From Cytophagales bacterium (lineage in GTDB: Bacteria; Bacteroidota; Bacteroidia; Cytophagales; CCMP332), in contig JANQSY010000176.1 of assembly GCA_028279065.1 (NCBI GenBank), positions 1 through 34,381 of the forward strand: DNA of 34,381 bases. The letters run 5' to 3'. The position numbers and the translations under genes are program-made. Numbering within the stretch: the first letter of the stretch is position 1; each line of letters starts with the position of its first letter. The notes beneath the pieces are model-generated. The model did no database searches and was not told the origin of the DNA. It worked only from the letters and a program-made list of their open reading frames with translations. Below, in pieces: positions 1 to 34,381 of the stretch.

Positions 1-1246
1 ACCAGTTTTGGCTAATGATATAGGATATCAATCCCAGCTTTTCAAGTACACCCATTGCCCTTATCAGATCTATGGGATTAAGATCAAAAGCAGAACAAAT
101 ACGCTCTATAGGAAGGTCAAAAACCTGGCTTTCCCCTGAACCCAGGGCCAGTTTATAGAAATTTCCCAGGCTGTTGTAGACCTTTATAACATCTTTTAAA
201 TCAGGAAATTTACCACCTAATAGTTCATCTATATCTTTAATGTCTGAAGAGTTGAATACTGTCAACCCAAAGGAAAGTTTATCATCTCGCCCTGCTCTTC
301 CTACCTCCTGGTAATAAGCCTCAATTGAATCCGGCAGATCATAATGGACCACAAGTCTTACATCCTCTTTATCGATACCCATTCCAAATGCATTGGTGCA
401 GACCATTACCCTGGTTTTTCCTGATTTCCAGTTTTCCTGATGCCTGAACTTGGTTTCTGCCCCTAAACCTGCATGGAAGTATGTGCAATTGAACCCATGA
501 TGGTTAAGCTCATTTGCTATTTCCTTTGTTTTTCTTCGATTCCGAACGTAGATCAGAGCACTTCCGGGAACATTGTTGAGTGCCTTGATTATCCTCTCTA
601 GCTTATTCTCCTCTTTATAGCAACTCAGGCTCAGGTTGTTTCTCTTTGAAGAGCTTTTTTGGATCACTGGGGATCTGAGTTCAAGAAGGTCGATGATCTC
701 ATTTTCCACCTTCGGGGTAGCTGATGCCGTTAATGCGATGATTGGAAAATTTCCTTGGATGTACTCCTTTATCTGAGGGATCTGAAGGTAGGAGGGCCGG
801 AAATCATGGCCCCATTGCGAAATGCAATGGGCCTCATCCACAGCCACCAGTCCGATGTCCATTTTTTTGAGCCGCTCCTGAAAAAGATGATTTTGGACCC
901 TTTCCGGGGCTACATATAGGAGATCAGCCTTATTATATATGGTGTTATCCAAGCATATATCTATCTCATTAGCGCTCATTCCAGAATGAATGGTATATGC
1001 CTTTATACCCTTTGCCAATAAAGAATCAACCTGATCCTTCATTAATGCCACGAGCGGAGAAATGACCAGACCTGTTTTTCCCATGGCCAAGGCTGGCACC
1101 TGGAAACAAATACTTTTTCCTCCCCCGGTTGGCATGATCCCTAGTGTATCCTTACCCTCCATGACCGATTTTATGATCTTCAGCTGGTTTCCCCTGAAAT
1201 CAGTATGGCCCCAATACTTTTGAAGGATCGATCTCAGCTCATCCAA
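1..1246 (-). CDS. recQ: RecQ-family ATP-dependent DNA helicase (3' end outside the window)
   Basis: Superfamily 2 DNA helicase of the RecQ family, a 3'-5' DNA unwinding enzyme used in recombination and repair. The minus-strand translation shows the RecQ zero motif region (LRSILQKYWGHTDFRGNQ), Walker A MPTGGGKS, DEAH box (VDEAHCISQWGHDFRP), ALTASATP, and motif VI EVGRAGRDDK. About 415 residues are visible and the C-terminus is beyond position 1. After motif VI there is no C-x2-C-type zinc cluster; the chain continues with YNSLGNFYKLALGSG and a winged-helix-like stretch, as in short Bacteroidota RecQ paralogues. No ATG precedes the zero motif. The frame is closed by a stop at 1262-1264, so a TTG at 1246 (giving MDELRSIL) is the most likely start, 10 bases after the stop of the upstream gene, which suggests cotranscription. 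Family is certain, start is not. Confidence 0.9.
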   Translation of the reverse strand, partial: MDELRSILQKYWGHTDFRGNQLKIIKSVMEGKDTLGIMPTGGGKSICFQVPALAMGKTGLVISPLVALMKDQVDSLLAKGIKAYTIHSGMSANEIDICLDNTIYNKADLLYVAPERVQNHLFQERLKKMDIGLVAVDEAHCISQWGHDFRPSYLQIPQIKEYIQGNFPIIALTASATPKVENEIIDLLELRSPVIQKSSSKRNNLSLSCYKEENKLERIIKALNNVPGSALIYVRNRRKTKEIANELNHHGFNCTYFHAGLGAETKFRHQENWKSGKTRVMVCTNAFGMGIDKEDVRLVVHYDLPDSIEAYYQEVGRAGRDDKLSFGLTVFNSSDIKDIDELLGGKFPDLKDVIKVYNSLGNFYKLALGSGESQVFDLPIERICSAFDLNPIDLIRAMGVLEKLGLISYIISQNW

Positions 1247-1256
1247 AGGGGAGGGT

Positions 1257-2396
1257 TTAATTTAAGGCTTGCTCCAGGTCGGCGTTTAGGTCTTCGATGT
1301 CCTCAATTCCAACGCTCAATCGGATCAAGCCATCGGGCAACCCCGCCTTTAGTCTTTCTTCCCTGGGAATGCTGGCATGGGTCATGGTGGCTGGATGGCC
1401 AGCAAGAGATTCCACTCCGCCCAAGGACTCAGCAAGTGTAAACAGTTTCAGACGCTCCAGAAGCCCAAATACGGCATCCTGATTATCTTCCTCAAGGACG
1501 AAGGACACCATTCCTCCATATCCAGACATCTGTTTTTTCGCAATTCCGTGGCCTGGGTGGTCCTCAAAGCCGGGATAGATCACCTTTCCAACCTTGGGAT
1601 GATCTCCCAAGTACTTTGCGATTCCCTCTGCATTTTCGCAATGACGTTGCATTCTGAGGTTCAGAGTCTTTATTCCTCTAAGAACAAGGAAGCAATCATG
1701 TGGTGAAGGAATTCCTCCGCAGGAGTTTTGAATGAAGGCTAATTTCTCATGTAGATCAGCATTATTTACAATCAATGCTCCCATCACCACATCTGAATGC
1801 CCTCCCAGATATTTGGTTACTGAATGAACCACGATATCAGCTCCAAGGTCAAGAGGGGTTTGAAGGCATGGAGTTGCGAAGGTGTTGTCCACTACCACCG
1901 TAATTCCTTTTCCCTTTGCGATGTCAGAGATCGCCTTGATATCGATAACCTTGAGTAGGGGGTTTGTCGGGGTTTCAATCCATATCATTTTGGTTTTTTC
2001 ATTGATCAGGTCCAAAACCCTTTCTGGCTCCGAGCAATCCACGAATTTGAAACTCACTCCATAAGGCTGAAAAACCTTTGTGAAAATCCTGTATGTGCCT
2101 CCGTAAAGGTCATTTGTAGAGATCACCTCATCTCCTGGTTCCAAAAGTTTGGCTATGGTATCCGTTGCTGCCATCCCTGAGCTAAAGGCAAGTCCAAACT
2201 TCCCATTTTCGAGGGCTGCAATGTTGTTTTCAAATACTGCTCTGGTTGGGTTATGGGTTCTTGAATATTCATAACCCTTATGGTCTCCTGGCGTTTTTTG
2301 GGCATAGGTGGAGGTTTGAAAGATCGGAGTCATCACCGCCCCTGTAGAAGGATCCGGGTGTACACCCGCATGAATAACCTTAGTTCCTATCTTCAT
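1257..2396 (-). CDS. metB: cystathionine gamma-synthase / gamma-lyase family PLP enzyme
   Basis: PLP-dependent Cys/Met metabolism enzyme of 379 residues, the usual family length. The PLP lysine is K195 in HSVTKYLGGHSD. Other family signatures are YSRTHNPTR (residues 44-52), SSGMAA (72-77), ETPTNPLLK (141-149) and VVDNTFATP (168-176). These enzymes either join O-acylhomoserine with cysteine to form cystathionine, or cleave cystathionine to cysteine. Sequence alone does not separate synthase from lyase. The ATG overlaps the end of the mscS-like gene by 17 bases and the TTG of recQ follows closely, so it is likely translated from one long minus-strand transcript. Because neighbouring loci handle reduced sulfur, a cysteine/H2S-producing role is possible but only inferred. 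Confidence 0.9.
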   Translation of the reverse strand: MKIGTKVIHAGVHPDPSTGAVMTPIFQTSTYAQKTPGDHKGYEYSRTHNPTRAVFENNIAALENGKFGLAFSSGMAATDTIAKLLEPGDEVISTNDLYGGTYRIFTKVFQPYGVSFKFVDCSEPERVLDLINEKTKMIWIETPTNPLLKVIDIKAISDIAKGKGITVVVDNTFATPCLQTPLDLGADIVVHSVTKYLGGHSDVVMGALIVNNADLHEKLAFIQNSCGGIPSPHDCFLVLRGIKTLNLRMQRHCENAEGIAKYLGDHPKVGKVIYPGFEDHPGHGIAKKQMSGYGGMVSFVLEEDNQDAVFGLLERLKLFTLAESLGGVESLAGHPATMTHASIPREERLKAGLPDGLIRLSVGIEDIEDLNADLEQALN

Positions 2397-4002
2397 CGTT
2401 AGCTGATTTAAAAAAGTCGTCTAATTTCTTTTTAATGTTTTCCGGCTTCCTTTCATATGCAGGACTCAATGATTCCTGGCCGGGCAGATTTTCAATATGA
2501 ATAGTACGAGTAGGGAAGGCGAAATTCACCCCAAGTGCATCCGCTAATTTCATTATGCTAAGGAGGATCTCATGCCTTGCCTCCAGTTCTGCATGCCAGG
2601 TGGGTACGTTGAAAAAGATATAGAAGAGGATTGAAAGTCCGGAATCCCCCATATTATTGAAATGAATTTCCTTCTTATCCTTCCAGGTATTGGGGTGCTC
2701 CTGAACTAACCTTTTAAGTCCGTCAACAAACGCCTCTATGAGCTCCGGTGGGGTGTCATAGTGGATGGACAGGCTGATGTTCATCCTGCGATAAGCCCTT
2801 AACCCATAATTGTCTATGATAGAGTCCGCAATTTTTCCATTCGGGACATAGGTCACCGAATTCTTGAAAGTCCTTATCCGGGTGGATCTAAGACCCACCT
2901 CTTCTACTTCACCATCGATATCCGTTGCCACTATCCAATCTCCGATCTGAAAAGGTTTGTCAACAAATATCATTACCGAACCAAAGAAGTTCTTGATGGT
3001 ATCCTGAGCCGCAAGAGCAAAGGCCAGACCTCCAATTGAGAGACCTGTAAGTAGTGGTACAACATTGATCTCCAGAGCGATCAGTACGAAAACCGCTCCA
3101 AGGGTTATGATGATGGTTTTTAATACTTTCCTGGCCAGGGGGACCAACTGATCATCCAGGTTCCCTTTGGTTTTCTTGCTTAGCTCCTCAAAATATTCAG
3201 AAGCCAGATCCACGGTCCTGTATGCAATGATGGTGACCATCAAGGGAACAAGAGCCCCAATGGTCAGCAGGACAGCATGATTCAAAAACACCGGGAACTG
3301 AAGAATAGGGAAAAGCACCTTGATCAAGCCCAACACAATAAGGAAGCTTATGGGCCTGGCTATTCTCAGGATCAGCTTGCTTCCCCTTTCAACCCCTGGA
3401 ACTTTTCTTAAGGCTCTGGCTATCCAATTTTTAAAAAGAAATGAAACTGCCAGGTAGACCAGGGATCCAATTATGGCCAGGATGAAAAGAGCAAAATACT
3501 TCCAGATCTCTATGCCAAATACCTTGGTTTTGGTCTGTTTGGGAAGATAATCGATCAGCTTATCAGCTCCTATGGGGTAGGTTTCTTCATAGATCTGATC
3601 AATATGATTAACCGTGTACTCGCTATAAAGCCACTGTTTTCCATATTTCACAAGATAGATCCTTGGCTCTTTTGAAAATGGATGGTACTCATTTTTGCCC
3701 AGGGTGGAGTCTATGAAGTTTGGATCCTTGGGGATATCCTCCTCTTCGATGAAGATCGCCTTCCCCAAATAGATCCTGTAAAGCTTCTTAGCCTTCTCTT
3801 CCAATACTTCTTGCTCCAGATCACCTTTGTAAAGAGCTCTTGATGAGGCCTCCAGGTCCTGCGTTGTGGATGCTAGGTTATCAAAATGGGTCAGAATGGT
3901 TTCATAAGGACTGGAAAGGCCATCTATCTTTTGAATAGAGAAAGCCTTGGAGGCTATAAACCCGATCATCAAAGCCGATATCATTGCGATTCTTTGCATC
4001 AT
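2380..4002 (-). CDS. MscS-family mechanosensitive ion channel
   Basis: Inner-membrane small-conductance mechanosensitive channel homologue, 540 residues, which releases osmolytes when membrane tension rises. A signal peptide-like start (residues 1-22) is followed by an extracytoplasmic domain of about 140 residues. Membrane helices lie near 168-190, 216-235, 243-262 and 295-311. The pore helix and hinge follow at about 315-345 with the Gly/Ala-rich pattern GLSIGGLAFALAAQDTIKNF, then the MscS beta domain (FVDKPFQIGDWI, EVGLRSTRIRTF, VPNGK). The C-terminal alpha/beta part runs to 540. The N-terminal periplasmic extension is longer than in E. coli MscS. Its start forms an ATGA overlap with the stop of the upstream DUF3352-like gene, so the two are translationally coupled. 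Confidence 0.93.
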   Translation of the reverse strand: MMQRIAMISALMIGFIASKAFSIQKIDGLSSPYETILTHFDNLASTTQDLEASSRALYKGDLEQEVLEEKAKKLYRIYLGKAIFIEEEDIPKDPNFIDSTLGKNEYHPFSKEPRIYLVKYGKQWLYSEYTVNHIDQIYEETYPIGADKLIDYLPKQTKTKVFGIEIWKYFALFILAIIGSLVYLAVSFLFKNWIARALRKVPGVERGSKLILRIARPISFLIVLGLIKVLFPILQFPVFLNHAVLLTIGALVPLMVTIIAYRTVDLASEYFEELSKKTKGNLDDQLVPLARKVLKTIIITLGAVFVLIALEINVVPLLTGLSIGGLAFALAAQDTIKNFFGSVMIFVDKPFQIGDWIVATDIDGEVEEVGLRSTRIRTFKNSVTYVPNGKIADSIIDNYGLRAYRRMNISLSIHYDTPPELIEAFVDGLKRLVQEHPNTWKDKKEIHFNNMGDSGLSILFYIFFNVPTWHAELEARHEILLSIMKLADALGVNFAFPTRTIHIENLPGQESLSPAYERKPENIKKKLDDFFKSANDEDRN

Positions 4003-6773
4003 TTTTCTGGCTTTATTGTGATTGAGGAATACTCATTTTTAAAACTCTTGAAGATCTTCAACTCGTTAATATCATCGTAGAAAAGAATGGCAACCTCCTG
4101 GTCGGCGGTAAAGGGAGACCATGGGTATTCCTTTCCCGATTTATTGAAAATCCTCAGTTTGGATACCGGCCTTTCAAGGATCCCAAATAACTCATGGTCT
4201 CCTTCAAAGTCATAAAATTGAACAATAGGTTCTTCTTGAACGTGAAGTTCGGTCTCAAACATCAGATTGAAATCAGGATTGATCAGTGCGACCTTTTCTC
4301 CCTCATATCTGGTGATCACAAAATCTTCACCTTGTTTGCTGATTGCAAGAGAAAACTTCGAATTAGGATTCTCCCTGATCAATTGGTTTTTTGAAAGGAC
4401 CTTTCCCTGGAAGTTCACTGAGTAAAAGGTCCCGTTGTCGGAAAGGAGGTTCAATTTGGATGAGCTGAAACCGGGGCCATGGACCATAAACATCTCATCT
4501 GAAAATGGCATATCGAATTTCAGAGGAAAACCAGAGTAGTACTTGCCATTACGCTTTAATGCATGCAATTCCCCGTTCTGAGTTAGGATCACAATTATGT
4601 CCTTGCCATTGATCCTGGTATGAAATGGCGTTGTGGCAAGATTTTTTCCTATGTTCTTTGGATTCCAACCCTCAAGCTTCCTGCCCTCTTTATCGGTGAG
4701 ATAAACCCTTCCTCGATTGTCAGCTAAAAGAAAGCGATACTTCCTCGTCCTATCATAGTCAACCACATTAAAATGGGTTACCATATCAATGCCCTCCTTA
4801 AAGAACCTGATAGGGAAGCCCTCCACCATTCGACCCAGCCTGTCAACCAAATAGATAGATTTCGCTGTGGCGAAGATGTATTGGAGTTTTCCGTTGCGAT
4901 AATAATCTACCTGGATCGGGTCAGAGACCAGTTCCCCATCTATTCCCTCTACATTCCAAAGGACCTTTCCTGACCTCGAGATCAGGGAAATACTATTGTC
5001 GGTAAGTTGAAGGAGGGATTCCAGGCTCTTGTCCTTATGACTCCTTACGATCTTGGGCCGTCTGCGGATCTCACGGGGGAGAGAGCTCATGAAGACCCTT
5101 TGTGTCTCCTTTCCGACCGACTCCTCAAGGGAGAAGGTAGAGTGCTTTAGGGTTACGTTGGTATAGAATTTATCATCAATGGAGTTCCACTGTGCCGAGA
5201 TCATTTCAAACTTTTTTAAGGCGGTCTCATTTTCAAGGAAAATGGCAGCCCAATAGGGTTGAAGTTGACCAAGGAGGCTTTTAAATAGCCTGGGTACGTT
5301 AAACACAGCCGTAATATTTGCAGGATTTAGGGCTTTTTCGAAAAAGAGGTTCACCTTTACCGACTTACCCCAATTGTTTTCCTGGTCTGAAGAATTGATA
5401 AAGGATCTCAACCCTGCAAGGCGGTTTGAAATCACCAATGTGGAATCATGGATAACATAGAAGGATCTTGGAAATCCCATAAAGAATGGTCCGGTAATAT
5501 GGGCTGGGAATTCCGATACCGGGATCTCTTTGATGGAATACCTGCCATACATTTCATCAATGATCTCTGAGCTGTCGACACCTGCCTTTTCCCGCATCTT
5601 AATGAAATAATCCTCCAGGGCTCTGGTATCACTTATGCTTGCCAAATAAAGCAAAGGCTGATCCCCTGAAAGATGCTTCTCCAGTACACCCAATGCTAAT
5701 GAGCCATCCAAAAAATTGAAGAAGGGTTCAAAGTAGATCTCCTGGTTTTGACCGTAATCATACCAGGATTGAAGAAGTGAATCTCCTCCTGTATGTTTTA
5801 GATGGGTTTTGAATTTTTCAAGAAAGGAGATCCCATCTGAGAAGCCATATTCATAAAATGCTGCCGTATTGTTTGGGGCAAGTTTGGCAAGCTTTTGAGA
5901 TGAGGATCTTTCTCCTTTGAACAGATTTAAAAAATGGTCGGGATCGATGGGATCAGTCGTTGACCCTGATAGAAAGATATTTTCCTCCTGCCATCTGATA
6001 TCGGTAAATATCGGGCTGGAGAATTGAGAGGATGAGGTGATAGGCAGACCTTTTCTAGGGTCGAACACACTGTTCAGGAAAACAGGGAGTTGAGAAAGAT
6101 TTAAAAAAAGGTCGCCTTCATCATTCTTTATCCTGGCAAGATCGAAATAGGATTCGTGTTCCTGAAAAAGACTTGGCTTCTCAGAGTCATTTATTGTTCT
6201 GATAACATCTTCGATCAAAAAACCTGTTGGGCTGGCAACGAGGAACCCTCCGGAATTGAACAAGGAAAAGACATCTTCACCAAGATGGATATCCATGATC
6301 TTAAAACCTTCAAAAGATCTTTCCTTGACTTTTGCTCCCCTTTTGTTTTTAAGATGCTCCAATACCTTGGAAAGGAGCTGTTCATCGGATTCGGATCTGA
6401 CCTGGGTATAGTAGATAAGGCCGAGGTCGTTCTTTGAGATCACATGAAGAGAAATGGAGAGGGGAGTAGATTGAAAGTATTCAACCACATTTTCTCGAAG
6501 GTGATCGATGGTATCTATATAACTCAGTCTTGTCTCAACCTCGGCAAAAAGTTGCTGGGCGGCCAGGCTTTTCCAAATCGAGGTGTTACCGATCTTTTGT
6601 ACGGTCTGATAGGGAGAAGGGGTCTCATATACCAATATCGCCTCATTAGGTATGAGGTCAGAAAGTTGGAGGTCATCTGATCTGGAGGAACTGCTTGGGC
6701 CCAGATAATACCACGCCCCGGCGGCAGCAATAATTATGAAAAACAGAAAAAGAAAGACAGACTTTTTGTTCAT
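3999..6773 (-). CDS. membrane-anchored protein, DUF3352-like region plus C-terminal propeller-like repeats
   Basis: Large hypothetical protein of about 924 residues. I place the start at the ATG at 6773 (MNKKSVFLFLF) because it begins directly with one transmembrane helix. The longer reading from 6872 would add 33 unrelated residues and overlap dtd. After the helix the chain has DUF3352-like character (NEAILVYETPSPYQTVQKI, SIWKSLAAQQ). From about residue 600 on there are repeated blade-like units: a short strand, GxxxxLxxxGK, then GFP or GW (for example GRVYLTDKEGRKLEGW, GELHALKRNGKYYSGFP). This looks like a PQQ/WD40-type beta-propeller outside the cytoplasm. It is the first gene of the run with mscS, metB and recQ. 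No enzymatic motif was seen and function is unknown. A scaffold or sensor in the envelope is possible. Confidence 0.75.
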   Translation of the reverse strand: MNKKSVFLFLFFIIIAAAGAWYYLGPSSSSRSDDLQLSDLIPNEAILVYETPSPYQTVQKIGNTSIWKSLAAQQLFAEVETRLSYIDTIDHLRENVVEYFQSTPLSISLHVISKNDLGLIYYTQVRSESDEQLLSKVLEHLKNKRGAKVKERSFEGFKIMDIHLGEDVFSLFNSGGFLVASPTGFLIEDVIRTINDSEKPSLFQEHESYFDLARIKNDEGDLFLNLSQLPVFLNSVFDPRKGLPITSSSQFSSPIFTDIRWQEENIFLSGSTTDPIDPDHFLNLFKGERSSSQKLAKLAPNNTAAFYEYGFSDGISFLEKFKTHLKHTGGDSLLQSWYDYGQNQEIYFEPFFNFLDGSLALGVLEKHLSGDQPLLYLASISDTRALEDYFIKMREKAGVDSSEIIDEMYGRYSIKEIPVSEFPAHITGPFFMGFPRSFYVIHDSTLVISNRLAGLRSFINSSDQENNWGKSVKVNLFFEKALNPANITAVFNVPRLFKSLLGQLQPYWAAIFLENETALKKFEMISAQWNSIDDKFYTNVTLKHSTFSLEESVGKETQRVFMSSLPREIRRRPKIVRSHKDKSLESLLQLTDNSISLISRSGKVLWNVEGIDGELVSDPIQVDYYRNGKLQYIFATAKSIYLVDRLGRMVEGFPIRFFKEGIDMVTHFNVVDYDRTRKYRFLLADNRGRVYLTDKEGRKLEGWNPKNIGKNLATTPFHTRINGKDIIVILTQNGELHALKRNGKYYSGFPLKFDMPFSDEMFMVHGPGFSSSKLNLLSDNGTFYSVNFQGKVLSKNQLIRENPNSKFSLAISKQGEDFVITRYEGEKVALINPDFNLMFETELHVQEEPIVQFYDFEGDHELFGILERPVSKLRIFNKSGKEYPWSPFTADQEVAILFYDDINELKIFKSFKNEYSSITIKPEK

Positions 6774-6809
6774 CGATTGGGCATTGGGAACCCTCCCTTG
6801 TGGGATCCC

Positions 6810-6835
6810 TTGCGGCTGCAAAATTATTAAGTTTG
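6810..6835 (+). promoter_or_regulatory. candidate promoter for dtd
   Basis: TAAGTTTG at 6828-6835 matches TAnnTTTG, with a TTG 15 bases upstream (6810-6812). The same octamer recurs at 6850-6857 and covers the TTG start codon of dtd. The plus and minus -7 elements in this divergent spacer lie back to back, one base apart. The -33 spacing is short, so confidence is low. Confidence 0.3.
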
Positions 6836-6845
6836 AGGCCATCAA
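6819..6845 (-). promoter_or_regulatory. candidate Bacteroidota-type promoter for the 6773-recQ operon
   Basis: On the minus strand a TTTTTTG -33-like element (TTG at 6845-6843) is followed after 16 bases by TAATTTTG (6826-6819), which matches the -7 consensus TAnnTTTG exactly. The spacer is slightly shorter than the 17-23 usually given. It lies 46 bases before the ATG at 6773, which supports that start choice. Assignment rests on motif match only. Confidence 0.4.
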
Positions 6846-6854
6846 AAAATAAGT

Positions 6855-7307
6855 TTGAAAGCTGTAATTCAAAGGGTCAGTTCAGCCAGGGTTGAGGTTG
6901 AAAATCTGGTGGTGGGTGAGATCGGCAAGGGCCTCCTCATTCTTCTGGGAGTTGGCAGGGATGATACACGTGAAGACCTTGATTGGCTGGTACAGAAAAT
7001 TTCAAATCTCCGGATCTTCTCAGATGAAAATGGAAAGATGAATCTTTCGGTTAAGGATGTCTCCGGAAATGCCTTGGTCATATCTCAATTCACTCTTTTT
7101 GCTTCCACCAAGAAGGGAAACAGGCCTTCATTTATTGGAGCTGGAGATCCGGATGAAGCTGCGGGGTTGTATGAGGGATTTATCGATCAACTTGGAAAAG
7201 AGATAGGCAAGGCGGTAGAATGTGGGGAGTTTGGAGCAATGATGGATGTCAGCCTGACCAATACCGGGCCGGTAACCATTACAATTGACACAAAAAATAA
7301 GATATGA
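6855..7307 (+). CDS. dtd: D-aminoacyl-tRNA deacylase
   Basis: Hydrolyses D-amino acids (and mischarged glycine) from tRNA, protecting translation in the cytoplasm. The 150 residues match the family length. Both active-site signatures are present: SQFTLFAS (residues 77-84) and the NxGPVT motif (136-141), with KKGNRPSF between them. The family N-terminus MKAVIQRVSSARV starts exactly at a TTG codon, which fixes a non-ATG start. The gene overlaps the next one by ATGA, giving a translationally coupled pair. Both genes are housekeeping quality-control functions. Confidence 0.95.
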   Translation: MKAVIQRVSSARVEVENLVVGEIGKGLLILLGVGRDDTREDLDWLVQKISNLRIFSDENGKMNLSVKDVSGNALVISQFTLFASTKKGNRPSFIGAGDPDEAAGLYEGFIDQLGKEIGKAVECGEFGAMMDVSLTNTGPVTITIDTKNKI

Positions 7308-7624
7308 CAATCAGGGAATCGCAGGAAAAAGTCGATGACTGGATCAAGAATCATGGGGTTCGATATTTCAGTGAATTGACAAACATGGTCATCCTACAAG
7401 AGGAAGTAGGAGAGTTGGCCAGGGTTATGGCAAGGAAATATGGTGATCAGTCGTTTAAAGAGGGGGAACAAGAAAACCTTGGTGCAGAGCTTGCAGATAT
7501 ACTCTTTGTATTGATCTGCCTCGCGAATCAGACCGGAACAGATCTAGAAGCAGAGCTAAAAAAATCCTTAGAGAAGAAAACCAATAGGGATTCCGAACGG
7601 CATCGGAACAACCCTAAGTTGTGA
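7304..7624 (+). CDS. MazG-type nucleotide pyrophosphohydrolase
   Basis: Small all-alpha NTP pyrophosphohydrolase of 106 residues, expected to hydrolyse (d)NTPs to the monophosphate plus pyrophosphate. The metal-binding pattern is EExxE (E33, E34, E37) and ExxD (E62, D65), in LQEEVGELARVMARKYGD and GAELADILFVL. This is the single-domain type of the MazG/HisE superfamily, about half the length of full MazG. It starts with an ATG overlapping the dtd stop. It converges with the hydroxylase gene with no gap (7624/7625), and I see no terminator hairpin between them. Confidence 0.88.
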   Translation: MTIRESQEKVDDWIKNHGVRYFSELTNMVILQEEVGELARVMARKYGDQSFKEGEQENLGAELADILFVLICLANQTGTDLEAELKKSLEKKTNRDSERHRNNPKL

Positions 7625-8509
7625 TCAAAATCCTATCCTTTCACCCCTGAACCCGAAAACAAGCTGCTTCCAGAAGGATTTTGGGAATTTCTCCAATTCA
7701 CGAAATCCAAGGGGAATATCCGGATCTTCTTTTGGAATGTAATTGGTCCTGAATATGTAATCCCAAAGGCTCAGGCTGATACCGAAATTGACCCCAGGCA
7801 TTTGGCCTTTCGGAAGGGCCCTTGCATGATGCCAAAGGTGCATCACAGGGTTATTGATGATGTATTTGAGGGGGCCGTAGGTCAAAGCGATATTGGCATG
7901 GTTCAAATGGCCTATCGAGATTGCAATGAAGTGGACAATGTAAGCCTGCTGGGGCTCAAAGCCTCCAATAAGCATGACTACAAGAGTCTTAAGAGGCTTG
8001 TATAGAAGGTTCTCCATCCAATGATATCTCAGGTGGGCGGCAAAGCCCATTTCTTCTACAGAATGGTGAACCTGATGAAACCTCCAGAATGCCGGCACCC
8101 GATGAAGCAAAACATGAGTGAACCATTGAACCAAGTCCGAAAGAATGAAGAAGACCAGGAGTTGAGCCCATTGAGGCCATGAACTCATATCCAGTACCCT
8201 GATCGATTCCATTCCCAGACCGAAGCTTCCGAATACAAGTTCTAATAGGCTGTAAAACCAGCTTATAGCGATAGCGAAAATGAAGAAGTTGAAGAACATA
8301 TAAAAACCATCCAGCCAGAAGTCCTTTCGGATTGCTTTTTGATTTCTTCTCCATGGAAAGAGCAACTCTAAACCCCAAACAATGAGAGAGATTACTATAA
8401 GTCCATAAAAATAATTTTGGTACCAGGGTACCTGGAAAGTGATAAGATTCCAGACCCAATTTGCTGTCCCGGTCGTGCTGTTCAGGAAAGCATCAATCGC
8501 TTTATTCAT
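7625..8509 (-). CDS. sterol desaturase / fatty acid hydroxylase family membrane protein
   Basis: Integral membrane di-iron oxygenase family protein, 294 residues. The eight-histidine signature is visible: HVLLH (HX3H), FHQVHHS (HX2HH) and MHLWHHA (HX2HH). Hydrophobic helices occur in the first 150 residues (YFYGLIVISLIVWGLELLF, FYMFFNFFIFAIAISWFYSLL, LLVFFILSDLVQW). The family hydroxylates or desaturates lipid substrates such as fatty acids, sterols or ether lipids. The substrate here cannot be read from sequence. The ATG lies 8 bases inside the end of the upstream sulfurtransferase gene, so it is the last gene of the sulfite-oxidation operon. Why a lipid oxygenase sits there is unclear. Confidence 0.9.
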   Translation of the reverse strand: MNKAIDAFLNSTTGTANWVWNLITFQVPWYQNYFYGLIVISLIVWGLELLFPWRRNQKAIRKDFWLDGFYMFFNFFIFAIAISWFYSLLELVFGSFGLGMESIRVLDMSSWPQWAQLLVFFILSDLVQWFTHVLLHRVPAFWRFHQVHHSVEEMGFAAHLRYHWMENLLYKPLKTLVVMLIGGFEPQQAYIVHFIAISIGHLNHANIALTYGPLKYIINNPVMHLWHHARALPKGQMPGVNFGISLSLWDYIFRTNYIPKEDPDIPLGFRELEKFPKSFWKQLVFGFRGERIGF

Positions 8510-9410
8510 TTCCTCCCTTTGTAATCAGTGATTCGTCCTGATGGGACCATTCCCTCCATGATCCATCATAGTTTAAAACCCTTTTGTACTCTAACAATTC
8601 TACGAGCACAAAGGTTGTAAGTGAGGACCGGACCCCGGTATGACAATATGGGATGATGGTCTTATCTTTCGTGATCCCGGCCTTTGAATACATGATCTCC
8701 AATTCCTCCCTTGGCTTAAACCCAATTGGTTGCCCGTCATCACTTAATTCAAAGTTTTCCATGTAGTCCAAATGAACACTCCCAGGGATCCTGCCCCCGG
8801 TCTTAGCTCCATCCTTTATAACCTCACCGGTATATTCCTCCCTGGTACGAACATCCAGGATAACATGGGCACTGGATCTTAGAACTCTCTCGATCTGGTT
8901 TTTTTCAGCTTTATGAAAGAGAACTTTATTTAGTTTCAGTTTCCCAGGTTCTCTTTGTTTCATCCGGCCGGATTCCAGGTCAAATCCACTTTCCTTCCAT
9001 GGGATGATTCCTCCCTCTAGTAATGCTATGCTTTTAAATCCAAAATTCTTCATCACCCACCAAACCCTCGCTGCTTCAACACCGCCTGCATCATCATAAA
9101 GAACAAAATGGTCCTTTTTACCTATTCCTAAGGGGTTTATGACAAGGTTTGCCTGTCTTGGGGTTGCGATGAAACCATAGATCTCTTTATCGGGATTCAC
9201 AAGATCCTCCCAGTCCAGGTTCAAAGCGCCCGGGATATGTCTATTTTCAAAGCTTTGCCGGTCCCTGCAATCAAGGATGATCAGAGAATCGGGGGGAAGC
9301 TCATTGAGCTGATCAATTGTGATGAGGGAAGTCAACTCGATCTTATTTGGTTGGCATCCGAAGGATGCCAAAAGAACGGAAAACAGTATTAATCTATGGC
9401 TGAAGTTCAT
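8502..9410 (-). CDS. periplasmic lipoprotein thiosulfate / 3-mercaptopyruvate sulfurtransferase (tandem rhodanese)
   Basis: Two-rhodanese-domain sulfurtransferase of 302 residues. I chose the ATG at 9410 (MNFSHRLILFSVLLASFGC) because it gives a clean lipoprotein signal with lipobox ASFGC. A longer reading to 9503 adds an unlikely 31-residue leader. The first rhodanese domain has no catalytic cysteine (LYDDAGGVEAARVWW). The second carries the active loop YCHTGVRSS with Cys about residue 256 of the mature frame, as in TST/MST enzymes. RIPGSVHLDY and EGGIIPW are typical structural motifs. It should move sulfane sulfur from thiosulfate to an acceptor and release sulfite, on the periplasmic side. 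Its start overlaps the cytochrome gene by 17 bases. This places it with a sulfite dehydrogenase that could consume the sulfite. Confidence 0.9.
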   Translation of the reverse strand: MNFSHRLILFSVLLASFGCQPNKIELTSLITIDQLNELPPDSLIILDCRDRQSFENRHIPGALNLDWEDLVNPDKEIYGFIATPRQANLVINPLGIGKKDHFVLYDDAGGVEAARVWWVMKNFGFKSIALLEGGIIPWKESGFDLESGRMKQREPGKLKLNKVLFHKAEKNQIERVLRSSAHVILDVRTREEYTGEVIKDGAKTGGRIPGSVHLDYMENFELSDDGQPIGFKPREELEIMYSKAGITKDKTIIPYCHTGVRSSLTTFVLVELLEYKRVLNYDGSWREWSHQDESLITKGGNE

Positions 9411-9843
9411 ACCAATCAATGTTTTCGAGGTTTTTCCTTCTTCCAATTTTCTCGGGGCCGTAACAAGACTCAAGATAATCCAGGATCTCATCCTGGTTTT
9501 CACCCAGGTCCCAGAGCCCCTGAGTTTCCTGCATCCAGTTTATCATTGATTTCCAGCCTTCACGTGTAGCTTTGTTCTGTACGATCAATTTTCCTGAATG
9601 GCAAGGTGTGCAGTTCTTTTTCACCAATTCATAGTTTCCAGTAGCCAATAACCCTGATTCCAGGTCGATCCCATTCTCAATATGGGCTTCTATTTCAGAA
9701 AAGTCACCCAAACTTATTTCAGGTTTCGGTTTATAAAACATCGAATAGATGGTTAGAAAGAAAACCCCAGAAGTAATAATGAACAGAACCAGCAACACAT
9801 TGGTCAGTAATTGGACCTTCTTTTTTAATTCTTCCGGTCTCAT
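9394..9843 (-). CDS. membrane-anchored monohaem cytochrome c, electron acceptor of sulfite dehydrogenase (SorB-like)
   Basis: A 149-residue protein with one N-terminal transmembrane helix (about residues 11-35) and a periplasmic class I cytochrome c domain. The haem motif is C78-T-P-C81-H82. M100 or M104 in GWKSMINWMQETQG could be the distal ligand. It begins with an ATGA overlap with the sulfite dehydrogenase stop, so the pair is translationally coupled. Sulfite dehydrogenases of the SorAB type pass electrons from the molybdenum subunit to a small c-type cytochrome, which fits this arrangement. The subunit relationship is inferred from order and haem motif. Confidence 0.87.
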   Translation of the reverse strand: MRPEELKKKVQLLTNVLLVLFIITSGVFFLTIYSMFYKPKPEISLGDFSEIEAHIENGIDLESGLLATGNYELVKKNCTPCHSGKLIVQNKATREGWKSMINWMQETQGLWDLGENQDEILDYLESCYGPEKIGRRKNLENIDWYELQP

Positions 9844-11147
9844 GCCTTCACCTTTATCGCTATTCTATGGCATGCGTTGTTCAGGTATCCCTTGGGGTTC
9901 CAACCGGGAACGACCATTGGTTGGGATTTGCCTTTGTCAGAGCTAGCCTTGGCCCAAACCTCGTAGTATCCTTCTCCAGGAAATTCGATCTGGTTCTCAA
10001 AATGCTGCCATGCAAGGCGATTTGCCGGCGGTTGAATTGGGATCTCTAACCAGCTCTGCCCATAGTCGATGGAGATTTCCATTTTCTCCACCAGATCATC
10101 ACCGGCCCAGGCATGGCCGCGTATCGGAAGTGTTTGACCTTTTTGGATTATTGCTCCTGACTTTGGGTAGGTAATGATGGATTTTACCGGCATGGATTCT
10201 ATGATACACATATCTTTATTTGCAACCATCTCTCCAGGAGCTACCTCTTCACAGGGGACCCTGTAGGATTGGCCTCCCATCTTTGCTCCATCATGGACCT
10301 TGTTCCTTATACTCAAACGGTTGACCCATTTGCCGGATGTGCTTCCCGGCCATCCTCCGAAAACCAAGCGCAGGGGAAATCCGTTCGCCATAGGAATTGG
10401 CTGCCCGTTTAGTTCATAGGCTAGCAGCGATTCTTTTTCCAATGCTTTGGATATGGGAACTCCCCTGGAGATCACCTCCTTTGTTTTGCTTCCGCTTAAA
10501 TGAGTATCGGCTCCATAATACCCTACATAGACCGCATCCTTTTTTATGCCGACCTCATTCAATAGATCTTTGACCGAAACCCCAGCCCAAAGGCCACAGG
10601 AAACCGCACCTGTGGTCCATTGATTTCCTTTTGCAGGCGGATTGAATTCATATCTTCCATTTCCTCCGCATTCTATAGTCAACTGATACTCCTTCTTAGG
10701 AAAATGATTTTTTAAATCCGTAAGAGAGAACTCGATTTCCCTTTCAACTGATTCACCATCGACCTTCAACACCCAGCTTTTCTCATCTATGCCCTCGGGC
10801 ATGTTTCCGTTGTTTCGGACGAACATCCTCTCAGCGGTAGTGATCTTATCATCCAGGAGGTGAGCCGGTGTTTCAATGTTCCAGGGTTTATCATTTAGAA
10901 GACTCAGGTTAGGATGCTTCTTTAAGAGCTGAGCAAAATTGGATTCGCCCAGGAGCCCGAGAGGTATCAGGCCATCAGGTATGTATTTGCCAAAAACCAG
11001 ATCCATACCAAGGAGACTGCCCATTGAGCCGAGTACACTAGCCCTGATAAATTTTCGCCTGTCCGGGTTGTTTACCTTGCCTTTCAATTTCTTTACAGCA
11101 ATTCTCAAATCTACTTGTTTTTGAAAATTGAGTGCATTCCTGGTCAA
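9840..11147 (-). CDS. molybdopterin-dependent sulfite dehydrogenase / oxidase catalytic subunit (SorA/SoxC-like)
   Basis: Sulfite oxidase family protein of 435 residues, expected to oxidise sulfite to sulfate in the periplasm. A twin-arginine signal is visible (DRRKFIRAS, about residues 29-37) followed by a hydrophobic segment. The molybdenum-ligand cysteine is C160 in IECGGNGRYEF. WTTGAVSCGLWAGVSVKDLL and NGFPLRLVFGGWPG also belong to the molybdopterin domain. The C-terminal Mo-co dimerisation domain is recognisable by GHAWAGDDLVEKMEISID and the final WNPKGYLNNACHR. The start is a TTG at 11147. It heads an overlapping operon with cytochrome c, a lipoprotein sulfurtransferase and a membrane hydroxylase. 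Mog, needed for cofactor assembly, is encoded at the other end of the window. SoxC of a full Sox system is an alternative, but no other sox gene is present here. Confidence 0.92.
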   Translation of the reverse strand: MTRNALNFQKQVDLRIAVKKLKGKVNNPDRRKFIRASVLGSMGSLLGMDLVFGKYIPDGLIPLGLLGESNFAQLLKKHPNLSLLNDKPWNIETPAHLLDDKITTAERMFVRNNGNMPEGIDEKSWVLKVDGESVEREIEFSLTDLKNHFPKKEYQLTIECGGNGRYEFNPPAKGNQWTTGAVSCGLWAGVSVKDLLNEVGIKKDAVYVGYYGADTHLSGSKTKEVISRGVPISKALEKESLLAYELNGQPIPMANGFPLRLVFGGWPGSTSGKWVNRLSIRNKVHDGAKMGGQSYRVPCEEVAPGEMVANKDMCIIESMPVKSIITYPKSGAIIQKGQTLPIRGHAWAGDDLVEKMEISIDYGQSWLEIPIQPPANRLAWQHFENQIEFPGEGYYEVWAKASSDKGKSQPMVVPGWNPKGYLNNACHRIAIKVKA

Positions 11148-11176
11148 GCGAGATTAATAATATTATAACCTCCTTT

Positions 11177-11209
11177 TTGAACCCGGAATTCCGATTTTTC
11201 ATTTCTTTG
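11177..11209 (+). promoter_or_regulatory. near-consensus promoter for the 11232 gene
   Basis: TTG at 11177-11179 within a T-run is followed after 22 bases by TTTCTTTG (11202-11209), one mismatch from TAnnTTTG. A start site about 7-8 bases further on would leave a leader of roughly 15 bases before the ATG at 11232. Confidence 0.35.
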
Positions 11210-11231
11210 AAAAAATTCTGAAATTAGGATA

Positions 11232-12185
11232 ATGAAATATGCCTTAGCCTTCATGGTCGCCTTTCTGACCTTCCTTTCAGCTTACTCCCAGGATAAAGTA
11301 GAGGCTACTGATAATAAGCAGGTGACGGTCTACTTAAAGGATGGAACCAGACTGGTTGGGACCTTTGATCGTTTGACCTCGGATACCCTTTATTTCAACC
11401 ATCCGGTATTAGGATATCAAAAAGTGCCTCAATCTCAGATCGACAGATTCGATTTTGGTAACCCAGATCAAGAGGCCGTTCCGCAGGGCTACGAGGGATT
11501 CGTTCAGGTGGAAACAGAGAGTTTCTATAGGAAATATGGTTTTGGTAAGTTGCCCCATAACAGATACAGTTTTACCCCAAATGGGTTTGGACCTCCGAAA
11601 GGAGAATCATATTTCCGAAGCACTATGCTCGTATATAACACTTTGGATTTTGGTTTAACTGATCATTTTTCCTTCAATTTTGGTACAGTTGGGATCGTAT
11701 ATCCGGCACTCACATTAAAATATAGATCCAAACTTAGCGAACGGGTCTCCATAGGACTGACTGGCGGTTTTGTAATGCTACCTGGTGGAACCTTGGACGA
11801 AAACTCTACCAGCACTTTTGACGTAGCAGGCTATGGGTCCGCGGGGCTTTCATTTGGAACCAGTGAGTCAAACGTCAGTTTTGGGATTGGAGCCATTGCG
11901 GCAGATGGCAATGTAGCCCCGATCTACTTTTTGGGGGGAAACCATGATATTTCGACGGCGGTTTCTCTTTCCGGTGAGATCGCATATATCAATGCTGGGT
12001 TTATACAAGGACAAAGGGATGTATTCATTCCCATGATCATGCCAAAGGTCTATTCCAAAAGGAGTATGTGGGGATTGGGTATTTCATTGCCCATGAGCTA
12101 TGATGGGGTTTCGGAATCATGGGAGGACGTCATGTTCATGCCCTTAATTCTTTACTCCAGAAAACTTGGGCCTATAGCTCCCTGA
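11232..12185 (+). CDS. exported hypothetical protein with N-terminal Sm-like strand region and probable beta-barrel
   Basis: 317-residue secreted protein with a clear signal peptide (residues 1-19, ending AYSQ). Residues 30-75 contain VTVYLKDGTRLVGTFDRL, DTLYFNH and KVPQSQIDRFDFG. This resembles the small beta domain many Bacteroidota outer-membrane proteins carry before a barrel. The remainder alternates short amphipathic strands rich in Gly, Phe and Tyr and ends in an aromatic-rich strand, so an outer-membrane barrel is likely. No catalytic motif was seen. It stands alone, divergent from the sulfite dehydrogenase operon and convergent with the DUF5777-like gene two bases away. Function unknown. 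Confidence 0.75.
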   Translation: MKYALAFMVAFLTFLSAYSQDKVEATDNKQVTVYLKDGTRLVGTFDRLTSDTLYFNHPVLGYQKVPQSQIDRFDFGNPDQEAVPQGYEGFVQVETESFYRKYGFGKLPHNRYSFTPNGFGPPKGESYFRSTMLVYNTLDFGLTDHFSFNFGTVGIVYPALTLKYRSKLSERVSIGLTGGFVMLPGGTLDENSTSTFDVAGYGSAGLSFGTSESNVSFGIGAIAADGNVAPIYFLGGNHDISTAVSLSGEIAYINAGFIQGQRDVFIPMIMPKVYSKRSMWGLGISLPMSYDGVSESWEDVMFMPLILYSRKLGPIAP

Positions 12186-12187
12186 TC

Positions 12188-13071
12188 TTATTTCCCCAGG
12201 TGAAATACCCGGTTGATATTAAAACCAAAATACAGGTCCCCATTTGTAATATCTCCTGTTGTCTCAGCAATAAAGTACCGATCAAGCATACCATGTGAGT
12301 TGGTAATGTGCAAGGAGAACACATGGCCTCCGGTTTCAATATCAAATCCTACCGCCAGCATATCATAATAGACCGAGCCCTTCTGAGGGTTATTAAACTG
12401 GTAAACGTAATCTACATTCAAAGAGACCCGTTGGCTTAGCTTGAACCGTCCTCCCGCACCCAGAGCCCAGATGTCGTTGGGCTGCTCTTCATCCATGACC
12501 AGGTTCCTGTGTACCAGGGCAGGGCTAAGCTGGAAGGAGAATTTTGGGGAGAACTTTCGGGCGATCAAGATTTGATTTACATAGGCCATTCTCTGTTGGG
12601 TTGAGATCTCCGGTTCACCTTCTTCGGTCCTTAATGTCACCAGAGAGGCTTGGAAGAACCAGGATATGCTTAAGGGAAAATTCTTAGCTCCCTTGACCTG
12701 TCTGGCAAGCTTCAGCTTGAGTGTTCCGTCATAGGTCTTTTGGTATGAACTTCTTCCAATACCTACAGTGACCCTGTCGGTTATCCCATAGTCGAATCCG
12801 AATCGGATTGTGGAATAATCAAGTCCGAAAAGGTCGTAGATCCCTTCATTGATCCTCCCAAACCTGTGTTGGATTACAAAAAGGAGGTCTTTCTTAGGGA
12901 CATTTTCAATTGATTGTGTATTGACGATCCTGGTAGCCTTAAAGGTGGCATAGGCATACTCGGGCTCAGCTGTTTTTTCGGATTCCTCCTCAAGCATGCC
13001 AAGGAGGTCTTCCTGGCTAAAACTTAAGAGGGGGAAAAGAAAGAGTAAAAAAAAAACCTTTTCATATTCAT
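12188..13071 (-). CDS. DUF5777-like outer-membrane beta-barrel protein with homopolymer frameshift in the signal peptide
   Basis: The body (from about 13046 down) encodes an exported barrel: hydrophobic leader LLFLFPLLSFSQ, linker EDLLGMLEEESEK, then strands such as HRFGRINEGIYDLFGLDYSTIRFGFDYGITDRVTVGIG, typical of DUF5777-type Bacteroidota barrels that accompany YceI proteins. The natural start is the ATG at 13071, which forms an ATGA overlap with the stop of yceI and gives MNMKRFFF. That ATG is one frame away from the body because the T tract here is 10 long on the minus strand; 8 or 11 would be in frame. The only in-frame ATG upstream (13207) lies inside yceI and yields a non-secretory leader. 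So this is a sequencing slip, a pseudogene, or a phase-variable/slippage-dependent gene. Function of the barrel is unknown. Confidence 0.75.
13047..13056. repeat. A10/T10 homopolymer in the 5' end of the barrel gene
   Basis: Ten consecutive A on the plus strand (T in the coding sense), five codons after the coupled ATG at 13071, inside the signal-peptide coding region. It separates the start codon frame from the body frame by one base. Tracts of this length are prone to strand slippage in vivo and to sequencing miscounts. Confidence 0.9.
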
Positions 13072-13622
13072 TTTTTATAGGGTTGGTACACGATATCCAC
13101 GTTGACATCAACCACCTCGGCGATATTGTCAACCACAGTAGATGGGATCTTGATCTTATGGTCAGCAACCTTGACCTTGAAGGTACAGGTGCCTTGAAGT
13201 TTGTCACCTGTTCGTTTCAATTTGGCATCGGTGGAGTATTCTTTTGTTACACCATGGATGGTCAATTGACCAGTGATCTTCAGGTCGTATTCCCCATCCT
13301 TGCTTAGATCCAGATCATTAAAGTTGGTGATCCTTCCTTCGAACACCGACTTTGGGTATTTTTCTGATTCCAGATAGTTTTCGTTGAAATGTTCCTGCAT
13401 TAGGGCCTTCTCAAATTGAAAGCCCTTTATCAACATAGAGAATACGATATCTCCATTTTCCATATTGATGATGGATGAGACCTGATTATGATGAGCTTCT
13501 ATGTCTTCCACCGGGGCCTTCGAATAGAAAGAGATCTTCCCATCTCGGGAAAAATATTTGTTCTGTGCGTATGCTTCAAAACACAAAAAGATGATGAAAA
13601 ATAAAGGGAGATAGTTCTTCAT
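13068..13622 (-). CDS. YceI-family periplasmic lipid-binding-like protein
   Basis: 184 residues with a signal peptide (1-19, EAYAQ). The YceI lipocalin-like fold is recognised from DGKISFYSKAPVEDIEAHH, VFSMLIKGFQFEKALMQEHFNENYLESEKYP (the family HFnenYl-eseKYP segment) and ITGQLTIHGVTKEYS. YceI proteins are periplasmic beta-barrels that bind isoprenoid or other lipids in the cases characterised. It lies 9 bases after the triple CX4CH gene and overlaps the next barrel gene by ATGA. This order (c-type-like protein, YceI, DUF5777 barrel) suggests a shared envelope role, perhaps redox or quinone-lipid linked. That role is inference. Confidence 0.92.
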   Translation of the reverse strand: MKNYLPLFFIIFLCFEAYAQNKYFSRDGKISFYSKAPVEDIEAHHNQVSSIINMENGDIVFSMLIKGFQFEKALMQEHFNENYLESEKYPKSVFEGRITNFNDLDLSKDGEYDLKITGQLTIHGVTKEYSTDAKLKRTGDKLQGTCTFKVKVADHKIKIPSTVVDNIAEVVDVNVDIVYQPYKK

Positions 13623-13631
13623 GATTTCTAA

Positions 13632-14552
13632 TTATTCAGGAATTCCAGAATTGATCCAGTTTTTGATCCTTTCAATTGAACAAGGATCAAGAGCCCCAAC
13701 TTTGGGCATATCCGGGTCGGGCAATTCAGTTTTTTTGATGATCTTATCCAGATCCCCATCAGCTTGAATTGCAAGGAAGTCGTTATAACTTGTAAAATTC
13801 ATTTTCGGGTGGTTCCCATCATGGCAACCGGAGACGGCACAGCTTGCCTCGAAAATCAATTGGATATCATTGGTATATCTGGGTGTAGATGGACTACAGC
13901 CCCCTATACTATCACCTTCCGATTCAATTGCCCCCGCCTCGATCCACTTTCTCAATACCTCCTTGCTACATGAATCCAAGGTGGAATTTGGAGGCATTTG
14001 ATCTGATTCAACAGCCTTTTCCAGGATTAGCTGCCTATTGTTGTAGACGGCTAAATAATTGCTGAACCAAGGCCTTTGTGGACCGTCCAGGTGACATCCG
14101 GAAGTAGCACAGTTTTGGTCAATTATAGTTTTTACCTGACCATTATAGGCTAAAACTACGTTGGTGTCGCATTGAATATTTCCCCCCGTTGTATCGGCGG
14201 GAAATTCAGGTGCTCCATTATCTATCCAGGTCTTTAATTTCTCGATGCTGCATTGACCCAATGGACCGGAAGGAGGCATGGTCCTTTCAACCACAGCTCT
14301 CTGCATTATCTCATTCCTGTTAGCATAAACTGAGGGATAATTCGTGAGCAATGGTGTCTGGTTTCCTCCATGGCAGGTTGGTAAGGCACAATTTGCATTT
14401 ATGATCTGCTTGATACCCGTTTCGTAACTTAGCCCTGCAGTATCACATTCCTGGAGACCAGGAATATCATCGGGACCTTCATAGCTGCAGCTGTAAGATA
14501 TGATTCCAATCCAGGCCATTAATAAAGACTTTGGAGAAATGAGGGGTCTCAA
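13632..14552 (-). CDS. probable lipoprotein with three tandem CX4CH haem-like repeats
   Basis: 306 residues built of three repeats of about 95 residues. Each repeat has an NC/SC-x4-CH motif (CALPTCH, CATSGCH, CAVSGCH), then a stretch ending MPP or MPK, then a Cys-rich signature LxxCSxExLxxWIxxGA/I. The CX4CH form is known from some multihaem cytochromes, so covalent c-haem is plausible; the MPP methionine could be a distal ligand. Additional paired cysteines flank each unit and may form disulfides. The start is a TTG at 14552. A weak lipobox (SYSC, Cys about residue 22) is followed by acidic residues, as in surface lipoproteins of the phylum. It is the second gene of a four-gene envelope run. 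It could also be a non-haem disulfide-rich domain. Confidence 0.75.
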   Translation of the reverse strand: MRPLISPKSLLMAWIGIISYSCSYEGPDDIPGLQECDTAGLSYETGIKQIINANCALPTCHGGNQTPLLTNYPSVYANRNEIMQRAVVERTMPPSGPLGQCSIEKLKTWIDNGAPEFPADTTGGNIQCDTNVVLAYNGQVKTIIDQNCATSGCHLDGPQRPWFSNYLAVYNNRQLILEKAVESDQMPPNSTLDSCSKEVLRKWIEAGAIESEGDSIGGCSPSTPRYTNDIQLIFEASCAVSGCHDGNHPKMNFTSYNDFLAIQADGDLDKIIKKTELPDPDMPKVGALDPCSIERIKNWINSGIPE

Positions 14553-14567
14553 TCTGGGTTAACTTTG

Positions 14568-14966
14568 TTATTCAATATGGCATTTGTTTAACTGGACTTC
14601 ACCAAATAGCTCGTCAAATCCAATGAAAACTCCTTTTACCCTGATTTTTTCTCCCTTTTCAAATACGCTCTCCAAGGCACCATCCAGGCTGCAATTGGCC
14701 AACCTTCCTTGTTCGTCATGAATGATCAGAACTGGCTCCTTATCACCTGATTGGGAATTATAAAAACCCTCGATCAGAACAACTTTGTCTATGAGCTTCT
14801 TAAGAGTAGTATCCGGTTTCGATTCCAAATCTTCAAATATTTGGGAAAGAGTTAATTCAAAATCAGGGGCCTGAGCCTCAACACTTGGTGCAGGTCTGTT
14901 GACATAGTAGAAAACCAATAATGCCATCAGAAAAACAACGACTGCAAGCCAGGAAATTCTTTTCAT
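14568..14966 (-). CDS. membrane-anchored OB-fold (tRNA_anti-like) protein
   Basis: 132-residue protein with an N-terminal transmembrane helix (about 5-22) and a small extracytoplasmic domain. The domain pattern LIDKVVLIEGFYNSQSGDKEPVLIIHDEQGRLANCSLD ... GEKIRVKGVFIGFDELFGEVQLNKC resembles the OB-fold 'tRNA_anti-like' proteins seen in Bacteroidota envelope clusters. C98 and C130 could pair. It is the first gene of the run leading to the CX4CH protein, YceI and the DUF5777 barrel, with a 15-base gap to the next. Function unknown. Confidence 0.7.
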   Translation of the reverse strand: MKRISWLAVVVFLMALLVFYYVNRPAPSVEAQAPDFELTLSQIFEDLESKPDTTLKKLIDKVVLIEGFYNSQSGDKEPVLIIHDEQGRLANCSLDGALESVFEKGEKIRVKGVFIGFDELFGEVQLNKCHIE

Positions 14967-15040
14967 GCTAGAACAACTTTGCGGAATCTATCGCCCCTTA
15001 CTATTATTAATTTTCAAATACCTAGGAAAGGTAACAATTG

Positions 15041-17938
15041 ATGATTCAAAAATACGTCTATTTCCTGCTCTTAGTTATGCTTTTTGCCTGCAACAGGACA
15101 AAAAGTCCCATTGATCTCGTTGATCCATTTATCGGTACCGGGGGGCACGGTCATACCTTTCCCGGGGCATGTGCTCCATTTGGAATGATCCAGATCAGTC
15201 CGGATACCAGACTTGAAGGTTGGGACGGTTGTTCTGGATATCATTACTCGGATTCCATTATTTATGGCTTTTCTCAAACCCACCTCAGTGGCACGGGGGT
15301 ATCGGATTATGGTGATTTCCTGATCACTCCTCAGTCCGGGGAATTCCATTTTTTTCGTGGCAATGATTCTATTTCCGGCTACAGGGCAAGCTTTTCACAT
15401 AAGAACGAATCAGCAAGCCCTGGAACCTATCAGGTTAAGCTGGATAATGGGATCAAGGTTGAGATCCTTGCCGGAAAACGAACTGGCAAGTTCAGAATTG
15501 ATTTTCCTCCTGGGGAACAATACCTTTTGTTAGATGTGGAGCATAGAGATCAGTTGATCGATTATCAGATCCGGATAATTGATGATCATACCATAGCTGT
15601 GTTTCGCAGATCCAGCGCATGGGCCAGAGACCAAAGGCTGTATTTTGTAATGAGTTTTAGCAGGCCCTGGGAAAACATTTTCTCTGAAGACGGCTCGATT
15701 GAGCCAGATAAATCTGAAAATTTAGGTTCGCCCAAGATCGGTATTAAGTTCAACTCTGATGCTGGTAGCGAGTTGGGTATCTCAGTTGCCTTGTCATCCA
15801 ATGGGTTTGATGCTGCAGTAGACAATCTTGAAGCTGAGCAGAGGGGCTCCAACTGGAAAAAATTTCAGTCCTATTCAAGGGGTTTATGGGAAAAGGAACT
15901 TTCTAAGATTCAAGTAATGGGTAAGAAGGAAGACATGGTGAAGTTATATTCTTCCCTATACCATTGCATGATCGCACCAAACCTTTTCAGCGATGCAGAT
16001 GGAAAATTCCTGGGAAGGGACCTTGTTACTCATCAGGCGGACCATGATTATTTCACGGTTTTTTCCCTTTGGGACACCTATCGTGCCTTGCACCCGTTGC
16101 TGACCATTATTGATTCCTCAAGGACAGTGGATTTTGTAAGGACCCTGATCCTGCAATATGAAAAGGGAGGTTCATTACCGGTTTGGGAGCTGTCTGCCAA
16201 TGAGACCATGTGCATGATAGGCTACCATTCAGTCCCTGTGATCGCTGATGCCGTTATGAAAGGCTATGGAGGATTTGATAAGGAGAAAGCTTTGGAAGCC
16301 TGCATTCATTCATCTAATCTGAACCATTTGGGCTTAAGGGAATACAGGTCTTATGGCTTCATTCCTGCTGGGGCCGAACCGGAATCGGTTTCAAAAACCC
16401 TGGAATATGCTTATGACGATTGGTGCATTGCCCGTTTTGCAAACCACCTTGGAAAGGATTCCATAGAAGAGATCTATCTGGAAAGATCTCAATACTGGAA
16501 GAATCTCTTGGATCCTGAATCCAGATTTTTCCGGGGAAAGATCAATAATGGCTTCATCACTCCCTTCATTCCCGAAGAGGTCAATTTTCACTACACAGAG
16601 GCTAATGCCTGGCATTATAGCATGTATGTTCCCCAGGACATTGTAGGCTGGAAAAAGATGATAGGGGGTGAACAAGGCCTTGAAAAATTCCTTGATAAAC
16701 TGTTCACCGCTGATGAAAGGACCGAAGGACGAAACCAGGCCGATATTACAGGCCTCATAGGTCAATATGCTCATGGTAACGAACCCAGTCAGCATATGGC
16801 ATATCTGTACAATCATACCAATTCACCCCATAAGGCACAGCAATATGTGCGTAGAATACTGAATGATTTGTATTCCACTCAACCGGATGGGCTTCCCGGG
16901 AATGAGGATTGTGGCCAGATGTCTGCCTGGTTTGTTATGAGTGCCCTTGGTTTTTACCCCGTTTGCCCGGGTTCGAATCGTTATGAGATCGGATCCCCGT
17001 TGTTCAACATAGCAAAGATCAAGGTTGGTGAAAACAAATGGTTTGAGATAATGGCCGATAACAACTCCGGATCTAATATCTATGTCCAATCAGTCACCTT
17101 AAACGGTGTTTTGCTGGACAGAAACTGGCTTTTACATGAAGAATTGATGAGTGGAGGTACCATTGAGTTTGAGATGGGGCCTGAGCCATCAAATTGGGGG
17201 CAGGTTTCATCAAAACCTTCCGAAAATAAATCAAAAACAAGCTTTTTGCCAGTTCCTTATTTAAAAGAGGATATCAGGTCGTTCAAAGATTCATCCCTTG
17301 TTGATCTTGGGCATTTGGATCCTGAAGCAAGGATCTTTTTCTCCATCAATGAGAAGGAATTTGAAGAATTCGTCGAACCGATCGTATTAAGAGGAACTTC
17401 TAACCTTAAGTTTTTTGCAGAAAAAGATGGAATAAGAAGTAGAGCACTTCATTCCCGACTCGTGAAGATACCATCGGAAAGGAAGATAAGCATAGAATAT
17501 CCTTATGCAAACCAATACTCAGCAGGAGGGAATGAAGCTTTGATCGATGGAATAAGGGGAGGAGGAAAGTTCGCTACAGGGGATTGGCAGGGTTACCATG
17601 GGGTGAACCTGGAAGCGGTTGTGGATCTTGGCAAGAGCACCAGAATAAACAAGTTGTCAATGGGCTTCCTTCAGGACTGGAATTCCTGGATCTTCTTTCC
17701 AAAACAGGTTCAATTCTTTTCCTCCGAGGATTCTGTCACCTGGGACCTCAGGGGGGTGGAGTTTACTGAAGTAGACCCTAAGGAAGAGGGGAGTTTGCTT
17801 CAGGATTTTAAGTTAAGAAGATCATTTGAAGCCAGATTCATTAAGGTTGTCGCGGTAAACAGGGGAAAAAACCCAGATTGGCACAAGGCGCCTGGAGATG
17901 TATGCTGGATCTTTGCAGACGAGCTGGTAATAGAATGA
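15041..17938 (+). CDS. GH92 family alpha-1,2-mannosidase-like lipoprotein
   Basis: Glycoside hydrolase family 92 exo-alpha-mannosidase, a calcium-dependent inverting family. The protein is about 965 residues with lipobox MLFAC (Cys at about residue 17), so it is probably surface- or periplasm-anchored. GH92 signatures are VDPFIGTGGHGHTFPGACAP, GWDGCSGYHYSD, SLWDTYRALHPLLT, the catalytic-region HGNEPSQHMAYLYN near residue 578, and NEDCGQMSAWFVMSALGFYPV. A further 200-residue C-terminal part ends in a discoidin-like region (GDWQGYHGVNLEAVVDLGKSTRINKL), a possible carbohydrate-binding module. The ATG at 15041 is preferred over the adjoining TTG. No SusC/SusD pair or other glycosidase is next to it, so the substrate is not indicated. 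A strong terminator follows. Confidence 0.93.
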   Translation: MIQKYVYFLLLVMLFACNRTKSPIDLVDPFIGTGGHGHTFPGACAPFGMIQISPDTRLEGWDGCSGYHYSDSIIYGFSQTHLSGTGVSDYGDFLITPQSGEFHFFRGNDSISGYRASFSHKNESASPGTYQVKLDNGIKVEILAGKRTGKFRIDFPPGEQYLLLDVEHRDQLIDYQIRIIDDHTIAVFRRSSAWARDQRLYFVMSFSRPWENIFSEDGSIEPDKSENLGSPKIGIKFNSDAGSELGISVALSSNGFDAAVDNLEAEQRGSNWKKFQSYSRGLWEKELSKIQVMGKKEDMVKLYSSLYHCMIAPNLFSDADGKFLGRDLVTHQADHDYFTVFSLWDTYRALHPLLTIIDSSRTVDFVRTLILQYEKGGSLPVWELSANETMCMIGYHSVPVIADAVMKGYGGFDKEKALEACIHSSNLNHLGLREYRSYGFIPAGAEPESVSKTLEYAYDDWCIARFANHLGKDSIEEIYLERSQYWKNLLDPESRFFRGKINNGFITPFIPEEVNFHYTEANAWHYSMYVPQDIVGWKKMIGGEQGLEKFLDKLFTADERTEGRNQADITGLIGQYAHGNEPSQHMAYLYNHTNSPHKAQQYVRRILNDLYSTQPDGLPGNEDCGQMSAWFVMSALGFYPVCPGSNRYEIGSPLFNIAKIKVGENKWFEIMADNNSGSNIYVQSVTLNGVLLDRNWLLHEELMSGGTIEFEMGPEPSNWGQVSSKPSENKSKTSFLPVPYLKEDIRSFKDSSLVDLGHLDPEARIFFSINEKEFEEFVEPIVLRGTSNLKFFAEKDGIRSRALHSRLVKIPSERKISIEYPYANQYSAGGNEALIDGIRGGGKFATGDWQGYHGVNLEAVVDLGKSTRINKLSMGFLQDWNSWIFFPKQVQFFSSEDSVTWDLRGVEFTEVDPKEEGSLLQDFKLRRSFEARFIKVVAVNRGKNPDWHKAPGDVCWIFADELVIE

Positions 17939-17940
17939 AA

Positions 17941-17970
17941 AAAGCCGGATAAATCCGGCTTTAAGTTTTT
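17941..17970. terminator. bidirectional intrinsic terminator
   Basis: A perfect 10-base inverted repeat (17941-17950 and 17953-17962, AAAGCCGGAT/ATCCGGCTTT) is followed by AAGTTTTT on the plus strand. It is flanked by A's that read as a T-run on the minus strand. It lies between the convergent GH92 and sigma-factor genes and can serve both. Confidence 0.85.
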
Positions 17971-18004
17971 GTAAATCAGGTTTTTAGGTTTTCTTGCCTA
18001 AACA

Positions 18005-18874
18005 TTATCTTCCCAAATAGGGGATCAGCGATTTACTCCTTGAAGTAGAGCGCAGCTTTCGCAAAGCCTTTTCTTTGATCTGCCTTACCCTTTCCCTGGT
18101 AAGTCCTAGGGTTTCGCCTATTTCAAGAAGGGACATGCTCCTTTCCATTCCTATACCGAAGAACATTTTGATCACTTCTTTTTCCCTCTCATCAAGTGTG
18201 GAGAGAGCTCTTTCGGTCTCTATTCTCAGGGAATCCCGGTATTCAAGACCTTCGTCAGTTTTTTCTGTGTCAGTGTTTTCGAGAACATCTAATAGGGAAT
18301 TTGATTCGCCCTCTGCGAAGGGAGCATCAACAGAAACAGACCTAGAAGATGCTCTCATGGTAGATTTCACTTCTTCGGTGGTCAATTCCAGTACTTCGGC
18401 AAGTTCTTCAGGGGTTGGTTCCCTTTCGTATTCCTGCTCCATGGCAGAGATCCCTTTATTGATCTTTGACAGTGAGCTGATCTTGTTGAGGGGAAGTCTT
18501 ACCAGTCGACTTTGCTCAGCCAATGCCTGGATGATGGACTGTCTGATCCACCAAACCGCATAAGAAATGAATTTAAATCCCCTTGTCTCGTCAAACCGTT
18601 GAGCTGCTTTTACCAAGCCAAGGTTGCCTTCATTGATAAGGTCATTCAACGAAATATTGTTGTTCTGGTACTGTTTTGCAACAGAGACCACGAAACGAAG
18701 ATTAGCCTTGGTAAGCTTTTCAAGGGCCATTTGATCCCCTGCCTTTATCCTTTGAGCAAGAGAAACCTCCTCTTCAGGAGTAATAAGATCTACTTTATTT
18801 ATTTCTTGGAAATACTTTTCCAGGGATTGGCTTTCCCTGTTTGTGATTGTCTTTGAAATCTTTAATTGCCTCAT
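18005..18874 (-). CDS. rpoD: primary RNA polymerase sigma factor (short Bacteroidota RpoD/SigA)
   Basis: 289-residue sigma-70 family protein. It lacks region 1.1, as usual for the primary sigma factor of Bacteroidota. Region 1.2 ([21 protein letters not shown]), region 2 ([52 protein letters not shown]), region 3 ([13 protein letters not shown]) and region 4.2 helix-turn-helix ([29 protein letters not shown]) are all intact. It should direct transcription from the TTG-N17-23-TAnnTTTG promoters that occur in this window. It is a single gene, preceded by a candidate promoter and followed by a shared terminator. Confidence 0.96.
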
Positions 18875-18915
18875 GCAGAAGAACTTATTTTTTGGTCAAT
18901 TTTCAAATTAACGCG

Positions 18916-18923
18916 CAAAGATA
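18916..18923 (-). promoter_or_regulatory. -7 element upstream of the sigma factor gene
   Basis: TATCTTTG followed by C on the minus strand fits TAnnTTTG exactly and lies about 42 bases before the ATG at 18874, a normal leader length. I see no TTG at the usual -33 distance; the nearest is 26 bases upstream. Motif match only. Confidence 0.4.
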
Positions 18924-19104
18924 AGGATCTTGAATGGAATTTTTCCGCCCAAAATCCTTAATACAGCAAAAAAAACAGCGAAATGAAAGCCTGGTTGAAT
19001 CACCAAGAATATAAACGGAAAGGATAAAAAAATGGTTCTGGAAATGGCCTTAAATTTTATTCCAAAACAGATTTAATTCTATTTTTGGAAAAATTGAAAT
19101 ATCT

Positions 19105-19656
19105 ATGATCAACCATAAATATTTGCCACTCTTGGTGGCAATTTTCCTTTTTGCCTGTTCAGGTGGCGGCACTGAAAATCAGGATGCGGCAACAGTAGAA
19201 ACCAAAGAAGAGGTTGCTGAGTCTAAAAGCCCTGAAGTTACCGGGTTTGAGTCCCTGGATGATCTTACAGCTTCTTTCCTTCAGGCGGTATCAGCAAGGG
19301 ACTATGAATCCTACCTTTCCCATGTCATTACAACCGATATCGAGAATGAACTTGCAGGCCAGATAGAGCGTGAGGATATGAGGAGTGATTTTATCAAGGA
19401 ATTTGGTTTTTCTCTTAAAAATGAAAAGGAGTATTTCGACAATATCACCAAATACCTGGACGAAAAGGGCCTTGATCCAATGTCAGCTGCTCATGATCAA
19501 TTGGAGATCATTGATTACCGACATGACCACTATTCTCCATTGGAGATCAAAGAGATCATAATTCCCTTCCCATATGAGGACTATGAGATCGATCTGATCG
19601 TTATTGCTGTTAACTACAATGGGAACTGGTTATTGACCTCTGAGATCGGACTTTGA
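19105..19656 (+). CDS. hypothetical lipoprotein
   Basis: 183 residues with an SPII signal (lipobox FLFAC, Cys at residue 18) followed by a Gly/acidic linker GGGTENQDAATVETKEEV. The rest is a compact alpha/beta domain beginning FESLDDLTASFLQAVSARDYESYLSHV. That opening is similar in character to NTF2/SnoaL-like domains that start with a 'number of times used' helix; the link is weak. A TATTTTTG octamer at 19080-19087 could be its -7 element. It starts a three-gene plus-strand run with 13 and 2 base gaps. Function unknown. Confidence 0.75.
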   Translation: MINHKYLPLLVAIFLFACSGGGTENQDAATVETKEEVAESKSPEVTGFESLDDLTASFLQAVSARDYESYLSHVITTDIENELAGQIEREDMRSDFIKEFGFSLKNEKEYFDNITKYLDEKGLDPMSAAHDQLEIIDYRHDHYSPLEIKEIIIPFPYEDYEIDLIVIAVNYNGNWLLTSEIGL

Positions 19657-19669
19657 TCCTTAGGCTTTG

Positions 19670-20554
19670 ATGAGGCTTTTACCCCTGATTTTGATGTTAT
19701 TTACCTATTCAGGCTTTTGCCAGATGGGTTATGATATATGGTATGGTGATATAGGTTATGATAAAAGCACTGGCTTTGGTCTTTCCAGGCTTCACAATGC
19801 GACCCAGCTTCCCGGGTATGATAACCAACCTTTTTTTCTTCCTACCGGTGATTCTTTTTTGTTCACATCTGATAGGAGTGGAGTAGGGACTGATATTTTC
19901 ATTTTTGATATGAGTACCAAGAAGATCAGCCCTCTTACAAAGACACCGGCGAGTGAATTTTCTCCCCAGCTTTTACCCAATGGGAACGGATATAGCACTG
20001 TCCGGATCGATACTGATGAATTGCAAAGATTTTGGATACTTGACAGTGATGCCAAGGAGAAGGAATCCTTGTTCGGCCTGGAAAATGTTGGTTACAATTC
20101 CTGGTTCTCAGAAAATGAGGTGTTCTTCTTTCTGGTGGGAGAAAAGGATGACGGTGGTCATAAGTTGGCCTGGGGGGATGCTTCAAAGGGAAAATTGAAA
20201 TTGATCGATAAGGAAATTGGACGGAGTATCTGTTCCTATAGATCAAAGTTTTACTATACCAAAGATCTGGGAGGAAAACAGTTCAAGGTCATTGAACTAT
20301 CCGCCACTGATAAATCCGGGAAGTTTGAATCAAGGGAAGTTACCCTTCTTCCTGCAGGAACAGAGGATTTTGTGGTTTTCAATGGAAAATTCCTATTGAC
20401 CGTTCTTGATAACACGCTGCTTACCTATGACCTTTCAGGGCGAATGGATGAGTGGGATCACTCTGTAAAAATCCTTGATGGAAACTCAAAAGAGGTTACA
20501 AGGATTGCAATTGACGAAGAAAATGGGAAAATTGCCTTTGTTATTGCAGAATAA
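19670..20554 (+). CDS. exported TolB/PD40-type beta-propeller protein
   Basis: 294 residues with a signal peptide (to about residue 18, SGFCQ). Repeated blade motifs are visible: DNQPFFLPTGDSFLFTSDRSGVGTDIFIFDM, EFSPQLLPNGNGYSTVRID and NSWFSENEVFFFLVGEKDDGGHKLAWGD. These follow the PD40 pattern of TolB-like propellers, usually ligand or protein scaffolds in the periplasm. The ATG at 19670 is preferred over the TTG just before it. It sits between two lipoprotein genes in a likely operon. No catalytic residues were identified. Confidence 0.8.
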   Translation: MRLLPLILMLFTYSGFCQMGYDIWYGDIGYDKSTGFGLSRLHNATQLPGYDNQPFFLPTGDSFLFTSDRSGVGTDIFIFDMSTKKISPLTKTPASEFSPQLLPNGNGYSTVRIDTDELQRFWILDSDAKEKESLFGLENVGYNSWFSENEVFFFLVGEKDDGGHKLAWGDASKGKLKLIDKEIGRSICSYRSKFYYTKDLGGKQFKVIELSATDKSGKFESREVTLLPAGTEDFVVFNGKFLLTVLDNTLLTYDLSGRMDEWDHSVKILDGNSKEVTRIAIDEENGKIAFVIAE

Positions 20555-20556
20555 AT

Positions 20557-20994
20557 ATGGCATTGCCCCAAAAAATTCTTGCTTTAGGCATTCTACTTTT
20601 TTTCACCGGCTGCTCTCTTGAGCAGGTTAGCCCTTCGGATTATAACGATGCCATCTTCGTCCAACAGATGAAGGTAAAGAACCTGATCACCGACCTTACC
20701 AAGGCTCCTGACAACAATGTGAGAACCCAGGTTTTAGAAGAATTGAGGATCCAGACCTTAAACTCCCTTGAGAACGTAAAAGAGATCGGCCCATTCAGGG
20801 GTGACGACCAGCTTTTGAATGCAGCCATCCCCCTTTTTGAGTATTACGTGAAGCTAGCACATGAAACTTTAGATTGCCCAATTGAGGAGATCCCTGATCG
20901 GCTTGACCAAAACCTGCAGGATCAGGTTGAACACGAACAAAAATTCTTCAAAGCACAGGGTGCTTTCGCCGAAGAATATGAATTGTTCCTTTAA
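20557..20994 (+). CDS. small hypothetical lipoprotein, mostly helical
   Basis: 145 residues with lipobox FTGC (Cys at residue 19). The mature part is predicted helical from its Leu/Glu/Gln-rich pattern (QQMKVKNLITDLTK, VLEELRIQTLNSLENVKEIG, HETLDCPIEEIPDRL, EHEQKFFKAQGAFAEEYELFL). It resembles in layout small surface lipoproteins such as the LIC11966 type, but I cannot confirm this. It is third in the 19105-20994 run and converges with the next gene, 6 bases away. Function unknown. Confidence 0.72.
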   Translation: MALPQKILALGILLFFTGCSLEQVSPSDYNDAIFVQQMKVKNLITDLTKAPDNNVRTQVLEELRIQTLNSLENVKEIGPFRGDDQLLNAAIPLFEYYVKLAHETLDCPIEEIPDRLDQNLQDQVEHEQKFFKAQGAFAEEYELFL

Positions 20995-21000
20995 GTGGGC

Positions 21001-21789
21001 TTATTTCAAATTCACTCTCCTACAAAAGTCTTCTGATACCGTTACCGTAACCGGCCCCCAATTCTTGTCGTCACAAAAGGCTGAATATTCATAATTACCT
21101 ACATTCAATACAAAATTTGCACATCCCCTTGACCCACAAACCGCGATGTCTGGGAATTGGAAATACCTGGTAATAAAGCCTGCATATCTTTTGTTATTTC
21201 CCACTAGCTCGACATAGATATTCCCGCAATTCTGGTCTTCCGCCAGCCAAAAGACCACCTCTCCAAATGTCGTATCCATGGAACTATTGGCCCCGCATTG
21301 GATAGACTCATGCTTGACCACTATGTTGGCCCCTTCGCTATTGTCAATATCCGATAGCATGGGAAACTGAAAGCTATTGGAACCTGAGAGCAGTTCCATT
21401 TTGACCCTGGCATAGCTTTGTGGAAATGAGTCAGCGATAAACAGAAGATAATTGAAACCCAGATTATCAAATGAGTCAATTATCACAATGGCCTTATCCC
21501 TACTTTGAGGGATCTCACCATTGAATTTTGAATATCCATTTACGATCACATCCCCATTGAACTTTTGAGAGGTATAGGGATTCCAGACCTTGATCTCATA
21601 ACTCTTTTGTTCGACCTGCTCGCAGCCTATTTTATTAATGCTTTTTCCAGCATACTGGCTCGGGAGGTTAGAGGTCCTTTGAATTTTGGGGCCACTTGGT
21701 GGAGTTGGTTGATCTTCTTCACTTGAACAGGAAGAAAAGATAATGATTGAGATGGATAGGATTCCTACCCACGATTTAGGGTTTGTCAT
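21001..21789 (-). CDS. hypothetical lipoprotein, cysteine-rich
   Basis: 262 residues, SPII signal with lipobox FSSC (Cys at residue 21), followed by SSEEDQPTPP, an acidic surface-type linker. The mature part carries eight cysteines in addition to the lipid-modified one, including CGSRGC and DFCRRVN near the C-terminus, which suggests a disulfide-stabilised beta domain. An internal strand pattern (KVWNPYTSQKFNGDVIVNG, YIFA-like segments) suggests an Ig-like fold. No recognised family. It stands alone on the minus strand. Confidence 0.7.
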   Translation of the reverse strand: MTNPKSWVGILSISIIIFSSCSSEEDQPTPPSGPKIQRTSNLPSQYAGKSINKIGCEQVEQKSYEIKVWNPYTSQKFNGDVIVNGYSKFNGEIPQSRDKAIVIIDSFDNLGFNYLLFIADSFPQSYARVKMELLSGSNSFQFPMLSDIDNSEGANIVVKHESIQCGANSSMDTTFGEVVFWLAEDQNCGNIYVELVGNNKRYAGFITRYFQFPDIAVCGSRGCANFVLNVGNYEYSAFCDDKNWGPVTVTVSEDFCRRVNLK

Positions 21790-21851
21790 GTCGATGAATT
21801 TAAGGTTAATACTAGTAAAAGATAGGTCTTTTTTACTTTCCCTTCAAGGGA

Positions 21852-22001
21852 TTATGCGGCTTTGATCACCTGCTCTATGATCCACCACACTTCTTTTTTC
21901 TGTAGGTAGGGGTAGTACTGATGGAGATATCTCAAGATCTCTGACGCGTTTGCACCATTCTCCCTCAACTTCTTGGCGTCTAAAAGTGGCTTTTTTCGCA
22001 T
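21852..22001 (-). CDS. very small hypothetical protein (49 aa)
   Basis: MRKKPLLDAKKLRENGANASEILRY-type start from the ATG at 22001, with a helical, charged middle (residues 10-25) and an aromatic C-terminal helix (YYPYLQKKEVWWIIEQVI). A longer version from a TTG at 22067 adds 22 residues without support. Composition is protein-like rather than random. No family recognised. It could be a small regulator or a toxin/antitoxin-size protein; nothing shows which. Confidence 0.45.
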   Translation of the reverse strand: MRKKPLLDAKKLRENGANASEILRYLHQYYPYLQKKEVWWIIEQVIKAA

Positions 22002-22210
22002 ACCCAAAATTCGATGCGGTAGGTTAATTCTCTTTTCTTTTGATTTTAAACCCCTGTTAAGAATCAAATTCCCATTGTTAGGAAATTGTTACCTCCCGGT
22101 TAATTTCAAAAGCCATTTTTCACCTATTGGAAATGCCCTGATAATATTGGCTTTACCTACCTGGGCTTATTTAGAGCCGTCTTCCATAATGGGTACAATA
22201 GATCATTAAG

Positions 22211-22238
22211 AGGCGTGCTTCTGGCATGCCTTTTTTTT
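22211..22238 (+). terminator. intrinsic terminator-like hairpin with no plus-strand gene upstream
   Basis: AGGCGTGC (22211-22218) pairs with GCATGCCT (22224-22231) with one G-T pair, and is followed by eight T's on the plus strand. Nearest plus-strand gene upstream ends at 20994, with minus-strand genes in between, so the terminated transcript may be a short RNA starting somewhere after about 22070. Confidence 0.6.
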
Positions 22239-22270
22239 AGGCACTGATCCTCTTAGTTCGAACCTCCCCA

Positions 22271-22450
22271 TCATTCCTGTTCACCGTCGCCAGCTAATGC
22301 ATCATGAAAAAAGTCAAGAGGGGTAGAGGCATTGTTGATGTCGGCCAAGGTCGAGCCCTCCAAATTTCTTTGTACAGCTTCCCTGATCAAGACCTCGGGC
22401 GTAAGGCTTCCGTTGCGAAAACTATAGCAGCTCTGACGATTGAAATACAT
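22271..22450 (-). CDS. very small hypothetical protein (59 aa)
   Basis: Open frame from the ATG at 22450 to TGA at 22271. Its translation looks protein-like: MYFNRQSCYSFRNGS, then an amphipathic helix-like LTPEVLIREAVQRNLEG, and an acidic end (DFFHDALAGDGEQE). No family recognised. Its start codon is covered by one arm of a 40-base palindrome, which suggests regulation from the divergent spacer shared with the aldehyde dehydrogenase gene. Expression is unproven. Confidence 0.4.
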   Translation of the reverse strand: MYFNRQSCYSFRNGSLTPEVLIREAVQRNLEGSTLADINNASTPLDFFHDALAGDGEQE

Positions 22451-22488
22451 ACTAATATAAATAGTTTGATCACTAAAAAAATTAGTAT
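22449..22488. promoter_or_regulatory. 40-base imperfect palindrome between divergent genes
   Basis: Outer arms ATACTAAT (22449-22456) and ATTAGTAT (22481-22488) are exact inverted repeats. Inner arms TAGT (22462-22465) and ACTA (22472-22475) share the same centre. The layout suits a dimeric regulator binding site. It lies 60 bases upstream of aldehyde dehydrogenase and overlaps the start of the 59-residue gene. Confidence 0.5.
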
Positions 22489-22547
22489 TTGATTCTCTTC
22501 TTTTACCATTAATTCAGGTCGGATTTGCATAAGTTTGTCGGCTTGAA

Positions 22548-23924
22548 ATGGAAATGGAGATAAACAAGCTGGTACAGTCCCAACGCGATTACTTTATCGC
22601 AGGAAGAACAAGGCCCCTGGCGTTTAGAAAGGCTGCGTTGATCAAGCTCCGAAGAGCAATAAAGGATAACCAGGAAAGGATAGTGGAGGCCATAAAAAAG
22701 GATTTCGGGAAGCCGGAATTCGAGACGCTGACATCGGAGATCCTTGTGAGCCTTCAGGAGATCAACTACGCCAAAAAGAATCTTGGAAAATGGGCCAGGC
22801 CTGACAAAGCCGGGGGTGGGTTGCTGAATATCCCGTCCAGCGCTCACATCCAAAAGGAACCCTATGGGGTGGTACTAATCATGGCTCCATGGAATTTCCC
22901 TTTTTTCTTAGTCATGGCTCCCCTTGTGGGGGCAATAGCAGCCGGAAACTGTGCAGTGGTAAAGCCTTCTGAGCACAGTCCGCACACAACGGAGCTTATT
23001 ATGGAGATGCTGGATGAGATCTTCGACCAGTCCCACATAAAGGTGGTCCAGGGAGATCATGAACTTGGAGCATCTCTTTTAAAACAAAGGTTTGATTTCA
23101 TCTTTTTCACCGGTAGTACCATGGTGGGGAAGATGGTAATGAAGTCCGCGGCCGAAAGCCTGACCCCATTGGTTTTGGAGTTGGGAGGGAAATCCCCATG
23201 TATCGTTCATTATGATGCCGAGTTGAAAGCAGCAGCAAGGCGAATAGCCTGGGGAAAGTTTCTTAATGGAGGCCAGACCTGTATTGCCCCTGACTACCTC
23301 CTGGTCCATGAAGATATCAAAGAGGAGTTTGTATCTCTCCTGAAAGCGAACATCCGGAAATTCATGCACGAAGGGGAAGCTACAGAATATTCCAAGGTGA
23401 TCCATGCATCCGCATTTGATAGGCTGGAAAGCTATCTGGAGGATTCCAAACTGCTCCATGGTGGAAAGACCAATAAGGAAACACTTTTTTTTGAACCCAC
23501 CTTGATCGAGGTCGATGGATTTGAAGCTTCAAGTATGCAGGATGAGATCTTCGGGCCGGTTTTGCCCATCCTTACCTATAAAAACCTTGAAGGGGCCATA
23601 GACAAGGTCAGAAAGCTTCCCAAACCCATGGTGGTCTATTATTTTGGCAGGAGTAAAAGGCTACAGAAGATTGCTCTCACCAACATCCCTTCTGGAGATT
23701 TCGTGATCAATGACACCATTATGCACTTCACCAGTCCCCGGATCCCAGTAGGAGGGGTAGGGTTCAGCGGAATAGGAAAGTACCATGGAAAAGAAAGCTT
23801 CAGGGCGTTTTCCCATTACAAAAGCGTTTTGAAAAAGCCAGCCCGCTTTGAGATCCCGATCAGATACCGTCCTTATTCAAATTATATGGCCCTGCTAAAA
23901 AAACTATTGAGATATCTGTATTGA
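22548..23924 (+). CDS. aldehyde dehydrogenase (class 3 type)
   Basis: NAD(P)-dependent aldehyde dehydrogenase of 458 residues, short like class 3 / fatty aldehyde enzymes. Catalytic C245 lies in LNGGQTCIAPDY and general base E211 in LELGGKSP. PWNFPFF (114-120), KPSEHSP (139-145) and FFTGSTMVGK (186-195) form the cofactor and active-site motifs. The C-terminus has FGRSK, HFTSPRIPVGGVGFSGIGKYHGKESF, then a basic/aromatic tail. The likely reaction is oxidation of a medium or long-chain aldehyde to the acid. An exact TAAGTTTG (22530-22537) lies 10 bases before the ATG, which would suit the second ATG at 22554 or a very short leader. A palindrome is further upstream. Confidence 0.93.
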   Translation: MEMEINKLVQSQRDYFIAGRTRPLAFRKAALIKLRRAIKDNQERIVEAIKKDFGKPEFETLTSEILVSLQEINYAKKNLGKWARPDKAGGGLLNIPSSAHIQKEPYGVVLIMAPWNFPFFLVMAPLVGAIAAGNCAVVKPSEHSPHTTELIMEMLDEIFDQSHIKVVQGDHELGASLLKQRFDFIFFTGSTMVGKMVMKSAAESLTPLVLELGGKSPCIVHYDAELKAAARRIAWGKFLNGGQTCIAPDYLLVHEDIKEEFVSLLKANIRKFMHEGEATEYSKVIHASAFDRLESYLEDSKLLHGGKTNKETLFFEPTLIEVDGFEASSMQDEIFGPVLPILTYKNLEGAIDKVRKLPKPMVVYYFGRSKRLQKIALTNIPSGDFVINDTIMHFTSPRIPVGGVGFSGIGKYHGKESFRAFSHYKSVLKKPARFEIPIRYRPYSNYMALLKKLLRYLY

Positions 23925-23980
23925 ATTTCTTTTAAGCCCTCATTGGTCATTTTTGTATTTTTGTTGAAAGCTCTGAATAC

Positions 23981-24748
23981 ATGAGAAAGTTATTCTCCCT
24001 ATTTATTCTTCTTTTGTTCATTGGGTTCGCGGCCGAAGCGCAAAAATTCGGTTGGGGTGTGACAGGTGGATTATCCTTGTCAAGCATTCAGGGCCAATAC
24101 CCTGTGGAAGATCGCGAGATCACATCGGCGGAAATGATTCCCGGCTTTTATTTCGGTACCTTTCTTAAGTGGAGGCCCAGGAGGTTCTTTTCAATGCATT
24201 CCGGATTCAATTACATAGCAAAGGGAGCCAATTTTGATGCGAGCAGGAATTACAGTGGGCTTTCTACTAATTCAGCTCAACTTAGATCGGTGTATTTTGA
24301 GGTACCGGTTTTGATCCAATTGAACTTCTCTCCTTACACACCCAATCGTCCCAACATATTCTTTGGTCCTTCCTTCAGCTGGGCGGTAAGTGTACAGGAT
24401 AATTACACCATAGCCTGGTATGGTACTCCACCGGCACCATTGGCTGAGACAGGGAAGTTTTATAATTCCTTTGACCCCGGATTCATCATTGGCGGTGGGA
24501 TAGATATTGATGTTGGAGACTGGGGTATGTTTTCCGCTGGCATAAGATATACACAAGGCCTGACAAACATTGTAAAACCAGACGAGGAGAATGTATATGT
24601 ATTGCCCGGTTTTGAACTTCAAAATCTAAATGTTACCCTTTTTGCTTCTTATACCTGGGTTATCCCTACCTATACAATGAATCAGGGAGGTAAGAAAAAG
24701 AACAGGGAGAAATTCAAATCAATGAGCCCAAAGAAGTATAAGGGCTAA
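23981..24748 (+). CDS. PorT-family-like outer-membrane beta-barrel protein
   Basis: 255 residues with a signal peptide (1-20, AAEAQ) and an 8-10 strand barrel pattern: KFGWGVTGGLSLSSIQGQ, FYFGTFLKWRPRRFFSMHSGFNYIAKG, VYFEVPVLIQLNFS, FIIGGGIDIDVGDWGMFSAGIRYTQGL and LNVTLFASYTWV. This matches the outer-membrane beta-barrel (OMP_b-brl_2/PorT-like) class common in Bacteroidota. A basic tail (GGKKKNREKFKSMSPKKYKG) follows. A TATTTTTG at 23956-23963 may be its -7 element. The stop overlaps the start of the kinase gene (TAATG). Whether it is the true type IX secretion PorT is unlikely to be settled here. Confidence 0.82.
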   Translation: MRKLFSLFILLLFIGFAAEAQKFGWGVTGGLSLSSIQGQYPVEDREITSAEMIPGFYFGTFLKWRPRRFFSMHSGFNYIAKGANFDASRNYSGLSTNSAQLRSVYFEVPVLIQLNFSPYTPNRPNIFFGPSFSWAVSVQDNYTIAWYGTPPAPLAETGKFYNSFDPGFIIGGGIDIDVGDWGMFSAGIRYTQGLTNIVKPDEENVYVLPGFELQNLNVTLFASYTWVIPTYTMNQGGKKKNREKFKSMSPKKYKG

Positions 24749-25371
24749 TGATCAAACACATAGCCTTGTCCGGTAATATCGGATCGGGTAAAACCACTCT
24801 GGCAAAAGAACTTTCTAAACATTTCGGCTGGGAGATCATGCTCGAATCAGTAGAGGATAACCCATATCTGGAGGACTTCTATTACGACATGAAGAAATGG
24901 GCTTATAAGCTCCAGGTATATTTCCTTTTCAATCGCTACGACCAGGTGAAGAATATTCAACTATCGAGGAGCCCGGTGGTTCAGGACAGAACTATCTATG
25001 AGGATGCTTATATTTTTGCCAAACACCTACATGCCTCCGGGAATATCTCTAACTCAAACTACCAGAAGTACCTCAGGGAATACCAGAGAGTGGAAGATAC
25101 TTCCCCTGCTCCGGATCTATTGATCTATTTAAGATCCGATGTCCCCAATCTTGTTCGAAGGATCAACATAAGAAACAGGGATTATGAGTCGAAGATCAAT
25201 CTGCAATATCTCAAGGACCTTAACGAGCTTTATGAGTCCTGGATAGGGAAGTATGACCTTGGAAAACTTCTTATCATAGAAGCGGATCAACTGGATTATG
25301 TAAGAGACCCGAGCCATCTGTCCAGCGTAATAGACCTTGTAAACCGAGAGCTCTTCGGGATCTTTAACTAG
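24748..25371 (+). CDS. deoxynucleoside kinase (deoxyadenosine/deoxycytidine/deoxyguanosine type)
   Basis: 207-residue cytoplasmic nucleoside kinase that phosphorylates deoxynucleosides with ATP in the salvage pathway. The P-loop is GNIGSGKTT (residues 9-17). The base/sugar pocket and catalytic region include LESVEDNPYLEDFYYD (32-47) and VQDRTIYEDAYIFAKHL (about 76-92), the DRS-like motif. The lid region has RINIRNRDYESKI. Substrate preference cannot be read. It is translationally coupled (TAATG) to the barrel gene before it, which is probably incidental. Confidence 0.93.
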   Translation: MIKHIALSGNIGSGKTTLAKELSKHFGWEIMLESVEDNPYLEDFYYDMKKWAYKLQVYFLFNRYDQVKNIQLSRSPVVQDRTIYEDAYIFAKHLHASGNISNSNYQKYLREYQRVEDTSPAPDLLIYLRSDVPNLVRRINIRNRDYESKINLQYLKDLNELYESWIGKYDLGKLLIIEADQLDYVRDPSHLSSVIDLVNRELFGIFN

Positions 25372-25375
25372 GTTC

Positions 25376-25406
25376 TTGTTTTTAAAAAATTTTCTTCGTT
25401 ATATTG
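25376..25406 (+). promoter_or_regulatory. candidate promoter of the sulfur (arsR-tauE-cstB) operon
   Basis: TTG at 25376-25378, then 21 bases, then TATATTG (25400-25406), a partial match to TAnnTTTG. The operator-like repeat at 25408-25429 would overlap the start site. Confidence 0.35.
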
Positions 25407-25407
25407 C

Positions 25408-25429
25408 AATATGAAAATATTATCATATT
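25408..25429. promoter_or_regulatory. candidate ArsR-family operator
   Basis: AATATGA (25408-25414) and TCATATT (25423-25429) form an exact 7-base inverted repeat separated by 8 bases. This AT-rich layout resembles ArsR/SmtB operators. The site lies 5 bases before the arsR ATG and just after the -7-like element. Extra short palindromes (ATATTGCAATAT at 25401-25412 and ATATTAATAT at 25425-25434) overlap it. Autoregulation by the adjacent regulator is the inference. Confidence 0.5.
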
Positions 25430-25434
25430 AATAT

Positions 25435-25743
25435 ATGATTGCCGAAAAGATTGATATTAAAGGTTTGGAAAAAGGGGCGTTCATCCTCAAGACCATAGCA
25501 CATCCGGTAAGGCTGGCGATGATCCTTTTGCTGGACAAAGCAGGAGAGTTGTCAGTCAGTGAGTTAACTGAAGGTACAGGAGAGGAGCAGAGTGCAGTGT
25601 CTCACCATTTGATCAATATGAAATTGAAGGGGATCCTTGTTTCGAGGAAAGAAGGCAACAAGGTATTTTATAACTTGAAGGAGAGGGATGTGGTCAGGGT
25701 TCTGGAATGCATCCAGAACTGTGATTGCAATTTTGTTGGTTAA
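25435..25743 (+). CDS. ArsR-family transcriptional regulator, persulfide/redox sensor candidate
   Basis: 102-residue winged-helix regulator. The HTH is HPVRLAMILLLDKAGELSVSELTEGTGEEQSAVSHHLINMKLKGIL and the wing VSRKEGNKVFYNL. ArsR/SmtB members act as homodimeric repressors released by metals or by thiol oxidation. Its only cysteines are C92, C96 and C98, at the very C-terminus. The alpha-2 cysteine of BigR/SqrR-type persulfide sensors is absent, so any sensing must use this tail. It is the first gene of the operon with TauE/SafE, a persulfide dioxygenase-rhodanese and a rhodanese, and has a palindrome before it. The stop overlaps the next ATG (TAATG). Confidence 0.9.
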   Translation: MIAEKIDIKGLEKGAFILKTIAHPVRLAMILLLDKAGELSVSELTEGTGEEQSAVSHHLINMKLKGILVSRKEGNKVFYNLKERDVVRVLECIQNCDCNFVG

Positions 25744-26555
25744 TGGAAGTAGCAGGATATTTCGCAGCTATTTTGATAGGGGTATCCCTCGGAATGATCG
25801 GGGGTGGAGGATCAATCCTAACTGTCCCTGTTCTGGTTTACCTTATTGGAACCAACCCGGTTTTGGCTACAGCCTATTCGCTTTTTGTTGTCGGGCTTTC
25901 CGCACTGATCGGGGCTGGAAATTTTATGAGGCAAAAACTGGTCAGTTATAGGACAGCTGTTGTTTTTGGAATCCCAAGCACACTCACGGTCTATGTAACA
26001 AGAAAATGGGTGGTCCCTGCTATCCCGGACGTGATCATGGATTCATCCATGATCTTTCTAAGTAAGGACCTTTTTATCATGCTCTTGTTTGCCCTGATCA
26101 TGATCCTGGCATCGATCTCTATGATCCGCTCAGGGAACAAAAAGGAAGCGCTATCTGAGAATCAAACAAAAAGGGGGTTCATCCATTATTTGAAGATAAC
26201 CCTAGATGGAATTGTAGTGGGATTTTTTACAGGTCTGGTAGGGGCTGGTGGGGGCTTTTTAATTATTCCTGCCCTGGTCCTCCTAGCCGGATTGCCAATG
26301 AGACTTGCAGTCGGAACCTCTCTTTTGATCATAGCATTAAAGTCCCTCATAGGGTTTTTAGGAGACCTAGGTAACCAACCAATCGATTGGGGATTTTTGT
26401 TGGGTTTTTCTGCGTTATCAATATTGGGGATTTTTGCAGGGACCTATTTAAATAAAAAGGTATCAGGAGCAAATCTGAAGGTTGGATTTGGATATTTCGT
26501 CTTGCTCATGGCCGTATTTGTAATCAGTAAAGAACTTATAATCAGCAAACTATGA
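25743..26555 (+). CDS. TauE/SafE family sulfite/sulfonate exporter-like membrane protein
   Basis: 270-residue polytopic membrane protein of the TauE/SafE (DUF81) family, thought to export sulfite or organosulfonate anions. The family's internal duplication is visible as two glycine-rich halves: GMIGGGGSILTVPVLVYLIG near residue 17 and GLVGAGGGFLIIPALVLLAG near residue 168. About eight hydrophobic segments surround them. The ATG at 25743 (MEVAGYF) is chosen because it overlaps the arsR stop; an earlier start would duplicate coding sequence. It is flanked by a regulator and a persulfide dioxygenase, which produces sulfite, so sulfite export is the inferred job. Confidence 0.92.
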   Translation: MEVAGYFAAILIGVSLGMIGGGGSILTVPVLVYLIGTNPVLATAYSLFVVGLSALIGAGNFMRQKLVSYRTAVVFGIPSTLTVYVTRKWVVPAIPDVIMDSSMIFLSKDLFIMLLFALIMILASISMIRSGNKKEALSENQTKRGFIHYLKITLDGIVVGFFTGLVGAGGGFLIIPALVLLAGLPMRLAVGTSLLIIALKSLIGFLGDLGNQPIDWGFLLGFSALSILGIFAGTYLNKKVSGANLKVGFGYFVLLMAVFVISKELIISKL

Positions 26556-27970
26556 TAGTTGAACAAATGTACACCAACTGCCTTGCGGAGGCAGCTTATT
26601 ACATCGAATCCAATGGCGAGGTCGCCATTGTTGATCCTCTAAGGGATCCGGAACCCTATATCGAAAAAGCCAACGAAAAGGGAGCCAAGATCAAGTATAT
26701 ACTGGAAACCCATTTTCATGCTGATTTTGTTTCAGGCCATTTGGATCTTGCAAAACTCACCGGGGCAACCATAGTTTACGGTCCCAGTGCAAAACCGTCA
26801 TTTGATGCCTACATTGCTAAGGATGATGAGATCCTGGAGCTAGGAAATGTTAAGATCAAAGTATTGCATACCCCAGGACATACGCTTGAATCAAGCACCT
26901 TTTTGTTGATCGACGAAAACGGAAAAGAGAATTCGATCTTCTCCGGAGATACCCTTTTCATTGGTGATGTGGGTCGCCCGGATCTTGCAGTAAAAAGCGA
27001 CCTGAGCCAGGAAGATCTTGCCGGGCTTCTTTATGACTCTTTGAAGAACAAGATCTTACCTCTTTCTGACGACATCATCGTATATCCTGGCCATGGAGCT
27101 GGCTCTGCCTGTGGTAAGAACATGAGTGAAGAGACCCAGGATACCCTAGGTCATCAAAAAAAGGTCAATTATGCCCTTGACGAAAGGCTTAGCAAGGACG
27201 ACTTCATCAAGGAATTAACGGAAGGGATACTTCCCCCGCCGCAGTACTTCCTTAAAAATGCCGTTTTGAATAAGAGTGGTTATGAGGACTATTCTCAGGT
27301 AATGAAACATAGCTTCAGAGCTTTAGGGATTGAAGATTTCAAAAAGGAAAAAGAAGCCGGAGCCCTTATTCTTGATACCAGGATCGAAGATGAATTCAGG
27401 CATGAGCATATCCCTGGTTCCATAAGCATTCCTTTGGACGGCATGTTTGCTGTTTGGGTTGGTACTCTGATCCCGGACCTGAATCAAAAACTCCTTTTGA
27501 TAACAGATTCAGATAGGGAAGAGGAAACCATCATGAGACTGGCAAGAGTTGGTTACGATCACGCTTTGGGTTTTCTTGAAGGAGGAATTGAGAGTTGGAT
27601 CATCGATGGAAATCCAGTTGAAAATATCCCGACCATAAATCCTTCCGAACTGAAGGAGAGATTTGAGGGGAACAAAAATGCTGAGATCCTGGATGTCCGT
27701 AAACCAGGGGAATATGAGGCGGAGCATTTAAAGGATGCAAGGAATTTCCCCCTTGACTTCATCAATGAATATATGAAGGATCTGGATAAGGAAAAGACGT
27801 ATTTCCTTCATTGCAAGAGCGGGTACAGGTCGATGATAACCCAATCCATCCTCAGGAAAAACGGCTTCAAAAACCTGGTCGATATCAGGGGAGGATTTGA
27901 GGAAATAAAGAATTCCTCTTTGCCGGTAACCGAATTTGTTTGTCAATCAAAAACCAAGGAAAGTGTTTAA
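26552..27970 (+). CDS. persulfide dioxygenase-rhodanese fusion (CstB-like)
   Basis: 472 residues in three parts. The N-terminal metallo-beta-lactamase fold (1-230) has iron ligands H54 (in THFHADFVSGH), H110 (HTPGH) and D133 (SGD), with PGHGAGSACG at 179-188, as in ETHE1-type persulfide dioxygenases. A first rhodanese domain (about 258-355) has Asp319 where the active Cys would be (LLLITDSDREE), so it is catalytically silent. A second (about 363-460) has active C421 in LHCKSGYRS. This order matches S. aureus CstB, which oxidises low-molecular-weight persulfides to sulfite and thiosulfate. The ATG overlaps the TauE stop. A GTG-started rhodanese follows. CstB-like function is strongly supported; the physiological persulfide is unknown. 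Confidence 0.93.
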   Translation: MIVEQMYTNCLAEAAYYIESNGEVAIVDPLRDPEPYIEKANEKGAKIKYILETHFHADFVSGHLDLAKLTGATIVYGPSAKPSFDAYIAKDDEILELGNVKIKVLHTPGHTLESSTFLLIDENGKENSIFSGDTLFIGDVGRPDLAVKSDLSQEDLAGLLYDSLKNKILPLSDDIIVYPGHGAGSACGKNMSEETQDTLGHQKKVNYALDERLSKDDFIKELTEGILPPPQYFLKNAVLNKSGYEDYSQVMKHSFRALGIEDFKKEKEAGALILDTRIEDEFRHEHIPGSISIPLDGMFAVWVGTLIPDLNQKLLLITDSDREEETIMRLARVGYDHALGFLEGGIESWIIDGNPVENIPTINPSELKERFEGNKNAEILDVRKPGEYEAEHLKDARNFPLDFINEYMKDLDKEKTYFLHCKSGYRSMITQSILRKNGFKNLVDIRGGFEEIKNSSLPVTEFVCQSKTKESV

Positions 27971-28295
27971 TCTATTCGGATCAAAGCCCAAGGGCTATGA
28001 GAACATCAACGTTTCTGAGTTCAAATCAAAAATGGGCAATGGGGCGGTGGTGCTGGATGTCCGCCAGCCTGAAGAATTAGAAGATGGCAGCATTCCAGGT
28101 TACAAGATGATCAGTATGAGAAGTCAGGATTTTGTTGATCAACTACAAGGATTGGAAAAGGGCCCGGCATATTTGGTTTATTGCCGTAGTGGTATGAGAA
28201 GCGCAAAAACCTGCGAAGTCCTTGCCCAAATGGGACATGAGGAGCTGTATAATCTTTCTGGTGGAATCATGGCCTGGAATCAGGAGGCTTCTTGA
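27963..28295 (+). CDS. single-domain rhodanese
   Basis: 110-residue cytoplasmic rhodanese with active-site loop VYCRSGMRS. The structural signatures VVLDVRQPEEL, GSIPGYKMISM and NLSGGIMAW are present. It moves sulfane sulfur between thiols, here probably feeding or draining the persulfide dioxygenase before it. Start: a GTG at 27963 (MFNLFGSKPKGYENI) fits the typical rhodanese N-terminus and overlaps the upstream stop at 27968-27970. A TTG at 27936 would extend it needlessly. The next gene starts inside its stop (TTG overlapping TGA). Confidence 0.88.
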   Translation: MFNLFGSKPKGYENINVSEFKSKMGNGAVVLDVRQPEELEDGSIPGYKMISMRSQDFVDQLQGLEKGPAYLVYCRSGMRSAKTCEVLAQMGHEELYNLSGGIMAWNQEAS

Positions 28296-28924
28296 CCAGG
28301 ATAGAAAAAGCAAATTGGATAAAGGAAAAGCTGGGGGGACTTTACCCTTCCCCCTCCATCCCCTTGAAGCATGAGGATCCCTACACTCTGCTGGTAGCGG
28401 TTCTTCTATCTGCTCAATGCACAGACAAAAAAGTTAATGAGATCTCTCCCTTGCTTTTTGAAGCTGCTTCTGATCCATATTCCATGCGGTCTCTTAGTGT
28501 TGAGCAGATCGAAAACATCATCCGGCCTTGCGGCCTTGCCCCTGCGAAATCAAAAGCCATAGCTGGTCTTTCTGAGATCCTTATAGAAAAGTATGGGGGG
28601 AATGTCCCGGAAACTCTGGAGGAACTGGAGGAGCTTCCAGGGGTAGGGCACAAGACAGCTTCTGTGGTTATGGTCCAGGCTTTTGGAGAACCGGCTTTCC
28701 CTGTGGATACCCATATCCACCGTCTCGCTTATCGCTGGGGTCTATCAAATGGCAAAAATGTCGTACAAACAGAAAAAGACCTAAAGGCGGTTTTTCCAAA
28801 AGGATCTTGGGCTGATCTGCACTTACAGATCATCTATTTTGGCAGGGAGTACTGCCCCGCAAGAGGCCATATTATGGATCACTGCCCGATCTGTTCAGAG
28901 GTTGGGATCAAATCCAGAATGTAA
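28292..28924 (+). CDS. nth: endonuclease III (DNA glycosylase/AP lyase) lacking the canonical [4Fe-4S] motif
   Basis: 210-residue HhH-GPD DNA glycosylase that removes oxidised pyrimidines and cleaves abasic sites. The helix-hairpin-helix is LPGVGHKTA with catalytic K121, and the aspartate is D139 in FPVDTHIHRL. The C-terminus has C188, C198 and C201 (spacing X9, X2) and ends SEVGIKSRM. The usual C-X6-C-X2-C-X5-C iron-sulfur loop is therefore absent or altered and the fourth Cys is missing. The TTG start overlaps the rhodanese stop. It may be cotranscribed with the persulfide operon; its role there is probably incidental. Confidence 0.93.
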   Translation: MTRIEKANWIKEKLGGLYPSPSIPLKHEDPYTLLVAVLLSAQCTDKKVNEISPLLFEAASDPYSMRSLSVEQIENIIRPCGLAPAKSKAIAGLSEILIEKYGGNVPETLEELEELPGVGHKTASVVMVQAFGEPAFPVDTHIHRLAYRWGLSNGKNVVQTEKDLKAVFPKGSWADLHLQIIYFGREYCPARGHIMDHCPICSEVGIKSRM

Positions 28925-29047
28925 ACCTTTAATTTCTGACATCAATCAAATTCTTACCTAAGTTTGGTCAGTAGATAACTTCATTTCTGAACTGACATTG
29001 GTTCAAAATTCCGAAAGGACCAAAAGAGAAAACAAAAAAACTGAATT

Positions 29048-29467
29048 ATGAAAAAGAGAGAACCGGTAAGCCATATCATGACCTCACACCTTACCACTGT
29101 TAATGTAAAAAACTCCTTAAGAGAGGTCAGAGAGATATTCCACAGCAAGGGAATCAGGCACCTTCCAGTAGTTTCCGGGGATGAGATCGTAGGAATTTTG
29201 TCTGAAACGGATATAAGGAGATTGAGTTTTGGAAGCACCTTCGGTGAAACTCATGCTGATGCTGATGAAGCTGTATTTGACATGCTAAATATTTCCCAGG
29301 TAATGAGGGAGCATCCCAAAACAGTTGATAAGGATGAAACCATTCGTGAGGTAGCAGAAACCCTTGCTTCGGCAGAATTCCACGCGCTTCCAGTTACGGA
29401 CAATGGGAAATTGGTTGGTATTGTGACAACCACTGACCTGATCAAATATTTGCTGGAACAATACTGA
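29048..29467 (+). CDS. CBS-domain pair protein
   Basis: 139-residue protein of two CBS motifs and little else: VSHIMTSHLTTVNVKNSLREVREIFHSKGIRHLPVV...EIVGILSETDI (about 8-60) and QVMREHPKTVDKDETIREVAETLASAEFHALPVTDNGKLVGIVTTTDLI (about 87-134). Stand-alone pairs bind adenine nucleotides and act as energy or redox sensors on partner proteins. The partner here is unknown. It stands apart, 123 bases after nth, with no terminator seen on either side. Confidence 0.9.
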   Translation: MKKREPVSHIMTSHLTTVNVKNSLREVREIFHSKGIRHLPVVSGDEIVGILSETDIRRLSFGSTFGETHADADEAVFDMLNISQVMREHPKTVDKDETIREVAETLASAEFHALPVTDNGKLVGIVTTTDLIKYLLEQY

Positions 29468-29831
29468 ACCAGACTCGGGAGTGAGAGTGGGAACCAAATA
29501 AGCCGAGAACGAGAAGAGAGGGGTTTGGGGTACTTTGTTGGTTAACAACCGGAAAACGGAATGCCCACATAAGAAATCAAAATCCGTCACTCAGAGCGGA
29601 AGCGAAGAGTCTTATCGAATCATATTATTTAGAGCGGAAGTCCTCTGAAGGACAAAAAAAGGGTAAAGAGCCTACCACCGTCAGCGGCTGGGATCGATGG
29701 GATTTCTTTTCATATTCCAGAAAGAACAAAAAATAGAATCCACTTATCCCCCCATCGAACCCAAAGCATCGAGCCCTGGAATTCCGACCTTCTTTTTTAT
29801 TCCATAATTTGGGAGGAAAATCTCCGGACCG
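29468..29831. other. 364-base intergenic region without a recognisable gene
   Basis: Between the CBS gene and the PD40/OmpA gene. Neither strand shows a protein-like frame of more than a few dozen residues. It is purine-rich at its left end and contains a repeat-like segment at 29584-29653. No clear TAnnTTTG promoter precedes the OmpA gene; CATAATTTG at about 29802-29810 is a loose match. Confidence 0.6.
29584..29653. repeat. intergenic repeat-like element with paired AGAGCGGAAG units
   Basis: A CGTCACTCAGAGCGGAAGCG-type segment runs from 29585 into CGAAGAGTCTTAT. The decamer AGAGCGGAAG occurs at 29593-29602 and again at 29631-29640. The second copy is followed by the small hairpin GTCCT-CTGA-AGGAC (29640-29653). 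The first segment can fold on itself (ACTC/GAGT with CG/CG). It resembles from memory the 'CTGAGCGNAGNCGAAG' intergenic repeats common in Bacteroidota genomes. Copy number cannot be tested here. Confidence 0.4.
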
Positions 29832-31628
29832 ATGTTGAATGGGAAAACTATACTTTCAGTATGTCTTTTTTTGGGCTCAATTAATGCCTTCGCCCAGATG
29901 GGCTCCCAATATGAACTGAAAAAACTAGGCAAAACCGTCAACACGTATTATGATGATGCAGCTCCAGTTACATCACCAAATGGTTTGGAGCTGTATTACT
30001 TCATAGCCAATCACCCCGATAACAAACACGGCAAAAAAGGAAGTCAGGATATCTGGTATTCCAAAAGAGATTCCATGTATGGGGAGTGGGAGCAAAGCAT
30101 TCATTTGGGGCATCCCTTCAATACTCATCAGTTCAACCAGGTCATGAGTGTTTCTTCTAATGGAAATACCCTGCTGATCAGGGGAGGGAGGAGCGCTGGG
30201 GACCTGAATGCCCTTTCGATCGTTAGAAGAAGCGGTGGAAATTGGTCAAACCCGGTGGAGTTGGATATTGAGGATTTAAAAGACCTAAATAGGGGTAGGT
30301 TCTTTGGTGGGTTTCTTTCAAATGATGAGAAGGCTCTGTTACTCTATTTTGCCGAGGTGCCACATATGATCAAAAGCGATCTATATGTTTCATTTCCAAA
30401 AGGCAAGGGAAAATGGACCCGGCCCAAAAAGCTTCCCAAGCCGATCAATACCAATCAGGATGAGTTTGGTCCATTCTTAATGGTTGACGGCAAGACCCTT
30501 TATTTTTCCAGCAGTCGCTCAGGCGGAAAGGGTGGATTGGATGTTTATGTGTCCAAAAGATTGGATGATAGTTGGGATAAATGGACTGAACCCGAAAACC
30601 TTGGTGAGCCTGTAAATACCAAAGGGTTTGATGCCTATTTCTCCACCTCTGCCAATGGCGAAGTTGCCTTCTCAACCAGGGCTTATAAATCCGCCGACGG
30701 AGGAAGCCTGGACCTTCTTGAGTTTCTTCCTAGACCCCCGGAGGTAACAATAAATTTCCAGGTTGTAGATCATGAAACAGGACAGGGATTGGAAGCCTAT
30801 CTTGATTTTGGAAAGAAAACCCAAGAAAGCGAAACCTATCAAACCGATTATGAAGGGAATTACCAGATCTATGTGGGAACAGAATATGGGGAATACCATC
30901 TCAATGTAACCTCACACAGATATTTAGGGCTTTCAAAGGACTTCCGGATCCGGAAACCAAAAAGGGATACCACTATTGATATGAAGATCCTTCTGGATCA
31001 CCAGGAGGTTCATTATTACATCGCCGGTGTCCTGTTTGAATCGGAATCCTTGCAACCTGTTGATGGGGAATTAAGATTCATCAATCGAAATGGAAAAAGA
31101 ACCAAGGTCAAAACCCACCATGGGCAGGGGAGATATGAAGCAACCTTGCCTGGCCCCGGACTCTATGATATTACGGTTTTAGCAGAGAATTTTCTGGAAC
31201 TGATCGACAGCGTCCAGGTTGACAGCGCAGGAGAGGAGGATGTCCACCTTTCCAGGGATTTCTATCTGACAAGGATCAAAGAGGGACTAACCGTGCGCCT
31301 TGACAATATTTACTTTGATTTTGATAAGGCGACCCTGAGGCCGGAATCCTATGAAGAATTGGACAAGCTTAGGGACCTTCTGAATAAGTATCCGAATATG
31401 AATATTGAGATCTCAGGACATACCGACTCAAAGGGGTCCGATGAATACAACCTCCAGCTTTCCCAGGGAAGGGCCGATGCTGTAAGACAATACCTTCTTG
31501 ATCAGGGAATTGATGAGGGAAGGATCATCTCAAAAGGTTATGGGGAAACCCAACCCGAAGCGGATAACGATACCGAAGAGGGTCGACAGATAAACAGAAG
31601 GGTTCAGTTTACCGTTTTGGAATGGTAA
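29832..31628 (+). CDS. PD40 propeller - carboxypeptidase-like domain - OmpA C-terminal fusion protein
   Basis: 598 residues with a signal peptide (1-21, NAFAQ). Residues 40-290 are PD40/WD40-type blades (AAPVTSPNGLELYYF, EFGPFLMVDGKTLYFSSSRSGGKGGLDVYVSKR, FDAYFSTSANGEVAFSTRA). Residues about 300-470 are two carboxypeptidase-regulatory-like beta domains. The C-terminal OmpA domain (about 490-598) has FDFDKATLRPESYEELDKL, GHTDSKGSDEYNLQLSQGRADAV and GRQINRRVQF, for peptidoglycan binding. The order resembles type IX secretion PorE without its TPR part, or other Bacteroidota periplasmic scaffold proteins. It probably ties an outer-membrane complex to the cell wall. Confidence 0.9.
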   Translation: MLNGKTILSVCLFLGSINAFAQMGSQYELKKLGKTVNTYYDDAAPVTSPNGLELYYFIANHPDNKHGKKGSQDIWYSKRDSMYGEWEQSIHLGHPFNTHQFNQVMSVSSNGNTLLIRGGRSAGDLNALSIVRRSGGNWSNPVELDIEDLKDLNRGRFFGGFLSNDEKALLLYFAEVPHMIKSDLYVSFPKGKGKWTRPKKLPKPINTNQDEFGPFLMVDGKTLYFSSSRSGGKGGLDVYVSKRLDDSWDKWTEPENLGEPVNTKGFDAYFSTSANGEVAFSTRAYKSADGGSLDLLEFLPRPPEVTINFQVVDHETGQGLEAYLDFGKKTQESETYQTDYEGNYQIYVGTEYGEYHLNVTSHRYLGLSKDFRIRKPKRDTTIDMKILLDHQEVHYYIAGVLFESESLQPVDGELRFINRNGKRTKVKTHHGQGRYEATLPGPGLYDITVLAENFLELIDSVQVDSAGEEDVHLSRDFYLTRIKEGLTVRLDNIYFDFDKATLRPESYEELDKLRDLLNKYPNMNIEISGHTDSKGSDEYNLQLSQGRADAVRQYLLDQGIDEGRIISKGYGETQPEADNDTEEGRQINRRVQFTVLEW

Positions 31629-31667
31629 TGGCCTGATATTTGTAAACAAGATTCAAAAAGAGCTTTA

Positions 31668-32054
31668 ATGAAAAATTTAATTCTTATATCCTCAATGATG
31701 CTGATCCTTTCGGGTTCTGCATTCTCCCAAAAGTATTTCAACAAGGAAGAGAGCATTATCTCAAGCAAGAAATGGACAGTGGTAGATGTAAAAGGCAAGG
31801 AGCCAACCTTTGAGTTTGGCGAGGAGCTCGCCTTTGATATCGATAAGAAGTTCAGGATCAAGAAGAACAATATGGATCGGGAGACCGGGACCTGGTTCCT
31901 TGATAAAAAATATCTGATCCTTACGGTTGAAGGTGGAAAAGGAGTCAGTCAGGGCAGAAGGGTTCCGAGGCGTATGAAGGTCCTAAAGCTTTCCAAGGAC
32001 GAATTGAAGGTCAAATTCAAGGCCGAGAAAAACGAAAAAGTTACTTTTCGTTAG
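31668..32054 (+). CDS. small exported hypothetical protein
   Basis: 128 residues with a signal peptide (1-20, GSAFSQ). The mature part is a short lipocalin-like all-beta pattern: KKWTVVDVKGKEPTFEFGEELAFDIDKKFRIKKNNMDRETGTWFLDKKYLILTVEGG, very rich in Lys. A GATATTTG octamer before it (31635-31642) is close to a -7 element. It follows the OmpA fusion gene by 39 bases and may be in its operon. Its stop overlaps that of map by three bases on the opposite strand. No function known. Confidence 0.72.
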   Translation: MKNLILISSMMLILSGSAFSQKYFNKEESIISSKKWTVVDVKGKEPTFEFGEELAFDIDKKFRIKKNNMDRETGTWFLDKKYLILTVEGGKGVSQGRRVPRRMKVLKLSKDELKVKFKAEKNEKVTFR

Positions 32055-32842
32055 ATCACTATGGCCCCCTTTTTTGAAAGGGCCTTCTCGACATACTCAA
32101 AGGTCGTAAGTACATCCGGGCCATTTGGGCCGATAGCAACATCATGTTCGTAGTGGGCTGAGGGATTTCTATCTGCAGCCAGAATTGTCCAACCATCACT
32201 TAATTGAAGGATCCTGCGCGTCCCCATGTTGATCATTGGTTCTATCGCAATGACCATTCCCTTTTTCAGAAGAGGTCCTTTGCCTTTTTTTCCATAGTTG
32301 GGAACCTCTGGTTTTTCATGCATTTTCCTTCCCAGACCATGTCCCACAAGCTCCCTAACAACTCCATATCCATGCTTTTCGCAATGGGACTGGATAGCAA
32401 AACTGATGTCACCGATCCTGTTACCTGGCCTGGCTTGTTCGATCCCGATCTCCAGGCTTTCGCGTGTAACCTTTAAAAGTTTTTCAACCTTTGGATCGAT
32501 CTCCCCAACAGGAAAGGTGTAGGCTTGGTCTCCATAAAAACCATTCATAATCGCCCCACAGTCAAGGGATATTATATCCCCCTCTTTCAAAGGATCCTTC
32601 GTCGGGAAACCATGGACCACTTGCTCGTTAGGAGAGGCACAAAGGGTGTTGGGAAAATCATACAGACCAAGGAACCCTGGTTTTGCTCCATGATCCAAAA
32701 TGAACTCGTAAGCTATCTTATCAAGCTCCAATGTGCTAATGCCAGGCTCCAAATTCTCGCCCAAAACCCCAAGGCAGCGCGAAACCAATAGGGCACTTTC
32801 GCGCATCAATTCTACCTCTTCAGCTGTTTTTATGGGGATCAT
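32051..32842 (-). CDS. map: type I methionine aminopeptidase
   Basis: 263-residue cytoplasmic metalloprotease that removes the initiator methionine from nascent proteins. The five metal ligands are visible: D94 and D105 (SLDCGAIMNGFYGDQAYTF), H168 (LVGHGLGRKMHE), E201 (AIEPMINMG) and E232 (HYEHDVAI). H78 in QVVHGFPT is the substrate-binding histidine. Length is normal for type I. It overlaps the ACMSD-like gene by ATGA. In Bacteroidota the housekeeping map usually sits by secY in the ribosomal operon, so this may be a second copy. That is inferred, since the rest of the genome is not visible. Confidence 0.95.
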   Translation of the reverse strand: MIPIKTAEEVELMRESALLVSRCLGVLGENLEPGISTLELDKIAYEFILDHGAKPGFLGLYDFPNTLCASPNEQVVHGFPTKDPLKEGDIISLDCGAIMNGFYGDQAYTFPVGEIDPKVEKLLKVTRESLEIGIEQARPGNRIGDISFAIQSHCEKHGYGVVRELVGHGLGRKMHEKPEVPNYGKKGKGPLLKKGMVIAIEPMINMGTRRILQLSDGWTILAADRNPSAHYEHDVAIGPNGPDVLTTFEYVEKALSKKGAIVI

Positions 32843-33846
32843 TCGTAATCCTTAAGTTTTATATTAAGCCATTTGGCTGCCGACTTTGCAAAGATGTCCT
32901 CTTTAACTGACTTTTTCAGATCCATCTCCTCTATAAATTTTCCGATCTCCAGGTCCCCTAAAGGGAAGGGATAATCGGAACCCAGGCATATTTTCTTAGA
33001 ACCGACCATAGGTAGGATATAGTTCAGAAATTCCGCATCATGAGTAATGCTATCGATCCAGAACTTACCAATGTATTCTCGCGGATTGGTTGGGTTGTCT
33101 ACAGCCACCAGGTCAGGCCGGCAGTTGAATCCATGTTCTATCCTTCCTATGGTGGCCAAAAACGATCCTCCTGCATGGGCAAAGCAAACTCTCAGTTCCG
33201 GTAGCTTATCGAACAATCCACTGAATATGAATGAGCAGATCGCCCTGGTGGTCTCCGCCGGCATGCCCACCAACCATGGAAGCCAGTAGGTCTGCATATG
33301 CTCCTGACCCATCATCTCCCAGGGATGAACAAGAACAGCCATATCAAGATCCTGGCAGGCTTGAAAGATCGGCAGGAATCTGGCTTCTGAGAGGTTAAGA
33401 TTATTGATGTTGGATCCAATTTGTATTCCCGGAAAGCCCATCCCCTTGATTCTTTCCAACTCCTTGATAGCCAGTTCGGTATCCTGCATTGGAAGAGTGC
33501 CTAGAGCAATGTAATTCTTGGGATATTTCTCAATTACCCCTGCTATATCATCGTTCAAAAATTCTGAAACGGCCAGTCCATCCTGGGGCTTGGCCCAGTA
33601 GGAGAACATGACCGGAATGGTGCAAACCACCTGTACCTGGGTTTGGAATTCTTCGTACTCCTGGATCCTGATCTCAGGATCCCAACAATTCTCATTGATC
33701 TCCCTGAAGAACTTATTGCCTGCCATCATTCGCGCAAATCCTGGCCTATGATGATCAAGATGTATGAAATCCCCATAGCCAAATTTCTTGGAGAAATCCG
33801 GCAGCTTCTTTGGGAAGATATGGGTATGCATATCGATCTTCAGCAT
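32839..33846 (-). CDS. amidohydrolase, probable aminocarboxymuconate-semialdehyde decarboxylase (ACMSD)
   Basis: 335-residue amidohydrolase-superfamily protein. Metal ligands appear as H7 and H9 (DMHTHIFP), H174 (VLVHPWEMMG), H224 (CFAHAGG) and D291 (CLGSDYPFPLG). R47 in FFREINENCWD matches a substrate-binding Arg position of ACMSD. ACMSD decarboxylates 2-amino-3-carboxymuconate semialdehyde in the kynurenine route of tryptophan breakdown, diverting it from NAD synthesis. No other kynurenine gene is in the window. It lies 32 bases after mog and overlaps map. Confidence 0.88.
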   Translation of the reverse strand: MLKIDMHTHIFPKKLPDFSKKFGYGDFIHLDHHRPGFARMMAGNKFFREINENCWDPEIRIQEYEEFQTQVQVVCTIPVMFSYWAKPQDGLAVSEFLNDDIAGVIEKYPKNYIALGTLPMQDTELAIKELERIKGMGFPGIQIGSNINNLNLSEARFLPIFQACQDLDMAVLVHPWEMMGQEHMQTYWLPWLVGMPAETTRAICSFIFSGLFDKLPELRVCFAHAGGSFLATIGRIEHGFNCRPDLVAVDNPTNPREYIGKFWIDSITHDAEFLNYILPMVGSKKICLGSDYPFPLGDLEIGKFIEEMDLKKSVKEDIFAKSAAKWLNIKLKDYE

Positions 33847-33878
33847 AAGGAATTGCTATAACCCGCGAAACTAAGGGA

Positions 33879-34381
33879 TTATTTACTAGGGGGTCGAAAA
33901 ACCTTGATAATTTCTGGATCTGCCTCTAAGTAAGGTCCACCGATCAGATCAATGCAATAAGGAACTGCTGGGAACACCGCATCCAGGCATTGCCTGATCG
34001 CTTTTGGCTTACCGGGCAGGTTGATGATGAGGCATTTACCCCGAATCCCCGCTGTCTGTCTTGAGAGTATTGCTGTAGGGACGTATTTTAGACTTTCTGT
34101 CCTCATTAATTCACCGAAACCAGGCATCATTTTCTCGCAGACCGCCTCGGTGGCTTCTGGTGTAACATCCCTGGGTGCTGGGCCTGTTCCTCCTGAGGTT
34201 ACGATCAGGCAGCAGTCCTTTTGGTCAGCCATTTCGACCATGGCAGCCGATATTTGATCCTGTTCATCGGGAATAACCATATACTCCGGTTCCCAGTCGT
34301 TCTTCAGATATTCCTTAAGAGTTGAGACTATGGCCTTACCGGGGATATCTTCATAGATCCCCTTGCTGGCCCTATCACTGA
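33879..34381 (-). CDS. mog: molybdopterin adenylyltransferase (5' end outside the window)
   Basis: MoaB/Mog-fold enzyme that adenylates molybdopterin before molybdenum insertion. About 166 residues are visible. The N-terminal SDRASKGIYEDIPGKAI is read from the window edge. Then come VTSGGTGPAPRDVTPEAT (substrate loop), MMPGFGELMRTESLKYVPTAILSRQ and NLPGKPKAIRQCL, ending VFRPPSK, all close to E. coli Mog. Only the first few residues are missing. A molybdoenzyme, sulfite dehydrogenase, is encoded earlier in the window and would need this cofactor. It precedes ACMSD and map on the minus strand and may lead that transcript. Confidence 0.94.
   Translation of the reverse strand, partial: SDRASKGIYEDIPGKAIVSTLKEYLKNDWEPEYMVIPDEQDQISAAMVEMADQKDCCLIVTSGGTGPAPRDVTPEATEAVCEKMMPGFGELMRTESLKYVPTAILSRQTAGIRGKCLIINLPGKPKAIRQCLDAVFPAVPYCIDLIGGPYLEADPEIIKVFRPPSK

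Follow-up and report, generated by a model that had tools for sequence, protein, structure and literature searches.

We suggest that a Cytophagales bacterium reads the gene of a likely outer-membrane barrel protein through a slippery homopolymer maintained in its signal-peptide code. In the window (the whole stretch of DNA that was analysed, 34,381 nucleotides), a run of ten thymidines on the minus strand places the start codon coupled to the preceding yceI-like gene out of frame with a DUF5777 beta-barrel reading frame, and a sister species carries the same tract with the same offset. The barrel gene is probably neither broken nor mis-sequenced. We place roughly even confidence in the reading that the tract is real and maintained, and that full-length protein would come from transcripts on which RNA polymerase has slipped. 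Tentatively, we extend this to the genus: the barrel would be permanently off-frame in the DNA and made only from slipped transcripts, with T10 serving as a fixed dosage control where the yceI and barrel genes are coupled. The same tentative reading would make this a conserved case of programmed transcriptional slippage within a Sec signal peptide.

Organisation of the locus

The T10 tract (A10 on the forward strand; positions 13047-13056, minus strand) lies within the signal-peptide coding region and is flanked by CCCTATAAAAAATGAATATGAAAAGG on its 5' side and ACTCTTTC on its 3' side. The ATG at 13069-13071 (minus strand) overlaps the stop codon of the yceI-like gene (ATGA), whose 3' end reads AAA AAA TGA, and the frame that it opens runs across the tract as MNMKRFFFYSFFSPS and closes at a TAA after 15 codons. 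Immediately 3' of the tract, the barrel reading frame (12188-13046, minus strand; stop codon at 12188-12190) supplies the remainder of the signal peptide (LLFLFPLLSFSQ) and then the mature protein, EDLLGMLEE...HLGK. It is unbroken from 12188 to the tract and matches the Pfam family PF19089 (DUF5777) end to end (profile positions 1-247 of 247, E = 3.1e-94, 315 bits against a gathering cutoff of 23.1). The preliminary description of this DNA was therefore right in all its coordinates, in the ATGA overlap, in the A10 tract that separates the ATG from an otherwise intact DUF5777-like barrel, and in its arithmetic that tracts of 8 or 11 would restore the frame. Its wording "surface-exposed" derives solely from the Pfam description of the family as a barrel. 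An AlphaFold2 model, built from an alignment of three sequences only, contained about 11 long strands at a pLDDT of 48.5, a quality too low for comparing folds. None of the papers in the literature searched mentions DUF5777 or describes its function. We also considered a start upstream of the tract in the barrel frame and rejected it, as the window allows only a GTG with a 50-residue extension and the sister species has a TAA directly before the tract.

Three genes precede the barrel gene on the minus strand. The run opens with a 132-aa protein that has no Pfam match (14568-14966) and is 68% conserved in the sister species. It is followed by a lipoprotein-like and possibly cytochrome-like protein with three C-x4-C-H motifs and no Pfam match (13632-14552), a similar gene standing before YceI in the sister species (L032). 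These motifs sit in repeated domains whose number differs between the two species, the sister protein having one such unit (144 aa). The third gene encodes a secreted YceI-domain protein (13068-13622; PF04264, E = 1.1e-15), which probably couples translation of the barrel gene through an overlap that the sister species has kept.

Fifty DUF5777 homologues from outside the genus were checked for comparison. All except one have an in-frame, ATG-started signal peptide (49 of 50), the remaining sequence (L031) being without its N-terminus, and none of the 50 carries an off-frame tract of this kind. A genome from a neighbouring genus (G002, a single contig) lacks the T-run and has an intact start overlapping yceI, and several barrel homologues across the order begin inside or shortly after a YceI-like end or a comparable gene upstream. 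A second DUF5777 paralogue, 35% identical, is present in the window's genome (G000:C165:2095-2877); no counterpart of it was matched in the sister genome.

Conservation of the tract and of the protein

Among 59 genomes searched as relatives, a single one, apart from the genome of the window itself, falls in the same genus: G001, the metagenome-assembled genome "Cytophagales bacterium PL24a_bin.2" (JANQHS01; contig JANQHS010000106.1). With it, the genus has two sequenced species, in a family of only three. A further search of genome contigs recovered only this species and a 47%-identical Crocinitomix protein, and a search of viral contigs gave no match. The orthologue in G001 likewise overlaps yceI (TATAAAAAATGAG) and shares with the window the T10 (L003/L032) and the one-base offset, in the same direction. 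The frame from the coupled ATG reads MRKLKFFFSPYSFL and then stops, while the barrel frame opens as TAA-GTT-TTT-TTT-TTC, with the TAA directly 5' of the tract. The first in-frame start lies 49 nt past the tract, inside the mature protein, and together with the TAA this leaves no alternative start that would give a signal peptide. Both flanks of the tract have diverged between the species, yet in each species they still encode the two parts of a single signal peptide: MNMKR in the window and MRKLK in G001, then FFF followed by LLFLFPLLSFSQ and FALLLPLTSFSQ, respectively (FFF..LLSFSQ and FFF..LTSFSQ). An A/T run of at least 9 thus stands at the frame junction in both species, and tract and offset have been kept in both while the protein is under purifying selection.

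The barrel proteins of the two species are 81% identical over 284 ungapped codons, with pS at 0.81 (saturated), pN at 0.12 and pN/pS at about 0.15, indicating that the barrel is under purifying selection in the genus, as judged from the codon comparison. It is the best conserved of eight genes compared (YceI 71%, the molybdopterin enzyme 71%, rhodanese 51%), and neither copy contains any other stop or indel. Of 98 two-codon residues common to both barrels, 54 have the same third base, which is about random, and under saturated synonymous change the chance that both species keep three TTT codons is consequently about 3-4%. We take this retention as modest evidence that selection may act on the tract and the shared offset as stronger evidence; conservation of the tract is in itself only moderately surprising, and the offset carries most of the weight.

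A slippage model and its alternatives

In the proposed mechanism, RNA polymerase would slip on T10 and give a fraction of mRNAs an in-frame U-run, and ribosomes finishing yceI would start at the overlapping ATG. Only slipped mRNAs would then yield a complete signal peptide, translation of unslipped mRNA stopping after about 15 codons. The tract could in this way act as a fixed gain control that keeps the barrel at some fraction of the amount of YceI, and a YceI-to-barrel ratio set by slippage would be a reasonable role for it. Slippage during replication of the tract could superimpose slower, heritable shifts from "low" to "full" expression and back. What we infer here, from comparing two genomes, is that slippage occurs, in which direction and how efficiently, and that it serves dosage. 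A/T runs of at least 9 cause efficient transcriptional slippage in bacteria, and documented slippage genes have their frame restored in about 12-50% of transcripts (PMC1088944, PMC5009743, PMC4256274). Slippage by the polymerase requires no additional signal, and the tract is then expected to keep a constant length.

The main rival is heritable ON/OFF phase variation, in which replication slippage alters the length of the T-tract, the barrel is expressed at in-frame lengths, and both assemblies happened to catch the majority OFF length. We regard it as possible, though rather unlikely as the full account, and it can coexist with slippage by RNA polymerase. It predicts much the same sequence pattern: a simple repeat sets the frame within coding sequence, the tract is conserved in the genus in front of a protein under strong purifying selection, a repeat placed where an envelope protein's signal peptide is encoded is the textbook arrangement known from Neisseria opa (PMC3960869), and poly-A/T is slippery for DNA polymerase too (PMC3711429). 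Against it, the two genomes compared, one from each species, show no length difference, both having exactly T10 and the same OFF state; neither genome has another clear off-frame tract in a conserved gene, unlike typical phase-variable genomes; and T10 should slip in transcription as well, which makes a clean OFF state doubtful. Polymerase slippage on a fixed T10 accounts no less well for the equal length, the off-frame state and the strong conservation of the protein. An alternative explanation at the level of translation is programmed -1 ribosomal frameshifting, which would join the short frame to the barrel frame on U UUU UUU. This heptamer stands in the right register and would give the right product in both species, but no significant stimulatory hairpin was detected (z = -0.75 and -0.43), and no conserved Shine-Dalgarno-like element was found at the usual distance, AAAAGG touching the tract in one species and CTTAAG in the other. 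Unstimulated heptamers in E. coli reach only 2-10 times a background of about 0.05%, clearly below 1% (PMC4066793), and we consider frameshifting improbable.

The preliminary description had left the choice between a miscounted homopolymer and a phase switch. An undercount of a true in-frame T11 would have to have affected both genomes. Both assemblies have draft status, dropping a single T from a long homopolymer is a frequent error, and a T11 would be the natural way to encode FFF plus the following L or F in either species. Such a miscount is unlikely because the separately assembled second species has the same T10 and offset, which would require two independent errors at orthologous sites, and because some 26 further A/T tracts of 9-11 that cross an ORF, with an A11 in each genome, are in frame. 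We read the k99-style name of the sister contig, typical of a short-read assembler, as pointing to a short-read (MEGAHIT) assembly, which also argues against a homopolymer error. A double miscount is possible but unlikely. Of the two earlier readings, control by slippage has therefore gained support while the miscount has lost it, and the two genomes, both at exactly T10, show no variation in DNA length such as the switch would bring; slippage of RNA polymerase had not been considered. The frame is broken as written, as in a recent or ancestral pseudogene, but a pN/pS of this order at saturated synonymous sites, in two copies free of further lesions, speaks against decay. That the barrel is the best conserved of the genes compared cannot be reconciled with a pseudogene in one species or the other, making this the least probable explanation. 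Weighed together, the comparisons support a gene that may be controlled by slippage.

Comparison with known systems

The locus appears to be a new case of a type of mechanism that is already known. In Shigella mxiE and spa13 and in Citrobacter rodentium tssM1, an A/T run likewise puts two halves of a protein in different frames, and polymerase slippage lets a share of the mRNAs, in most cases 15-30%, encode the full-length product (PMC5009743, PMC4256274, PMC1088944). Those genes encode regulators or secretion parts for which slippage was shown experimentally, whereas here slippage is deduced for the signal peptide of an envelope barrel, and the short product is, unlike theirs, only about 15 residues long. 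In Neisseria opa, too, the frame of an outer-membrane protein is decided by a repeat within its signal-peptide code, but there it consists of CTCTT pentamers with demonstrated length variation in a pathogen, as opposed to a single-nucleotide run that is equally long in the two species here (PMC3960869). In Bifidobacterium breve, genes for a surface structure, the pilus, also have a homopolymer close to their start, with the reference genome out of frame; this is a G-tract in Actinobacteria, and replication slippage was shown by deep DNA sequencing (PMC9187656). The conservation of frame-broken genes through poly(A) slippage in insect endosymbionts, with 12-50% corrected mRNAs (cited in PMC5009743), offers a further parallel, though in reduced, AT-rich genomes, whereas the present genome has 3.6 Mb with 12 A/T runs of at least 10 and the window a GC content of 44%. 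None of the papers that our literature search found describes slippage within an outer-membrane protein's signal peptide.

Gene finders call such homopolymer-offset genes broken, drop them or start them wrongly. An offset conserved at saturated synonymous distance suggests that, in draft Bacteroidota genomes, at least some genes that look "frameshifted" are genuine and rely on a non-standard step of reading. The locus also offers a simple test of whether slippage of RNA polymerase or of DNA sets the level of an envelope protein.

Other A/T tracts in the two genomes

All A/T runs of at least 9 were located in both genomes, giving 76 distinct sites in the window's genome (G000) and 60 in G001. 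Runs of at least 10 numbered 12 in G000 (3.59 Mb) and 7 in G001, the focal T10 being the only one in the window. Tracts were classed by ORF and codon usage without annotation, so that a few may lie in antisense ORFs; on this basis, 12 in G000 and 14 in G001, leaving aside the focal site and the locus L138 below, cross a long ORF without a change of frame, including the A11 of each genome (L072, and L083 in CoaBC). In both genomes, the focal tract is the only one that interrupts a conserved gene. The remaining tracts at which the frame seemed to change were set aside as gene boundaries, terminator-like sites or unclear short ORFs.

Four further sites were recorded. At L127:935-1299 (G000:C131, tract 21813-21821), a T9 stands right after an ATG that overlaps the stop of the preceding gene (AAATGAGG); the ATG frame reads MREISFFLTF and stops, and a 107-aa ORF runs on in another frame, a layout like that of the barrel gene. 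This ORF may not be a gene, since no relative of it was found in 28 related genomes. L138:640-1501 (G000:C170:9541-9549) has a T9 where a 214-aa ORF overlaps a 120-aa ORF of another frame; the ORFs matched nothing in Pfam, G001 or G002, and the case is ambiguous between a frame break and an ordinary overlap. In both species, a T10 (L069 at G000:C97:35002 and L082 at G001:C201:20911) follows a GGCC-rich inverted repeat just 5' of a ~415-aa ORF, presumably a Kdo transferase, and looks like a terminator abutting the start codon. Finally, both species have ATG-T9-AAC (L090 at G000:C15:3480 and L187 at G001:C361:3190) just before a gene that we take to be tsf (EF-Ts, MGVTAKEVNELR), possibly forming a short leader or spacer element.
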